A stretch of 64,000 nucleotides of DNA from Aeromicrobium sp. 9AM (GTDB lineage Bacteria > Actinomycetota > Actinomycetes > Propionibacteriales > Nocardioidaceae). The stretch is from the NCBI RefSeq assembly GCF_902506105.1, contig NZ_LR733303.1, positions 1,116,001 through 1,180,000 on the forward strand, in the 5' to 3' direction. Positions 1 to 64,000 of the stretch are shown here, piece by piece. The notes below the pieces were generated by a model that was not told where the DNA came from, made no database searches, and was given only the letters and a program-made list of their open reading frames with translations. Both the position numbers and the translations under genes were made by a program. The number at the start of each line of letters is the position of its first letter. The first letter of the stretch is position 1.

Positions 1-37
1 CGCCAGGGACCCATGACATGACGCGAAGCGGGGACGC

Positions 38-592
38 ATGAAGAGCACTGCAGGATGGATCGGCCAGGTCGTCTCCTGGTTCGTCATCTTCGCGATGCTG
101 GCTGTCCTCGCGGTGTGCGTCCTGATCCCCAGGCTCGGCGGCGGCACGCCGTACACGATCCTGACTGGCTCGATGAGGTCGTCCTTGCCGCCGGGGACCC
201 TCATCGTCGTGAAGCCCACGTCGGCGGACAACGTCGACATCGGAGACGTCATCACCTTCCAGATCGAGAGCGGGAAACCGACTGTCGCGTCGCACCGCGT
301 CATCGGCAAGACCGTCGCCGACGACGGCAGCCCGCGCCTCATCACGAAGGGCGACGACAACGCCGCCGCCGATTCCGACCTCGTACGGCCAGAACAGATC
401 CGCGGCAAGCTCTGGTACTCCGTGCCGGTCCTGGGTCGCGCCAACACCCTGCTCGACAAGTCACAGCACCAGACCATCGTGCTGGCGGTGGGTGGCGGGC
501 TGCTCATCTATGCCGCGTTCATGCTCGTGTCCGCCGCGACGGACTCCCGTCCAGCTCGCGCATCGCGACGCAAGCTGGAGGCCGCAGCATGA
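38..592 (+). CDS. SipW-type signal peptidase I
   Basis: Membrane-bound type I signal peptidase of the SipW/archaeal-ER subtype, expected to cleave signal peptides at the outer face of the cytoplasmic membrane. There is a membrane segment near residues 12-31, catalytic Ser45 in GSMRSS, and His86 in SHRV where ordinary bacterial enzymes carry Lys. A GDDN box lies near 105-108 and a second membrane segment near 146-165. The gene overlaps the next one by ATGA, so it opens a translationally coupled four-gene unit. The Ser-His dyad is family knowledge. That the downstream proteins are its substrates is inference from the neighbourhood. Confidence 0.88.
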   Translation: MKSTAGWIGQVVSWFVIFAMLAVLAVCVLIPRLGGGTPYTILTGSMRSSLPPGTLIVVKPTSADNVDIGDVITFQIESGKPTVASHRVIGKTVADDGSPRLITKGDDNAAADSDLVRPEQIRGKLWYSVPVLGRANTLLDKSQHQTIVLAVGGGLLIYAAFMLVSAATDSRPARASRRKLEAAA

Positions 593-1215
593 AGCGTCTC
601 CTGAGCATCGTCATGGCCCTGGGCGTGGTGCTCCTCGCCGGTCCGGCCTCTGCCGCCGATGAGATCGGCCTCAGTCGCAACGGCGTCACGTTCGCCTCCT
701 CACTCAGTGGCTCGCTCTTCGACCCAGCGTTCACGTGGGTGCCGGGAGATGTCGAGTCCGAGACGTTCTACGTACGCAACCAGGGCGGCGACACGGCTCG
801 GCTGACGGTCGACATCGTCGGCGAGCAGGTCAGCGACCTGATCGAGTCGGGCGACCTGAAGGTCACAGCGAGCAGCGGCAGCCAGGCCAAGACGGTCTCG
901 AGTGCCGGCGACCACAGGCTCCTGAACATCCCAGACGTCGAGGCCGATCAGATCGTGCCGGTCACCGTGACGGTGGCGTTCGAGGACGCATCGACCAACG
1001 AGACACAACTGCTCTCCAGCGACCTGACCTTCCGCATCAACCTCAAGCAGACCTCGACCGTCCTCGGCGAGGACGACAACGACGACAACGGACCGCTGCC
1101 CGACACGGGTGCGCCCGGTCTCTGGATCTTCGGCCTCGGCTCGGTCCTTCTCGGAACAGGTGTCGCGATCGTCTCGCGCCGCCGCGAAACCCAACAGGGA
1201 GAATCCCATGTCTAA
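589..1215 (+). CDS. LPXTG-anchored surface protein
   Basis: A 208-residue secreted protein predicted to be covalently attached to the cell wall. It has a conventional Sec signal peptide (residues 1-22, ending ASA before AD) and a beta-rich ectodomain. A PGD...YVRNQGG stretch near 52-67 resembles the PGD/N-G motif of TasA/camelysin proteins. It ends with the sortase signal LPDTG at 170-174, a hydrophobic span, and an RRRE tail. An acidic linker (EDDNDDN) precedes the anchor. It overlaps the signal peptidase gene upstream (ATGA) and the TasA-like gene downstream by 8 bases. No sortase gene lies in the window. The exact function is unknown; a coat or fibre anchor is plausible. Confidence 0.85.
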   Translation: MKRLLSIVMALGVVLLAGPASAADEIGLSRNGVTFASSLSGSLFDPAFTWVPGDVESETFYVRNQGGDTARLTVDIVGEQVSDLIESGDLKVTASSGSQAKTVSSAGDHRLLNIPDVEADQIVPVTVTVAFEDASTNETQLLSSDLTFRINLKQTSTVLGEDDNDDNGPLPDTGAPGLWIFGLGSVLLGTGVAIVSRRRETQQGESHV

Positions 1216-1816
1216 CCACCTGCCTCCGCGTACGGCCTCCGGCCTGAAGCGCATCAAGTCGACCCGCGTTCGCGCGCTGTTGAGCCTCGGCATGGTGTTC
1301 GGCCTCGGTGCCGTCGGGACGCTGGCCTATTGGACGGACTCCGCGACCCTGGCGGGCGGCTCGTTCATCGCAGGCAATCTCGACATCAAGCTCGGCTCGC
1401 CTGCGCCCGGCGTGGACAACAGCCCGGCGCAGTTCACCACCGACTTCGCGATGACGAACATGCAGCCCGGCGACTCGAAGGCGGCCATCGTCACCGTACG
1501 CAACTCCGGTTCCATCGGCTTCACCTACACCGCGACCGGAGTGACGAGCGGGGGTGCACTGGCCTCGCTGCTCTCGTTCAAGGTGGTCCCTGGCGGCGCC
1601 TTGAGCGGCACGACCGACTGCACCGGAACGGCGAGCTTCACCGGGACCATGGCCTCGACCCAGAACGTGATCACGGCCAACCGCCCGCTCGCCGCGAGCG
1701 GCGGCAACGAGTCGTTCTGCGTCGTGGCCACCCTGCCCACCGGCACCACGTCGGGCCAGGGCACGAGCGCGACAGCATCCTTCACGTTCAACGCCAAGCA
1801 GGTCGGAGCCCCGTAA
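1208..1816 (+). CDS. TasA/camelysin-like SipW-dependent exported protein
   Basis: A 202-residue exported protein with the hallmark SipW-type leader. A basic N region (residues 14-22) is followed by a hydrophobic core at 23-40 and then AYWTD at 40-44. The downstream sequence has the TasA-family pattern SFIAGNLDI at 52-60 and a PGD...VTVRNSG motif near 87-101. Cleavage by a SipW enzyme just before YWTD is expected from the family. TasA-like proteins form extracellular fibres in Bacillus; that role here is inference. The ATG at 1208 gives a start inside the end of the LPXTG gene. The stop overlaps the next start (TAATG), so all four genes are coupled. Confidence 0.85.
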   Translation: MSNHLPPRTASGLKRIKSTRVRALLSLGMVFGLGAVGTLAYWTDSATLAGGSFIAGNLDIKLGSPAPGVDNSPAQFTTDFAMTNMQPGDSKAAIVTVRNSGSIGFTYTATGVTSGGALASLLSFKVVPGGALSGTTDCTGTASFTGTMASTQNVITANRPLAASGGNESFCVVATLPTGTTSGQGTSATASFTFNAKQVGAP

Positions 1817-2940
1817 TGTCCCGGCGCAAGCTGGCGAAAGCCAAGGCGAGGCGGGCCGCGAAGGCTCGTGCGGTCCAGGCCGCAAAACATGAGGCGATCG
1901 AGGCGAAGGCGCTGCTGACCGCCGAGAAGCCCAAGAGCCGGGTCCGACGCATGTTCTCGGTCAAGGGTCTTCGTGAAGGACTGCTGACCTTCGGCGCGGT
2001 CGCCGGCGTCTTCTGCCTCCTGCTGGCCGCTGCGTCGTTCGCGTTCGGCATCAAGCCGATCATCTTCCGCTCGGGATCGATGTCCCCGTCGATCCAGACC
2101 GGTGCGCTCGCCATCTCGCAGTCGGTCGATGCCAAGGACCTGGCGATCGGCGACGTCGTGACGGTCAAGACCGACGCCGGCGTCCGGGTCACCCACCGGG
2201 TCAAGGACCTGACCTTTGCCAACGGCAAGGCCACGATGGTGCTCAAGGGCGATGCGAACAAGGTGCCCGACGACCACGTCTACATCGTGCGTTCGGCCGA
2301 TCGAGTCCTCTTCGACATCCCCAAGGCGGGCTATGTGGTCAGCTGGCTGTCCGGCCCGACGGGTATCTTCGCCGGCGGTCTCCTGGCGGGCCTCCTGCTG
2401 CTGACGGCGTTCGGCCCGGGCACGCGCAACCAGCGCAAGCCCGGGACGCGCAAGCTGTTCGGCATCTCGATCGCGACCATCACGGTGGGACTCATCTCGA
2501 CGGGCGTCGGCGGGTCGACGAACACCCAGGCGTACTTCACGGATGCGGCCAACCTGACGAGCGGCACGTTCACCGCGGGCAACTATCCGGGCGCCGATCC
2601 CGTGCCGCCTGCCCCGGTCATCACCGGGTGCACCGTGGCAAATGGTGAATCGGCAAACCAGATCACGTGGACCTGGGCCAACACGACCCCCGCGACCACC
2701 CCGGCCAACACGCAGTTCAAGATCACGTACTCGAACTTCGTGGGTGCTCCTCTGCCGTCGCCGGCCACCCAGAACCTGGCCGACAACACGTCGCCGTACA
2801 CGGGTCAGACCGTCACGTACAACGACTCGTCCGGCGACTTCGTCCTGACTGTCACCACGCCTGGCGGCACGTCGGTCTCGTCCAACAAGTACCGGTTCCA
2901 AGGCAAGAACAACGGGAAGACCTGCGCCCAGGTCCCGTGA
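1816..2940 (+). CDS. SipW-type signal peptidase fused to a SipW-substrate domain
   Basis: A 374-residue two-part protein. Residues 1-45 form a very basic Lys/Arg/Ala tail and 55-78 a membrane span. A SipW-type peptidase domain follows, with Ser88 (SGSMSPS), His127 (THRV) and GDAN at 145-148, then a second span near 182-199. After a basic loop (RNQRKPGTRK) a third hydrophobic segment at 215-233 leads into QAYFTDAANLTSGTFTAG. That is the cleavage-site signature of SipW-exported proteins. An ectodomain of about 130 residues with two Cys (272, 370) completes it. No stop codon or plausible start separates the halves, so enzyme and substrate-like module are one polypeptide. Self-processing or cleavage by the partner peptidase at 38-592 is inference. 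Confidence 0.85.
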   Translation: MSRRKLAKAKARRAAKARAVQAAKHEAIEAKALLTAEKPKSRVRRMFSVKGLREGLLTFGAVAGVFCLLLAAASFAFGIKPIIFRSGSMSPSIQTGALAISQSVDAKDLAIGDVVTVKTDAGVRVTHRVKDLTFANGKATMVLKGDANKVPDDHVYIVRSADRVLFDIPKAGYVVSWLSGPTGIFAGGLLAGLLLLTAFGPGTRNQRKPGTRKLFGISIATITVGLISTGVGGSTNTQAYFTDAANLTSGTFTAGNYPGADPVPPAPVITGCTVANGESANQITWTWANTTPATTPANTQFKITYSNFVGAPLPSPATQNLADNTSPYTGQTVTYNDSSGDFVLTVTTPGGTSVSSNKYRFQGKNNGKTCAQVP

Positions 2941-2988
2941 GTCGGCTTGCGGTCGCTGCCCACGGGCTGGCTGCCGAACCTTCCGCAA

Positions 2989-2994
2989 TAGGCT
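2989..2994 (+). promoter_or_regulatory. -10 box of a leaderless promoter for pdxT
   Basis: TAGGCT sits 6 nt before the GTG at 3001, which would put the transcription start on the start codon. No Shine-Dalgarno sequence precedes the GTG, which supports leaderless initiation. No clear -35 is visible. Confidence 0.6.
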
Positions 2995-3000
2995 TGGTGG

Positions 3001-3600
3001 GTGACTTCCCCGTCGATCGGTGTGTTCGCCCTCCAGGGCGACGTACGTGAGCACGTACGCGTCCTGGGTGACTTGGGCGTGCCCGCGTTCACGGTGCGGC
3101 GACCCGAGGAGCTCGAGCGCTGCGACGCCCTGGTGGTGCCGGGCGGCGAGTCGACGACGATGTACAAGCTGGCCCGGTCGTTCGAGCTGTTCGAGCCGTT
3201 GGTCGAGCGGCTCCGCGGCGGCATGCCGGCCTTCGGCACGTGCGCCGGGATGATCATGCTGGCCGACCACATCGAGGACGGCATCGCCGGCCAGGAAACC
3301 CTCGGCGGGCTCGACATCACGGTCCGGCGCAACGCGTTCGGCCGCCAGGTCGACTCGTTCGAGGGCGACATCGCGTTCGACGGCTTCGGGGAGCCGGTGC
3401 ACGCCGTGTTCATCCGTGCGCCATGGGTCGAGAAGCTCGGCCCGGAGGTCGAGACCCTCGCGACGATCCCGTCGGGCGAGGCCGCCGGTAGAATCGTCGC
3501 CGTTCGGCAGGGCAACCTGATGGCGACCTCGTTCCACCCCGAAGTCGGGAGTGACGACCGCATCCATCGTTACTTCGTCGACCTCGTCAAGCAGTCGTAG
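3001..3600 (+). CDS. pdxT: pyridoxal 5'-phosphate synthase glutaminase subunit PdxT
   Basis: Glutaminase that releases ammonia from glutamine for PdxS, which builds pyridoxal phosphate from ribose 5-phosphate and glyceraldehyde 3-phosphate. The 199-residue protein shows GGES at 48-51, nucleophile Cys81 in GTCAGM, and His179/Glu181 in FHPE, completing the class I amidotransferase triad. The GTG start lies 6 nt after a TAGGCT -10 box. Its usual partner pdxS is not in the window. The SipW/LPXTG unit occupies the space just upstream. yebC follows after 12 nt, so the two are probably co-transcribed. Confidence 0.95.
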
Positions 3601-3612
3601 AAAGGGCAGCTC

Positions 3613-4374
3613 ATGTCAGGCCACTCCAAGTGGGCGACGACCAAGCACAAGAAGGCCATCGTCGACGCCAAGCGCGGCAAGATGTTCGCCAAGATGGTCA
3701 AGAACATCGAGGTCGCGGCTCGCATCGGCGGACCCGACCCCGAAGGCAATCCCACGCTCTATGACGCGATCCAGAAGGCCAAGAAGTCCTCGGTCCCCAA
3801 GGACCACATCGACCGCGCGGTCAAGCGTGGCGGTGGCGTCGGCGATGACGCGGTCGACTACATCACGATCATGTACGAGGGCTATGCCCCCGGCGGCGTC
3901 GCGCTGCTCGTGGAGTGCCTGACCGACAACCGCAACCGCGCCGCGATGGAAGTACGTACCGCGATGACCCGCAACGGCGGCACGATGGCCGACCCGGGCT
4001 CGGTGTCCTACATGTTCCACCGCAAGGGCGTCATCATCGTGCCGGCCGAGCAGGAGGGCGGCACGACCAACGAGGACGACGTCCTGATGGCTGTGCTCGA
4101 CGCGGGCGCCGAGGATGTCAACGACCTCGACGGCTCGTTCGAGGTCATCTGCGAGGCGACCGACCTGGTAGCCGTACGCACGGCGCTGCAGGAGGCCGGG
4201 CTCGACTACGACTCGGCCGACGCGTCGTTCGTGCCGACCGTCACGGTCGAGGTCGATGTCGACGCGGCGACCAAGGTAGTACGCCTGATCGACGCGCTCG
4301 AGGACAGCGACGACGTGCAGAACGTGTTCGCCAACTACGACGCCTCCGACGAGGTCATGGCCCAGGTCCAGTAG
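3613..4374 (+). CDS. yebC: YebC/PmpR-family protein
   Basis: A 253-residue member of the YebC/TACO1 family. These proteins were long annotated as transcriptional regulators and are now linked to translation of difficult sequences on the ribosome. The N terminus [14 protein letters not shown] and the acidic second and third domains are typical, and the length is normal. An AAAGGG ribosome-binding site precedes the ATG. Its position between pdxT and the ruv genes is the standard actinobacterial arrangement. Confidence 0.95.
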
Positions 4375-4378
4375 CCGC

Positions 4379-4801
4379 GTGAAGGTCCAGGACCCGGAGG
4401 GGCAGACGTGGCGGGTGCGTCGCCGCTGGCTGCCGTGGCGCCGCAAGGTGCGCGACGTGCCTGACGTGCCTGTTGACGGCATGTTCACCAGCGGTGACGA
4501 CGCTCTCAGCGGGATCGTGGCCGTCATCCTGCTGATCGTGCTGCTGCCGGTGATCGTGCTGTTCGCGGCGATGCTGGCAGAGCTGCTGCTCCTGTTGCTC
4601 TTGCTGCCGTTGTGGCTCATCGTCCGGGCGGTGACGGGCGGACGCTGGCCCATCGAGGTGTGGCGTGGCAAGACGTACGTGGGGACCGACTCGGTCAAGG
4701 GCTGGACGCCGTCCCGCGTACGCATGTACGACATCGCCGAAGCGATCCGTCTGGGCCGTCTGGACACGGATTTCCCGCTCGGCGAGTCGGCTTCGTCCTG
4801 A
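4379..4801 (+). CDS. small membrane protein of unknown function
   Basis: A 140-residue protein I do not recognise. Residues 1-25 are basic (VRRRWLPWRRKVR). A long hydrophobic block of about residues 43-80, rich in Leu, Ile and Val, could form two close membrane spans. The C-terminal 55 residues are soluble. The GTG start lies 4 nt after the yebC stop and has no clear ribosome-binding site, so it may rely on coupling. GC-rich third positions resemble its neighbours, so it is probably a real gene. Confidence 0.6.
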   Translation: MKVQDPEGQTWRVRRRWLPWRRKVRDVPDVPVDGMFTSGDDALSGIVAVILLIVLLPVIVLFAAMLAELLLLLLLLPLWLIVRAVTGGRWPIEVWRGKTYVGTDSVKGWTPSRVRMYDIAEAIRLGRLDTDFPLGESASS

Positions 4802-4814
4802 CCGAGGCGCCGTC

Positions 4815-4820
4815 TAGGCT
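4815..4820 (+). promoter_or_regulatory. -10 box before the ruvC upstream ORF
   Basis: TAGGCT ends 7 nt before the ATG at 4828. The predicted transcription start therefore falls on the start codon of a nine-codon ORF, not on ruvC itself. Confidence 0.5.
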
Positions 4821-4827
4821 GTCGAAC

Positions 4828-4857
4828 ATGCGTTCGGTATGCGTGGTGCAGCCATGA
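4828..4857 (+). CDS. leaderless nine-codon upstream ORF overlapping ruvC
   Basis: The ATG at 4828 opens a short frame encoding MRSVCVVQP. Its TGA (4855-4857) overlaps the ruvC ATG (4854-4856). It sits 7 nt after a TAGGCT -10 box, so it would be read from the very 5' end of the transcript, and the ATGA overlap would couple ruvC translation to it. Short leaderless ORFs with this layout are known in mycobacteria. This one is a prediction with no sequence conservation to judge by. Confidence 0.4.
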
Positions 4858-5369
4858 GGGTTCTCGGCATCGACCCGGGCCTCACCCGGTGTGGCGTGGG
4901 AGTCGTCGACGGCTCGGTCGGCCGCGCCCTGACGATGATCCACGTCGGCGTGTTCCGCACGCCGGCCGACCTCGACGTCGCCCGCCGCCTCCACCAGCTG
5001 GAGCAGCAGATCGAGGCGAGCATCCTCGAGCACCGCCCCGACGTCGTCGCGGTCGAACGCGTCTTCAGCCAGCACAACGTCCGCACCGTGATGGGCACCG
5101 CTCAGGCCAGCGGCATCGCGATGGTCGTCGCGGCACGTCACGGCATACCCGTCCAGCTCCACACGCCCAGCGAGGTCAAGGCTGCGGTGACCGGCAGCGG
5201 ACGCGCCGACAAGGCGCAGGTGACGCAGATGGTCACGCGCCTGCTGCGGCTCACGACGGCGCCGACACCGGCCGACGCCGCGGACGCCCTTGCGCTGGCG
5301 ATCTGCCACATCTGGCGCGGGGGAGCGCAGACCCGGCTGCAAGCCGCGGTCGAGAAGGCAGCCCGATGA
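4854..5369 (+). CDS. ruvC: Holliday junction endonuclease RuvC
   Basis: Resolvase that nicks Holliday junctions symmetrically after RuvAB branch migration. The 171-residue protein begins [14 protein letters not shown] and carries the acidic active-site set Asp7, Glu69, Asp141 and Asp144. An in-frame ATG at 4839 exists, but the family N terminus fits 4854. The start overlaps a nine-codon upstream ORF, and the stop overlaps ruvA (ATGA). The three ruv genes form one coupled operon. Confidence 0.96.
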
Positions 5370-5956
5370 TCGCCCACGTACGCGGCCCGGTCGCCGCCGT
5401 GACCCTGACGTCGGCCGTGATCGACGTCGGGGGAGTCGGCATGCAGATCATGTGCACCCCCAGCACGATCGCCTCGCTGCGCATCGGCCACGAGGTGCAG
5501 CTCTCGACCTCGATGGTGGTCCGCGAGGACTCGCTGACGATCTTCGGCTTCGCCAGCACCGATGAGCGCGACATGTTCGAGCTCGTCCAGACCGCCAGCG
5601 GCGTCGGTCCCAAGGTCGCCCAGGCGATGCTGGCCGTGCTCGACCCCGACCGGCTCCGCCAGGCGATCGGGCAGAGCGATCTCGCGACCCTGACGTCGGT
5701 GCCCGGCATCGGCCGCAAGGGTGCCGAGCGCATCGTCGTAGAGCTCAAGGACCGCGTCGGGGTTGCCACCATTGCGGCGACCGGCGCACCCGCGTGGCGT
5801 GACCAGGTCCACGAGGCGCTGCTCGGGCTCGGCTGGTCGGCGCGTGACGCTGACGCTGCGCTCGAACGAGTCGCCGCCGACCTCGAGCCCGGGGCCACCC
5901 CCGACGTCTCCACCGTGCTGCGCGACGCGCTCCGCACCCTCTCGAAGGCGCGCTGA
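5366..5956 (+). CDS. ruvA: Holliday junction branch-migration protein RuvA
   Basis: A tetrameric junction-binding protein that recruits the RuvB motor. The 196-residue product has the N-terminal OB-fold start MIAHVRGPV. Two helix-hairpin-helix motifs follow ([11 protein letters not shown] and [13 protein letters not shown], about residues 73-125), then a linker and a C-terminal domain III that contacts RuvB. Its ATG overlaps the ruvC stop and its TGA overlaps the ruvB start. Confidence 0.96.
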
Positions 5957-7002
5957 TGGACGAACGCGAAGAGTTCGAGGCGATCGTCGCCGAGGCCGGA
6001 CCTGAGGACCGCGCGTTCGAGGCGGCATTGCGCCCCCGCACGCTCGACGAGCTGATCGGCCAGGAGCGCGTACGCGAACAGCTCTCCCTGATGCTCGAGG
6101 CAGCGGTGGCTCGTGGACGTACGCCCGACCACGTGCTGCTGTCCGGTCCGCCCGGCCTTGGCAAGACCACGATCGCGATGATCATCGCCCACCAGCTCGC
6201 GGCGCCGCTGCGCATCACGAGCGGCCCGGCGATCCAGCACGCGGGAGACCTCGCCGCGATCCTCTCGGGGGTCAACGAGGGCGACGTGCTGTTCATCGAC
6301 GAGATCCACCGCATGTCGCGGCCGGCCGAAGAGCTCCTCTACATGGCGATGGAGGACTTCCGGGTCGACGTCATCGTCGGCAAGGGTCCCGGCGCGACCG
6401 CCATCCCGCTCGAGATCCCGCCGTTCACCGTCGTCGGTGCGACGACCCGGGCCGGACTGTTGCCCAGTCCGCTGCGTGACCGGTTCGGCTTCACTGCGCA
6501 GCTCGACTACTACGCCGCCGAGGAGCTGCACCGCATCGTCGACCGCTCGTCCGGCCTGCTCGACCTCGAGGTCACGGACGAGGGCGGCCGCGAGATCGCC
6601 TCGCGGTCCCGGGGCACACCACGCATCGCCAACCGTCTGCTGCGGCGCGTACGCGACTTCGCCGAGGTGAGGGCCGGGGGAGTCGTCGACCACGACGTGG
6701 CACGCGACGCCCTGGCCCTCTACGAGGTCGACGAGCTCGGTCTCGACCGGCTCGACAGGGCCGTGCTCGACGCGCTGTGCCGCAGCTTCGGCGGGGGACC
6801 CGTCGGTGCGTCGACTCTCGCCGTCGCCGTCGGCGAGGAGCGCGAGACCGTCGAGGAGCTCGCCGAACCCTTCCTCGTACGTCTGGGGTTCCTGGCCCGC
6901 ACGCCGCGCGGACGTGTCGCGACACCCCGTGCCTGGCGGCATTTGGGACTCCCTGTCCCGGCCGCGCTCGACCAGTTGCCGCTCGATGACGACCCGCGTT
7001 GA
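5956..7002 (+). CDS. ruvB: Holliday junction branch-migration ATPase RuvB
   Basis: AAA+ motor that drives branch migration as part of RuvABC. The 348-residue protein has Walker [10 protein letters not shown] (64-72), Walker B LFIDEIH (112-118) and sensor 1 GATTRAG. The arginine-finger region RDRFG and a C-terminal winged helix follow. Length is normal. It is the last of three overlapping ruv genes. A 117-nt gap with no further gene separates it from yajC. Confidence 0.97.
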
Positions 7003-7119
7003 CCCGAAGGAACATGAGCCAGGTCACGATGCTGGCGCGGAGAGGCTAAACTTCCCGATGGCCTACGGTCATCCCTGCCCAACAGCGGCAACCTCATACT
7101 CGTACGGGAGCATCAAAGC

Positions 7120-7413
7120 GTGAAAGACCTGGGCGTACTCCTGCCCCTCATCCTCATCGTCCTTGCGTTCTTCTTCCTGGTCCTGCGCCCGGCCCGGGCG
7201 CGGCAGCAGTCGTTCCTCAAGGTGCAGAGCGAGATCGCTCCCGGCGCGCGCATCATGATCGCGAGCGGCATCTTCGGTGAGATCGTGTCCGTCGGCGACG
7301 AGACGATCGAGCTGCGCATCGCCCCTGACACGGTCATCGTCGTCAAGCGCCAGGCCGTTGCGCACGTCATCCCTGATGCAACGCCCGAGACCGAAACGAG
7401 CACTGAGGACTGA
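7120..7413 (+). CDS. yajC: Sec translocase accessory subunit YajC
   Basis: A 97-residue single-span membrane protein that associates with SecDF in the holotranslocon. Residues 5-23 form the membrane helix, followed by RPARARQQ and the conserved G.ARIMIASGIFGEIV segment. It starts with GTG. Its stop (TGATG) overlaps the secD start, giving the usual yajC-secD-secF order. Confidence 0.93.
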   Translation: MKDLGVLLPLILIVLAFFFLVLRPARARQQSFLKVQSEIAPGARIMIASGIFGEIVSVGDETIELRIAPDTVIVVKRQAVAHVIPDATPETETSTED

Positions 7414-9086
7414 TGGCGACCAATCCCAAGAACCGGGGCACCAAGGCGGCCGGCAACCTGCCCCGTCCTCGGCGCACCCTGGTGCTCTTCCTCGCGGCGA
7501 TCATCGCGCTGTACGGCCTGGTCGCGCTGATCGACCTCAACCACAAGAAGGGCGAGGACAGCGCGTGGCAGCCCAAGCTCGGGCTCGACCTCGAGGGCGG
7601 CACCCGCATCACGCTCAAGGCCAGCTCCAAGGACGGCCGAGTCACCAAGCCCAAGCTTGAGCAGGCGCGCGACATCATCGACCAGCGCGTCAACGCGTCC
7701 GGTGTGAGCGAGGCCGAGGTCACGACGCAGGGCAACAACCAGGTCATCATCGAGATCCCCGGCGAGCGCCGAGCCGGCATCGTCGACGAGGTGGGCAAGA
7801 CGGCCCAGCTCCGCTTCCGGCTCGTGTGGGCCGGCGGACTGGCCAGCGCCACGGCGCCGACCGACACCGCGAAGCAGCAGGCGATCATCGACAAGATCGA
7901 CTGGAGCAAGCTCACGCTCGACCAGATGATCAAGGCGGAGACGACCGGACTCGAGACCCTCCCCAAGACGTACCAGGAGGGAATCGCGGCGCTGCAGGCG
8001 CAGGCCAAGGGATTCCAGTGCCTCAAGGAGGGCCTCAAGGTCAACGACGTGGCGAACCAGCCGCTCGTGACCTGTGACCCGGCAACCGGCGAGGTCCAGG
8101 TCCTGAGCCCGACGATCATCAAGGGCACCGACGTCAAGAGCGCCAACCCCGAGCTCCTGCAGCAGCAGGCGACGTGGGTCGTGGCGATCGCGATCAAGGG
8201 CGAGGGCAAGAAGACCTTCAGCACCGTCACCGACGCGCTCTACCAGCAGCAGCAGAGTGGCAATGACCAGGCCAGCAAGTTCGCCATCGTGCTGGACGGC
8301 GAGATCCTCAGCTCGCCGACGACCAACGGCCACTTCACGGACGGCAAGTCCCAGGTCCAGGGCAACTTCACAGCGGGTTCGGCGAAGACGCTCGCCAACC
8401 AGCTGAAGTACGGCGCCCTGCCGCTGACATTCGGCGTCAACGGCAGCGAGGAGATCGGGCCGTCCCTGGCCGGCACCCAGCTCCACGCGGGACTGCTGGC
8501 CGGCGTCATCGGCCTGCTGCTCGTGGTGGTCTACTGCCTCTTCTACTACCGCGGCCTCGGTCTGGTCATCATCGGCTCGCTGTTCGTGGCGTCGGCCCTC
8601 ACGTTCGTGATGGTGCTGCTGCTCGGCAAGGGCATGGGCTTCACCCTCACGTTGCCGGGCATCGCGGGCCTCATCGTGGCGATCGGCATCACGGCGGACT
8701 CGTTCATCGTGTTCTTCGAGCGCATACGAGACGAGGTGCGCGACGGCAAGTCCCTGCGCCTCGCGGTCGAGGCCGGCTGGCTTCGCGCGCGGAGCACGAT
8801 CCTGGCTGCTGACGCCGTGTCGATCCTGGCGGCGCTGACGCTGTTCATCTTCGCGATCGGGGTCGTCCGTGGCTTCGCGTTCGCGCTGGGCCTCACGACG
8901 CTGATCGACGTGTTCGTCGTGTTCCTGTTCACCAAGCCCCTGGTCTCGATCCTCGCGCGCACGAAGTTCTTCGGGCAGGGCCACAAGCTGTCCGGGCTCG
9001 ACGCCGCTCACCTGGGCATCACGGGTCGCAAGGTTTCGCAGATCGCCCACTCGGCTGAAGTCCGCACCACTGGAGAGGTCAACTGA
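7413..9086 (+). CDS. secD: protein translocase subunit SecD
   Basis: The 557-residue SecD uses the proton-motive force, with SecF, to help pull proteins across the membrane late in Sec export. It has an N-terminal span near residues 23-41, LGLDLEGGT (56-64), and a large periplasm-like P1 domain of about 300 residues. That domain contains an actinobacteria-style insertion. A C-terminal block of five membrane helices follows (about 355-535). Its stop overlaps the secF start. Confidence 0.96.
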   Translation: MATNPKNRGTKAAGNLPRPRRTLVLFLAAIIALYGLVALIDLNHKKGEDSAWQPKLGLDLEGGTRITLKASSKDGRVTKPKLEQARDIIDQRVNASGVSEAEVTTQGNNQVIIEIPGERRAGIVDEVGKTAQLRFRLVWAGGLASATAPTDTAKQQAIIDKIDWSKLTLDQMIKAETTGLETLPKTYQEGIAALQAQAKGFQCLKEGLKVNDVANQPLVTCDPATGEVQVLSPTIIKGTDVKSANPELLQQQATWVVAIAIKGEGKKTFSTVTDALYQQQQSGNDQASKFAIVLDGEILSSPTTNGHFTDGKSQVQGNFTAGSAKTLANQLKYGALPLTFGVNGSEEIGPSLAGTQLHAGLLAGVIGLLLVVVYCLFYYRGLGLVIIGSLFVASALTFVMVLLLGKGMGFTLTLPGIAGLIVAIGITADSFIVFFERIRDEVRDGKSLRLAVEAGWLRARSTILAADAVSILAALTLFIFAIGVVRGFAFALGLTTLIDVFVVFLFTKPLVSILARTKFFGQGHKLSGLDAAHLGITGRKVSQIAHSAEVRTTGEVN

Positions 9087-10186
9087 TGGGCCGCATCAGC
9101 ACATTCGGACAGCACCTCTACGAGGGGCGCGTCTCGTTCGACTTCGTCGGGCGCCGCAAGCTCTGGTACTCCATCTCGGTCATCATCGTGATCGTCGCCG
9201 CGTCGGCATTCGTGCTCCGCGGCTTCAACTACGGCGTCGAGTTCAAGGGTGGCGTCGAGTTCACTGCGACGGTCAAGGCGGCCAACTCGGCCACCTCGGA
9301 CGACATGGTGCAGGCAATCGAGGACGCCAACGTCCCGGAGGCCGGCGACCCGACCGTACAGACGTCCGGCAACGACTCGATCCGCATCCAGACCCGGGCC
9401 CTCTCGCAGGACCAGGCGACAAAGATCACCCAGGCCTTGACCAAGGCCGGCGCGACCGAGGTCAGCCAGAACCTGGTCGGACCGACCTACGGCAAACAGG
9501 TCGCCAACAAGGCGCTCAAGGGCCTGATCGTCTTCCTGATCATCGTCGTGCTGTTCATCTGGGCGTACTTCCGTGAGTGGCGGATGTCCGTCGCCGGCAT
9601 CGTCGCGCTGGCGCACGACCTCATCATCACCGGCGGGGTCTATGCGCTGTCGGGATTCGAGGTCACCCCTGCGACCGTGACCGGACTGCTGACGATCCTC
9701 GGCTATTCGCTCTACGACACCGTGGTGGTCTTCGACAAGGTGCGGGAGAACACCCGAGGCATCCTCAAGTCGACGTCCAAGACATACGCGGAGCAGGCCA
9801 ACCTGGCGCTCAACCAGACCCTCGTACGCTCGATCAACACGTCGATCACGGCACTGTTGCCGGTGGGTGCCTTGCTGTTCGCCGGTGCCGCGATCCTCGG
9901 CACCGGTCCGCTCAAGGACCTCGCGCTCGCGTTGTTCGTCGGCATGCTCGCCGGCACGTACTCGTCGATCTTCATCGCGACCCCGTTCGCGTCGCAGCTC
10001 AAGGAGATGGAGCCGGCGATCAAGGCCCAGGCCGCCCGTGTCATGGCCAAGCGTGCCAAGCAGGGCGACGCGCCGGTCGAGGCCGCCGCGCCGGTCACGG
10101 TGCACCGCCCCGTCGCGTCCTCGGGCGCCTCGAAGCGTACACAGCCGTCCCGGCAGCCGCGCTCCAAGCGGGGCAAGGGTCACTAG
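9086..10186 (+). CDS. secF: protein translocase subunit SecF
   Basis: The 366-residue partner of SecD. The first span is near residues 28-46, followed by the signature YGVEFKGGVEF (49-59) and five clustered C-terminal membrane helices containing SLYDTVVVFDKVREN. A basic, Ala/Pro-rich cytoplasmic tail of about 55 residues is longer than in E. coli. A 10-bp inverted repeat follows within 10 nt and probably ends the operon. Confidence 0.96.
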   Translation: MGRISTFGQHLYEGRVSFDFVGRRKLWYSISVIIVIVAASAFVLRGFNYGVEFKGGVEFTATVKAANSATSDDMVQAIEDANVPEAGDPTVQTSGNDSIRIQTRALSQDQATKITQALTKAGATEVSQNLVGPTYGKQVANKALKGLIVFLIIVVLFIWAYFREWRMSVAGIVALAHDLIITGGVYALSGFEVTPATVTGLLTILGYSLYDTVVVFDKVRENTRGILKSTSKTYAEQANLALNQTLVRSINTSITALLPVGALLFAGAAILGTGPLKDLALALFVGMLAGTYSSIFIATPFASQLKEMEPAIKAQAARVMAKRAKQGDAPVEAAAPVTVHRPVASSGASKRTQPSRQPRSKRGKGH

Positions 10187-10195
10187 ACCCGACCG

Positions 10196-10235
10196 CCCCG
10201 TGCCATGCTGTACCAACTGATTCAGTGGCACGGGG
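10196..10235 (+). terminator. inverted repeat after secF
   Basis: CCCCGTGCCA at 10196-10205 is perfectly complementary to TGGCACGGGG at 10226-10235, with a 20-nt loop. There is no T-run, as is common for actinobacterial terminators. The next gene has its own ribosome-binding site. Confidence 0.6.
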
Positions 10236-10272
10236 ATAGTCCGGGCTACGCCGCATCTTGGAGGAGAAACCC

Positions 10273-10743
10273 ATGAAGATCCCTATGGCCATTGCGAGTG
10301 CCGTGCTGCTGGCCGGCACGCTGGCTGCGTGTGGTGGCGGCGACGGCGGCAGCGGGGGTTCGGGCAGTGACTACTGCAAGGACCTCAAGAAGGCCCAGGC
10401 GTCCTTCGGCGACTTCTCGTCGGGTGACCTCGGTGACCTCGATGCAGCCTTCAAGGCGTTCCACAAGCTGGCCGACGAAGCGCCGAGCGACATCGACGCC
10501 GACTGGAAGAAGCTCGACACCGCGCTCAACACGGTCGAGAAGGCCCTCAAGGACGCCGGCCTGAAGTTCTCCGACCTGGCCGAGGTCCAGCAGGGCAAGA
10601 TCCCCGAGAACGTCGACCCGTCGAAGCTCCAGGGACTCGCGACCGAGATGTCCAAGCTCAGCAGCTCGGACTTCACCAAGTCGTCGAAGGCCATCGAGAC
10701 GCACGCGAAGAAGACCTGCAAGGTCGACCTCAGCGGTTCGTAA
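10273..10743 (+). CDS. small lipoprotein of unknown function (paralogue of the one at 42597)
   Basis: A 156-residue predicted lipoprotein with lipobox LAAC (Cys20) followed by a Gly/Ser-rich linker. The mature part is a Lys/Asp/Leu-rich, probably helical domain with two further cysteines (Cys35, Cys149) that could pair. It starts at the ATG 10273 after TTGGAGGAG; the in-frame TTG at 10258 is less likely. It is clearly related to the lipoprotein at 42597: both have YC near residue 30, AP..I..DW..L.T, K.AG, and a final C..DL-like end. The function is unknown. Confidence 0.75.
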   Translation: MKIPMAIASAVLLAGTLAACGGGDGGSGGSGSDYCKDLKKAQASFGDFSSGDLGDLDAAFKAFHKLADEAPSDIDADWKKLDTALNTVEKALKDAGLKFSDLAEVQQGKIPENVDPSKLQGLATEMSKLSSSDFTKSSKAIETHAKKTCKVDLSGS

Positions 10744-10750
10744 GTCACGT

Positions 10751-10794
10751 TGACGGCAGGTCTCGTGGGCATCAGCCCGCGGGACCTGCTGTCA
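10751..10794 (+). terminator. 20-bp hairpin between lipoprotein gene and apt
   Basis: The arms 10751-10770 and 10775-10794 pair over 20 positions with three G-U wobbles and an ATCA tetraloop. It starts 8 nt after the lipoprotein stop and is the strongest terminator-like hairpin in this part of the window. Confidence 0.75.
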
Positions 10795-10814
10795 TTCGCC
10801 ACCAGAGGGAGAAC

Positions 10815-11345
10815 ATGAGCGACCTGACCGAGACGATCGATCGCCTCGTCCGTCCTATCGAGGACTGGCCCGAGGCCGGCGTCACGTTCCGTGACATCAC
10901 GCCCCTGCTCGCCGACCCGGTCGCCCTGGCGGCCGTGATCGACGGGATGGTCGAGCTCGCCGAGCAGGTCGGACCGATCGACGCGGTGCTCGGCATCGAG
11001 GCGCGCGGCTTCCTGTTCGGTCCCAGCATCGCCCTGCGACTCGGCGCCGGCTTCGTGCCGGTCCGCAAGGCCGGCAAGCTGCCGGCGACGTCGTTGTCCA
11101 CGTCGTACGACCTGGAGTACGGCTCGGCCGTCCTCGAGATGCACGTCGACGCGCTCCACGCCGGTGCGCGGGTGCTCGTCGTCGACGACGTCCTCGCGAC
11201 CGGCGGCACGATGCTGGCGGCTGCTGACCTCGTGCGCCAGGCCGGCGGCACGGTCGCCGGCAACCTCGTCATGATCGAGCTGCTCGCACTCGGCGGCCAG
11301 GAGCGACTGGCTCCGCTCGGCTGTGCGAGCCTGCGTACGTACTAG
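10815..11345 (+). CDS. apt: adenine phosphoribosyltransferase
   Basis: Purine salvage enzyme that makes AMP from adenine and PRPP. The 176-residue protein contains GIEARGFLFG (60-69), the substrate loop PVRKAGKLP (82-90) and the PRPP motif VLVVDDVLATGGT (120-132). The ATG follows GAGGGAGAAC. The apt-relA neighbourhood is typical of actinobacteria. A short putative ORF separates it from relA. Confidence 0.95.
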   Translation: MSDLTETIDRLVRPIEDWPEAGVTFRDITPLLADPVALAAVIDGMVELAEQVGPIDAVLGIEARGFLFGPSIALRLGAGFVPVRKAGKLPATSLSTSYDLEYGSAVLEMHVDALHAGARVLVVDDVLATGGTMLAAADLVRQAGGTVAGNLVMIELLALGGQERLAPLGCASLRTY

Positions 11346-11369
11346 GCCCTCATCCCGGAATCGAGACCC

Positions 11370-11465
11370 ATGAACCCCCACCAGGTCCGCGTCGTCGCCC
11401 TCATCCTCGTCACCGTGCTCGTGCTGGCCGCTGCGGCCACCCTGATCGACGGTCTCCTGACCTGA
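11370..11465 (+). CDS. possible 31-residue membrane peptide
   Basis: The ATG at 11370 opens a 31-codon frame, MNPHQVRV followed by a hydrophobic run rich in Val, Leu and Ala (about residues 8-25), and a short polar end. This is the shape of a single-span small membrane protein. A weak GGAA-like site lies about 12 nt upstream. Only the composition and the location between apt and relA support it. Confidence 0.35.
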   Translation: MNPHQVRVVALILVTVLVLAAAATLIDGLLT

Positions 11466-11516
11466 CCTGCAGCGTGACCCACTGACATACGATGGAAAGA
11501 CACAGTGAGGAACGCG

Positions 11517-13817
11517 ATGGCTGAACGCACCGAGGCGCCGCCGGTCGAGTCGAAGAATTCCGACTCGGCACCGGCTTCTGCGCGCGTGCGCAACCGGCTG
11601 GCCCGCATCGGCGGCAAGTCGGGGTCCTCGGACGCGGTGCTCGACCCGCTGATCAAGGTCTATCGGACGACCCATCCCAAGGGCGACGTCACGTCGATCC
11701 AGAAGGCGTACGAGATCGCCGAGCGGATGCACGAAGGGCAGACCCGCAAGAGCGGCGATCCCTACATCACGCACCCGCTCGCGGTGGCGACGATCCTCGC
11801 CGAGCTCGGCATGACGGCGCCGACCCTGTGCGCGGCGCTGCTGCACGACACCGTCGAGGACACCGACTACACGCTCGCCGAGCTGAGCACCGACTTCGGC
11901 GACGAGGTCCGCCAGCTGGTCGACGGCGTCACCAAGCTCGACAAGGTCAAGTACGGCGACTCGGCGCAGTCCGAGACGATCCGCAAGATGGTCGTGGCGA
12001 TGAGCCGCGACATCCGCGTGCTGGTCATCAAGCTCGCCGACCGGCTGCACAACATGCGCACGCTCCGCTACCTGCGGCAGGACAAGCAGGAGCGCATCGC
12101 GCGCGAGACCATCGAGATCTTCGCCCCGCTGGCGCACCGGCTCGGCATGAACACGATCAAGTGGGAGCTCGAGGACCTCGCGTTCGCGACCCTGCACCCC
12201 AAGGTCTACGACGAGATCGTGCGGCTCGTCGCCGACCGCGCGCCGTCGCGCGAGCAGTTCCTCGAGCGCGTGGTCAACGACGTCGAGTCCGACCTGCGAC
12301 ACGTCAAGCTCAAGGCCAAGGTCTCCAGCCGGCCCAAGCACTACTACTCGATCTACCAGAAGATGCTCGTCGGCGGCCGCGAGTTCTCCGACATCTTCGA
12401 CCTCGTCGGCGTACGCATCCTCGTCGACACCGTCGCGGACTGTTATGGCGTGCTCGGCGTCCTGCACGCCCGGTGGAACCCGATCCCCGGGCGGTTCAAG
12501 GACTACATCTCGGTCCCGAAGTTCAACATGTACCAGTCGCTGCACACCACGGTGATCGGCCCGCAGGGCAAGCCGGTGGAGCTACAGATCCGTACCAACG
12601 CGATGCACCGCCGCGCCGAGTACGGTGTCGCGGCGCACTGGAAGTACAAGGAGGACGCCACCGCGGGCAAGTCCGGCAAGGGTCCCGACAAGGACGACAT
12701 GCTGTGGCTGCGGGAGCTGCTCGACTGGCAGTCCGAGACGTCGGACTCCGTCGACTTCCTCGACTCGCTGCGGTTCGAGATCAACAACGCCGGCGTCTAC
12801 GCCTACACGCCGCGCGGCGACCTGATCCAGCTGCCGGCCAAGGCCACGCCGGTCGACTTCGCGTACGCCGTGCACACCGAGGTCGGGCACGCCTGCATCG
12901 GCGCCCGCGTCAACGGCCGGCTCGTGTCGCTGGAGTCAGAGCTCGAGAGCGGCGACGTCGTCGAGGTCTTCACCTCCAAGTCGCCAGATGCCGGGCCGAG
13001 TCGTGACTGGCTCGAGTTCGTTGCCAGCCCGCGAGCCCGCAACAAGATCCGGCAGTGGTTCACCAAGGAGCGCCGCGACGAGGCGATCGAGCGCGGCAAG
13101 GACCTGATCGCCAAGCAGATGCGAAAGGAGGGTCTGCCGCTGCACCGGCTGTTCCGGCACGAGACCCTCGACACCGTCGCCAAGGAGCTGCACCTGGCCG
13201 ACGTGTCGACGCTCTACGCGTCGGTCGGCGAGGGCAACGTCGGTGCGCAGAACGTCGTCGAGCGGGTCATCGACCTCGCCGGCGGTCGCGAAGGTGCCGA
13301 GGAGGACCTCGCTGAGGCGACCTCGCTGCCCGGCGTCGGTACGCGTCGCCCTCGCACGGAGAGCCGCGACGCCGGCGTGGTCGTCGAAGGGCTCGAGGGC
13401 GACATCATGATCAAGCTGGCCCGGTGCTGCACCCCTGTGCCCGGTGACGCGATCGAGGGGTTCGTCACGCGTACGGCCGGCGTGTCGGTGCACCGCACGG
13501 ACTGCGTCAACCTGCTGTCGCTGCGCAGCCAGCCCGAGCGGCTGGTGTCAGTGCACTGGGCGCCGACCGGCAAGAGCACGTTCCTCGTGGCGGTGCAGGT
13601 CGAGGGCCTCGATCGCCCGCGGCTGCTGAGCGACATCACCCGGGTCATCTCCGACCAGCACGTCAACATCTTGTCGGCGTCCCTGTCCACGGGCCGCGAC
13701 CGCGTCGCCAAGTCGAAGTTCACGTTCGAGATGGCCGACCCCAAGCACCTGGGCCACGTCCTGTCGGCCGTACGCACCGTCGAAGGCGTCTTCGACGTCT
13801 ACCGTCTCACCCAATAA
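11517..13817 (+). CDS. relA: bifunctional (p)ppGpp synthetase/hydrolase RelA/SpoT
   Basis: Stringent-response enzyme that makes and degrades (p)ppGpp. The 766-residue protein has an intact HD hydrolase domain (THPLAVA, then HDTVED near 110-115) and a synthetase domain with [12 protein letters not shown] and [15 protein letters not shown] domain (about 425-485), a zinc-finger-like [10 protein letters not shown] region (about 634) and a C-terminal ACT domain (about 688-761) follow. I chose the ATG at 11517 because GTGAGGA lies 6 nt upstream; an in-frame GTG at 11505 would add four residues. With both domains intact it should be dual-function, as in Mycobacterium. Confidence 0.96.
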
Positions 13818-13819
13818 CG

Positions 13820-13903
13820 CTGACGAGAGGGTTGCGACCCGCCGGGGAGAGGGTTATGCCCCGCTGAGGAGAGCGTTGTGGCCCACCGACGAGAGGGTTG
13901 TGA
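13820..13903. repeat. four imperfect tandem 20-24 bp units after relA
   Basis: Four tandem units share the core GAGAGNGTTRYG, at about 13825, 13846, 13870 and 13890. They cover the gap after relA and run into the 3' end of the convergent gene, whose last residues and stop codon they encode. The same element occurs inverted at 14902-14928. Confidence 0.7.
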
Positions 13904-14837
13904 CCGCTGGTGGCGGCCTGTTTCCCCACCAGCGTGGGATCGGGGTCATGCCGAGCAAGGCACCGAGCTCGTCCTCGAACGATGTGTCCGTGCCGAAGAT
14001 TCGCTCCCGGGTTCCGATGACCCAGCGCCAGCCGAAGAGCTCAGTCAAGTATGTACGCCGGTCGAGGTCATGCGCCTGGTGCAATCCAGCGGTGTGGAAC
14101 TCCCGCCCGTCGAACTCGGTCCCGATCAGGCGTTCCGGATAGGGAAGGTCGATGAAGAAGGATCGACCGAAGTCGTCCACGACCTCGAACTGCGGATCCG
14201 GTGGAGGGAAGCCGGCGTCCAGGATCCGCAGGCGTTGCCACGACTCGCCGGGCGACTGCGTCCTGGGCTCAATGAGGAACGCGAGGCTGCGTGCCTGCAC
14301 GATGCCGCGGTAGCCCTTGAGGCGTGCGACGTATTCGATGACCTCGTCGGTGCTCACCAGCCCGGCGTGGGCGAACGCGTCGGCGGCCGCGAGTGCGTAT
14401 GGGCGGTACATCCTGCGGAGCAGGTCGCTGACCGTGCGCACCGGAGTCGTCACGTGGAGCCCGTCGACGAAGTCGATGTCGTTGGAAGCGAGAATCGCTT
14501 GGCGCCCGACAGCACCGGCACGCTCGACCTTGGTGCGAGAGTGCTCCACGAGGAAGGCGGGTTCGAACTTGTGCCGGTCTCCGGGCGCGAAGACATTAAG
14601 CCCGTACAACCACGCGGCGGTCTCGCTGCACGCGACAGCGCCATCTGGCTTGACGAGCTTGATCGCTCGCAGCCGGGCGTTCCGGGAATCAGGCACCCGT
14701 GCGTCCACGTAGACATTGCGGAACTCGCGCCGTAACAAACCAAGGGTGACCATCCGTCGGAGCTGACGGGACGTCAGCGCGAGGTCGAGGGCCTGGGCAG
14801 TCGTGAACGGGAATCCGTCGTTGAGGAGATCGGGCAT
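13854..14837 (-). CDS. AbiEi-antitoxin-like N domain with DUF559/Vsr-like nuclease C domain
   Basis: A 327-residue protein of a family common in actinobacteria. The N terminus (about 1-75: FTTAQALDLALTSRQLRRMV, GLLRREFRNVYVD) resembles the winged-helix AbiEi antitoxin domain. The C-terminal part (about 215-290) has FIDLPYPERLIGTEFDG and DRRTYLTELFGWRWVIGT, like DUF559/PD-(D/E)XK or Vsr-type nucleases. No AbiEii toxin gene is adjacent. The last dozen residues are encoded by a tandem repeat that overlaps the stop. An inverted copy of that repeat lies just upstream of the start. The activity is unproven. Confidence 0.75.
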   Translation of the reverse strand: MPDLLNDGFPFTTAQALDLALTSRQLRRMVTLGLLRREFRNVYVDARVPDSRNARLRAIKLVKPDGAVACSETAAWLYGLNVFAPGDRHKFEPAFLVEHSRTKVERAGAVGRQAILASNDIDFVDGLHVTTPVRTVSDLLRRMYRPYALAAADAFAHAGLVSTDEVIEYVARLKGYRGIVQARSLAFLIEPRTQSPGESWQRLRILDAGFPPPDPQFEVVDDFGRSFFIDLPYPERLIGTEFDGREFHTAGLHQAHDLDRRTYLTELFGWRWVIGTRERIFGTDTSFEDELGALLGMTPIPRWWGNRPPPAVTTLSSVGHNALLSGA

Positions 14838-14901
14838 GCCCGGATCAAACTCGTGGCCCGATGCTTGCGTCGAACGGCGCGTCCACAGGCACCCCGTCGG
14901 C

Positions 14902-14928
14902 AGGGCGCAACCCTCTCCTCAGCGGGGG
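14902..14928. repeat. inverted copy of the relA-side repeat
   Basis: CTCTCCTCAGCGGGG at 14913-14927 is the exact reverse complement of 13859-13873, and the match extends with a few mismatches to about 27 bp. Together the copies bracket the AbiEi-like gene as an inverted repeat about 1.05 kb apart. Confidence 0.7.
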
Positions 14929-14932
14929 TGGG

Positions 14933-16168
14933 TCAGGAGTAGTCGGCCTGGGCCTTCTTGGCCATGTCGAGGAAGGCTTCCTTGGACGCCTTGTCGGCCT
15001 CGAGGTCCTTGACCTTCTTCTTGTCGCCCTTGGCCTCGGCGGCGGCGATCTTCTCGCCCACCTCGTCGATCGCGCGCTGGAGCTTGCCGATCATGTCGTC
15101 GGCGCGAGCGGACTTCTCCGGGTCCGTCTTCTTCCACTTGCTCTCGGTCGCCTCGCGCACGGCCTGCTCGACCTTGCGGATGCGCGCCTCGAACTCACCG
15201 ATCTTGGCGCGCGGGACCTTGCCGGCTGCCTCCCAGCGATCGGCGATGTCGAGCCACGCCTTGCGGGCGGCGTCGATGTCCTTGATCGGGAGGAGCTTCT
15301 CGGCCTCGGCCAGGATCTCGAGCTTCTTCTCGGCGTTGACCTCGTACTCGGCGTCGAGCTTGGCGTTCTCCTCGTCGCGCGCCGTGAAGAACGCGTCCTG
15401 CGCTGCCCGGAACCGCTTCCAGAGCTTGTCCTCGACGTTGCGGGGTGCGGAGCCGGCCTTCTTCCACTCCGTCATCAGGTCGCGGTACTTGCCGGCGGTC
15501 GGCCCCCACTCGGTGGACGTCGAGAGCGCCTCGGCCTCGACGATCAGCTTCTCCTTGATCGTCTTGGCGTGCTCGCGCAGCGTCGACTGCTCGCCGAAGT
15601 GCGTCTTGCGACGCCGCGTGTACGCCGTGCGGGCCGTGCTGAAGCGGTGCCACAGCTCGTCGTCGGCGGACTTGCTGAGCCGGGGGAGCGCCTTCCACTC
15701 GTCGAGCAGGGCGCGGAGCTTGTCGGCGCCTGCCTTCCAGTCGTTGCCGGCGGCGATCTTCTCGGCCTCGTCGGCGATGCGCGTCTTCTCGGTCTGCGCC
15801 TCGGCGACCTTGGCGGCTCGCTCGACCTTGCGCACCTCGCGCTGCTTGTCGATCGCCGGCTGCAGGGCGTCGAGCCGCTTGAGCAGCGAGTCGAGATCGC
15901 CGAGCGCTTGGGCGTCGACGATCTGCGCGCGCACCTTGGTGACGGCCTTGGCCGCGTCGTCGGGGGAGAGCGCACCGCCTTCGAGGCGCTTCTCCAGCAG
16001 GTCGACCTCGACCTCGAGTCCTTCGTAACGGCGCACGTACAACGACATCGCCTCAGCGGGGTCACCGCCGGGCCACTGGCCGATCAGTCGTTCACCGTCA
16101 GTGGTCTTGACGTAGACATTGCCTTCGTCGTCGACACGACCCCAAGGGTTCGTGGGCGCAGAACTCAT
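14933..16168 (-). CDS. DUF349 domain-containing protein
   Basis: A 411-residue, highly charged helical protein with repeated DUF349-like units. Examples are LWHRFSTARTAYTRRRKTHF and LWKRFRAAQDAFFTARDEEN, each preceded by a W....K.LP/APR segment. A Lys/Glu-rich coiled-coil end follows. The molecular role is unknown. I chose ATG 16168 (MSSAPTNPWG) because a TACACT -10 box lies 7 nt upstream, suggesting leaderless expression. The longer in-frame start at 16273 would overlap the divergent hydrolase gene. Confidence 0.85.
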   Translation of the reverse strand: MSSAPTNPWGRVDDEGNVYVKTTDGERLIGQWPGGDPAEAMSLYVRRYEGLEVEVDLLEKRLEGGALSPDDAAKAVTKVRAQIVDAQALGDLDSLLKRLDALQPAIDKQREVRKVERAAKVAEAQTEKTRIADEAEKIAAGNDWKAGADKLRALLDEWKALPRLSKSADDELWHRFSTARTAYTRRRKTHFGEQSTLREHAKTIKEKLIVEAEALSTSTEWGPTAGKYRDLMTEWKKAGSAPRNVEDKLWKRFRAAQDAFFTARDEENAKLDAEYEVNAEKKLEILAEAEKLLPIKDIDAARKAWLDIADRWEAAGKVPRAKIGEFEARIRKVEQAVREATESKWKKTDPEKSARADDMIGKLQRAIDEVGEKIAAAEAKGDKKKVKDLEADKASKEAFLDMAKKAQADYS

Positions 16169-16175
16169 GGCCCAC

Positions 16176-16181
16176 AGTGTA
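16176..16181 (-). promoter_or_regulatory. -10 box of leaderless promoter for the DUF349 gene
   Basis: Read on the minus strand this is TACACT, ending 7 nt before the ATG at 16168. It is back to back with a similar box for the divergent hydrolase gene. Confidence 0.55.
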
Positions 16182-16219
16182 GGCGTCAGCCGGTCGGTCG
16201 GTTGCCAGTGCGTCTCGCG

Positions 16220-16225
16220 TACCCT
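16220..16225 (+). promoter_or_regulatory. -10 box of leaderless promoter for the MBL-fold gene
   Basis: TACCCT lies 7 nt before the GTG at 16233, and no ribosome-binding site is present. Confidence 0.5.
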
Positions 16226-16232
16226 GTCGCAC

Positions 16233-16924
16233 GTGCTTCTCACGTCATTTCCGGCTGGTCCGCTGCAGGCCAACTGCTACTTCGTCTCGCGCGGGCCGGG
16301 CACCGGCTGCGCCATCGTCGACCCCGGGATGGACGCCATGGAAGGGGTCCGCGCGGTCGTCGCCGAGCACAACCTGACGCCCACCGCGGTGCTCATCACG
16401 CACGGCCACTTCGACCACATGTGGTGCGCCCAGGACGTCGCGAGCGAGTACGGCTGCCCGGTCTGGATCCACCCGGCCGACAAGCACCTGCTGGCCGACC
16501 CGATGGCCGCGATCTCGGGGGAGTCGGCCGCCATGCTGCGCAGTCAGCTGGGCATGACCGACCTGCCCGAGTTCACCGAGCCCGCAGACGTACGCGATGC
16601 CGTCGACGGCGCGCGCATCGAGGTCGACGGCCTGACGTTCCTCGTCGACCACGTGCCCGGCCACACGCCCGGCACGGTGTTCTACCGCGTCGACTACGAC
16701 GGACCCGAGGACGTCTCGCAGGTCATGTTCTCCGGTGACTTCCTGTTCGCCGGATCGATCGGGCGTACGGACCTCACCGGCGGATCGCACCCACAGATGC
16801 AGGACAGCCTCCGCGACCGCGTCCTGCCGCTCGACGACGACATCGTCGTGCTGCCGGGCCACGGCGGCCAGACGTCGATCGGCCGCGAACGCGCCACCAA
16901 CCCGTTCCTGGCGGAGGTCATGTC

Positions 16925-16928
<4 letters not shown>
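16233..16928 (+). CDS. metallo-beta-lactamase-fold hydrolase (glyoxalase II-like)
   Basis: A 231-residue MBL-fold protein with the metal-binding motif THGHFDHMW (about 53-61). It also has VPGHTPG (about 134-140), the Asp of MFSGDFLFAGSIGRTD, and a final LPGHGGQT. These are the zinc ligands of the glyoxalase II group. A thioester hydrolase role is likely, but the substrate is not clear. It begins with GTG 7 nt after a -10 box, and its stop overlaps the hisS ATG. hisS preceded by an MBL hydrolase is a recurrent actinobacterial pair. Confidence 0.87.
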
Positions 16929-18231
<1,303 letters not shown>

Positions 18232-18235
<4 letters not shown>

Positions 18236-20007
18236 TCCGCACCCATGACGCCGGAAGCCTGCGCGCCGAAGACATCGGCCAGCAGGTCACCCTCGCCGGA
18301 TGGGTGGCCCGTCGTCGAGATCACGGCGGTGTGGCGTTCATCGACCTTCGCGAGGCCTCAGGCGTGGTCCAGGTCGTCGTACGCGAGGAGGTCGCCCACC
18401 AGCTGCGGGCCGAGTTCTGCCTCAAGATCGTCGGGACGGTGCAGAAGCGCCCCGAGGGCAACGAGAACGCCGGCATCCCCACCGGCGACATCGAGGTCAT
18501 CGCCGAGGACGTCGAGATCCTCAGCGCCGCGGCACCCCTGCCGTTCCCGATCGACGACCACGTCGACGTCGGCGAGGAGGCGCGCCTCAAGTACCGCTAC
18601 CTCGACCTGCGCCGCACCGGCCCTGCTGCCGCCATCCGGCTGCGCAGCAAGGTCAACGCCGCGGCGCGCGAGGTGCTCGCCGCCAAGGACTTCGTCGAGA
18701 TCGAGACGCCGACCCTGACCCGCTCGACGCCCGAGGGTGCCCGCGACTTCCTCGTCCCGGCCCGGCTCAAGCCCGGCAGCTGGTACGCGCTGCCGCAGAG
18801 CCCCCAGCTCTTCAAGCAGCTGCTCATGGTCGGCGGCATGGAGCGCTACTACCAGATCGCCCGCTGCTATCGCGACGAAGACTTCCGCGCCGATCGCCAG
18901 CCGGAGTTCACCCAGCTCGACATCGAGATGAGCTTCGTCGAGCAGGCCGACGTGCTCGAGCTCATGGAGCAGATCCTCGTCAAGATGTGGTCGCTCATCG
19001 GCTACGAGATCCCGACGCCGATCCCGCACATGACGTACGCCGAGGCGATGCGCCGGTTCGGCTCCGACAAGCCCGACCTGCGCATGGGTCAGGAGCTCGT
19101 CGAGTGCACCGACTTCTTCAAGGACACGCCGTTCCGGGTGTTCCAGGCCGAGTACGTCGGCGCGGTCGTGATGCCCGGAGGCGCCTCGCAGCCTCGTCGG
19201 CAGTTCGACGCGTGGCAGGAGTGGGCCAAGCAGCGTGGTGCGCGCGGCCTGGCGTACATCACCATCTCCGAGGACGGTGAGCTCGGCGGTCCCGTCGCCA
19301 AGAACCTGTCCGACGCCGAGCGGGCCGGCATCGCCGAGCACGTGGGCGCCAAGCCGGGCGACTGCGTCTTCTTCGGCGCCGGCACGACCAAGGCCACCCG
19401 CGGCCTGCTCGGTGCCGCGCGCCTCGAGATCGGCGAGCGTTGCGACCTGATCGACAAGGACGCCTGGGAGTTCGTCTGGGTCGTCGACGCTCCGCTGTTC
19501 GAGCCGTCGAGCGACGCCGTCGCCTCAGGTGACGTCGCGGTGGGCGCCGGCGCCTGGACAGCCGTGCACCACGCGTTCACGTCGCCCCAGGACCTCGACA
19601 CGTTCGACACCGATCCCGGCAACGCGATCGCCTGGGCGTACGACATCGTCTGCAACGGCAACGAGCTCGGTGGTGGTTCGATCCGAATCCACCGCGAGGA
19701 CATCCAGAAGCGCGTCTTCGCGATGATGGGCATCGGCGAGGAGGAGGCGCAGGAGAAGTTCGGCTTCCTGCTCGACGCCTTCAGCTTCGGCGCCCCGCCC
19801 CACGGCGGCATCGCCGTCGGCATGGATCGCATCTGCGCCATGCTCGCGGGCGCGGACTCGATCCGCGAGGTCATCGCGTTCCCGAAGTCCGGCGGCGGAT
19901 TCGACCCGCTGACCGCGGCGCCGGCACCCATCACGCCGGAGCAGCGCAAGGACGCCGGTGTGGACTGGAAGCCCGAGCCCAAGAAGACCGACGCCCCATC
20001 GGCCTGA
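18232..20007 (+). CDS. aspS: aspartyl-tRNA synthetase
   Basis: The 591-residue bacterial-type AspRS charges tRNA-Asp, and possibly also tRNA-Asn in organisms without AsnRS (family knowledge, not testable here). An N-terminal OB-fold anticodon domain begins [20 protein letters not shown]. It is followed by [16 protein letters not shown], motif 2 in [19 protein letters not shown], a central GAD insertion domain, and motif 3 [13 protein letters not shown]. It starts with GTG overlapping the hisS stop. Confidence 0.96.
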
Positions 20008-20017
20008 CCCAGCGCAA

Positions 20018-20104
20018 AACTGTGCGAGTCTGCACCATCCTGGCCGTCGCGCCGGTGCGGACTCGCACAGTTCGAATCTGCACCGGGGGAGACTCGCACA
20101 GTTT
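20018..20104. repeat. three-copy palindromic repeat between aspS and rarA
   Basis: AACTGTGCGAGTCTGCACC (starting about 20019) is repeated in inverted orientation at about 20061-20079 (GGTGCGGACTCGCACAGTT) and again at about 20087-20103 (GAGACTCGCACAGTTTG). The copies could fold as alternative hairpins. It fills almost the whole gap and may also serve as a terminator. Confidence 0.75.
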
Positions 20105-20122
20105 GTGTCCCGGACCGGCAAC

Positions 20123-20128
20123 TAGGCT
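20123..20128 (+). promoter_or_regulatory. -10 box of leaderless promoter for rarA
   Basis: TAGGCT lies 6 nt before the ATG at 20135, with no ribosome-binding site between. Confidence 0.6.
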
Positions 20129-20134
20129 CGCCAC

Positions 20135-21499
20135 ATGAGCGACGACGGGCTGTTCGACCTTCCTGAGGCACCCCCGTCAACCGGCACGGGCGGCGGCAGT
20201 CTCTCCGGCAACACGCATGCCTCGGCGCCGTTGGCCGTACGCATGCGGCCGCAGTCGCTCGACGAGCTCGTCGGCCAGCAGCACCTGCTGGCTCCGGGCT
20301 CGCCGCTGCGGCAGATGATTGAGGGCAACCAGCCGCTGACGATCCTGCTGTGGGGGCCGCCCGGCACCGGCAAGACCACGATCGCGAGCCTGCTCAGCGC
20401 TCATACGCAGCGCCGTTTCGTCGAGGTCTCCGCGGTCTCGGCCGGCGTCAAGGAGGTCCGCGAGACGATCGCCGGTGCCCGTCGCGCGCTGGCGCAGAGC
20501 GGGGTCGAGACGGTCCTGTTCGTCGACGAGGTCCACCGCTTCAGCAAGTCCCAACAGGACGCGCTGCTGCCGGGTGTCGAGAACCGTTGGGTGTCGCTCG
20601 TCGCCGCGACGACCGAGAACCCGCACTTCAGCGTCATCTCGCCGCTGCTGTCGCGCTCACTGCTCCTGACGCTCGAGTCGCTGACCGACGACGACATCGG
20701 CGTGCTGGTCGACCGCGCGCTCAAGGACGAGCGCGGTCTGGGCGGCACCGTCACGCTGACCGACGAGGCCAAGAACCACCTCGTACGCCTCGCAGGTGGC
20801 GACGGCCGACGCGTGCTGACCTATCTCGAGGCCGCGGCGGGAGCCGCGACGAGCCAGGGCAAGACCGAGATCGACGTCGACGACGCCGCGCTGGCGGTCG
20901 ACAAGGCCGCGGTGCGCTACGACCGGCAGGGCGACCAGCACTACGACGTCATCAGCGCGTTCATCAAGTCGATCCGTGGGTCGGACGTCGACGCGTCCCT
21001 GCACTACCTGGCCCGGATGATCGAGGCGGGGGAGGACCCGCGATTCATCGCGCGGCGCCTGATGATCCACGCGAGCGAGGACATCGGCATGGCCGATCCG
21101 ACCGCGCTGCCGCTGGCCACCGCCACGGCGCAGGCCGTCGCGATGATCGGCTTCCCCGAGGCGCGCATCCCGTTGGCCCAGGCGGTGATCCACCTCGCGT
21201 CGGCGCCGAAGTCGAACGCTGTCGTCGAGGCGATCAACCGTGCGCAGGCGGACGTGCACGCCGGCAAGATCGGTGCCGTTCCACCCGCTCTGCGCGACGC
21301 GCACTACTCGGGGGCCAAGAAGCTCGGCCACGGTCACGACTACACATACCCCCACAATGACGTCCGCGGTGTGGTCGGCCAGCAGTACGCGCCTGACGAC
21401 GTCGACGGTGCGACGTATTACGAGCCCACCGAGCACGGGTTCGAGGCGCGGCTCGGTGAACGTCTCGCCGTGATCCGGGCCATCCTGCGCGACCGCTGA
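20135..21499 (+). CDS. rarA: replication-associated recombination ATPase RarA/MgsA
   Basis: A 454-residue AAA+ ATPase of the clamp-loader superfamily that acts at stalled replication forks. Walker [10 protein letters not shown] is near residue 73, Walker [19 protein letters not shown] near 129, and sensor 1 ATTENP near 153. The C-terminal RarA tetramerisation region holds [20 protein letters not shown] and the conserved end [19 protein letters not shown]. It appears leaderless. Confidence 0.95.
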
Positions 21500-21504
21500 C
21501 GAGA

Positions 21505-21510
21505 TAGGCT
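21505..21510 (+). promoter_or_regulatory. -10 box of leaderless promoter
   Basis: TAGGCT lies 7 nt before the ATG at 21518. This spacing argues for that ATG over the in-frame GTG at 21512. Confidence 0.55.
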
Positions 21511-21517
21511 CGTGGGC

Positions 21518-21982
21518 ATGTCGGCGGAGCTCTGGATCCTCGTCGCGACCGCAGTTCTCGCGGTCGTGGCGATCGGTGCTGCGCTCGTTGCCGTACGCGC
21601 CGCCCGCCGGGTCGTCCCGCCCGTGGAGTCCCGGCCGGCCGTGACGGCGCCCTACGAGTCCTCGCTGGTGATCACGTACGACGAGCCCCGGCCGGTGCCG
21701 GTGTCGCAGGAGCTCGAGCCGCGTCTGGTCGAGGGCCGGCTGATCGTGCCCCCGTCGCAGCAGCAGGTCGTCAACACCGCGCTGGGACGTCCCGGCGTAC
21801 GCCTCTCGATCCTCGCTCACGGGATCGCCCACGCACTGCGGCCCGAGAGCCGCGACCGCATCACGTCGCTGATGCGCCGCGAGTACCGCCGCCGTCGCCG
21901 CGAACGCCTGCAAGCCGGCCGTCGCGCCGTTCGCGCGGGCCGCCCGACACCGCCCTCCGAGGAATGGCTGGGGGGTCCGTGA
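21518..21982 (+). CDS. single-span membrane protein of unknown function
   Basis: A 154-residue protein with an N-terminal membrane helix (about residues 6-27) and a Pro/Val-rich linker. A cytosolic part ends in a strikingly basic stretch (YRRRRRERLQAGRRAVRAGR, about 122-141). I do not recognise a family. The gene lies between rarA and the small gene before alaS, where other actinobacteria carry a DUF948 gene; similarity to that family is not evident. A dispersed intergenic repeat begins at its stop codon. Confidence 0.65.
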   Translation: MSAELWILVATAVLAVVAIGAALVAVRAARRVVPPVESRPAVTAPYESSLVITYDEPRPVPVSQELEPRLVEGRLIVPPSQQQVVNTALGRPGVRLSILAHGIAHALRPESRDRITSLMRREYRRRRRERLQAGRRAVRAGRPTPPSEEWLGGP

Positions 21983-22063
21983 ACGAGCGCCAGCGAGTGA
22001 ACAATCAAGCATCGATGCCGGCACCTCCGTACCGTTGCTTCTCATTGGAGGTGACGGCATGAG
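21980..22063 (+). repeat. dispersed intergenic element, copy 1
   Basis: TGAACGAGCGCCAGCGA begins at the preceding gene's stop codon. Later come ATGCCG, CGTACCGT and GACGGCATGAG at the next start. The same arrangement of blocks is found at 41664-41750 between carB and pyrF, with nearly the same length. Confidence 0.65.
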
Positions 22064-22331
22064 ATCGCGAGTGGTGTGGTTCGCGGCCGGCTCCGCGGCC
22101 GGTCTCTACGCCTCGGTCAAGGCGCGTCGAGCCGCCTACCGGCTCTCCACGCCGGGTCTCGTCGACCAGGCCGCAGCCCTCGGGCTCGGCTGGCGAGCGT
22201 TCAGCTCAGAGCTGCGAGACGGCATGGAGACTCGTCAGCGCGACATCGCGCGCGAGCTGTCCGGCACCCCCGATGCCCACACCGACCTGCTCCGCCTCGA
22301 GGCCGAGCACACCCAGAAGGACCAGACCTGA
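22059..22331 (+). CDS. small membrane-associated protein (DUF6167-like)
   Basis: A 90-residue protein with a short hydrophobic N terminus ([20 protein letters not shown]) followed by a charged, probably helical tail. Its size and its place directly before alaS, with overlapping stop and start, recall DUF6167 proteins of actinobacteria. That assignment is from context and memory only. The ATG at 22059 follows TTGGAGGTGA, and an in-frame TTG at 22035 is disregarded. Confidence 0.7.
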
Positions 22332-24988
22332 TGCTGACCGCGGAGATCCGCCGCCGATTCCTCGCGCACTTCGAGAACGCCGGCCACACCGTCGTACCCT
22401 CGGCACCGTTGCTGTTCGACGACCCCAACCTGCTGTTCGTCAACGCCGGCATGGTGCCGTTCAAGCCCTACTTCCTGGGCCAGGAGACCCCGCCGTGGGA
22501 CACCGCCACGAGCGTCCAGAAGTGCGTACGCACGCAGGACATCGAGGAGGTCGGCAAGACCACCCGCCACGGCACGTTCTTCCAGATGAACGGCAACTTC
22601 TCGTTCGGCGACTACTTCAAGGCCGGCGCCATCACACACGCGTGGACCCTCATCACGAGCTCGGTGGACGAGGGCGGTCTCGGCTTCGACCCCGACACGA
22701 TCTGGGTCACGGTGCTGCACTCCGACGACGAGGCGCGCAGCCTCTGGAAGGAGATCGCCGGCCTGCCCGACGAGCGCATCCAGAGCCGCGGCCTGCTCGA
22801 CAACTACTGGCACATGGGCGTCGCCGGTCCGGGCGGACCCGCGAGCGAGATCTATGTCGACCGCGGCCCCGAGTTCGGACCTGAGGGCGGCCCGGTCGTC
22901 GACGAGGACCGCTTCCTCGAGATCTGGAACCTCGTGTTCATGCAGGAGGAGATCACCAACGTCCGCGCCAAGGACCAGTTCGACGTCATCGGCGACCTGC
23001 CCAACAAGAACATCGACACCGGCATGGGCCTCGAGCGCGTCGCCTACCTGCTGCAGGGCAAGGGCAACCTCTACGAGATCGACGAGGTCTACCCCGTCAT
23101 CGAGAAGGCCTCGGAGATCTCCGGGCGCACCTACGGCAAGGACCATGCCGACGACGTCCGCTTCCGCGTGGTCGCCGACCACGTGCGCAGCGGCCTGATG
23201 CTGATGGGCGACGGCGTCACGCCGGGCAACGAGGCACGCGGCTACGTCCTGCGCCGTCTGCTGCGCCGTGCCGTGCGCTCGATGCGCCTGCTGGGCTATG
23301 ACGACCCGGCGCTGCCCGAGCTGCTGCCGGTCAGCCTCGACCGCATGAAGGCGTCCTACCCCGAGCTCGAGGCCGACTTCCCGCGCATCTCCCAGATCGC
23401 GTACGCCGAGGAGGACGCGTTCCGCCAGACCCTCGGCAAGGGCACGCAGATCTTCGAGAGCGCGGCCATCGCGGTCAAGGACGGCGGCGGCACGACGCTG
23501 CCCGGCGAGCAGGCGTTCGCGCTCCACGACACGTACGGCTTCCCGATCGACCTGACGCTCGAGATGGCGTCGGAGCAGGGCCTTGCGGTCGACGAGGAGG
23601 GCTTCCGTGCCCTCATGGCCGAGCAGCGGTCCCGCGCCAAGGCCGACGCGAAGTCCAAGAAGGGTGCGCACGCCGACACCACGGTCTATCGCGCGGCGCT
23701 CGACGCCAACGGCCCGACGGACTGGCTGGCCTACACCGACCTCACGACCGAGTCGCGCGTCATCGCGCTGATCGCCGGTGGTGACAGCGTCCCGGCGATA
23801 TCCGCCGGATCGATCGGCGAGGTCGTGCTCGACCGCACCCCGTTCTACGCCGAGTCCGGCGGTCAGCACGCAGACGCCGGCGTCCTGACCTGGGACGGCG
23901 GTCGCGCCGAGGTGCTCGACGTCCAGCGCCCCGTACGCGGTCTCGTCGTGCACCAGGTCCGCGTGCTCGAGGGCGAGCTGACGCTCGACCGGCAGCTCGA
24001 GGCGGCCGTGGACCCCGAATGGCGTCTCGGCGCCCGGCAGGCCCACTCCGGCACGCACGTCGTGCACGCCGCCCTGCGCGAGGTGCTCGGCCCCACGGCG
24101 CTGCAGTCCGGCTCCTACAACCGGCCCGGCTACCTCCGACTCGACTTCGGCTGGAACGGCGCACTCTCGCCGGAGCAGCTGCACCAGGTCGAGGAGGCAT
24201 CCAACCGCGCGTTGCGCGCCGACCTCCCGGTCAGTGCCCAGATCATGTCGCTGCCCGAGGCTCGTGAGTTCGGCGCGCTCGCGCTGTTCGGCGAGACGTA
24301 CGGCGAGGACGTCCGCGTCGTCGAGATCGGCGGCCCGTGGTCGCGCGAGCTCTGCGGTGGTACCCACGTCGAGCGCTCGTCGCAGATCGGCACGCTCGTC
24401 GTCACGTCCGACGGCTCGGTCGGCGCCGGCAACCGGCGCATCGAGGCGCTGACCGGCATCGAAGGCTTTGAGTATCTCGCCCGCGAGCGCGACGTCGTGC
24501 GCCAGCTGACCGACATCCTCAAGACCCAGCCCGACGAGGTCCCGGCGCGCGTGAAGGACCTGGTCGAGCGGCTCAAGGCGGCCGAGAAGGTCGCCGAGCG
24601 CATGAAGGCGGCTCAGCTCGTGGGTGCTGCCGGTGACATCGCAGCCAAGGCCAAGGACATCGGCGGTGTGGCCTACGTCGGCCACCATGCGGCCGGCGCC
24701 GGCGGGGGCGACGTACGCACCCTGGCGCTCGACATCCGCGGTCGCCTCCGCGATCGCCCCGCGGTCGTGGTGGTGATCGGCGACGCCGGCGACAAGCCCG
24801 CAGCCGTGGTCGCGCTCAACGAGGCCGCTCAGGAGCGTGGGCTCTCGGCCAACCAGCTCATCGGTGTCGTCGGCGACAAGATCGGCGGACGCGGCGGCGG
24901 CAAGGCCGACGTCGCGCAGGGCGGTGGCACCGACGTCTCGGCGATCCCGGCGGCCCTCGCAGCGGTCGAGGCGGCACTGTCAGCGTGA
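22331..24988 (+). CDS. alaS: alanyl-tRNA synthetase
   Basis: The 885-residue AlaRS has an N-terminal class II catalytic core ([16 protein letters not shown] and [15 protein letters not shown]). Its editing domain carries zinc ligands HSGTHVVH (near 574-581) and CGGTHVE (near 677-683). A coiled-coil and C-Ala region follows. The stop overlaps the GTG start of ruvX, giving the conserved alaS-ruvX-mltG-aroE order. Confidence 0.96.
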
Positions 24989-25437
24989 CGATGCGTCGTG
25001 GGCGGCGGCTCGGTGTGGATGTCGGTGACGTACGCATCGGGGTCGCCGTGAGCGATCCAGACGGCATCCTGGCGACGCCGGTCGAGACCGTGCCGGCGGG
25101 TCCGGACGCCATCGGACGGCTGGCCGAGCTCGTCCGGGAGTACGACGCGCTCGAGTGCGTCGTCGGGCTGCCGGTGGGCCTGTCGGGGCGCGAGGGCCCG
25201 GCTGCGGCCAAGGTGCGTACGTTCTGCGCCGAGCTGCTGCCGGCGATCAAGCCCGTGCCGATCAGGCTGTTCGACGAGCGCATGTCGACCATGACGGCCG
25301 CAGGCCAGCTGCGACACAGCAACCGGTCCGGAGCGTCCAGGCGCACCGTGATCGACCAGGCTGCCGCTACGGTGATCCTGCAGACAGCACTGGACACAGA
25401 ACGGACCCGAGGGTCTGCTCCCGGAGAGAGCGTGTGA
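24985..25437 (+). CDS. ruvX: RuvX/YqgF RNase H-fold protein
   Basis: A 150-residue RNase H-fold protein of the YqgF family, proposed to act in pre-16S rRNA 5' processing and also described as a putative Holliday junction resolvase. The nuclease-like Asp is in [15 protein letters not shown] (about 10-24). [10 protein letters not shown] and [10 protein letters not shown] follow, and a final Asp lies in [10 protein letters not shown]. It starts with GTG overlapping alaS; an ATG two codons later is possible. Confidence 0.9.
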
Positions 25438-25444
25438 GGGATCG

Positions 25445-26590
25445 ATGAGTGACAGCGGACTGGACCTGATGACGGGTGGGTCCTCAGGCCCCGGGCGCAG
25501 GCGTGCGGACTCGCCGCCCAGCAAGCCGTGGGGACGCCGGATCGTGACGCTGCTGGTCATCCTGGCGCTCGTGTTCGGCGGCTACTTCGTCTGGACCAAG
25601 GTGTCGGGCTACATCAGCGGACCCGCCGACTACTCCGGCAGCGGCACGGGCAGCGTGGTCGTCGAGATCCCCAGGAACTCCAACGGCCAGCAGATGGCTG
25701 ACATCCTCGCCAAGAAGGACGTCGTCAAGAGCGCCGAGGCGTTCTACCAGCTCGCCCTCAAGGACACCCGGTTCCAGGCGATCCAGGCCGGGTTCTACAA
25801 GCTCAAGAAGCAGATGTCCGCCGAGGCCGCGATGAAGGCGCTCGTCAACAAGGGCAACATCGTCGGCGCTCCGGGGGAGTCGCGGGTGACGATCCCCGAG
25901 GGCTCGCGCATCAAGAACATCACCAAGATCATCGCCGCCAAGACCAAGATCTCCGCTGCGGACGTCAAGAAGGCCCTCGCCGATCCCGACGCCATCGGCC
26001 TGCCGGCCGTGGCCAAGGGCAACCCCGAGGGCTACCTCTTCCCGGCGACCTACTCGGTCGGCGCCAAGACGACGGCGGTCCAGCTGCTCAAGCAGATGGT
26101 CGCCAAGACGCTCTCGGTGGCCAAGGACCTCGACATCGGCACGCGCGCCCGCGCGCTCGGCCTCAACGGCGAGCAGGTGCTCACGGTCGCCAGCATCATC
26201 GAGTACGAGGCACGGAAGTCCTCGGACTACCCCAAGGTCGCGCGCGTGCTCTACAACCGCCTCAAGGACGGCATGCTGCTGCAGCTCGACTCGACGGTCT
26301 CGTACGCCAGCGGTCGCGAGGGCGACGTGTTCACGACCGAGGCCGAGCGCAACTCGGACTCGCCCTACAACACGTACAAGGCCCCGGGCCTGCCGCCGGG
26401 ACCGATCGGCTCGCCCGGCGCGAAGACGATCGAGGCGGCGCTCAACCCGGCGGACGGAGCATGGCTCTACTTCGTGGCGGTCAACCTCGAGACCGGCGAG
26501 ACGGTGTTCTCCAACACGAAGGCCGAGCACGACGCCGCCGTCAAGAAGCTCGAGCAGTACTGCCAGACCGCCGACGACAAGATCTGCTGA
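25445..26590 (+). CDS. mltG: endolytic murein transglycosylase MltG
   Basis: A 381-residue membrane-anchored lytic transglycosylase thought to cut nascent glycan strands. It has a basic cytoplasmic start, one membrane span near 34-53, a LysM-like region (EIPRNSNGQQMADIL), and the YceG domain. The catalytic Glu is in VASIIEYEA (near 240). QLDSTVSYA, YNTYKAPGLPPGPI and PADGAWLYFV are family signatures. Its stop overlaps aroE (TGATG). Confidence 0.94.
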   Translation: MSDSGLDLMTGGSSGPGRRRADSPPSKPWGRRIVTLLVILALVFGGYFVWTKVSGYISGPADYSGSGTGSVVVEIPRNSNGQQMADILAKKDVVKSAEAFYQLALKDTRFQAIQAGFYKLKKQMSAEAAMKALVNKGNIVGAPGESRVTIPEGSRIKNITKIIAAKTKISAADVKKALADPDAIGLPAVAKGNPEGYLFPATYSVGAKTTAVQLLKQMVAKTLSVAKDLDIGTRARALGLNGEQVLTVASIIEYEARKSSDYPKVARVLYNRLKDGMLLQLDSTVSYASGREGDVFTTEAERNSDSPYNTYKAPGLPPGPIGSPGAKTIEAALNPADGAWLYFVAVNLETGETVFSNTKAEHDAAVKKLEQYCQTADDKIC

Positions 26591-27393
26591 TGCGCTGCGC
26601 CGTCCTGGGCTCGCCGATCGCCCACTCGCTGTCGCCGGCGATGCACCGGGCGGCCTATGCCGAGCTCGGGCTCGACTGGACCTACGAAGCCGTCGAGCTC
26701 GAGGAGGACACCCTCGAGGCGTTCCTGTCGGCGCTCGGCGACGACGTGCGCGGCTTCTCGGTCACCGCGCCGCTCAAACGGCGTACGGCGGAGCTGGTTG
26801 GCGAGGCCACCGAGATCGTCGGCCGACTCGGCGTGGCCAACACGATCATCGTCGAGGACACCGGACTCCGCTCCGACAACACCGACGTGCCCGGCGCCAT
26901 CGCGGCACTGCACGAGCGGGGTGTCGAACGCGCCACCTCGGCCCGCATCCTCGGTGGCGGCGCGACCGCTGCCTCCATGGCGTACGCCGTGTCGATCATG
27001 GGCGCCGAGCGTGTCGAGTTCGTCGTCCGTGAGCCGTCCCGCGCCTCGGCGGCGGCGCAGGTCGCCAAGGCGGCCGGCCTCGAGGTCACGATCCACACCG
27101 TCGACGAGCCGCTGATCGACAAGCTCGACCTGCTGATCTCGACAGTCCCCGGCGATGTCGTCGGATCGCGGTCGCATGAGTTCGTCGAGTCCTCCCGCGC
27201 CGTGTTCGACGTCGTCTACGACCCGTGGCCCACGCCGCTGGCCAAGGCTGCCGAGCAGGCCGACGTACGTGTGGTGTCGGGCCTGGATCTGCTGGCCCAC
27301 CAGGCTGCGCTGCAGGTCGAGCTCATGACCGGCACCCAGGTTTCTCCACAGCTGTTGCGCAAGGCGGCACTGGCCGCGCTCGCGACCCGCTAG
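26590..27393 (+). CDS. aroE: shikimate dehydrogenase
   Basis: Reduces 3-dehydroshikimate to shikimate with NADPH. The 267-residue protein begins with the substrate-binding GSPIAHSLSPAMHRAAYAEL. It shows VTAPLKRR with the catalytic Lys (near 61), NTDVPGA, a nucleotide-binding LGGGATAASMAYA (near 119), and DVVYDPWPTPL. It overlaps mltG. The other shikimate genes (aroC, aroK, aroB) follow after the prepilin peptidase gene. Confidence 0.94.
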   Translation: MRCAVLGSPIAHSLSPAMHRAAYAELGLDWTYEAVELEEDTLEAFLSALGDDVRGFSVTAPLKRRTAELVGEATEIVGRLGVANTIIVEDTGLRSDNTDVPGAIAALHERGVERATSARILGGGATAASMAYAVSIMGAERVEFVVREPSRASAAAQVAKAAGLEVTIHTVDEPLIDKLDLLISTVPGDVVGSRSHEFVESSRAVFDVVYDPWPTPLAKAAEQADVRVVSGLDLLAHQAALQVELMTGTQVSPQLLRKAALAALATR

Positions 27394-27396
27394 GTT
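27391..27396 (+). promoter_or_regulatory. -10 box of leaderless promoter for the prepilin peptidase gene
   Basis: TAGGTT lies 7 nt before the GTG at 27404; the box includes the aroE stop codon. Confidence 0.5.
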
Positions 27397-27403
27397 CGCT
27401 GGC

Positions 27404-28075
27404 GTGACCATCGCCATCGCCGCTCTCGCAGCGGCTCTCCTCGGCGCTGCCGGACCGTACGTCATGCGGAGGATCCCCGAGCCTCCTGAGCCCGACGAGG
27501 GCAAGGTGACCTATGAGGCGCTGTCGCACACCAAGGGTCTGACGGTCGGCCTCGCGCTGGGGGCTGCGGTCATGGCGGGCGTCGTGGCGTGGCGCATCGA
27601 CCACGCCGAGCTCGTGCCGGTCTGGGTCCTGGTCACCGGGGTCGGCTCATGGCTGGTCTTCATCGACTGGCGCACCCGCCTGCTGCCGTACGTCATCGTG
27701 GCGCCGACCTATCTGGCCACCTTGTTGCTGGTCGGCCTCGGTGCGCTGCTGCTGCGTGACGTGCACGTCCTCGTCGACGCGCTGGTGGCCAATGTCGTCG
27801 TCTACGTCATCTACCGCATCCTTCACGCGATCGCGCGCGGGGCGTTCGGCTTCGGCGACGTACGCCTGGCCGGCCTGCTGGCGCCGGCGCTCGGCGCGCT
27901 CGGCACCAACGAGGTCCTGGTCGGCATGTACGCCGGATTCATCCTCGGCGCCGTGTTCGGCGTGGTGCTGTCGCGGCTCAAGCTCGTCGACCCCAAGTCG
28001 TACGCGTTCGGGCCCTACATGGTCGTCGGCGCGGTCATCGGCGCAGCGTGGGGCCCCTCGCTCTACAGCTTCTGA
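27404..28075 (+). CDS. A24-family prepilin peptidase
   Basis: A 223-residue polytopic membrane aspartyl protease of the prepilin/TadV type. Catalytic Asp88 is in FIDWRTRLLP and Asp152 in GFGDVRLAG. About six or seven hydrophobic segments are visible. The N-terminal zinc and methyltransferase domain of full PilD enzymes is absent. Position between aroE and aroC is common in actinobacteria. No pilin genes occur in the window, so the substrate is unknown. Confidence 0.88.
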   Translation: MTIAIAALAAALLGAAGPYVMRRIPEPPEPDEGKVTYEALSHTKGLTVGLALGAAVMAGVVAWRIDHAELVPVWVLVTGVGSWLVFIDWRTRLLPYVIVAPTYLATLLLVGLGALLLRDVHVLVDALVANVVVYVIYRILHAIARGAFGFGDVRLAGLLAPALGALGTNEVLVGMYAGFILGAVFGVVLSRLKLVDPKSYAFGPYMVVGAVIGAAWGPSLYSF

Positions 28076-28079
28076 GCGG

Positions 28080-28096
28080 GGGACGGACGCCGTCCC
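28080..28096 (+). terminator. short hairpin after the prepilin peptidase gene
   Basis: GGGACG (28080-28085) pairs with CGTCCC (28091-28096) around a 5-nt loop, 4 nt after the stop codon. It is a weak terminator candidate without a T-run. Confidence 0.35.
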
Positions 28097-28116
28097 GGGT
28101 TGCGCATGGGGCGTGG

Positions 28117-28122
28117 GAGAAT
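28117..28122 (+). promoter_or_regulatory. -10 box of a possible leaderless promoter for aroC
   Basis: GAGAAT lies 7 nt before the aroC ATG at 28130. It is a weaker match than the TAGGCT boxes elsewhere. Confidence 0.35.
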
Positions 28123-28129
28123 TGCTCCC

Positions 28130-29308
28130 ATGCTTCGTTGGTTGACCGCAGGTGAGTCGCACGGCCCCGCTCTTGTCGCCGTGCTCGAGGGATTGCCCGC
28201 CGGAGTGCAGGTGACCAGCAAGGACATCCAGGCCGCGCTGGCCCGGCGCCGGCTCGGATACGGCCGCGGTGCGCGCATGGCGTTCGAGCAGGACGAGCTC
28301 GAGATCGTCGGCGGGCTGCGGCACGGTTCGACGATGGGCAGCCCGATCGCGCTGCGCATCGGCAACAGCGAGTGGCCCAAGTGGGAGCAGGTCATGGCCG
28401 CCGACCCGGTCGACGCCGACGTGCTCGACGGGCTCAAGCGCAACGCGCCCCTGACGCGCCCCCGCCCGGGTCACGCCGACCTGGCCGGCATGCAGAAGTA
28501 CGGCTTCGACGAGGCCCGCCCGATCCTCGAGCGCGCGAGCGCGCGCGAGACCGCTGCCCGTGTCGCACTCGGCGAGATCGCCGCGCAGTTCATCCAGCAG
28601 ACGACCGGCGCGACGATCGTGTCGCACGTCGTCGAGCTCGGCACCGTACGCGCGCCGGCCGGCGTCATCCCGCGCCATGGTGATGTCGAGGCGCTCGACG
28701 CCGACCCCGTACGCTGCTTCGACCCCGAGACCAGCGCTGCGATGGTCGCCGAGATCGACCAGGCCCACAAGGACGGCGACACGCTCGGCGGCGTCGTCGA
28801 GGTCGTCGTCGAGGGCCTGCCGCCCGGACTCGGCTCGCACACGCACTGGGACAAGCGGCTCGACGGCCGGCTCGCCGCCGCGCTGATGGGCATCCAGGCG
28901 ATCAAGGGTGTCGAGCTCGGCGACGGCTTCGAGCTGGCCCGCACGCGCGGCTCCCTCGCGCACGACGAGATCGTGCCGACCGCCGACGGCATCCGCCGCG
29001 TCTCGGGACGTTCGGGTGGCACCGAGGGCGGCATGACGACGGGCGAGATCCTGCGCGTACGCGCGGCGATGAAGCCCATCGCGACCGTCCCGCGCGCCCT
29101 GCGTACGGTCGACGTCGAGACCGGCGAGGAGGCCCGCGCACACCACCAGCGTTCCGACGTGTGCGCCGTGCCGGCCGCAGGCATCGTCGCCGAGGCCATG
29201 GTGGCGCTCGTCGTCGCCGACTCGATCCTCGAGAAGTTCGCCGGCGACGCCGTCGAGGAGACCCGTCGCAACGTCGAGGGCTACCTCGCGAACCTGAGGC
29301 ACCGTTGA
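28130..29308 (+). CDS. aroC: chorismate synthase
   Basis: Last enzyme of the shikimate pathway, converting EPSP to chorismate with reduced FMN. The 392-residue protein begins [17 protein letters not shown]. It contains [39 protein letters not shown], and [15 protein letters not shown] near 297-311. Start 28130 fits the family N terminus; an in-frame ATG at 28100 would add an unconserved tail. The stop overlaps the aroK TTG. Confidence 0.96.
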
Positions 29309-29814
29309 GCCCCGTTGTCGTCCTCGTCGGTCCGCCCGGTGCGGGCAAGACCACGGTGGCCCAGGCGTTGGCCGCCCAGCTCGGTGTGAGCTTCCGCGAC
29401 ACGGACCAGGACATCGAGGCGCGCGAGGGTACGTCGGTGCAGGACATCTTCGTCGACCACGGCGAAGCACATTTCCGCGCGCTCGAGGAGAAGGCCGTCG
29501 CGGCAGCCCTCGCAGATCATGACGGCGTGCTCGCACTCGGCGGTGGCGCCGTGCTCAGCGCGGCGACGCGCGGCCAGCTCGCGCAGCACCGCGTGCTCTT
29601 CCTCGACGTCAGCCTTCCTGCTGCGGTGGCGCGTGTCGGCATGACCGGCAACCGGCCCCTGCTGCTCGGCAACGTCCGTGCGCAGATGAAGAACCTGCTG
29701 GACCAGCGCCGCCCGCTCTACGCCGAGGTGGCCCGATTCACGATCGAGACGGACGAGCTCGACGCCGCCCAGGTGACCGACCGGGCACTCGACCTGATCA
29801 AGGAGGACCGATGA
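29305..29814 (+). CDS. aroK: shikimate kinase
   Basis: Phosphorylates shikimate at the 3-hydroxyl. The 169-residue P-loop kinase has Walker [10 protein letters not shown] (8-16), the shikimate-binding DTDQDIE (near 33) and GGGAV (near 80). The lid is in GNRPLLLG. It starts with a TTG whose last two bases and the next A form the aroC stop (TTGA). The rare start and overlap suggest expression by coupling. Confidence 0.93.
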
Positions 29815-30905
29815 CCACGCGCCTGACCGTGCCGACCGATCGACCGTACGACGTGGTGATCGGCAACGGCGTGCACGAGCAGCTGCGCGGACTCGTCGGA
29901 TTCGGCCTCGGCGTGCTGCGGGTCGCGATCATCCATTCCCCGACGATGGCCAAGCAGGCAGAGGTCCTGCGTGAGCCGCTCGTGTCTGACGCGCTCGAGG
30001 TGCACCTCATCGAGGTTCCCGACGGCGAGCAGGCCAAGACCTCCGACGTGCTGGCATTCTGCTGGAAGGTGCTCGGCGAGACCGGGTTCACCCGCTCCGA
30101 CGTCATCGTCGGCCTCGGCGGCGGCGCCACGACCGACCTCGCCGGGTTCGTCGCGGCGACGTGGCTGCGCGGCGTGCGCTTCGTCAACGTGCCGACCACG
30201 GTGCTCGGCATGGTCGACGCCGCGGTGGGCGGCAAGACCGGCGTCAACACCTCTGAGGGCAAGAACCTCGTCGGTGCGTTCCACGAGCCCGTCGGGGTGC
30301 TGTGCGACCTGGATGTCCTGCAGAGCCTGCCCCCGGCCGAGCTGCGCAGCGGTCTCGCCGAGGTCGCCAAGTGCGGTTTCATCGCCGACCCGACGATCCT
30401 CGACCTGATCGAGGCGGCGCCGGAGGCCGTCACGGAGGCGTCGTCGCCGATCGTCGCGGAGCTGATCGCCAAGGGCATCACCGTCAAGGCGCGCGCCGTC
30501 GCAGGGGACCTCCGCGAGACGGGCGAGGACGGGCAGATCGGGCGCGAGGCGCTCAACTACGGTCATACGTTCGGCCACGCCGTCGAGCGGTTCGAGCACT
30601 ACCGCATCCGGCACGGCGAGGCGGTCTCGATCGGCATGGTCTTCGTCGCCGAGGTGGCGCACCGGGCCGGCCGGATCGATCAGGACCTGCTGGACCGCCA
30701 TCGCTCGATCCTCGGCACGCTGGGGCTCCCCATGACGTACCGCCCGGGCATCTGGGAGGCGCTGTCGGCCACGATGCGGCTGGACAAGAAGACGCGTGGC
30801 GACCAGCTGCGGTTCGTCGTCCTTGACGGCCTGGCCAGGCCCACGATCCTGGCCGGTCCCGACGAGCAGCTGATCCTGGACGCCTACCGGGCCATCTCGT
30901 CGTGA
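29811..30905 (+). CDS. aroB: 3-dehydroquinate synthase
   Basis: Converts DAHP to 3-dehydroquinate, using NAD and a divalent metal. The 364-residue protein has the nucleotide motif GLGGGATTDLAGFVAATW (near 101-118) and PTTVLGMVDAAVGGKTGVN (near 128-146). Metal-ligand region LNYGHTFGHAVE follows near 247-258. ATGA overlap with aroK and GTGA overlap with the peptidase gene continue the coupled operon. Confidence 0.95.
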   Translation: MTTRLTVPTDRPYDVVIGNGVHEQLRGLVGFGLGVLRVAIIHSPTMAKQAEVLREPLVSDALEVHLIEVPDGEQAKTSDVLAFCWKVLGETGFTRSDVIVGLGGGATTDLAGFVAATWLRGVRFVNVPTTVLGMVDAAVGGKTGVNTSEGKNLVGAFHEPVGVLCDLDVLQSLPPAELRSGLAEVAKCGFIADPTILDLIEAAPEAVTEASSPIVAELIAKGITVKARAVAGDLRETGEDGQIGREALNYGHTFGHAVERFEHYRIRHGEAVSIGMVFVAEVAHRAGRIDQDLLDRHRSILGTLGLPMTYRPGIWEALSATMRLDKKTRGDQLRFVVLDGLARPTILAGPDEQLILDAYRAISS

Positions 30906-31969
30906 GCGCCGCCGCACGCCGCGAGCGCCTCACCGCCCTGCTCGCCGAGCGCGAGCTCGACGGGATCGTCGTCACGGCGCTGGTCAACGTCCGCTACCTG
31001 ACCGGGTTCACCGGCTCCAACGGTGCACTCATCGTGCCTCGTGACGGTGCTGCGGTGTTCCTGACCGACGGGCGCTATCGCGACCAGGCGGCGGCCGAGC
31101 TGCCTGACGTCGAGCACCGCATCGGCCGCGACCTGATCGGCACTGCCGCAGAGCTCGTCACCGCCGGCACCTGGGCGGTCGAGACGCACCTGCTGAGCGT
31201 CGACTCCCACGCCCGGCTCACGGAGCTGGCGGCTGGTACGTCGCTCGTACCCGCCGACCGCGTCGTCGAGTCGCTGCGCCAGGTCAAGGACGAGGTGGAG
31301 ATCACCGCGCTGCGGCGCGCGTGCGACCTCTCGACCCGGGCCCTTGACTCGCTGCTGCAGGGCCCCTTGGTTGGCCGCACCGAGCGGGCTGTCGCCCGTG
31401 ACCTGGAGAACCGGATGCTCGATCTCGGTGCCGAGGCCATCGCGTTCGAGACGATCCTTGCCGCCGGTGAGAACTCCGCGATCCCGCACCACAGCCCGAC
31501 CGATCGGGTCCTTGCCGACGGCGACCTGGTCAAGATCGACTTCGGCGCCCGCGTCGACGGCTATCACGCCGACTGCACCCGTACGTTCGTGCTCGGCACG
31601 GCCGACGACTGGCAGCGCGAGATCCACGCGGCCGTCAAGGAGTCACAGGCCGCCGGTCTCGAGGCCCTCCGCGAGGGCGTCGTGGTCGCCGATTCGTACG
31701 CTGCGGCGACGTCAGCGCTGGAGGCATCGGGGTGGCTCCATGCGTTCACGACGGGCCTCGGGCACGGGGTCGGGCTCGAGATCCATGAGGACCCGTTCAT
31801 CGGGCCTTCGCAGGCAGGTAAACTGGCTAGTCGCACTGTCCTCACGATGGAGCCGGGCATCTACGTCCCGGGTCGCGGGGGAGTGCGTATCGAAGACACC
31901 GTCCTCGTGACCACGGGCAGCCCCGAGGTGCTCACCACGATGACCAAAGACCTCCTGGAGATTGGCTGA
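30902..31969 (+). CDS. pepQ: Xaa-Pro aminopeptidase/dipeptidase (M24B)
   Basis: A 355-residue metallopeptidase of the creatinase/prolidase fold that cuts peptides with proline at P1'. An N-terminal creatinase-like domain (about 1-130) precedes the M24 catalytic domain. Metal ligands are visible in [17 protein letters not shown] (two Asp), [14 protein letters not shown] (His), [10 protein letters not shown] (Glu) and RIEDTVLVT (Glu). It sits directly before efp, as in many bacteria, with a TGATG overlap. Confidence 0.92.
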
Positions 31970-32532
31970 TGGCCACCACGAACGACATCAAGAACGGCAT
32001 GGTCCTCGACCTCGACGGACAGCTCTGGTCCGTCGTGTGGTTCCAGCACCACAAGCCCGGCAAGGGCGGTGCGATGGTCAAGACGACCCTCAAGAACGTC
32101 ATGAGCGGCAAGACCGTCGACAAGACCTTCAACGCCGGGCTCAAGATCGAGACAGCCAACGTCGACAAGCGCGACTTCCAGTACCTCTACCACGACGGCG
32201 ACTCGTACGTCTTCATGGACAAGACGACGTACGACCAGGTCAACATCTCCGAGGCCGTCGTCGGCGACGCCAAGGACTACATGCTCGACAACCAGGACGC
32301 GATGGTCGCGATGCACGAGGGTGTGCCGCTCTACATCGAGCTCCCCGCGTCGGTCGAGCTGCTCGTCGAGTACACCGAGCCGGGCCTGCAGGGCGACCGC
32401 TCGAGCGGCGGCACCAAGCCCGCCCGCCTCGAGACCGGCAAGGAGATCCAGGTCCCGCTGTTCATCGTCAACGGCGAGAAGATCAAGGTCGACACCCGCG
32501 ACGGCAGCTACCTCGGTCGCGTGCAGAGCTGA
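31969..32532 (+). CDS. efp: translation elongation factor P
   Basis: The 187-residue EF-P rescues ribosomes stalled at polyproline stretches. It has an N-terminal KOW-like domain with the tip loop HKPGKGGAM, whose Lys (near position 32) is the modifiable residue in the family. Two OB domains follow. Stop and start overlap with nusB (TGATG). The pepQ-efp-nusB order is conserved. Confidence 0.96.
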
Positions 32533-32942
32533 TGTCTGCGCGCACCAAGTCCCGCAAGCGCGCCCTCGACATCCTCTTCGAGTCCGAGGCGCAGAGCCTG
32601 CCGCCCGGCGGCACCCTCGAGGACCGTCGGGCCGACACCGAGTACCCCGTCAACGACTATGCCGTGCTGCTGATCGAGGGCGTCGTCACGCACCGTGACC
32701 GGCTCGACGAGATCATCACCGAGAACGCCAAGGACTGGACGCTCGACCGCATGCCGGCCGTCGACCGCAACCTGCTGCGCATCGGCGCCTACGAGATCCT
32801 CTACGTCGACGACGTTCCCGACGCGGTCGCCGTCAGCGAGGCCGTGAGTCTCGCGAGTGATCTGTCGACCGATGAGTCGCCGTCATTCGTCAACGGGCTG
32901 CTGAGCCGCATCGTCGAGCTCAAACCGACCCTGACCTCCTGA
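32532..32942 (+). CDS. nusB: transcription antitermination factor NusB
   Basis: A 136-residue all-helical RNA-binding protein that works with NusE/S10 in rRNA antitermination. It begins with RTKSRKRALDILFESEAQ and contains WTLDRMPAVDRNLLRIGAYEIL and DESPSFVNGLLSRIV. It is last in the efp operon, and a large inverted-repeat structure begins 2 nt after its stop. Confidence 0.94.
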   Translation: MSARTKSRKRALDILFESEAQSLPPGGTLEDRRADTEYPVNDYAVLLIEGVVTHRDRLDEIITENAKDWTLDRMPAVDRNLLRIGAYEILYVDDVPDAVAVSEAVSLASDLSTDESPSFVNGLLSRIVELKPTLTS

Positions 32943-32943
32943 A

Positions 32944-33016
32944 ACCTCCGCGATGTGTTGACTTACAGGCGCTAAAACGCCGGGATAGCGCCTAGAACAT
33001 CACAAACCGCGGAGGT
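32944..33016 (+). terminator. nested three-helix inverted repeat after nusB
   Basis: ACCTCCGCG (32944-32952) pairs with CGCGGAGGT (33008-33016). Inside it, GATGT (32952-32956) pairs with ACATC (32997-33001), and AGGCGCTA (32967-32974) pairs with TAGCGCCT (32986-32993). The nested stems suggest a long terminator or a regulatory RNA. A terminator for the efp-nusB transcript is the simplest reading. Confidence 0.55.
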
Positions 33017-33098
33017 CCTGTCACGCGCTCGGCGCAAACTAGTTGAAAAATAAGTCGTCCCGAACGTCATATTCCTGACAGACAACACTCTCCATGTG

Positions 33099-33143
33099 TG
33101 AAGCCCACAGGCTTCATCGGGGATTCGAGGCCTACAGGCCTCG
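33099..33143 (+). promoter_or_regulatory. twin 18-nt hairpins in the leader of the glycosyltransferase gene
   Basis: TGAAGCC-CACA-GGCTTCA (33099-33116) and CGAGGCC-TACA-GGCCTCG (33126-33143) are two perfect 7-bp hairpins. Both have YACA loops and they are separated by 9 nt. They sit 20 nt before the GTG at 33164. If translation began at 33098 they would instead encode a PTG repeat. A structured 5' leader seems more likely. Confidence 0.5.
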
Positions 33144-33163
33144 TCGTGGAGACAGGGGAATGT

Positions 33164-33895
33164 GTGATCACCGACGAACTCATCGATCGCATGGCGGAAA
33201 AGTGCATCCTGAACGACGACGACTTCGACGCAGCTGTGCTCGATCTGCGGCCGAAACGCATTCAGACCGTCAACCTGCACCACCTGGCACTCGCCTCGAA
33301 GTCGAAGGACTTCGCCAAGACCATCGACGAGGCGGACTTCATCACGGCTGATGGCTGGCCGATCGTCTCGCTGATGAGGTCGCGCGGCATCGATCCGGCC
33401 CGCGTCACGGGCTCGGAGTTCATCGAGCGGATGCTCGCGGGGCGCCAGTTCCACGGCAAGAAGGCGGCCATCCTCGGCGCCGACCGCCACGCCGGCTACG
33501 ACTTCCGTGGTCAGCTGCACAACTCGGGGCTCGAGGTCGCGTTCCGTGACCACGGTCAGCGCGGCGACTGGAAGCCCAAGCGCCTCGCCAAGAAGCTGCA
33601 GAAGTACGGCGTCGACCTCCTGATCGTCGCCGTCACCCCGCCGTTCGGCGACATGATCGGCGAAGAGGTCCGCCGCGCCGGATTCCACGGCGTCGTGCTC
33701 AACGTCGGCGGCGCCGTCAACATGGTCACCGGCAACGCCACGATGGCCCCGCACTGGGTGCGGGCCACCAAGCTCGAGTGGTTCTACCGCCTGGCCCAGG
33801 AGCCGCGCCGACTGTTTCGGCGCTACTTCATCGAGTGCCTGCCGGTGTTCCTCAAGGTCATCCTGCCGAGCTATCTGCGTCGCAGCCGCGTCTGA
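33164..33895 (+). CDS. WecG/TagA/CpsF-family glycosyltransferase
   Basis: A 243-residue glycosyltransferase of the family that adds N-acetylmannosamine(uronic acid)-type sugars to lipid-linked intermediates. It has ADGWPIVSLMR (near 66), TGSEFIERML, VLNVGGAVNMVTG and the family C-terminal block PHWVRATKLEWFYRL followed by RLFRRY. The usual GTPKQE motif reads TPPFGD. I prefer the GTG at 33164, preceded by AGGGGAA. A GTG at 33098 adds 22 residues encoded by twin hairpins. It is isolated between nusB and pyrR, where many actinobacteria carry bldD. Confidence 0.82.
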   Translation: MITDELIDRMAEKCILNDDDFDAAVLDLRPKRIQTVNLHHLALASKSKDFAKTIDEADFITADGWPIVSLMRSRGIDPARVTGSEFIERMLAGRQFHGKKAAILGADRHAGYDFRGQLHNSGLEVAFRDHGQRGDWKPKRLAKKLQKYGVDLLIVAVTPPFGDMIGEEVRRAGFHGVVLNVGGAVNMVTGNATMAPHWVRATKLEWFYRLAQEPRRLFRRYFIECLPVFLKVILPSYLRRSRV

Positions 33896-33911
33896 GCCGC
33901 CCCCACATACC

Positions 33912-33961
33912 GTGGCGTCGGGGGCCTACTCCCTCCCGGATACTCCCGCCCCCGGCGTCAC
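33912..33961. terminator. 14-bp hairpin between convergent genes
   Basis: The arms 33912-33925 and 33948-33961 pair over 14 positions with two G-U wobbles. It lies between the glycosyltransferase gene and the minus-strand small gene, so it can act in either direction. Confidence 0.7.
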
Positions 33962-33967
33962 GCCTTC

Positions 33968-34000
33968 CTGTCTCGTTCTGACGGCTGTCTCGTTCTGACG
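33968..34000. repeat. 16-bp tandem direct repeat
   Basis: CTGTCTCGTTCTGACG occurs at 33968-33983 and again at 33985-34000, perfectly, with one base between. It lies just beyond the 3' end of the minus-strand small gene. Confidence 0.85.
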
Positions 34001-34004
34001 CGAC

Positions 34005-34205
34005 TCACTTGGAGGGCTCTGGTGTCTTGCAGTCGACCTTGGGGTTGACCCCGACGTAGTTGAGTGGACCCGCGAGGATCGTCAGCACGGTGTCGCCCAC
34101 CTTGGCGCAGTCCGCGTCGCCCGACGACGAGAAGTAGTCCCGTTGGGCGGCCGCGAGCACCCCGATCACGAGCCAGATGAGTACGACGACGGTTCCGATG
34201 CGCAT
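34005..34205 (-). CDS. small conserved membrane or secreted protein
   Basis: A 66-residue protein with an N-terminal hydrophobic helix (residues 3-20, possibly an uncleaved signal). The extracytoplasmic tail contains QRDYF, two cysteines (DCAK and VDCK) and a TILAGPLNYVGVNPKV segment. That segment looks like a small family I have seen in other actinobacteria; no function is known. AGGAGG lies 6 nt before the ATG, giving strong support for translation. Confidence 0.8.
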   Translation of the reverse strand: MRIGTVVVLIWLVIGVLAAAQRDYFSSSGDADCAKVGDTVLTILAGPLNYVGVNPKVDCKTPEPSK

Positions 34206-34296
34206 GTTGCCTCCTGGTGGTGGGGACTACCCCGAGCGCCCGATCTGCAATCGCGCAGCTGGTCGAGCCGCGTCCGGATCAGGGGTGACGCGCTGC

Positions 34297-34302
34297 TAGG
34301 CT
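34297..34302 (+). promoter_or_regulatory. -10 box of the pyr operon promoter
   Basis: TAGGCT lies 60 nt before the pyrR ATG. The predicted transcription start near 34309 leaves a leader long enough to contain the PyrR-binding hairpin. Confidence 0.55.
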
Positions 34303-34320
34303 GACCGACGAACATCGACA

Positions 34321-34357
34321 TCCTTTAACGGCCGTCCCGAGAGGCGGAGAAGGAGGT
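34321..34357 (+). promoter_or_regulatory. PyrR-binding loop that sequesters the pyrR ribosome-binding site
   Basis: TCCTT (34321-34325) can pair with AAGGA (34350-34354), part of the Shine-Dalgarno AAGGAGG. CCG (34332-34334) can pair with CGG (34345-34347). The loop between, TCCCGAGAGG (34335-34344), matches the PyrR-binding loop core. Actinobacterial PyrR represses translation by binding such a loop when uridine nucleotides are abundant (described in Mycobacterium smegmatis). The fold was done by eye. Confidence 0.72.
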
Positions 34358-34362
34358 CAGAC

Positions 34363-34971
34363 ATGGTTGCGTCTGATGACGCCCCCCGTGCTGACAGTGC
34401 GCACATCCCCGAAGCGGTGCCTGCACCCGCTCGAACCGTCCTGGACGACAAGGACATCTCCCGCGCGTTGACGCGCATCACGCACGAGATCCTCGAGCGC
34501 AACCGCGACGCGTCCGACATCGTGCTCCTGGGCATCCCGACCCGCGGGGTGCACCTGGCCCGGCGCATCGCGAAGCGCATGTCCGACGTCGAGGGCCGAC
34601 CCATCACCGCCGGTGCGCTCGACATCACGATGTATCGCGACGACCTGCGGCTCAAGCCCGCTCGCGCGCTGGAGCACACCGAGATCCCCGACGACATCGA
34701 CGGCAAGATCGTTGTACTGGTCGATGACGTGCTGTTCTCCGGCCGTACGATTCGCGCCGCGCTCGACGCGCTCAACGAGCTGGGCCGGCCCAAGGCCGTG
34801 CAGCTCGCCGTGCTGATCGACCGTGGCCACCGCGAGCTGCCGATCCGGGCTGACTTCGTGGGCAAGAACCTGCCGACCTCGCTGGTCGAGAAGGTCAAGG
34901 TCGCGCTGACCGAGTCAGACGAGCGCGATGCCGTCGACATCCAAGGCACCAACGGGGGAGCGGCATCATGA
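34363..34971 (+). CDS. pyrR: PyrR, pyrimidine operon RNA-binding regulator
   Basis: A 202-residue PRTase-fold protein that senses UMP/UTP, binds pyr mRNA and usually retains weak uracil phosphoribosyltransferase activity. The PRPP motif [19 protein letters not shown] lies near 122-140. [11 protein letters not shown] and the [19 protein letters not shown] end block are typical. The ATG follows AAGGAGG 7 nt upstream, inside a predicted PyrR-responsive hairpin. The stop overlaps pyrB. Confidence 0.95.
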
Positions 34972-35921
34972 CTTTCACGCACCTGCTCAGCGCGGGCGAC
35001 CTCGACCGTACGGATGCGATCCGCATCCTCGACACCGCCGAGGAGCTCCTCGGGGTGGCGAGCCGGCCGATCAAGAAGCTGCCGACGCTGCGCGGCCGCA
35101 CCGTGGTCAACCTGTTCTTCGAGGACTCGACCCGCACCCGCATCTCGTTCGAGGCGGCGGCCAAGCGGCTCAGCGCCGACGTCATCAACTTCTCCGCCAA
35201 GGGCTCGAGCGTCTCCAAGGGCGAGAGCCTCAAGGACACCGCGCTGACCCTGCAGGCCATGGGTGCCGATGCAGTCGTCGTACGCCACCAGCACTCCGGC
35301 GCCCCGCACCGGCTGGCCAAGGCCAAGTGGACCAACGGAGCGGTCATCAACGCCGGCGACGGCACGCACGAGCACCCGACGCAGGCGCTGCTCGACGCGT
35401 TCACGATGCGCCGGCACCTGGGCGACCTCGAGGGCAAGAACATCACGATCGTCGGCGACGTCCTGCACAGCCGCGTCGCCCGCTCCAACGCGCTGCTGCT
35501 CGACACGCTGGGCGCCAACGTCACGCTCGTCGCGCCGCCGACGCTGTTGCCGGTCGGCGTCGAGAAGTGGCCGGTCGACACGTCGTACGACCTCGACTCG
35601 TCGCTCGAGAAGGCCGACGCCGTCATGATGCTGCGCGTTCAGCAGGAGCGCATGAACGCCGCGTTCTTCCCCAGCGCCCGCGAGTACAGCCGCCGCTACG
35701 GCCTCGACACCCCGCGGCTCAACCGGCTGCCCGACCACGCGATCGTCATGCACCCCGGTCCGATGAACCGCGGCATGGAGATCACCGCCGACGTCGCCGA
35801 CCACGTGCGCTCGGTCATCGTCGAGCAGGTCACCAACGGCGTCGCCGTACGCATGGCCGTCCTCTACCTCCTCCTCGGCGGCGCGGCCGGGGAACCCACC
35901 AGCGAAGAAGGCACTGAATGA
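34968..35921 (+). CDS. pyrB: aspartate carbamoyltransferase catalytic subunit
   Basis: Condenses carbamoyl phosphate with aspartate, the committed step of pyrimidine synthesis. The 317-residue protein has the carbamoyl-phosphate motif [13 protein letters not shown] (near 49-61), [12 protein letters not shown] and [10 protein letters not shown]. No regulatory pyrI is present, as is usual when pyrC follows. ATGA overlaps link it to both neighbours. Confidence 0.96.
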
Positions 35922-37213
35922 CCTCGTACGTCATCCGGGGAGCGAACATCCTCGGCGAGACCGTCAATGACATCACGATCGAGGACGGCGTCATCACCGC
36001 GATCGGCACCGGGCTCGAGGGCGACGAGACGATCGACGCGACCGGCCTGGTCGCGCTGCCCGGACTCGTCGACCTGCACACCCACGTACGCGAGCCGGGC
36101 CGCGAGGACGCTGAGACCGTCCTGACCGGCTCCAAGGCCGCCGCACGCGGCGGATTCACCTGTGTGCACGCCATGGCCAACACCGATCCCGTCGCCGACA
36201 CGGCAGGTGTGGTCGAGCAGGTCTGGCGGCTCGGCCGCGAAGGTGGCTACTGCGACGTGCAGCCCGTCGGCGCCGTCACGATCGGCCTCGGCGGCTCGCG
36301 CCTGGCCGAGCTCGGTGCGATGGCCGACTCCGCTGCGGGCGTGCGGGTGTTCTCCGACGACGGCAAGTGTGTCTCGGACGCGGTGATCATGCGCAGGGCG
36401 CTGGAGTACGTCAAGGCGTTCGACGGCGTCATCGCACAGCACGCCCAGGAGCCGCGCCTGACCGAGGGCGCCCAGATGAACGAGGGCCCGCTGTCCGGCG
36501 AGCTCGGCCTCACCGGTTGGCCCGCTGTCGCCGAGGAGGCGATCATCGCCCGCGACGTCCTGCTCGCCGAGCACGTCGGATCGCGCCTGCACGTGTGCCA
36601 CCTGTCGACCCGCGGTTCGGTCGAGATCATCCGCTGGGCCAAGGGCCGCGGCATCGACGTCACCGCCGAGGTCACGCCGCACCACCTGCTGCTGAGCGAC
36701 GACCTGGTCCGCAGCTACGACCCGATCTACAAGGTCAACCCGCCGCTGCGCTCCAACGACGACGTCGCCGCCGTGCGCGAGGGCCTGGCCGACGGCACGA
36801 TTGACATCGTGGCCACGGATCACGCCCCGCACCCGATGGAGGACAAGGAGTGCGAGTGGTCCGCTGCCGCGTTCGGCATGCTCGGTCTCGAGACCGCGCT
36901 GTCGGTCGTGCAGCAGACCATGGTCGACACCGGCCTGCTGACCTGGGCGCAGGTCGCCGACAAGATGTCCGCCAAGCCCGCCTCGATCGGCCGCGTACGC
37001 GACCAGGGGCGCCCGCTCGAGGCGGGGGAGCCGGCCAACATCGTGCTGGTCGACCCGGCCGCGACACGGGTCATCGACGCACGAGACACCGCCTCGCTGT
37101 CGCGCAACAACCCGTACGCCGGGCTGACGTTGCCCGGTGAGGTCGTCGCGACGTTCCTGCGCGGCAGACCGACCGTCCGCGACCGCGCACTCGTGGAAGG
37201 AGTGACGGTATGA
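35918..37213 (+). CDS. pyrC: dihydroorotase
   Basis: Cyclises carbamoyl aspartate to dihydroorotate. The 431-residue type I dihydroorotase has the metal motif [13 protein letters not shown] (near 51-63) and the His residues of VCHLSTRGS and [11 protein letters not shown]. The catalytic Asp is in VATDHAPHP (near 304-312). It overlaps pyrB and carA by ATGA. Some relatives have a small membrane protein gene between pyrC and carA, and none is present here. Confidence 0.95.
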
Positions 37214-38336
37214 CGACGACCGAGGCGATCCTCGTGCTCGAGGACGGGCGGGTGTTCCGGGGCGAGTCCTTCGGCGCTGTCGGCGAGACGATCGGTGAGA
37301 TCGTGTTCTCCACCGGCATGACCGGCTACCAGGAGACGCTGACCGATCCGTCCTACAAGGGCCAGATCGTCGCCATGACCGCACCCCACATCGGCAACAC
37401 GGGCGTCAACGACGAGGACTTCGAGTCCCGCCGCATCTGGGTCGACGGCTACATCGTGCGCGACCCGGCACGCGTGCGCTCCAACTGGCGCTCCAACCGC
37501 TCGCTCGACGACGAGCTGGCCGCCCAGGACGTCGTGGGCATCTCCGGCATCGACACCCGCGCCCTGACGCGGCACCTGCGCGAGCGCGGCGCCATGCGCG
37601 GCGGCATCAGCTCGACCACGACCGACGTCGAAGCCCTTCTGGCCAGGGTCACCGCAGCGCCGGGCATGAAGGGCGCCAACTTCCTCGCCGACGTGACGAC
37701 CGACGAGACGTACGTCGTGCCGGCCGTCGGCGACAAGCGGCTCACGGTCGCCGCGATCGACTTCGGCATCAAGGGCATGACCCCGCGCCGCATGGCTGAG
37801 CGCGGCATCGAGGTGCACGTCATGCCGGCCACCGCGACGTACGAGGAGATCACCGCGATCAGCCCCGACGGCGTGTTCATGTCCAACGGCCCGGGTGACC
37901 CGGCGACGACGGACCACGTCACGGCGGTGCTCAAGCAGGTGCTGGCGGCGCGCATCCCCTACTTCGGCATCTGCCTGGGCAACCAGGTCTTCGGCCGCGC
38001 GCTCGACCTCGGCACCTACAAGCTCGTCTACGGCCACCGCGGCATCAACCAGCCGGTCCAGGACCTGACGACCGGCAAGGTCGAGATCACGGCGCACAAC
38101 CACGGCTTCGCGGTCGACGCGCCGATCGAGGGCACGTTCGAGACGCCGTACGGTCCGGGTCGCGTGACCCACGTGTGCCTCAACGACAACGTCGTCGAGG
38201 GCCTCGCGCTGCTTGACCAGCCGGCGTTCAGCGTTCAGTACCACCCCGAGGCCGCGGCCGGCCCGCACGATGCGGCCTACCTCTTCGACAGATTCGTGGA
38301 CCTGATGACCAGCTCGACCAGCAAGGCAGGTGCCTG

Positions 38337-38337
<1 letters not shown>
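37210..38337 (+). CDS. carA: carbamoyl-phosphate synthase small subunit
   Basis: Glutaminase subunit that supplies ammonia to CarB. The 375-residue protein has the N-terminal CarA domain ([20 protein letters not shown]) and a class I amidotransferase domain. The nucleophilic Cys is in FGICLGNQ (near 254) and the His/Glu pair in QYHPEA (near 345). The residue after GICLG is Asn where many enzymes have His. The stop overlaps the carB start (TGATG). Confidence 0.96.
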
Positions 38338-41663
<3,326 letters not shown>

Positions 41664-41666
<3 letters not shown>

Positions 41667-41750
41667 GTGAGCGCCAGCGAACGAATCATGTGGCAGCAAT
41701 CATGCCGCGGCCGTCGTACCGTGCCCTTGTGACGAAGGTTGCGGCATGAG
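41664..41750 (+). repeat. dispersed intergenic element, copy 2
   Basis: TGAGTGAGCGCCAGCGA starts at the carB stop. ATGCCG, CGTACCGT and GCGGCATGAG follow in the same order and spacing as in the copy at 21980-22063. Both copies run from a stop codon to the next start. Confidence 0.65.
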
Positions 41751-42561
41751 CTTTGGTTCGCGCGCCCGTGCGGCGATGGAGGCATACGGTCCGGCGTGTG
41801 TCGGCATCGACCCGCACGCCTCCCTGCTCGCCGAGTGGGGCCTGCCTGACAACGTCGAGGGACTCGACCGGTTCGCGTCGACCTGCGTCGAGGCGTTCGC
41901 CGGCAACGTGGCGTTCGTCAAGCCGCAGTCGGCGTTCTTCGAGCGCTTCGGCGCCCGCGGCGTCGTGGTCCTCGAGCGTACGATCCAGGACCTGCGCCAC
42001 ACCGGGTCGCTCGTGGTCCTCGACGTCAAGCGCGGTGACATCGGGTCGACCGCCGCGGCGTACGCCGATGCCTACCTCGACGAGGACGCCCCGATGGCGG
42101 CCGACGCGATCACCGTCAACCCGTTCCTCGGATTCGGCTCGTTGCAGCCGTTCTTCGACGTCGCGGCCAAGAACGACGCCGGCGTGTTCGTCCTCGCCCT
42201 GACCTCCAACAAGGAGGGTCCCGAGGTGCAGCACGCCGTCAACGGTGACCGCACGGTCGCCGGCGATGTCCTGGCCCAGCTGGCCGCGTTGAACGCCGAC
42301 GCGTTCCCGATGGGTGCGTTCGGGGCAGTGGTCGGCGCCACGATCGGCGGCGCGGCCGAGAACCTGGCGATCAACGGCCCCTTGCTGGTGCCCGGGTTCG
42401 GTGCGCAGGGCGGCACGGTCGACGACATCCGCAGGATCTTCGGATCGGTCATCGACAACGTGATCCCGTCGACATCACGTGGCGTGCTGTCGGCCGGACC
42501 GGATGTCCAGGCGCTCCGCGATTCGGTCGCCCGCGTCAATGCCGAACTTGTAGGGTCATAG
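41746..42561 (+). CDS. pyrF: orotidine 5'-phosphate decarboxylase
   Basis: Last step to UMP. The 271-residue protein is of the actinobacterial/myxobacterial type 2 OMP decarboxylase group, with the catalytic charged motif VLDVKRGDIGSTAAAYA (near 88-104). VKPQSAFFERFG and PGFGAQGGT form the phosphate-binding end. The ATG follows a modest GAAGG. It is preceded by a repeat-bearing gap, so it may have its own promoter in addition to the pyr operon. Confidence 0.95.
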   Translation: MSFGSRARAAMEAYGPACVGIDPHASLLAEWGLPDNVEGLDRFASTCVEAFAGNVAFVKPQSAFFERFGARGVVVLERTIQDLRHTGSLVVLDVKRGDIGSTAAAYADAYLDEDAPMAADAITVNPFLGFGSLQPFFDVAAKNDAGVFVLALTSNKEGPEVQHAVNGDRTVAGDVLAQLAALNADAFPMGAFGAVVGATIGGAAENLAINGPLLVPGFGAQGGTVDDIRRIFGSVIDNVIPSTSRGVLSAGPDVQALRDSVARVNAELVGS

Positions 42562-42596
42562 CGTTCAGGGTGGCCCGTTTCCCGAGGAGTACATGC

Positions 42597-43031
42597 ATGA
42601 AGAGAACCGCCGCGATCCTGGTCACGACGATTGTCGGGATCGCGACGCTGTCGGGCTGCGGCGGTGGTGGTGATCCCTACTGCGATGCGGTCGAGAAGAA
42701 CAAGAACACCCTCAACACGTTCGGCCAGAAGCGCACCGACGCGGCGTACGCCAAGTACGCCACCGTGTTCGGCTCGATCGGCAAGAAGGCGCCGGCGTCG
42801 ATCAAGAAGGACTGGACGACGCTCTCCACGGTCACCACCGGCATCATCAACGCCCAGAAGAAGGCCGGCGTCAAGCTCGAGGACATGACCGACAGCGCCA
42901 AGGTCAAGAAGCTCTCCGCCGCGCAGCTCAAGGAGCTCAACACGGCCTACAAGACGTTCAACGACACGAAGGACGAGCGCAACGCCGTGGTCAAGAACGT
43001 CCTGCAGAAGTGCGACATCAAGCTCAAGTGA
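42597..43031 (+). CDS. small lipoprotein of unknown function (paralogue of the one at 10273)
   Basis: A 144-residue predicted lipoprotein with a basic N region (KR), hydrophobic core and lipobox LSGC (Cys21). A GGGG linker and a Lys-rich helical domain follow. Cys29 and Cys139 correspond to the two extra cysteines of the 10273 protein. Shared features include YC near residue 29, APASIKKDWTTLSTV matching the other's AP..I..DW..L.T pattern, KKAG, and a C-terminal C.IKL/C.VDL. The ATG at 42597 follows GAGGAG. The function is unknown. Confidence 0.75.
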   Translation: MKRTAAILVTTIVGIATLSGCGGGGDPYCDAVEKNKNTLNTFGQKRTDAAYAKYATVFGSIGKKAPASIKKDWTTLSTVTTGIINAQKKAGVKLEDMTDSAKVKKLSAAQLKELNTAYKTFNDTKDERNAVVKNVLQKCDIKLK

Positions 43032-43061
43032 TCCAATCGCTCAACAGATGAGGTGAGGCAA

Positions 43062-43400
43062 GTGGCACTCCCGATATTGACGCCGGAGCAGCGCAAGGCT
43101 GCACTCGAGAAGGCAGCGGCTGCCCGGCAGCTGCGCGCCGAGGTCAAGAACCGCCTCAAGAACTCGCGGGCGAGCCTGACCGAGGTGATCCAGGAGTCGC
43201 GCGCCAACGAGGTCATCGCCAAGCTGAAGGTCATCGACCTCCTGCAGTCGATGCCCGGCGTCGGCAAGGTGCGGGCCCAGGAGATCATGCAGCGCATCGG
43301 CATCGCCGACAGCCGCAGGCTCCGTGGCCTGGGCGCCAACCAGGTCAAGGCCCTGATCGCCGAGTTCGCTGATAGAACAGGCCGCTCTGGCCGTGCCTGA
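43062..43400 (+). CDS. mihF: integration host factor, actinobacterial type (mIHF)
   Basis: A 112-residue nucleoid-associated protein of the actinobacterial mIHF/sIHF family, unrelated to E. coli IHF. The N terminus [18 protein letters not shown] and the helix-two-turn-helix segment [18 protein letters not shown] (near 67-84) are diagnostic. I chose GTG 43062 to match the family N terminus, with AGGTGAGG upstream. It overlaps the gmk start by 8 nt, a conserved gene pair. Confidence 0.95.
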
Positions 43401-43995
43401 CGGGTCATCGCAACCCGTCACACGTCCCTCACGGCTCGTCGTCCTCGCCGGTCCCACCGCGGTCGGCAAGGGCACGGTTGCGGCCTGCGTACGCCGCAGC
43501 CACCCGGAGATCTGGATCTCGGTGTCGGTCACGACGCGTCCCGCGAGGCCGGGTGAGGTCGACGGCGTCCACTACCACTTCATCACCGACGAGGAGTTCG
43601 ATCGGCTCGTCGCCGAGGACGGTCTCCTCGAGTGGGCCGTGGTCCATCGGGCCGCCCGTTACGGCACGCCACGCGCACCCGTCGAGGAACGCCTGAACGC
43701 CGGCACCCCGGCCCTGCTGGAGATCGATCTGCAGGGCGCGCGTCAGGTCCGCGAGCGGATGCCGGGCGCGCTGATGTGCTTCCTCGCGCCACCCAGCTGG
43801 GAGGAGCTGGAACGACGCCTGGTCGGCCGGGGGACCGAGGGGCCCGAAGAGCGTGAGCGACGCCTGACCACAGCTCGTACGGAGCTGGCTGCCGAGCCGG
43901 AGTTCGACGTGACGATCGTCAACACCGATGTCGAGACCGCTTGCCAAGAATTGGTAGACTTGTTCAGATCCGGCACGAGCCGGGTGCATTCCTAA
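43393..43995 (+). CDS. gmk: guanylate kinase
   Basis: Phosphorylates GMP to GDP. The 200-residue protein has the P-loop [10 protein letters not shown] (near 19-28) and GMP-binding [36 protein letters not shown] and a lid with RRLVGRGTE follow. It begins with GTG inside the end of mihF. A GC-rich hairpin (43970-43983) overlaps its 3' end just before rpoZ. Confidence 0.94.
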
Positions 43996-44014
43996 TCTTT
44001 TTGTGAGGCTCTCT

Positions 44015-44305
44015 GTGTCCACGACACGCTCGACTGCCATCGGCATCACCAACCCGCCGCTGGACGATCTTCTGGAGAAGGCGGACAGCAAGTACAAGCT
44101 GGTCCTCTACTCCGCCAAGCGTGCGCGCCAGATCAACGCCTACTACTCGCAGCTCGGCGAGGGCCTGCTCGAGTACGTCGGACCGCTCCTCGAGACCGGT
44201 GTCCAGGAGAAGCCCCTGTCGATCGCGCTGCGTGAGATCAATGCCGATCTGCTGACCGTCGAGGACATCGACCCCGAGGCCGAAGCTGCGGCCGGCAAGG
44301 CCTGA
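44015..44305 (+). CDS. rpoZ: RNA polymerase omega subunit
   Basis: The 96-residue omega subunit helps assemble the beta' subunit. It shows [18 protein letters not shown] and [16 protein letters not shown], as in Streptomyces and Mycobacterium. GTG 44015 is preferred because GAGG lies 6 nt upstream. An in-frame GTG at 44003 would add four residues. Confidence 0.94.
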
Positions 44306-44334
44306 TCCATCCTCCGAGGTGAGGCGGTGACGAC

Positions 44335-45537
44335 ATGACCGAGGTTGTCCTTGGTGTGTCCGGTGGCATTGCGTCCTACAAGGCCGCGGAGCTGCTGCGC
44401 CTGTTCACCGAGTCGGGCCACAGCGTGCGCGTCGTCCCGACGGCCTCGTCGCTCAACTTCGTCGGCGCCGCGACGTGGGAGGCGCTGAGCGGCAAGCCCG
44501 TCCAGTCCGGCGTGTTCGAGCACGTCGACGAGGTCGCGCACGTCCGCATCGGGCAGGGCGCCGACCTCGTGCTCGTGGCGCCGGCAACGGCCAACATCCT
44601 GGCCAAGGCGGCGCACGGCCTGGCCGACGACCTGCTCACCAACACGCTGCTGACGGCCCACTGTCCCGTGATGTTTGCCCCGGCGATGCACACCGAGATG
44701 TGGAATCACCCCGCCACCCAGGCCAACGTCGCGTTGCTCCGGGAGCGGGGTGCCGTCGTCCTCGAGCCTGCCGTTGGCCGGCTGACCGGCGTCGACACCG
44801 GCAAGGGCAGGCTGCCCGAGCCCACCGAGATCTACGCCGCAGCGCTCCAGATCCTCGAGGGTCGACCCCAGGACCTCGCCGGCAAGCACGTCGTCGTCTC
44901 GGCCGGAGGCACCCGCGAGTACCTCGACCCGGTCCGCTACCTCGGCAACCGGTCATCAGGTCGACAGGGGTACGCGCTGGCCGAAGCGGCGGTGGCACGC
45001 GGTGCACGCGTCACGGTGGTCGCCGCCAACGTGTCGCTCCCGGATCCCGCCGGCGTCGAGCTCGTACGCGTCGTCAGCACCGAGGACCTGCGCCAGCAGA
45101 TGCACCTCGCTGCGGCCGACGCGGATGCCGTCGTGATGGCGGCCGCCCCCGCCGACTTCCGGCCGGCCGAGTTCGTCGAGGCCAAGATCAAGAAGACCGC
45201 CGACGGTGTGGCGCCCGACATCCACCTCGTCGAGAATCCCGACATCCTGCTCGAGCTGGTCGCCGCACGGACGAGCAAGCACCCGGTGATCGTCGGTTTT
45301 GCAGCCGAGACCGGTGATGCCCGGGCGAGCGTCATCGAGCACGCGCGCGCCAAGCTCGCGCGCAAGGGCTGCGACCTGCTCGTCGTCAACGACGTCAGTG
45401 CCGGCAAGGTCTTCGGCCAGGACGACAGCGAGGCCGTCATCCTCGGCGCCGACGAGACGGTCGAAGAAATTCCGCACGGTCCCAAGATCCGGCTGGCGCA
45501 CGCGATCTGGGATGCTGTGGTCCATCGCTTGGACTGA
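44335..45537 (+). CDS. coaBC: bifunctional phosphopantothenoylcysteine decarboxylase/synthetase CoaBC
   Basis: Joins cysteine to 4'-phosphopantothenate and decarboxylates the product in CoA synthesis. The N-terminal flavoprotein CoaC domain (1-180) has GVSGGIASYKAAEL, the catalytic His of VAHVRIG (near 67) and APATANILAK. The C-terminal CoaB domain starts near GKHVVVSAGGTREYLDPVR. The flap that reads ACG in E. coli Dfp is LTGVDTG here (near 145), with no Cys. I believe this occurs in other actinobacteria. The 400-residue length is normal. Confidence 0.95.
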   Translation: MTEVVLGVSGGIASYKAAELLRLFTESGHSVRVVPTASSLNFVGAATWEALSGKPVQSGVFEHVDEVAHVRIGQGADLVLVAPATANILAKAAHGLADDLLTNTLLTAHCPVMFAPAMHTEMWNHPATQANVALLRERGAVVLEPAVGRLTGVDTGKGRLPEPTEIYAAALQILEGRPQDLAGKHVVVSAGGTREYLDPVRYLGNRSSGRQGYALAEAAVARGARVTVVAANVSLPDPAGVELVRVVSTEDLRQQMHLAAADADAVVMAAAPADFRPAEFVEAKIKKTADGVAPDIHLVENPDILLELVAARTSKHPVIVGFAAETGDARASVIEHARAKLARKGCDLLVVNDVSAGKVFGQDDSEAVILGADETVEEIPHGPKIRLAHAIWDAVVHRLD

Positions 45538-45562
45538 CGAAACAACCAGTCATCTCGCTCGT

Positions 45563-45568
45563 TAGAAT
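45563..45568 (+). promoter_or_regulatory. -10 box of the metK promoter
   Basis: TAGAAT lies 30 nt before the metK GTG, leaving a short leader with an AGGAGAG ribosome-binding site. There is no room for a SAM riboswitch. Confidence 0.5.
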
Positions 45569-45598
45569 GCTGTACCGCCATCCAACACAGGAGAGAAT

Positions 45599-46792
45599 GT
45601 GAGCCGCTTCTTCACGTCCGAGTCGGTGACCGAAGGTCACCCGGACAAGATCGCCGATCAGATCAGCGACAGCGTCCTCGACGCCTTGCTGGCGCAGGAT
45701 CCCAAGAGCCGCGTTGCGTGTGAGACCTTCATCACCACCGGACTGATCGTCGTCGGTGGCGAGGTCACCACCGAGGCGTACGCCGACATCGCCAAGATCG
45801 CGCGTGACCGCGTGCTCGAGATCGGTTACGACTCGTCGGTCAAGGGCTTCGACGGCGCCTCCTGTGGTGTCCAGATCACCCTCGACGCGCAGTCGCCCGA
45901 CATCGCCCAGGGCGTCAACACCGCGTTCGAGGGTCGCACCGAGGGCTCGGCCGACCCGCTCGACCTCCAGGGCGCCGGCGACCAGGGCCTGATGTTCGGC
46001 TTCGCGTGCGACGAGACCCCCGAGCTCATGCCGCTGCCGATCACCATCGCCCACCGGCTCGCCGAGCAGCTGACCGCCGTACGCAAGGACGGCACGCTGC
46101 CCTACCTGCGTCCTGATGGCAAGACACAGGTCACGGTCGAGTACGACGACAACGACAAGCCGGTCCGGGTCGACACCGTCGTCCTGTCGACGCAGCACGA
46201 GGACGGCATCGACCTCGACTCGCAGCTCACGGTCGACATCAAGAAGCACGTCGTCGACGTGATCCTCGCCGACTTCGACATCGACACCTCCGACTACCGC
46301 CTGCTGGTCAACCCGACCGGCAAGTTCGTCATCGGTGGCCCGATGGGTGACGTCGGCCTGACCGGCCGCAAGATCATCGTCGACACCTACGGCGGCTACG
46401 CCCGTCACGGTGGTGGCGCGTTCTCCGGCAAGGACCCGAGCAAGGTCGACCGCTCGGCCGCCTACGCGATGCGCTGGGTCGCCAAGAACATCGTCGCTGC
46501 CGGTCTCGCCACCAAGGTCGAGGTGCAGGTCGCCTACGCGATCGGCAAGGCCCACCCGGTCGGCTTCTATGTCGAGGCGTTCGGCACCGAGACCGTCCCG
46601 GTCGACAAGATCCGCGCTGCGGTGCTCGAGGTCTTCGACCTGCGCCCGGCCGCGATCATCCGCGACCTGGACCTGCTCAAGCCGATCTACGCGCAGACCG
46701 CTGCATACGGCCACTTCGGCCGCGAGCTGCCCGGCGTGGTCTGGGAGACGACGGACCGTGCCGAGGCCCTCAAGGCGCACGCCACCGCCTGA
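45599..46792 (+). CDS. metK: S-adenosylmethionine synthetase
   Basis: Makes SAM from methionine and ATP. The 397-residue protein has [19 protein letters not shown] (near 13-31), the loop [10 protein letters not shown] and [18 protein letters not shown]. The C-terminal domain is complete. The GTG start follows AGGAGAG; the ATG two bases upstream is out of frame. A strong hairpin 14 nt after the stop ends the unit. Confidence 0.97.
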
Positions 46793-46806
46793 GCGTCACT
46801 GCTGAT

Positions 46807-46840
46807 CAGAACAGCCCTCGCCTCGGCGGGGGCTGTTCTG
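46807..46840 (+). terminator. terminator after metK
   Basis: CAGAACAGCCC (46807-46817) pairs perfectly with GGGCTGTTCTG (46830-46840). The enclosed CGCC/GGCG can extend the stem around a TC loop. No T-run follows. Confidence 0.8.
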
Positions 46841-46875
46841 CGTCCGCACGGTGCGGCGATGTGGGTGGCGGCTGA

Positions 46876-46881
46876 TAGAAC
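46876..46881 (+). promoter_or_regulatory. -10 box of leaderless promoter for priA
   Basis: TAGAAC lies 6 nt before the GTG at 46888. Confidence 0.5.
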
Positions 46882-46887
46882 AGCACG

Positions 46888-48882
46888 GTGATGTCAGACG
46901 AGGGTCCCGAGCAGCTGGCTCTGGTTCCTCCGGCGCCCACGACTCGCGCGCGCAAGCCCGCGGCCAAGCCTGCGCCAGAGGCGGCCTCGATCCGGCCGGT
47001 GGCCAGGGTCGTCGTCGACAGCGGCCTGGCCCACCTCGACCGGCTCTTCGACTATCTCGTGCCGGCGACGCTCGACGCCAGGACCGTCGTGGGCTGTCGC
47101 GTCAAGGTGCGGTTCGCGGGACGACTGGTCGACGGGTTCGTGGTCGAGCGGGTCGACAAGACCGACCACGACGGTCGCCTCGCGTTCCTGGCCAAGGTCG
47201 TCTCGTCCGAGCCTGTGCTGCACCCCGAGGTGCTGGCGCTGGCCCGCGCCGTGGCCGACCGATACGCCGGCACCCTCGGCGACGTCCTGCGGCTGGCGAT
47301 CCCGCCGCGACACGCGAGGGCTGAGGCGGCACGAGTGACCCGGCCCGACACCGCGCTGCCGGTCGGCAGTGCCGCGGGCTGGCAGACGTACGCTCACGGG
47401 CTCGGCTTCGTCGCGGCGCTGCGTGCGGGGGAGCGGCCGCGGGCCTGGTGGAGTGCGCTCCCGGGTCAGGACCCGGCCCGGCTGGTCGCCGAGGCGGTGC
47501 TCGCGACGCTCGGCTCCGGCCGCGGCTCGATCGTGTGCGTGCCCGACATCCGCGATGTCGCACGCTGGGACGCGGTGTTCACCGAGGTGCTCGGCGAGGA
47601 CCGCCACGTCGCGCTGACCGCTGCCGAGGAGCCGGCCGACCGCTATCGTGCGTTCCTTGCCGCGTCCCGTGGTGACGTGCAGGTCGTGCTCGGCACCCGC
47701 GCGGCAGCATTCGCACCGGTCAGCGATCTCGGCCTCGTCGCGATGTGGGACGACGGCGACGACCTGTTCGCCGAGCCGCGCTCGCCCTACCCGCACGCGC
47801 GCGAGGTGCTCCTGCTGCGCGCCACCAACCAGGAGACGGCCCTCCTGATCGGCGGCCACGCGCGTACGGCCGAGGGCCAGTCGTTGATCGACAGCGGCTG
47901 GTGCGTCGAGCTGACTGCCGACCAGCGTGAGCGTCGCCGCGCCTGGCCTCGACTCACGGTCACCGACGGGTCCACGGCGGGCGCAGCCCCCGTTCGCCTC
48001 CCGCAGGAGGCCTTCCGCGCGATCCGGGCCGCCAAGGGCCCGGTCCTGGTGCAGGTCCCGCGGCGCGGCTATCGCGAGTCGCTGTCCTGCCAGACGTGTC
48101 GCCAACCCGCCCGCTGCACCGAGTGCCAGGGCCCGCTCGGCCAGCCGTCGGCCTCGGCTCCGATCGCGTGTCGCTGGTGCGGGCGGGCGGCCTCCCCGTG
48201 GGCCTGCCCGCACTGCCAGGGCACCGAGCTGCGTTCACCGGTCGTCGGAGCGCTCCGCACCGCCGAGGAGTTCGCCCGCGCGTTCCCCGACCTCGAGGTC
48301 GTGACCTCCGGTGGTCAGACGATCCTCGACCACGTCGAGCCCGGCCGGCGCCTCGTCCTCGCGACGCCCGGTGCCGAACCACACGTTGCCGGCGGCTACG
48401 ACGTCGTGATCCTGCTCGACACCTGGCTCATGCTGGCGCGCGAGGACGTGCGCGTCGAGGAGGAGTCGCATCGACGGTGGTTCAACGCGCTGGCGCTGGC
48501 CGGACCGGGCGCCACGGCAGTCGCGGTCGGTGACGCCCACACGCTGCAGGCCCTCGTGCGCGCCGACCCCGCCGGATTCGCCGCACGAGAGCTGGCGAGC
48601 CGCGCCGAGACACATCTCCCGCCGACCGCGCGACTCGCGACGGTCGCTGGTCCTGACGAAGTGCTGGCAGAGCTCAGCGCGCGCACCTGGACGCCCCGCA
48701 CCGAGCTGCTCGGGCCCGTGCCGGTCGATCCGCGGTCGCCTGAGGCGGGGGAACGGCTCATCCTGCGCGCACCACGTCGTGAGGGCGCCGCCCTCGCAGC
48801 GGCCCTGGCGGCGCTGGCGGCCGAACGCAGTGCCGCCAAGCAGGCGGGCCTGCGCATCCAGGTCGATCCGCTGTCGCTCTGA
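46888..48882 (+). CDS. priA: PriA-like primosomal protein N' (helicase-degenerate)
   Basis: A 664-residue actinobacterial PriA relative. The N-terminal DNA-binding domain (VVDSGLAHLDRLFDYLVPA) is clear and four-Cys zinc elements are present (CQTCRQPARCTEC and CRWCG...CPHC, near 402-445). I see no Walker A or DEAH box, so it is probably not an active helicase, as is known for actinobacterial PriA. It may still act in primosome loading. It starts at GTG 46888, leaderless. Confidence 0.88.
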   Translation: MMSDEGPEQLALVPPAPTTRARKPAAKPAPEAASIRPVARVVVDSGLAHLDRLFDYLVPATLDARTVVGCRVKVRFAGRLVDGFVVERVDKTDHDGRLAFLAKVVSSEPVLHPEVLALARAVADRYAGTLGDVLRLAIPPRHARAEAARVTRPDTALPVGSAAGWQTYAHGLGFVAALRAGERPRAWWSALPGQDPARLVAEAVLATLGSGRGSIVCVPDIRDVARWDAVFTEVLGEDRHVALTAAEEPADRYRAFLAASRGDVQVVLGTRAAAFAPVSDLGLVAMWDDGDDLFAEPRSPYPHAREVLLLRATNQETALLIGGHARTAEGQSLIDSGWCVELTADQRERRRAWPRLTVTDGSTAGAAPVRLPQEAFRAIRAAKGPVLVQVPRRGYRESLSCQTCRQPARCTECQGPLGQPSASAPIACRWCGRAASPWACPHCQGTELRSPVVGALRTAEEFARAFPDLEVVTSGGQTILDHVEPGRRLVLATPGAEPHVAGGYDVVILLDTWLMLAREDVRVEEESHRRWFNALALAGPGATAVAVGDAHTLQALVRADPAGFAARELASRAETHLPPTARLATVAGPDEVLAELSARTWTPRTELLGPVPVDPRSPEAGERLILRAPRREGAALAAALAALAAERSAAKQAGLRIQVDPLSL

Positions 48883-48884
48883 CC

Positions 48885-48899
48885 GCGGCCACGGGCCGC
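48885..48899 (+). terminator. short hairpin after priA
   Basis: GCGGCC (48885-48890) and GGCCGC (48894-48899) flank a 3-nt loop, 2 nt after the priA stop. Confidence 0.4.
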
Positions 48900-48913
48900 A
48901 CAGCGCTGCCGCC

Positions 48914-48919
48914 TAGACT
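48914..48919 (+). promoter_or_regulatory. -10 box of leaderless promoter for fmt
   Basis: TAGACT lies 7 nt before the GTG at 48927, with no ribosome-binding site. Confidence 0.6.
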
Positions 48920-48926
48920 CGACGCC

Positions 48927-49850
48927 GTGAGAGTCGTCTTTGCTGGTACGCCCGAGACCGCCCTCCCGTCCCTCGAAGCGCTCGTCGCGAGCCGGCACGA
49001 TGTCGCTGCGGTGATCACCCGTCCCGACGCTCCGGCGGGCCGCGGCCGTACGCTCAGGCCGTCTCCCGTCGCGGAGGCCGCTGCCGCCCACGGCATCGAG
49101 GTGCTCAAGCCTGCGAAGCCGGCCGACCCCGACTTCATGGACCGGCTGCGACAGATCGCTCCGGACTGCATCCCGATCGTCGCCTATGGAGCCCTGATCC
49201 GACGAGAAGCGCTGGACATCCCGCAGTTCGGCTGGATCAACCTGCACTTCTCGGTGCTTCCGGCGTGGCGCGGAGCCGCTCCCGTGCAGCGCGCGATCAT
49301 GGCCGGCGACGAGGTCACCGGAGCCACGGTGTTCAGCCTCGTCGAAGAGCTCGACGCCGGACCCGTCCTCGGCTCGATCACGGAGCGGATCCGCGAGGAG
49401 GACACGAGCGCGGAGCTGCTCGCCCGCCTGGCCGACTGGGGCAGCAAGCTGCTCGTCGACGTCGTCGACCACATCGAGGACGGCGACATCGCCGCGGTGC
49501 CGCAGCCCGAGGACAACATCTCGTACGCGCCCAAGCTGACGACCGAGGAGGCGCGCGTCGACTGGAACCGTCCTGCGTTCGCCATCGACCGGCACATCCG
49601 GGGCTGCACGCCCGCGCCAGGTGCGTGGACGCTCCTCGAGGGCGAGCGCGTCAAGATCGGCCCGGCCACGATCGCGGACGACCGCACGCTCGTGCCCGGT
49701 CAGCTGTCGATCGGCAAGCAGGAGGTCCGGGTCGGCACGACCACCACGGATCTCGTGCTCGGCGAGGTGCAGGCGTTCGGCAAGAAGCGCATGGCTGCCG
49801 CCGACTGGGCCCGCGGAACCACGTTCCCAGACGATCCGGCTTTCGCATGA
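48927..49850 (+). CDS. fmt: methionyl-tRNA formyltransferase
   Basis: Formylates initiator Met-tRNA. The 307-residue protein has MRVVFAGTPETALPSL at the N terminus and the catalytic Asn/His and folate-binding region INLHFSVLPAWRGAAPVQRAI region (quoted in parts: INLHFSVLP, RGAAPV; near 105-125). The Asp of VFSLVEELDAGP follows, then a C-terminal OB domain (near 205-300). The stop overlaps the rsmB ATG. Confidence 0.95.
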   Translation: MRVVFAGTPETALPSLEALVASRHDVAAVITRPDAPAGRGRTLRPSPVAEAAAAHGIEVLKPAKPADPDFMDRLRQIAPDCIPIVAYGALIRREALDIPQFGWINLHFSVLPAWRGAAPVQRAIMAGDEVTGATVFSLVEELDAGPVLGSITERIREEDTSAELLARLADWGSKLLVDVVDHIEDGDIAAVPQPEDNISYAPKLTTEEARVDWNRPAFAIDRHIRGCTPAPGAWTLLEGERVKIGPATIADDRTLVPGQLSIGKQEVRVGTTTTDLVLGEVQAFGKKRMAAADWARGTTFPDDPAFA

Positions 49851-51130
49851 CTGACCCGTCCAGAGCTGTCGCATTCCACGTGCTCCGAGCCGTCGCCGAG
49901 CGTGATGCCTACGTCAACCTGGTCCTGCCGGCGATGCTCGCCGAGCACCAGATCGAGGGCCGTGACGCGGCCTTCGCCACCGAGCTCGTCCACGGCACCA
50001 TCCGCCGGCAGGGCACGTACGACGTGATCATCGGACAAGTGGCGAGCAAGGGACTGGCCTCGATCGACCCGCCGGTGCTCGACGCCCTGAGGCTCGGCAC
50101 GCACCAGCTGCTCAACATGCGCGTCCCGGCGCACGCAGCGGTGTCGGAGACGGTCGACCTCGTACGGCGCGAGATCGGGCACAAGCCCGTGCACTTCGCG
50201 AACGCCCTGCTCCGCAAGATCGGCCAGAAGGACCTCGATGGCTGGCTCACCGTCGTGACCGAGGGCCTCGAGGGCGACGCAGCTCGTGCCGTACGCACGT
50301 CGCACCCGCTGTGGATCGTGACGGCCCTGCGCGAGGCGCTGGGCGGCCACGCGGCACAGATCGACAAGCTTCTGGCCGCTGACAACGCGCCGCCTCGCGT
50401 CACGCTCGTGGCCCGTCCGGGGCTCTGCGATCCCGACGCGCTGCCTGGCACGCCCGGCAACCTCTCGCCGTACGCCCGCATCCTCGACGAGGGTGGCGAC
50501 CCAGGCGCGATACCCCAGGTGCGCGACGGTCGGGCCGGCGTGCAGGACGAGGGCTCGCAGATGGTGGCGATCACGCTCGCCGAGGCTGAGCTCGACGGTG
50601 AGGACACGCGTTGGCTCGACCTCTGCGCAGGCCCGGGTGGCAAGGCCGCCCTGCTCGGTGCGTTGGCCAGGCAGCGCGGGGCAGGGCTGGTTGCCAACGA
50701 GGTGCTCGAGCATCGGGCCGAGCTGGTCCGCCAAGGCGTACGCCTGCTCGACAACGTGGACGTCACGACGGCTGACGGTCGCAGCGGCCCGTGGGAGCCC
50801 GGGACGTTCGACCGGATCCTGGTCGACGCCCCGTGCACGGGACTCGGCGCACTCCGCCGCAGGCCAGAGTCGCGCTGGCGGCGTTCCGAGGCCGACCTCG
50901 ACGACCTTGTGCCGCTGCAGGAGGCTCTGCTCACGCGAGCACTCGAGCTCGTACGACCCGGGGGAGTCGTGGCCTACGCGACCTGCTCACCGCACGTGCG
51001 CGAGACGCGCGGCGTGGTCGACGCTGTCACGGCAGGACGCGACGACGTCGATGTGGAGACCACCCACCAGTGGTGGCCCCACATCGACGGCACCGATGCG
51101 ATGTTCTGCGCGGTCCTACGCCGGCGCTGA
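49847..51130 (+). CDS. rsmB: 16S rRNA m5C methyltransferase RsmB-like
   Basis: A 427-residue RsmB-family enzyme. An N-terminal NusB-like RNA-binding domain (about 1-130; SRAVAFHVLRAVAERDAYVN) precedes a Rossmann methyltransferase domain. The SAM motif is DLCAGPGGKAALL (near 262-274), with the cysteines of VDAPCTGLG and YATCSPH (near 377). It is co-transcribed with fmt. Its last 15 bases overlap the 3' end of the convergent efflux gene. Confidence 0.94.
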   Translation: MTDPSRAVAFHVLRAVAERDAYVNLVLPAMLAEHQIEGRDAAFATELVHGTIRRQGTYDVIIGQVASKGLASIDPPVLDALRLGTHQLLNMRVPAHAAVSETVDLVRREIGHKPVHFANALLRKIGQKDLDGWLTVVTEGLEGDAARAVRTSHPLWIVTALREALGGHAAQIDKLLAADNAPPRVTLVARPGLCDPDALPGTPGNLSPYARILDEGGDPGAIPQVRDGRAGVQDEGSQMVAITLAEAELDGEDTRWLDLCAGPGGKAALLGALARQRGAGLVANEVLEHRAELVRQGVRLLDNVDVTTADGRSGPWEPGTFDRILVDAPCTGLGALRRRPESRWRRSEADLDDLVPLQEALLTRALELVRPGGVVAYATCSPHVRETRGVVDAVTAGRDDVDVETTHQWWPHIDGTDAMFCAVLRRR

Positions 51131-52528
51131 CACCGGGACGGCCGCCCTGCGAGGCGACCGCATCACGACCATCGAGATGAGGAACGCCGTCACGGCGAAG
51201 GCCATCGCGGTCAGGAACGCGGCTTCGGCTCCCGGCACGACCTCACCGGGCTCGGCGCCCGACGCGTAGACCGAGACGATCACCGCGAGGCCCACGGCCC
51301 CGCCGAGCTGTTGCATCGTCTGGAGCAGGCCAGAGGCGGCACCCGCGTGCTCTGGCTCGACATCCGCGAGGATCGCGACGGTCGTCGGCATGAAGGCCAG
51401 GCCCGCCGACGCCCCGCTCAGCAGCATGGGGCCGAGGATCGCGGTGACATACTCGCTGCTCGTGCTGATCTGGCTCAGCCACAAGAAGCTGATGGCCATG
51501 CCGACCGTGCCGATCGCGATCAGCCGCTGTGGGCCGAAGCGACCCACGAGACGCGCCGAGATCCGCGAGACGGCGAAGATCGCGAGTGTCAGGGGCAGGA
51601 ACGCGAACCCGGACGCGAGTGGACCGAAGCCCAGCACCCGCTGGTCGTACTGCACCAGGAGGAAGAACATCGGGAACTGCGAGCCGACGAGCAGGGACAT
51701 GACGACCAGTGCGCTGGCGCGACGCCGGTTGCGCAGCAGCCCGAGCCGAAGGAGTGGGTGCGGGGCCTTCCGCTCGGTGCGCACGAAGATCACCAGCAGC
51801 GCGGCCGCGAGGGCGAAGCCGCCGATCGTGCCGACCGAGTCCCACCCATGGTCGGGCGCGTTGATGAAGGCATAGACAGCGGCGACAGAGCCCAGCGTCG
51901 CCGTCGCCGCGCCGATGACGTCGAACCGGCCGGGACGACGTGCCGTCTCGTCCACGAAACGGCGGACGAGCGCGAGCACCCCGATGCCGATCGGCACGTT
52001 GATCACGAGTGTCCAGCGCCACGAGCCGAGGTCCGTGAGTGCGCCGCCGAGGATCAGGCCGATGGAGCCGCCAGCCGACGAGACTGCGGTGAACAGGGCA
52101 AGCGCGCGATTGCGCGACGCGGCGTCCGGTGTCGACGTCGTGAGCAGCGCCAGGACGCTGGGTGCGGCGATCGCGGCACCGACGCCCTGCAGGACGCGTG
52201 CGGTCACGAGCAGCTCGGGCGTCGGCGCGAGCCCACCCGCGAGCGAAGCGGCCGTGAACAGGCCGAGGCCGAGCTCGAACACCCGGAGGCGCCCGAAGAC
52301 GTCGCCAAGACGGCCGCCGAGCAGCAGCAAGCCGCCGAAGGCCAACGTGTAGCCGTTCAGGACCCAGGAGAGACCGGCGGGCGAGAAGTCGAGGTCTGAC
52401 TGGATGCGGGGGAGTGCGACGTTCACGACGGTGACGTCGAGCACCAGCATGAGCTGGGCGACCAGCACGATCGCGATGCCGTACGAAGCGCGGCGACCGG
52501 TGTCGGGTGGAGTTGTGAGGGTGGTCAT
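51116..52528 (-). CDS. MFS drug-efflux transporter (EmrB/QacA, DHA2 type)
   Basis: A 470-residue major-facilitator protein with about 14 hydrophobic segments. It has the DHA2 signature LDVTVVNVALPRIQSDL (near 31-47), GGRLGDVFGRLRVF (motif A) and RVLQGVGAAIAAPSVL (motif C-like). It is a proton-coupled exporter of hydrophobic compounds; the substrate is unknown. ATG 52528 follows AAGGGAG. The divergent TetR gene and two palindromic sites in between indicate repression by that regulator. The 3' end overlaps rsmB by 15 bp. Confidence 0.9.
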   Translation of the reverse strand: MTTLTTPPDTGRRASYGIAIVLVAQLMLVLDVTVVNVALPRIQSDLDFSPAGLSWVLNGYTLAFGGLLLLGGRLGDVFGRLRVFELGLGLFTAASLAGGLAPTPELLVTARVLQGVGAAIAAPSVLALLTTSTPDAASRNRALALFTAVSSAGGSIGLILGGALTDLGSWRWTLVINVPIGIGVLALVRRFVDETARRPGRFDVIGAATATLGSVAAVYAFINAPDHGWDSVGTIGGFALAAALLVIFVRTERKAPHPLLRLGLLRNRRRASALVVMSLLVGSQFPMFFLLVQYDQRVLGFGPLASGFAFLPLTLAIFAVSRISARLVGRFGPQRLIAIGTVGMAISFLWLSQISTSSEYVTAILGPMLLSGASAGLAFMPTTVAILADVEPEHAGAASGLLQTMQQLGGAVGLAVIVSVYASGAEPGEVVPGAEAAFLTAMAFAVTAFLISMVVMRSPRRAAVPVSAPA

Positions 52529-52571
52529 GGTCGGCTCCCTTCCAGGAGAGCGGCGATGTCGTACACTTGAA

Positions 52572-52586
52572 CGGAGAAGGGCTCCG
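52572..52586. promoter_or_regulatory. TetR operator 1
   Basis: CGGAG-AAGGG-CTCCG is a perfect 5+5 palindrome with a 5-nt spacer. It is the first of two near-identical sites in the gap between the efflux and tetR genes. Confidence 0.7.
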
Positions 52587-52603
52587 GTTCTTCGACGACT
52601 ATA

Positions 52604-52618
52604 CGGAGGATGTCTCCG
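52604..52618. promoter_or_regulatory. TetR operator 2
   Basis: CGGAG-GATGT-CTCCG has the same half-sites as operator 1. The centres are 32 bp apart, about three helical turns. Both sites are followed by GTT, and the site overlaps a TATAC sequence (52600-52604) that could be a tetR -10 box. Confidence 0.7.
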
Positions 52619-52639
52619 GTTAGCAAGGGAGGTTCGGCG

Positions 52640-53257
52640 ATGGTGCCTGTCACGCCTGCCGAGACCGCGACCGCCGACGAGGGCGTCAAGCCGCTCCGTG
52701 CCGATGCGCAGCGCAACTACGACAAGCTCGTGGCGGCCGCGCGCGAGGTGTTCGCCGAACGTGGCGCCGAGGGGTCGCTCGACGAGATCGCCAAGCGGGC
52801 CGGCGTCGGACCGGGCACGCTCTACCGCCACTTCCCGACCCGTGACGACCTGATCGACGCCCTCATGCGCGACTGGTCAGCACGGGTTCTCGCCGACAGC
52901 GAGGCAGCGGTCGAGGCCGACCTCCCGGCACGCGAGACGCTCGAGCGGTGGTTCACCGACCTCATCAAGCACCTGACACTGCATCGCGGCGCCGCAGCCA
53001 AGCTCAGTGCCGCTTTCGACGATCCGTCGTCGCCGATCTATCGCAAGTGCCAGATGCTCGCCGACGCCAACGAGCGCGTGGTCGGTCACCTGACCGACAC
53101 GCACGAGCTCCGCGACAACATTGAGTCGCGTCAGGTCATGCGCCTGGTCAGCGGCATCGCGACCGTCGCAGATGCATCAGGCATCTCCACTGAAGAGGCC
53201 GCTCCGATGCTCGGCATCGTGATCGACGGCATCCTGCGCGACTCCGCCACCTCCTGA
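52640..53257 (+). CDS. TetR-family repressor of the divergent efflux gene
   Basis: A 205-residue TetR regulator. The helix-turn-helix spans about residues 20-65 ([26 protein letters not shown], cited in part: [18 protein letters not shown]). A ligand-binding domain with a C-terminal bacterial TetR-type region follows. ATG 52640 follows AAGGGAGG by 7 nt; the in-frame ATG at 52610 lies inside an operator and is rejected. It is expected to repress itself and the transporter until a ligand binds. Confidence 0.9.
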
Positions 53258-53276
53258 TCGGCCCGCGTCACACCAC

Positions 53277-53282
53277 TACGCT
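53277..53282 (+). promoter_or_regulatory. -10 box of leaderless promoter for rpe
   Basis: TACGCT lies 6 nt before the ATG at 53289, with no ribosome-binding site. Confidence 0.5.
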
Positions 53283-53288
53283 GGCGGC

Positions 53289-53951
53289 ATGGGCATCCAG
53301 ATCACCCCGAGCATGCTGGCGTCGGACTTCGCGAACCTCGAGGACGAGGCGGCTCGCATCTCGAGTGCCGACTGGTTGCACATGGACGTCATGGACAACC
53401 ACTTCGTCCCCAACCTGACGCTCGGCGCCCCGGTCATCGAGGCGCTGGCCAAGGTCGCCGCCCAGCCGATCGATGCGCACCTGATGATCGAGGACCCCGA
53501 CCGCTGGGCGCCAACGTACGTCGAGGCCGGCGCGGGCAGCGTCACGTTCCACGTCGAGGCGGCCAAGGCGCCCGTTCGGCTCGCCCGTGAGATCCGCGCC
53601 AAGGGCGCACGTGCGTCGATGGCGCTCAAGCCGGCCACCCCGATCGAGCCCTACGAGGACCTGCTGCCCGAGCTCGACATGGTGCTCATCATGACGGTCG
53701 AGCCGGGCTTCGGCGGGCAGAAGTTCCTCGACATCTGCCTGCCGAAGATCGAGCGCACCCGCGCGCTGATCGACAAGCACGGCGGGGACATCTGGCTGCA
53801 GGTCGACGGGGGAGTATCGCTCGAGACCATCGAGCGCTGCGCTGACGCCGGCGCCGACACGTTCGTCGCCGGCTCGGCGGTCTTCAGTGCCGACGACCCC
53901 GATGCCATGGTGGCCGAGCTGCGGTCACATGCCGGACGTCACACGCACTGA
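53289..53951 (+). CDS. rpe: ribulose-phosphate 3-epimerase
   Basis: Interconverts ribulose 5-phosphate and xylulose 5-phosphate. The 220-residue TIM barrel has [14 protein letters not shown] and the metal and catalytic residues of [13 protein letters not shown] (near 31-43). [22 protein letters not shown] and VDGGVS follow. It supplies ribulose 5-phosphate, a riboflavin precursor, and lies just before the FMN riboswitch and rib genes. Confidence 0.95.
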
Positions 53952-54008
53952 CTGGAACGCGGCGGCTAGACTTGAGCACAACGAGCAGCACTTTTGCTCG
54001 CGTGCTCC

Positions 54009-54130
54009 GGGGTCGGTGTAATTCCGAGCCGGCGGTGACAGTCCGCGACCCGCGGTCCCATCCTCGTGATGAGACTTCGGTTGAGCCGGTGAAATTCCGG
54101 CACCGACGGTGAAAGTCCGGAAGGGAGGAG
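54009..54130 (+). ncRNA. FMN riboswitch (RFN element)
   Basis: The conserved RFN blocks are all present. GGGGTCGGTG opens P1, followed by AATTCCGAGCCGGCGGTGAC and AGTCCGCGACCC. Then come GGTTGAGCCGGTGAAATTCC, GCACCGACGGTGAAAGTCCG, and the closing GGGAGGAG at 54123-54130. FMN binding is expected to shut off the downstream ribDE-BA-H genes. Confidence 0.96.
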
Positions 54131-54131
54131 C

Positions 54132-54185
54132 ATGAGTCGCGGCGCTGTGCGCCACGGCCGGTCGGTGACACATCGTCGCCGATGA
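54132..54185 (+). CDS. possible 17-residue ORF directly after the riboswitch
   Basis: ATG 54132 opens a 17-codon frame (MSRGAVRHGRSVTHRRR) ending at TGA 54183-54185. The closing GGGAGGAG of the FMN aptamer would be its ribosome-binding site, too close (1 nt) to be ideal. It is Arg-rich and may be chance. It is reported because its translation would be tied to the aptamer fold. Confidence 0.2.
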   Translation: MSRGAVRHGRSVTHRRR

Positions 54186-54187
54186 CC

Positions 54188-54216
54188 CCGGGTGGCGTGA
54201 GCGCATCACGACCCGG
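54188..54216 (+). promoter_or_regulatory. ribosome-binding-site-sequestering hairpin before ribD
   Basis: CCGGGT (54188-54193) pairs with ACCCGG (54211-54216), and CGTGA (54196-54200) pairs with TCACG (54206-54210). The 3' strand covers the first bases of the ribD Shine-Dalgarno GGAGGA (54215-54220). This suggests the FMN riboswitch acts on translation. Confidence 0.6.
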
Positions 54217-54224
54217 AGGAATGC

Positions 54225-55262
54225 ATGGCAACCGACACCGAGATCAGCGCGATGCACCGCGCGCTCGACGCGGCACGCGCGGTCAGGCGTACGCTCCCCA
54301 ATCCACGCGTCGGTTGCGTCCTGCTGGCTGCTGACGGCAGTGAGATCGCGGTCGGCGTGCATCACGGTGCGGGCACCCCGCACGCCGAGATCGACGCGCT
54401 GACGCAGGCCGGAGAGGCCGCTCGAGGCGCAACCGCCGTCGTGACGCTGGAGCCGTGCAACCACACCGGTCGCACCGGGCCGTGCGCCCAGGCGCTGATC
54501 GACGCCGGAGTCGCCCGCGTCGTGTTCGGCCAGATCGACCCCGATCGTTCGGCTGCCGGCGGCACCAAGACGCTCCGGGGAGCGGGCATCGAGGTGGAGC
54601 CCGGCGTCATGGCCGAGGAAGCCACCGACCTCAACGTCGAGTGGACGTTCGCCGTCACCTCCGGACGCCCGTACGTCACCTGGAAGTACGCCGCAACGCT
54701 CGACGGCCTGAGCGCCGCCCCCGATGGCACCAGCAAGTGGATCACGAGCGACGAGGCACGCCGTGACGTGCAGAAGTTCCGTGCCGAGTCCGACGCGATC
54801 GTGGCGGGAACCGGCGCTGTCCTCGCCGACGACCCGCGGCTGTCGGTGCGTGACGAGAAGGACATCCCGCTCCCGTACGACCAGCAGCCGCTGCGCGTCG
54901 TCGTGGGCGAGACCAAGATCCCCAACTACTACCGGGTGTTCGACCGCGTGGCGCCGACGCTCTTGGTCCAGTCCCGAGATCCGGAAGTCGTGCTGCAGAA
55001 GCTCATCGACAACCAGATCCGGCACATCTGGCTCGAGGGCGGGCCCCGGCTCGCCGGCGCATTCTGGAACGCCGGCGTGATCGACCGGGTCATCGGCTAC
55101 ATCGCCCCGGCGATGCTCGGCTCCGGACGGGCCGCGCTCGAGGGCGAGGCGACGACCCTGGCCGACCTGCGGCCGATCGACCTGCACGACCTGACGATGG
55201 TCGGCCCCGACATCCGCATCATCGGGACGCCCGGCCGCATGCAACGAGAGGACTTCGACTGA
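54225..55262 (+). CDS. ribD: bifunctional pyrimidine deaminase/reductase RibD
   Basis: Deaminates and then reduces the first pyrimidine intermediate of riboflavin synthesis. The 345-residue protein has an N-terminal zinc deaminase domain with HAEIDAL (near 49) and [12 protein letters not shown] (near 77-88). A C-terminal RibD_C reductase domain follows ([14 protein letters not shown] onward, LEGGPRLAG). ATG 54225 follows GGAGGA. The stop overlaps ribE. Confidence 0.95.
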
Positions 55263-55879
55263 TGTTCACCGGACTCATCGAGGAGAAGGGCACGATCACC
55301 GCGGTCAAGGACCTGGGCGACTCCGTACGCCTGACGGTCCGCGGCCCGCTGGTGGTCTCCGACGCCCAGCACGGCGACTCGATCGCGGTCAGCGGCGTGT
55401 GCCTGACCGTCATGGAGCAGGACACCGACTCGTTCGCGGCCGACGTCATGAAGGAGTCGCTCGACAAGACGTCGCTCGGCGACCTGCGGGTCGGCGACGA
55501 GGTCAACCTCGAGCGCGCGACCAGGGCCGGCGCGCGGCTCGGCGGGCACATCGTCCAGGGACACGTCGACGGCACCGGCCGGATCCTCGACCGTACGCCG
55601 AGCGAGCACTGGGAAGTCGTCCGCATCGCGCTGCCGCCCGATCTGGCGAAGTACCTGGTAGCCAAGGGCTCGGTCACGGTCGACGGGACGTCGCTGACAG
55701 TCGTCGAGGTCGTGGACGCAGACGAGCCGTGGTTCTCGGTGTCGCTGATTCCCACGACGCTGGCCGAGACGACGCTCGGCACCAAGGGCCCGGGGGACCG
55801 GGTCAACCTCGAGGTCGACATCCTCGCGAAGTACGTCGAGCGCCTGCTGGGCGCCCGCGCAGAAGGGCACGTGGCATGA
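55262..55879 (+). CDS. ribE: riboflavin synthase alpha chain
   Basis: Dismutates two lumazines to riboflavin. The 205-residue protein is a tandem of two lumazine-binding barrels. The first begins [12 protein letters not shown] and contains [11 protein letters not shown]; the second contains [12 protein letters not shown] and [12 protein letters not shown]. Overlaps on both sides keep the rib operon coupled. Confidence 0.95.
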
Positions 55880-57108
55880 CCGAACATGAGAACGTACGAC
55901 TCGACAGCATCGAGCGGGCGATCGCGGACTTCCGCGACGGCAAGGCCATCGTCGTGGTCGACGACGAGGACCGCGAGAACGAGGGCGACATCATCTTCGC
56001 CGCGAGCAAGGCGACCCCCGAGCTCATGGCCTTCCTGGTGCGATACTCCAGCGGCCTCATCTGCGCTCCGATCACCGGCGACATCCTCGATCGCCTCGCG
56101 ATCCCGCTGATGACCCCGCACAACCGCGAGAAGATGCGCACGGCGTACACGATCTCGATCGACGCGCGTGACGGCATCACGACCGGCATCTCCGCGGCCG
56201 ACCGCGCACGTACGTGCCGCGTGCTCGCCGACTCGGCCACCGAGCCGTTCGAGCTCAACCAGCCGGGCCACATCATCCCGTTGCGGGCCAAGGACGGCGG
56301 CGTGCTCGAACGTGCCGGCCACACTGAGGCCGCAGTCGACTTCGCCCGCCTGGCCGGACTCACGCCCGCCGGCGTCATCGGCGAGGTGCTCAACGACGAC
56401 GGCACGCTGATGCGGGCACCCGAGCTGCGGGAGTTCGCCGACGAGCACGGCATCGCCCTGGTGTCGATCGAGGACCTGCAGGTCTATCGGCGCCTCCACG
56501 AGTCGCAGGTCAAGCGGCTCGCGACGACCCGGCTCCCGACGGAGTTCGGCGAGTTCACGGCGCACGGCTTCCGCGACATGATCGAGGGTTCGGAGCACAT
56601 CGCCCTGGTCTACGGCGATCCCGGCACCGAGGACGTCCTGACCCGCATCCACTCCGAGTGCCTCACGGGCGATGTCTTCGGGTCGCGGCGCTGCGACTGC
56701 GGGCCGCAGCTCGAGCTCTCGATGACCGAGATCACGACGGCAGGCGCGGGCATCGTCGTCTACCTCCGCGGTCACGAGGGTCGCGGCATCGGCCTGCTGC
56801 ACAAGCTGCAGGCGTACGCCCTGCAGGACTCCGGCGCCGACACGATCGACGCCAACCTGCAGCTCGGGTTCGGTGAGGACGAGCGTGACTACGCCGCCGG
56901 CGCGCAGATCCTGCGTGACCTCGGCGTCACGTCCGCGCGGCTGCTGACCAACAACCCGGACAAGACCATCGCCCTCGAGGCGTACGGGGTCAAGATCAGC
57001 GAGCGGCTGCCGCTGCGGATCGCGCCCAACGAGGACAGCCTGCGCTACCTGCAGACCAAGGCGGAGCGCATGGGACACGACCTTCCCGGACTGGAGGACC
57101 TGGCATGA
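55876..57108 (+). CDS. ribBA: RibBA: DHBP synthase/GTP cyclohydrolase II
   Basis: Makes both precursors of lumazine. The 410-residue fusion has DHBP synthase at the N terminus with [18 protein letters not shown] (near 26-43) and [16 protein letters not shown] cyclohydrolase II makes up the C-terminal half, with the zinc cysteines in [18 protein letters not shown] (near 259-276) and [11 protein letters not shown]. Both domains look intact. Confidence 0.96.
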
Positions 57109-57575
57109 GCGGTCAAGGAGCACCAACCTTGTTCGTCGACGGGACGGGCGCGCGTGTCGCGATCGTCGCGTCGTGCTGGCACACCGAGATCATGGACGGC
57201 CTGATCGCCGGGGCGCAGCGCGCGCTCGAGGACGCCAAGGTCGAGGACGTCCTGCTCGTCCGCGCACCGGGCTCGTTCGAGCTGCCGATCCTCTGCCAGG
57301 CGTACGCCCGGCACGGCTACGACGCGGTCATCGCCCTCGGCGTGATCATCCGCGGCGGCACCCCGCACTTCGAGTACGTCTCGGCGGCGGCCACCGACGG
57401 CCTCAACCGGGTCGCCCTCGACACCGGAGTGCCGATCGGCTTCGGCCTGCTGACGTGCGACGACGAAGCGCAGGCGCTCGATCGCGCGGGCCTGCCCGAC
57501 AGTCGCGAGGACAAGGGCCGCGAGGCCGTCGAGGCCGCCCTGTCCACCTGGAACGTCCTGCGCACGCTCGCCTGA
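57105..57575 (+). CDS. ribH: 6,7-dimethyl-8-ribityllumazine synthase
   Basis: Condenses the RibBA and RibD products. The 156-residue protein shows APGSFELP (near 54), [16 protein letters not shown] with the catalytic His (near 92), [10 protein letters not shown], and GREAVEAAL. It is the last gene of the riboswitch-controlled operon and overlaps ribBA by ATGA. Confidence 0.95.
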
Positions 57576-57615
57576 CGACGAGCGCGCGCAGGACGATCCA
57601 CGCGGTTGGGGCTGT

Positions 57616-58212
57616 TCAGGCGCGCACCCGGTCGTAGGCCAGGGACAGCACTCCGTCGCCGTTCGCGGTGCTGGCGAGGTCCCACGATCCGGCAGGCAGT
57701 CCTTCGTCGAACAGGCGCGCTCCGCCACCCAGGATCTCGGGGAAGATCATCAACGAGAGCCGGTCGACCCGGTCCGCGGCGAGCAGTGCCTTGATGACGC
57801 TGGCGCTCGCGAAGACCACGATGTCACCGCCCTCCTCGGCCTTGAGCCGGTCGACGACGTCCTCGGCGGGCTCATTGAACACCCGGGTGTTGTCCCAGGG
57901 TGCCTCGCCGAGCGTGCTGGACAGGACGACCTTCTCGGCATCACGCAGCCAGGCGGCGTAGCCGCGATCGCGCGGGTCCGCGTCAGCCTGGTCGGCGACG
58001 GACGGCCAGAAGCCCATGAACCCCTCCGCGTTGTTGCGACCCAGCAGGGCGGTCGTCGCCGGTTCCCAAAGGCCGGTCAGATGGTCCCGCGCGACGTCGG
58101 TGATCGCGTGCGGCATCACAAATCCCATGTCCTGCGGGCCGGCGGGGCCGTGGTAGAAGCCGTCGATGCTGAGGCTGATGTTGACGACGACGCGGCGTCC
58201 GTTGGTGGTCAT
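57616..58212 (-). CDS. RibD-C/dihydrofolate-reductase-like protein
   Basis: A 198-residue protein of the RibD C-terminal (YwjB/YyaP-like) family. It has VVVNISLSIDGFYHGP at the N terminus, VVLSSTLGE..WDNTRV, an IVVFASASVIKALLA motif and FPEILGGGARLF. The fold binds NADPH; the physiological substrate is unknown. ATGA overlap with the ArsR-SRPBCC gene shows a two-gene operon controlled by that regulator. Its nearness to ribD is probably coincidental, because it is on the opposite strand. Confidence 0.87.
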   Translation of the reverse strand: MTTNGRRVVVNISLSIDGFYHGPAGPQDMGFVMPHAITDVARDHLTGLWEPATTALLGRNNAEGFMGFWPSVADQADADPRDRGYAAWLRDAEKVVLSSTLGEAPWDNTRVFNEPAEDVVDRLKAEEGGDIVVFASASVIKALLAADRVDRLSLMIFPEILGGGARLFDEGLPAGSWDLASTANGDGVLSLAYDRVRA

Positions 58213-59048
58213 GACGTTTCCTCACTGTTGTTGGTGTCTGCTGCGACGGTCGTCGCGAGCTTGTCGAGGCTTTGGTCCCAGCCGAGCTGGATGCCCGCGA
58301 TGAACTCCGCGGACGGGATGGTGCTGTCGCTGATGCGCAGCCGAACCTCGAGATCGGTCGCCTCGCCCGCGTCGGCGAGCGAGTACGTGTAGTGCGCCGT
58401 GAAGGCGGTCGTGCCGTCCGGCAGCACCGGAGCGAGCCGGAACGAGAGTCGTTCGTCCTCGGTCGCGGCTTCGATGACGCCCTCGGCGCGACCGATCACA
58501 CCGTCGACGCCCGAGTGGTCGTCGGCGTCGGCGTACTCCTGCACGACCCGGTCGCCGGGGCGGGCGCTGAACTCGATGAGCGCAAGGCGCAGATCGGCCG
58601 GCGCCCACCACGCGGGGAGGAGGTCGCGGTTCGTCAGGTGCTGCCAGACGATGTGCCGGGGTGCGGCAAGGCTGCGGCGGAAGACGTACTCGCGGTCATC
58701 GGCCCAGCGCTCGTCGCCTGCCGCGGTGGACTCGCTCTCGACGCCTGCTGCGTACTGGTCGAAGGCGTCGCGGTTCGCCTGGTTGGCCTCGGCAAGGTCT
58801 GCGACTCGGACCAGCTCGGCGATGACGGCCTGGAGCGCCTCGGTCTCCAGCGCGTAGATGCGGCGCTGGCCGGAACGGCGTGACACCGCGAGTCCGGAGC
58901 GCTCGAGCGTCTGCAGGTGCTTGGTCGCCTGCGGCTGACGAAGACCCATGAGGTCGGCCACGACGCCGACCGAACGCGGCCGCTCGGCGAGCAGCCCGAT
59001 GATCTGCCGGCGGGAGCTGTCGGCCAGTGCCGCCCATGTGGTGTCCAT
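58209..59048 (-). CDS. ArsR-type regulator fused to an SRPBCC/AHSA1 domain
   Basis: A 279-residue fusion. Residues 1-90 form an ArsR winged helix (STRRQIIGLLAERPRS-like start, VVADLMGLRQPQATKHLQTL recognition region, then RSGQRRIYAL). Residues about 115-260 form an AHSA1/START-like SRPBCC domain (PRHIVWQHLTNRDLLPAWW). The second domain may sense a hydrophobic ligand. ATG 59048 lies 7 nt after AATACT, and TTGACA is 18 nt further up, so it is leaderless. A perfect palindrome overlaps this promoter, implying autorepression. Confidence 0.88.
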   Translation of the reverse strand: MDTTWAALADSSRRQIIGLLAERPRSVGVVADLMGLRQPQATKHLQTLERSGLAVSRRSGQRRIYALETEALQAVIAELVRVADLAEANQANRDAFDQYAAGVESESTAAGDERWADDREYVFRRSLAAPRHIVWQHLTNRDLLPAWWAPADLRLALIEFSARPGDRVVQEYADADDHSGVDGVIGRAEGVIEAATEDERLSFRLAPVLPDGTTAFTAHYTYSLADAGEATDLEVRLRISDSTIPSAEFIAGIQLGWDQSLDKLATTVAADTNNSEETS

Positions 59049-59055
59049 GGCCAGA

Positions 59056-59085
59056 AGTATTCTCTGACAAGAATATGCCTGTCAA
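59056..59085 (-). promoter_or_regulatory. leaderless promoter of the ArsR-SRPBCC gene
   Basis: On the minus strand this contains TTGACA (59085-59080) and AATACT (59061-59056) separated by 18 nt. The -10 box ends 7 nt before the ATG. Confidence 0.7.
59058..59075. promoter_or_regulatory. ArsR operator palindrome
   Basis: TATTCT-CTGACA-AGAATA is a perfect 6+6 palindrome with a 6-nt spacer, overlapping the -10 box and spacer of the gene's own promoter. A further half-site-like AAGGAATATG lies beyond it near 59084-59093. Confidence 0.65.
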
Positions 59086-59161
59086 GGAATATGACGAACT
59101 TTCTGGATTGCCTCCCGTCTCGCGCCCGTGATGCTGCGGACCGTGCGCTGGGGAGCGCGGA

Positions 59162-59167
59162 TAGACT
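59162..59167 (+). promoter_or_regulatory. -10 box of leaderless promoter for hisE
   Basis: TAGACT lies 8 nt before the hisE ATG at 59176, with no ribosome-binding site. Confidence 0.5.
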
Positions 59168-59175
59168 GCTCCGCG

Positions 59176-59439
59176 ATGAAGACCTTCGATGAACTCTTCG
59201 CCGAGCTGTCCGACAAGGCAGCCAGCCGCCCTGAGGGCTCGCGCACCGTCGCCGAGCTCGACGCCGGCGTGCACGCGATCGGCAAGAAGCTCGTCGAGGA
59301 GGCGGCCGAGTCATGGATGGCGGCAGAGCACGAAGGTGCCGAGCGGACAGCAGAAGAGCTCAGCCAGCTCATCTACCACGCCCAGGTCATGATGATCGCC
59401 AGCGGCATCACGCTCGACGACGTCTACGCGCATCTGTGA
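59176..59439 (+). CDS. hisE: phosphoribosyl-ATP pyrophosphatase
   Basis: Second step of histidine synthesis, hydrolysing PR-ATP to PR-AMP. The 87-residue all-helical protein has [20 protein letters not shown] and [14 protein letters not shown], the metal-binding acidic helices of the family. ATG 59176 fits the family and a TAGACT box; longer in-frame starts are rejected. hisE-hisG pairing is standard in actinobacteria. Confidence 0.93.
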
Positions 59440-59486
59440 CGGATCGGCCCTTCGGCGCCCATCCGTGCCTCCCCATACCGTCACAG
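59434..59486 (+). promoter_or_regulatory. nested inverted repeats between hisE and hisG
   Basis: CTGTGACGG (59434-59442), which includes the hisE stop, pairs with CCGTCACAG (59478-59486). An alternative inner stem pairs ACGGAT (59439-59444) with ATCCGT (59461-59466), so the two are mutually exclusive. It could be an attenuator, a processing site or a terminator. Confidence 0.4.
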
Positions 59487-59507
59487 AACTCCTGAGAAGA
59501 GAAGTCC

Positions 59508-60353
59508 ATGCTCAAGATCGCCGTACCCAACAAGGGTGCGCTCGCCGAGTCCGCCGCGCAGATGCTGTCCGAGGCCGGCTACCACCAGCGCCGCAACGCC
59601 AAGGATCTCGTCACGCTCGACCCTGACAACGACGTCGAGTTCTTCTACCTGCGCCCACGCGACATCGCGATCTACGTGGGGGAGGGCACGCTCGACATCG
59701 GCATCACCGGCCGTGACCTGCTGCTCGACTCCGGCGCCCACGCCGCGGAGAACATCTCGCTCGGGTTCGGCGCATCGACGTTCCGCTTCGCGGCGCCGAT
59801 CGGTGCGATGTCGGCCGTCGCCGACCTCGCCGGGACGCGTATCGCCACGTCCTACCCGGGCATCGTGCAGAGCTACCTCGCCGAGCGCGGCATCAGCGCC
59901 GACGTCGTACGCCTCGACGGTGCCGTGGAGTCATCCGTACGCCTCGGGGTCGCCGACGCGATCGCGGATGTCGTCGAGACCGGCAGCACCCTCAAGCAGG
60001 CCGACCTCGAGGTCTTCGGCGAGCCGATCCTGTCGTCAGAGGCCGTGCTGATCACGCGTCAGGGCGCGCCGGAACCTGAAGGTTTTGCGGTCTTCAAGCG
60101 TCGCATCGACAGCGTCCTGGTCGCCCGGACGTACATCATGATGGACTACGACATCCGCGTCGACCAGGTCGATCGGGCCGTCGAGCTGACGCCCGGCATC
60201 GAGTCGCCGACGGTGTCGCCGCTTCATCGCGAAGGGTGGGTCGCGGTGCGCTCGATGGTGCCCCGCGACGCCGCCCAGAAGGTCATGGACGCGCTCTACG
60301 AGATCGGCGCCCGCGGCATCCTCGTGACGGACATCCTGGCGTGCCGGATCTGA
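59508..60353 (+). CDS. hisG: ATP phosphoribosyltransferase (long form)
   Basis: First, feedback-regulated step of histidine synthesis. The 281-residue HisG is the long homohexameric type. It has LKIAVPNKGALAESA at the N terminus, LDIGITGRDLLLDSG, the PRPP loop DVVETGSTLKQADL (near 157-170), and a C-terminal ACT-like regulatory domain (about 205-281). ATG 59508 follows GAGAAGAGAAG. Confidence 0.95.
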   Translation: MLKIAVPNKGALAESAAQMLSEAGYHQRRNAKDLVTLDPDNDVEFFYLRPRDIAIYVGEGTLDIGITGRDLLLDSGAHAAENISLGFGASTFRFAAPIGAMSAVADLAGTRIATSYPGIVQSYLAERGISADVVRLDGAVESSVRLGVADAIADVVETGSTLKQADLEVFGEPILSSEAVLITRQGAPEPEGFAVFKRRIDSVLVARTYIMMDYDIRVDQVDRAVELTPGIESPTVSPLHREGWVAVRSMVPRDAAQKVMDALYEIGARGILVTDILACRI

Positions 60354-60757
60354 GGACGTTCCGCCCCGGTGGCGCCCGCATCGTCGCGTACGGCGTGGGC
60401 GTCATCATGCTCGTCCTCACGGTGGTGATCGGCCTGGCTCTGCCCGACGAGATCTACTTCACGCCCGCTGAGGACGTGACGCTGTGGATCATCATCGTGG
60501 TGGTGCTCGTGCTCCTGCACGGCATCGGCCGCAGCTACGTACGTGCCGACAACGAGGGCGTTGAGGTGCTCAACGGCTACCGGCGGCATCGCATCCTGTG
60601 GTCGGACATCGAGGGCTTCGCGATGAACACCGGCGCACCCTGGCCGACGCTCGTCACGCATGATGACGAGCGGGTCATGCTGTTCGCGATCCAGGGCTCC
60701 GACGGCGCGTACGCCCGGGATGCCGTCACCTACCTGCGAAGCAGGCTGGCGGCATGA
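60341..60757 (+). CDS. PH-domain membrane protein
   Basis: A 138-residue protein with two hydrophobic segments (about residues 14-32 and 44-63) and a bacterial PH-like domain (VRADNEGVEVLNGYRRHRILWSDIEGF, cited in part: EVLNGYRRHRILW). GTG 60341 starts within the end of hisG. Genes of this type follow hisG in many actinobacteria. The role is unknown. It overlaps the next gene by ATGA. Confidence 0.78.
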   Translation: MPDLRTFRPGGARIVAYGVGVIMLVLTVVIGLALPDEIYFTPAEDVTLWIIIVVVLVLLHGIGRSYVRADNEGVEVLNGYRRHRILWSDIEGFAMNTGAPWPTLVTHDDERVMLFAIQGSDGAYARDAVTYLRSRLAA

Positions 60758-61212
60758 ACCACGACCGTACGCTGGCCAGTCCGCAGTTCCCGGGGGACGA
60801 CGGAGGCGTCGACCCGCTGCTGGCCGCGGCCTTCGGCGACGACCTGGCGGTGCTGGCCGCGTTGGCAGATGCCCGGGTGTTCGTGCCGATCATCGCCCTG
60901 CTCGGTGAGGTGCCGGCCGACGGGGACAAGAATGCCGACATGGCCGCGGTGCTGATGACCGGTGCCGACGGGAGGCAGGCTCTGCTGGCGTTCAGCAGCG
61001 TCGCGTCGATGGCGCACTGGGACGCCAACGCCAGGCCGGTGCCGATCCTGGGCCGCGACGCCGCCCGTGCGACGCTCGACGAAGGCGCAGCGGCGATGCT
61101 GCTCGACATCGCGAACCCGACGTTCACCGTGGTCGAGACCGACGATGTCGCCCATCTCGCGGCGGGTCACCGCCTGGTGCAGAGCGAGGCCGGCGCCGCC
61201 TGGCTCGCCTGA
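60754..61212 (+). CDS. SseB-like protein
   Basis: A 152-residue protein matching the N-terminal domain of SseB. It has DPLLAAAFGDDLAVLAALADA, FVPIIALLGEVPADGDKNADMA and LLAFSSVASMAHWD. The biochemical role is unknown; E. coli SseB was linked to rhodanese activity. It is coupled to the PH-domain gene and is followed at once by a very long perfect hairpin. Confidence 0.83.
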   Translation: MNHDRTLASPQFPGDDGGVDPLLAAAFGDDLAVLAALADARVFVPIIALLGEVPADGDKNADMAAVLMTGADGRQALLAFSSVASMAHWDANARPVPILGRDAARATLDEGAAAMLLDIANPTFTVVETDDVAHLAAGHRLVQSEAGAAWLA

Positions 61213-61216
61213 CCCC

Positions 61217-61281
61217 CCAAGATTTGGATCCTCATGCACCACCTGGAGGCCCCGGGTGGTGCATGAGGATCCAAATCTTGG
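61217..61281. terminator. 27-bp perfect inverted repeat between convergent genes
   Basis: The arms 61217-61243 and 61255-61281 are perfectly complementary over 27 bp around an 11-nt loop. It sits between the stops of the SseB-like (+) and ACT-GNAT (-) genes and would terminate both. Its AT-balanced sequence and perfection are unusual for this GC-rich genome, so it could also be a small mobile repeat. Confidence 0.85.
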
Positions 61282-61285
61282 CGGA

Positions 61286-62290
61286 TCAGCCGGCGGCGGA
61301 CGAGCGTACGGCCGACAGTGGCACCGTGATGTGGACGTTGCCGTCGTGCCGCTCGACCCTCGCGACGAAGCCCGCGTTGCCGACCGTGCGCAGCAGCTTG
61401 TCGTTCGACCCCTCGGTGATGAACGTCAGGCGCGCGGCTCCGTGCGACTTGGCACGGATCGCCGCCTGCTTGACCAACATCGTGCCGAGGCCCTGGCCCT
61501 GCCACGCGTCCTCGACGAGGAGCTGGAAGGTCCAGACGGAGTCGAGCACCTCCAACGCACCATGACCCACCACGTCGAGACCGACCTGTGCGACGAGCGC
61601 GACACCGGACTCCGGCGCGACGAGGCGCCGGGCCATCCGGGTCGTCATCGGCATGCGGAGCGGCACCTGGTAGCGGTCGTAGAGCGTCTCGACGCTGCAG
61701 CGCTCGTGCAGCGCCGACACCGCCTCGATGTCGGCCAGGGTGGCTTCGCGCACCATCGGCACTTGATGGTGCGCCGACGGGGAGATCAGTGGGGTGTCGT
61801 AGCCGGCGTCGCTGACGAGCGACAGCAGCGCCTGGGCCCGGGCGCGCTCGACCGACGTGAAGGGGATCGCCCGGCTGATGCGCAGCACGGTGCCGTCGCG
61901 GCGGGTCAGGTCGAGGACGTCGTGCCCGCGGTAGTCGGCGACGTCAGGGGGCTCGGTCTCGAGCAGCTCGCGGAGCACTTCCTCTGCGTCGCGGCCCTCC
62001 TCGAGCACCCGGTGCACGCCCTGCAGGTATCGCGTCGGAGCGTCGATCAGGGAGTCGTCGCTGACCCGGGTGGCCGAGACGTGGGAGCCGCCGGCCTCCT
62101 CGAACAGCTCGGCCAGCTGCACGTCGCCCCAGCCCTCAGGCGCGCTCACGATGAACTCGTCGGTCACTCCCGAGCTGGTCGGGAAGACCTGCATGCCGAG
62201 GATGTTGACGTCGGAGCGCCCGCAGGCCAGCGCGATCTCCGCCAGGATCCCCGGGCGGTCGGCCAGCGTCGTACGGATGCGCCACAACAT
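61286..62290 (-). CDS. ACT-domain plus GNAT acetyltransferase fusion
   Basis: A 334-residue protein. Residues 1-75 resemble an ACT ligand-binding domain (LWRIRTTLADRPGILAEIA, VNILGMQV). Residues about 185-325 form a GNAT acetyltransferase with the acetyl-CoA loop DAWQGQGLGTMLVKQA (near 278-293). An ACT domain on a GNAT enzyme suggests control by an amino acid, or acetylation of a regulated target; both are inference. ATG 62290 is chosen because the ACT domain begins there; a CAGGCT box lies 6 nt upstream. Confidence 0.82.
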   Translation of the reverse strand: MLWRIRTTLADRPGILAEIALACGRSDVNILGMQVFPTSSGVTDEFIVSAPEGWGDVQLAELFEEAGGSHVSATRVSDDSLIDAPTRYLQGVHRVLEEGRDAEEVLRELLETEPPDVADYRGHDVLDLTRRDGTVLRISRAIPFTSVERARAQALLSLVSDAGYDTPLISPSAHHQVPMVREATLADIEAVSALHERCSVETLYDRYQVPLRMPMTTRMARRLVAPESGVALVAQVGLDVVGHGALEVLDSVWTFQLLVEDAWQGQGLGTMLVKQAAIRAKSHGAARLTFITEGSNDKLLRTVGNAGFVARVERHDGNVHITVPLSAVRSSAAG

Positions 62291-62477
62291 GGTGCCAGCC
62301 TGACGCGCGCAGTTTTCGGCTCGGCGTCGCCCGTGTTTCGGGCAGGGAAACGTTGCGATTTTGTGGATAAACGGCCGCGCTGATATCTTGGAGGGCGAAG
62401 TGGAGGTCCACCTCCCACCTGCTTGGTCCTTGACCTTGGGGTTACGCCGGTTCACCGAGCACGACGAACCGGCCGAC

Positions 62478-62502
62478 GGCGTCATTCCTGCGGGAATACG
62501 CC
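62478..62502 (+). promoter_or_regulatory. UNCG-capped hairpin in the infC leader
   Basis: GGCGT and ATTCC (62478-62488, one bulged C) pair with GGAAT and ACGCC (62493-62502) around a TGCG loop of the stable UNCG class. It lies in the 279-nt gap before infC, which contains no other gene. Confidence 0.55.
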
Positions 62503-62524
62503 ACTGGTGGCTTCCGTTTTGTAC

Positions 62525-62565
62525 GGGGGCCATTTTTTCTTGGCCTCCCACACGATCTCAGGAGG
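62525..62565 (+). promoter_or_regulatory. mutually exclusive hairpins at the infC ribosome-binding site
   Basis: TGGCC (62541-62545) can pair with GGCCA (62528-62532) upstream around a T-rich loop. The overlapping CCTCC (62544-62548) can instead pair with GGAGG (62561-62565), the infC Shine-Dalgarno. The two folds compete for the same bases, so one leaves the ribosome-binding site open and the other closes it. Confidence 0.5.
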
Positions 62566-62569
62566 ATCC

Positions 62570-63259
62570 ATCACCACAGAGCTGCGCGTCAACGACCGAA
62601 TCCGCGTTCCCGAAGTACGCCTCGTCGGTCCTGGCGGTGAACAGGTGGGCATCGTCCGTATTGAAGATGCCCTGCGACTGGCAGCGGAAGCTGATCTCGA
62701 TCTCGTCGAGGTGGCTCCGACCGCTCGCCCGCCCGTCTGCCGTCTCATGGACTACGGCAAGTTCAAGTACGAGACCGCCCAGAAGGCACGCGAGTCACGC
62801 CGCAACCAGACCAACACCATCATCAAAGAGATGAAGTTGCGTCCGAAGATCGACCAGCACGACTACGACACCAAAAAGGGTCACGTCGTCCGATTCCTCA
62901 AGGCTGGCGACAAGGTCAAGATCACCATCATGTTCCGTGGTCGTGAGCAGCACCGCCCCGAGCTGGGCTACCGGCTGCTGCAGCGCCTGGCCGCCGACGT
63001 CGAGGATCTCGGTTTCATCGAGTCCAACGCTCGTCAGGACGGTCGCAACATGACGATGGTGCTCGGCCCGCACAAGAAGAAGTCCGAGGCCCAGGCCGAG
63101 GTCAAGGCCGAGAAGGTCAAGACCACGGCAGCCAAGGCCGCCGAGAAGGATGCCGAGGCCGCAGAGGTCAAGGCACATCGCGAGGCCGCACAAAAGACTG
63201 CAACACCCAAGAAGCCACGTCGGCGTTCTGAGAACCTCGACCCAGACATGGAGGCATAA
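62570..63259 (+). CDS. infC: translation initiation factor IF-3
   Basis: IF-3 keeps 30S subunits free and checks the start codon. The 229-residue protein begins at a rare ATC codon (62570), 4 nt after AGGAGG. The sequence [20 protein letters not shown] matches IF-3 N termini exactly from that codon. Non-standard starts on infC are the classic basis of IF-3 autoregulation. The N domain, linker and C domain ([21 protein letters not shown]) are complete. A Lys/Ala/Glu-rich tail of about 50 residues extends beyond the core. The TAA overlaps the rpmI ATG. Confidence 0.95.
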
Positions 63260-63453
63260 TGCCGAAGTTCAAGCCCCACTCGGGGATGAAGAAGCGCGTG
63301 AAGGTCACCGGCAGCGGCAAGCTGCGCCGGGAGCAGACCAACCGTCGCCACCTGCTCGAGGTCAAGTCCTCCTCGCGCAAGCGCCGTCTCGACGGTACGA
63401 CCGACGTTGCCAAGGCCGACGTCAAGCGCGTGAAGAAGATGCTCGGTCTCTGA
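63259..63453 (+). CDS. rpmI: 50S ribosomal protein L35
   Basis: A 64-residue basic ribosomal protein. [20 protein letters not shown] and the [13 protein letters not shown] segment are characteristic. It overlaps the infC stop by one base (TAATG), giving the conserved infC-rpmI-rplT order. Confidence 0.97.
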
Positions 63454-63501
63454 CCGCACGCACACCCCCCGATCTACCGAAAAACTTGAAGGAGAACTGA
63501 G

Positions 63502-63894
63502 ATGGCACGCGTCAAGCGCTCTGTCAATGCACAGAAGAAGCGCCGCCAGACACTGGAGCGCGCTGCGGGCTACCGCGGTCAGCGTTCGCGGCTCTACCGC
63601 AAGGCCAAGGAGCAGGTCACTCACTCGCTGGTCTACAGCTACCGTGACCGCAAGGCCAAGAAGGGCGACTTCCGTCGTCTCTGGATCCAGCGCATCAACG
63701 CTGCCGTCCGTGCCGAGGGCATGACCTACAACCGCTTCATCCAGGGCCTCAAGGCCGCGGGTGTCGAGGTCGATCGCAAGATCCTCGCCGAGCTCGCCGT
63801 TCACGAGCCGGCTGCGTTCTCCGCGCTCGTCCAGACCGCGAAGGACAACCTTCCGGCTGACGTCAACGCACCCAAGGACGGCGCCGCGGCCTGA
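63502..63894 (+). CDS. rplT: 50S ribosomal protein L20
   Basis: A 130-residue ribosomal protein that binds 23S rRNA early in assembly. [31 protein letters not shown] and [13 protein letters not shown] are typical. The ATG follows AAGGAGAACTGAG. The C terminus is slightly longer than in E. coli. Confidence 0.97.
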
Positions 63895-63926
63895 CCGCGA
63901 CACCGCCCGAGCTGAACACCAACGAC

Positions 63927-64000
63927 GTGGCGAGCACGCCCGGTGAGCTCACCGTCCGGTCAGGACGCGTGAAGCGCACCCGGCGGCTCGCCACTCGTGC
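63927..64000 (+). CDS. start of a TrmH/SpoU-type rRNA methyltransferase (partial)
   Basis: From GTG 63927 the frame stays open to the window end and reads VASTPGELTVRSGRVKRTRR and on. The R.GRVKRTRRLATRA pattern resembles the N-terminal substrate-binding start of SpoU/TrmH family methyltransferases. That gene commonly follows rplT in actinobacteria. Only 24 codons are visible, and the start is uncertain. Confidence 0.5.
   Translation, partial: MASTPGELTVRSGRVKRTRRLATR

Follow-up and report, generated by a model that had tools for sequence, protein, structure and literature searches.

The gene at positions 1816–2940 of the window (the whole 64,000-nucleotide stretch of the Aeromicrobium sp. 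9AM contig NZ_LR733303.1 that was analysed) encodes what we read, with a probability of about 0.7, as a dedicated signal peptidase of the SipW type (S26B) whose C-terminal tail is itself one of its substrates. As judged by comparison of related genomes, the fusion is real and conserved, not an artefact: a SipW-type peptidase is translated as one chain with a protein whose signal and cleavage region are of the SipW type. No published description of such a fusion was found in the open-access literature. Signal peptidases are usually seen as general or dedicated enzymes that act on other proteins. An enzyme joined to a cleavable substrate is a natural test of how a signal is held in the membrane window, and the fusion group as a whole is a natural test of cutting in cis versus in trans and of what divides signals that are cut from anchors that are not. 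The fusion likewise marks out for comparison a set of clusters for actinobacterial surface proteins (Aeromicrobium, Nocardioides, Rhodococcus, Cryobacterium and others) in which the gene pair occurs fused, overlapping or separate, and of which we found no description. The features discussed below are collected in Table 1.

Table 1. Features of the fused gene, its neighbours in the window and the second type of fusion. Coordinates are those of the window unless a locus is named; residue numbers are those of the 374-residue fused protein.
Feature	Position	Strand	Evidence
Canonical unfused SipW-type S26B signal peptidase, 184 aa; first module gene inside the window	38–592	+	TIGR02228 87.2 bits, E 1e-24
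Secreted LPDTG cell-wall-anchored protein, 208 aa	589–1215	+	TIGR01167 LPXTG anchor 17.2 bits, cut-off 15.9
Stand-alone SipW-type (TasA/camelysin-like) substrate, 202 aa, site TLA↓YWTD	1208–1816	+	TIGR04088 29.0 bits, cut-off 19
Fused S26B peptidase–substrate, 374 aa	1816–2940	+	ORF, TIGR02228 profile, motifs, genus alignment
First membrane span, about residues 56–77	1981–2046	+	Hydropathy (peak 61–79); helix 49–77 in predicted model
Catalytic Ser88 (SGSM box, starts at residue 86)	2077–2079	+	Invariant in 34/34 and 57/57 aligned fusions
Catalytic His127 (THR box; THRV starts at residue 126)	2194–2196	+	Invariant in 34/34 and 57/57
Asp box DANKVPD, Asp146 and Asp152	2251–2271	+	D146, N148 and D152 invariant in 34- and 57-row alignments
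Second membrane span, residues 181–199	2356–2412	+	Hydropathy (peak 182–200), predicted model
Basic loop RNQRKPGTRK, n-region of internal signal	2413–2454	+	Sequence
Third hydrophobic segment, h-region of internal signal, residues 214–232	2455–2511	+	Hydropathy; helix 217–229 in low-confidence part of model
Predicted cleavage point A239↓Y240 (TQA↓YFTD; QAYFTD starts at residue 238)	2530–2535	+	Ala at -1 in 57/57
Tail, 135 aa, 14.0 kDa (14,008 Da)	2533–2937	+	SipW-type motif N-terminally, then predicted fibronectin-III-like β-sandwich
S26B + LPXTG-like fusion	L149 1474–2679 (G452); L153 1498–2694 (G502)		Translated loci

The gene is a single open reading frame with an ATG start, a TGA stop and no internal stop codon, and both sets of motifs lie in that one frame, as the first-pass annotation of this DNA had claimed. 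Matches to the fused protein are present in 41 of 49 genomes of the genus, not every match being a fusion. A motif pattern that skips canonical SipW proteins with Thr at the start of the box picked 43 S26B proteins in the genus loci that were fetched. Of these, 34 are fused, including two from the genome under study, and nine are not; the genus alignment consists of these 34 fusions, a fetched subset of the genus matches, and leaves out the nine unfused peptidases. A scan of named genomes with one peptide pattern kept 80 of 98 relatives, a biased sample in which some strains of the genus alignment recur. Homologous fusions in actinobacterial genomes, on which the first-pass annotation had made its proposal depend, were found in 63 of these 80 loci (67 proteins); 16 further loci carry peptidase and tail as separate neighbours and one an unfused peptidase with no neighbouring tail. 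A second alignment of 57 rows comprises the window protein and 56 of the 67 fusions of the named loci, omitting one protein truncated where its contig ends and ten more that were mostly judged near copies. The differences from the closest named relative are codon-like, falling mostly on third positions right through the junction (10, 4 and 17 at codon positions 1, 2 and 3 over residues 201–239). The idea that a sequencing error or the accidental loss of a stop codon joined two genes could appeal to the split pairs of relatives, but the 34 aligned genus fusions, the fused state of most named loci and the codon-like conservation across the junction exclude a merging frameshift, and we give this explanation practically no weight. 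No in-frame ATG, GTG or TTG occurs within residues 200–222, and a separate tail made from an internal start is ruled out for the window gene alone; in the corresponding stretch 39 of the 57 fusions have some such codon, which is ATG in 15.

The named genera with fusions are Aeromicrobium, Nocardioides, Rhodococcus, Rhodococcoides, Prescottella, Arthrobacter, Psychromicrobium, Cryobacterium and Frigoribacterium. When the order was sampled, 77 of 196 genomes contained a match, and the 18 loci newly fetched from among the best matches are all fused. At phylum level 15 of 396 genomes match at 1e-15, and 15 newly fetched loci comprise ten with an unfused peptidase, two with a fusion of another type and three without a row fitting the motif pattern. 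By these sequence searches, the fusion is common in parts of Actinomycetota and not universal.

Residues 1–200 constitute an S26B-type signal peptidase, with a TIGR02228 score of 67 bits against a cut-off of 51.85, and the same profile matches all 57 aligned fusions at E 0.001. The first-pass annotation had described a SipW-type peptidase with Ser88, His127 and two spans, and these positions are confirmed. The SGSM, THR and Asp boxes hold what we take to be the Ser-His-Asp catalytic residues of S26B enzymes, without a Ser-Lys dyad, and the equivalents of Ser88, His127, Asp146 and Asp152 are invariant in both alignments (34/34 and 57/57). The predicted model is confident over the peptidase, with ten-residue means of at least 90 for residues 61–180, and the best solved structures for it are human SEC11C and SEC11A (7p2q and 7p2p). 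As a view of the signal docked in the active site the model is uninformative, with pLDDT below 50 at residues 232–247 and 249–252 of the junction.

The basic loop and the third hydrophobic segment are followed by TQA↓YFTDAANLTSGTFTAG, which opens the 135-residue tail. Across the 57 aligned fusions the residue at -1 is always Ala, that at -3 is Thr, Ala or Ser in 53, the P2′ residue is aromatic in 49 (Phe in the window protein; eight lack an aromatic residue there) and Asp occupies the fourth position past the cut in 47. Within the genus alignment Ala239 is invariant, and Thr, Ala or Ser at -3 and Phe, Trp or Tyr at P2′ are found in 34/34. According to PMC10269814, an aromatic P2′ residue makes a site a poor one for LepB, and TasA, whose P2′ residue is Phe, is cut by SipW. 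A profile of the signal and cleavage regions of 56 fusions, the window protein being left out, was searched against 165 six-frame segments of the 17-kb stretch holding the gene cluster of this genome. It matches the window ORF at 7.5e-11, the stand-alone substrate just upstream at 1.2e-10, another such TIGR04088 substrate at 2.7e-6 and the two ‘alternate’ substrates of the cluster at 3.4e-4 and 3.8e-4, and weakly (0.073) the second fused ORF of the genome; it has no match in one shuffled set. At the level of sequence profiles, these matches show the fused signal region to be homologous to the signals of stand-alone SipW-type substrates, which bears out the earlier claim of a SipW-type cleavage-site region past the third hydrophobic segment. 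The TIGR04088 model (cut-off 19) has no match in the window tail at E 1 and matches just two of the 57 fusions at 0.001.

For topology, cleavage, cutting in cis or in trans and the role of the tail, we infer the following course. The chain would thread in–out–in–out through the first span, the extracytoplasmic catalytic domain, the second span and the short basic cytoplasmic loop, and the signal-peptide-like third segment would export the tail. The cut after Ala239 would be made by an S26B peptidase, in the simplest case by the fused enzyme in the same or a neighbouring molecule, and would free a 14-kDa, predicted fibronectin-III-like protein with the new N-terminus YFTDAANLTSGTFTAG, which would resemble the N-termini of the TasA/camelysin-like substrates of the same gene cluster. 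The enzyme would remain in the membrane and also process the stand-alone substrates, and the released tail may be a minor surface or matrix component.

The third segment might instead be a permanent anchor, with the tethered ectodomain capturing or positioning substrates or docking the enzyme at the wall or the fibre base, a reading that we consider unlikely. The loop before the segment is net positive in 47 of the 57 fusions, and the stretch from the last charge to the cut, which comprises h-region and c-region together, has a median of 25 residues in the fusions versus 18 in 114 rule-picked stand-alone candidates, as an anchor might have it; in the separate tails of split pairs it is about 23 residues, by an automatic site rule that worked on 14 of 16 tails and picked an earlier Ala in five. 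For the human complex, PMC13385932 gives access as restricted to h-regions of under 18 residues. By this measure the long stretch would place the fusions near that border, so that slow or partial cleavage, or tethering, would be compatible with their signals. The tails also vary greatly, as binding modules do, from 108 to 470 aa, with Laminin_G_3 or bacterial Ig-like (Big) domains in single longer members. Against an anchor stand the Ala at -1 and the small residue at -3 in nearly all aligned fusions, which would have no obvious reason there, and the 16 named loci in which the tail is a protein by itself and has a signal of its own. Conservation of the site thus favours tail cleavage, and together with the split versions it makes cleavage the better reading than tethering. 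Tails of 470 and 455 aa belong to the fusions at L054 1336–3375 and L105 5968–7929.

The fused gene is part of a cluster that, as read from the sequence, sits between pdxS-like and pdxT-like genes and consists of two tandem copies of one module (in the 17-kb stretch; L037 7064–14940, reaching into the window from upstream). The module order is ‘alternate’ substrate, canonical SipW, wall-anchored protein, TasA/camelysin-like substrate and fused peptidase; the first copy has an extra unfused paralogue, and its wall-protein gene is not among the ORFs listed by the script. Six TIGR02228 matches were found in the genome, five of them in the cluster and the sixth below the cut-off, and all four TIGR04088 matches lie inside the cluster. 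The stand-alone substrate encoded just upstream of the fusion scores 20.1 bits with PF12389, just below the cut-off of 22.5. With the chosen ATG starts, the genes of the window copy overlap by 4 nt (SipW and wall protein), 8 nt (wall protein and substrate) and 1 nt (substrate and fusion, TAATG), so that the module looks translationally coupled. The first-pass annotation had proposed that the fusion fixes protease and fibre protein at a dosage of 1:1; this would hold for the peptidase and its own tail, not for the TasA/camelysin-like substrate whose gene lies upstream. Upstream of the cluster (L037 1515–2114), an ORF that we read from its sequence as sortase-like, starting in the manner of a lipoprotein, is possibly the partner of the LPDTG protein.

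A canonical SipW-type peptidase lies beside the fusion in the window and in 51 of the 63 fusion-bearing named loci. The fused enzyme could on this evidence be a mere carrier whose tail is processed in trans by the unfused SipW of the module; we regard this as quite unlikely, since the catalytic residues of the fusion are invariant and one genome appears to lack any other candidate. S26B proteins were counted in 14 genomes, picked mostly for having no canonical SipW in the fetched locus. Thirteen of the 14 have at least one further S26B match above the cut-off; in the remaining one, that of Cryobacterium ruanii (L115), the fusion is the sole TIGR02228 match over it, and a second match of 24.3 bits (cut-off 51.85) is a Ser-Lys enzyme of the LepB type. 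Two TIGR04088 substrates lie directly upstream of the C. ruanii fusion, one clear and one borderline (19.4 bits versus 19). Its sole standing above the cut-off makes it probable that the fused peptidase is active, and the fused enzyme should serve as SipW in C. ruanii unless the draft genome misses a gene; as far as this gene count goes, the case speaks against a dead or purely structural peptidase. The locus (L115 4667–7077), with two stand-alone SipW-type substrates and one fused peptidase, is a minimal system and a good model locus.

In the 16 split loci, which belong to Gordonia, Dietzia, Tomitella, Speluncibacter, Jongsikchunia, Prescottella and some Rhodococcus, the peptidase stops once its second span is complete, and the following ORF encodes a tail that has a signal peptide of its own. 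When eight fused tails are combined into a profile, this neighbouring ORF is recovered in 15 of the 16 loci, 14 times at 6.6e-11 or better; L112 is missed, L058 reaches just 1.9e-4, no better than signal-sharing upstream substrates, and L093 is found on the other strand only. In our own reading the P2′ residue is aromatic in just three of the 16 split tails. Taking the recurring start where several were possible, the peptidase and tail ORFs share 8 nt in 12 of the 16 loci (L058, L074, L084, L086, L087, L091, L092, L096, L111, L112, L117 and L125) and 4 nt in two, and lie 10 nt apart in two. An 8-nt overlap is also present in the window at 1208–1215, between the wall-protein and substrate genes, and at L117 a second tail-like ORF (1798–2661; fused-tail profile 2.7e-30) directly follows the first separate tail. 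On a quick tree with many weak forks, for which 12 of 68 canonical SipW rows were taken, those 12 form their own group and there are at least three changes between fused and split rows. With fused versions on one side and adjacent or overlapping split versions on the other, the close coupling of peptidase and tail is thus, on the gene arrangements compared, the constant feature and fusion its strongest form. The gene overlaps of the split versions, suggestive of coupled synthesis, and the joint conservation of catalytic and cleavage residues in one chain would also suit a zymogen, in which the tail signal acts as a pseudo-substrate that fills the active site in cis until it is cut and the enzyme is switched on after export of the tail; the existence of split versions without a covalent link makes this very improbable.

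The tail had been announced as an ectodomain of roughly 130 residues and about 14 kDa, in agreement with its computed length and mass. Modelled alone, it is predicted to be a fibronectin-III-like β-sandwich with a mean pLDDT of 77.6, and its best alignment to a fibronectin-III domain has a Z score of 9.9 and an r.m.s.d. of 2.9 over 96 residues. The best 50 structural matches listed have Z scores of 8.4–9.9 and are mostly fibronectin-III or receptor entries; a Foldseek search gives a best E of just 1.3e-2, and the Pfam fn3 model matches two of 26 tails (best E 5.3e-4), the window tail having no match. PF12389, the TasA/camelysin family of Pfam, has no match in the window protein at E 1 and none among the 26 tails at 0.1. 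Assignment of the tail to the TasA/camelysin domain thus lacks profile support, and no TasA-like entry is among the best 50 structural matches listed. The fibre-protein reading given to the tail in the first-pass annotation is probably wrong. Cys272 and Cys370 are kept in at least 90% of the rows of the 57-row alignment. Divergence is rapid in the tail, where 72 of 118 aligned residues differ from L047, compared with 29 of 140 in residues 61–200. By analogy, we would guess that it is a variable surface-exposed module, perhaps a minor subunit like TapA, which according to PMC9674648 is a minor component thought to anchor TasA and to speed its assembly.

SEC11A and SEC11C, the closest solved folds of the window model, are likewise of the Ser-His-Asp type; they differ in having no substrate tail and in belonging to a multi-subunit complex. 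We know of no substrate fused to Bacillus subtilis SipW. In the window module an unfused SipW is present besides the fusion, and the window protein scores 63.4 bits on the Bacillus SipW equivalog model NF046067, below its cut-off of 190. The fusion resembles SipW of the tapA–sipW–tasA operon in its S26B family, its two spans and its linkage to substrates with an aromatic P2′ residue (for TasA, as given in PMC10269814). Streptococcus pyogenes SipA is, to our knowledge, not an S26B Ser-His enzyme. SipA also differs from the window protein in having no fused substrate; it ranks third in Foldseek (E 6.1e-3) and is likewise signal-peptidase-like, being described in PMC4049620 as a protein of a pilus locus. 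The likeness of the fusion to TasA/camelysin (CalY) and TapA lies in its signal and mature N-terminal motif, which match those of the upstream TasA/camelysin-like protein; the differences are that the window tail is encoded in frame with the peptidase and that it is predicted to be fibronectin-III-like, whereas TasA is a jellyroll (PMC9674648).

A fusion of a second type is present in another genus (g39), where the fusion partner of an S26B peptidase is an LPXTG-like protein whose site is AHA↓A. The next gene there encodes a stand-alone tail with a SipW-type signal, TEA↓AWVD (L149) or TDA↓AWTD (L153). A signal peptidase is thus fused to a potential substrate at two joints. That the tail of the window protein is released as a secreted domain by self-processing in cis, and that the like fusion at the second joint reflects recurrent delivery of peptidase and surface protein in equal amounts, is a proposal we put forward tentatively, as less probable than its opposite. 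Matches occur in 39 of 59 genomes of the g39 genus; six, including the query's own, extend over nearly the full fused length, and in nine genomes the peptidase and substrate parts are neighbouring separate matches. From these matches and the translated loci (L149, L153 and L150, the last from a further genome of the genus), the LPXTG-like fusion is apparently split in other genomes of that genus.
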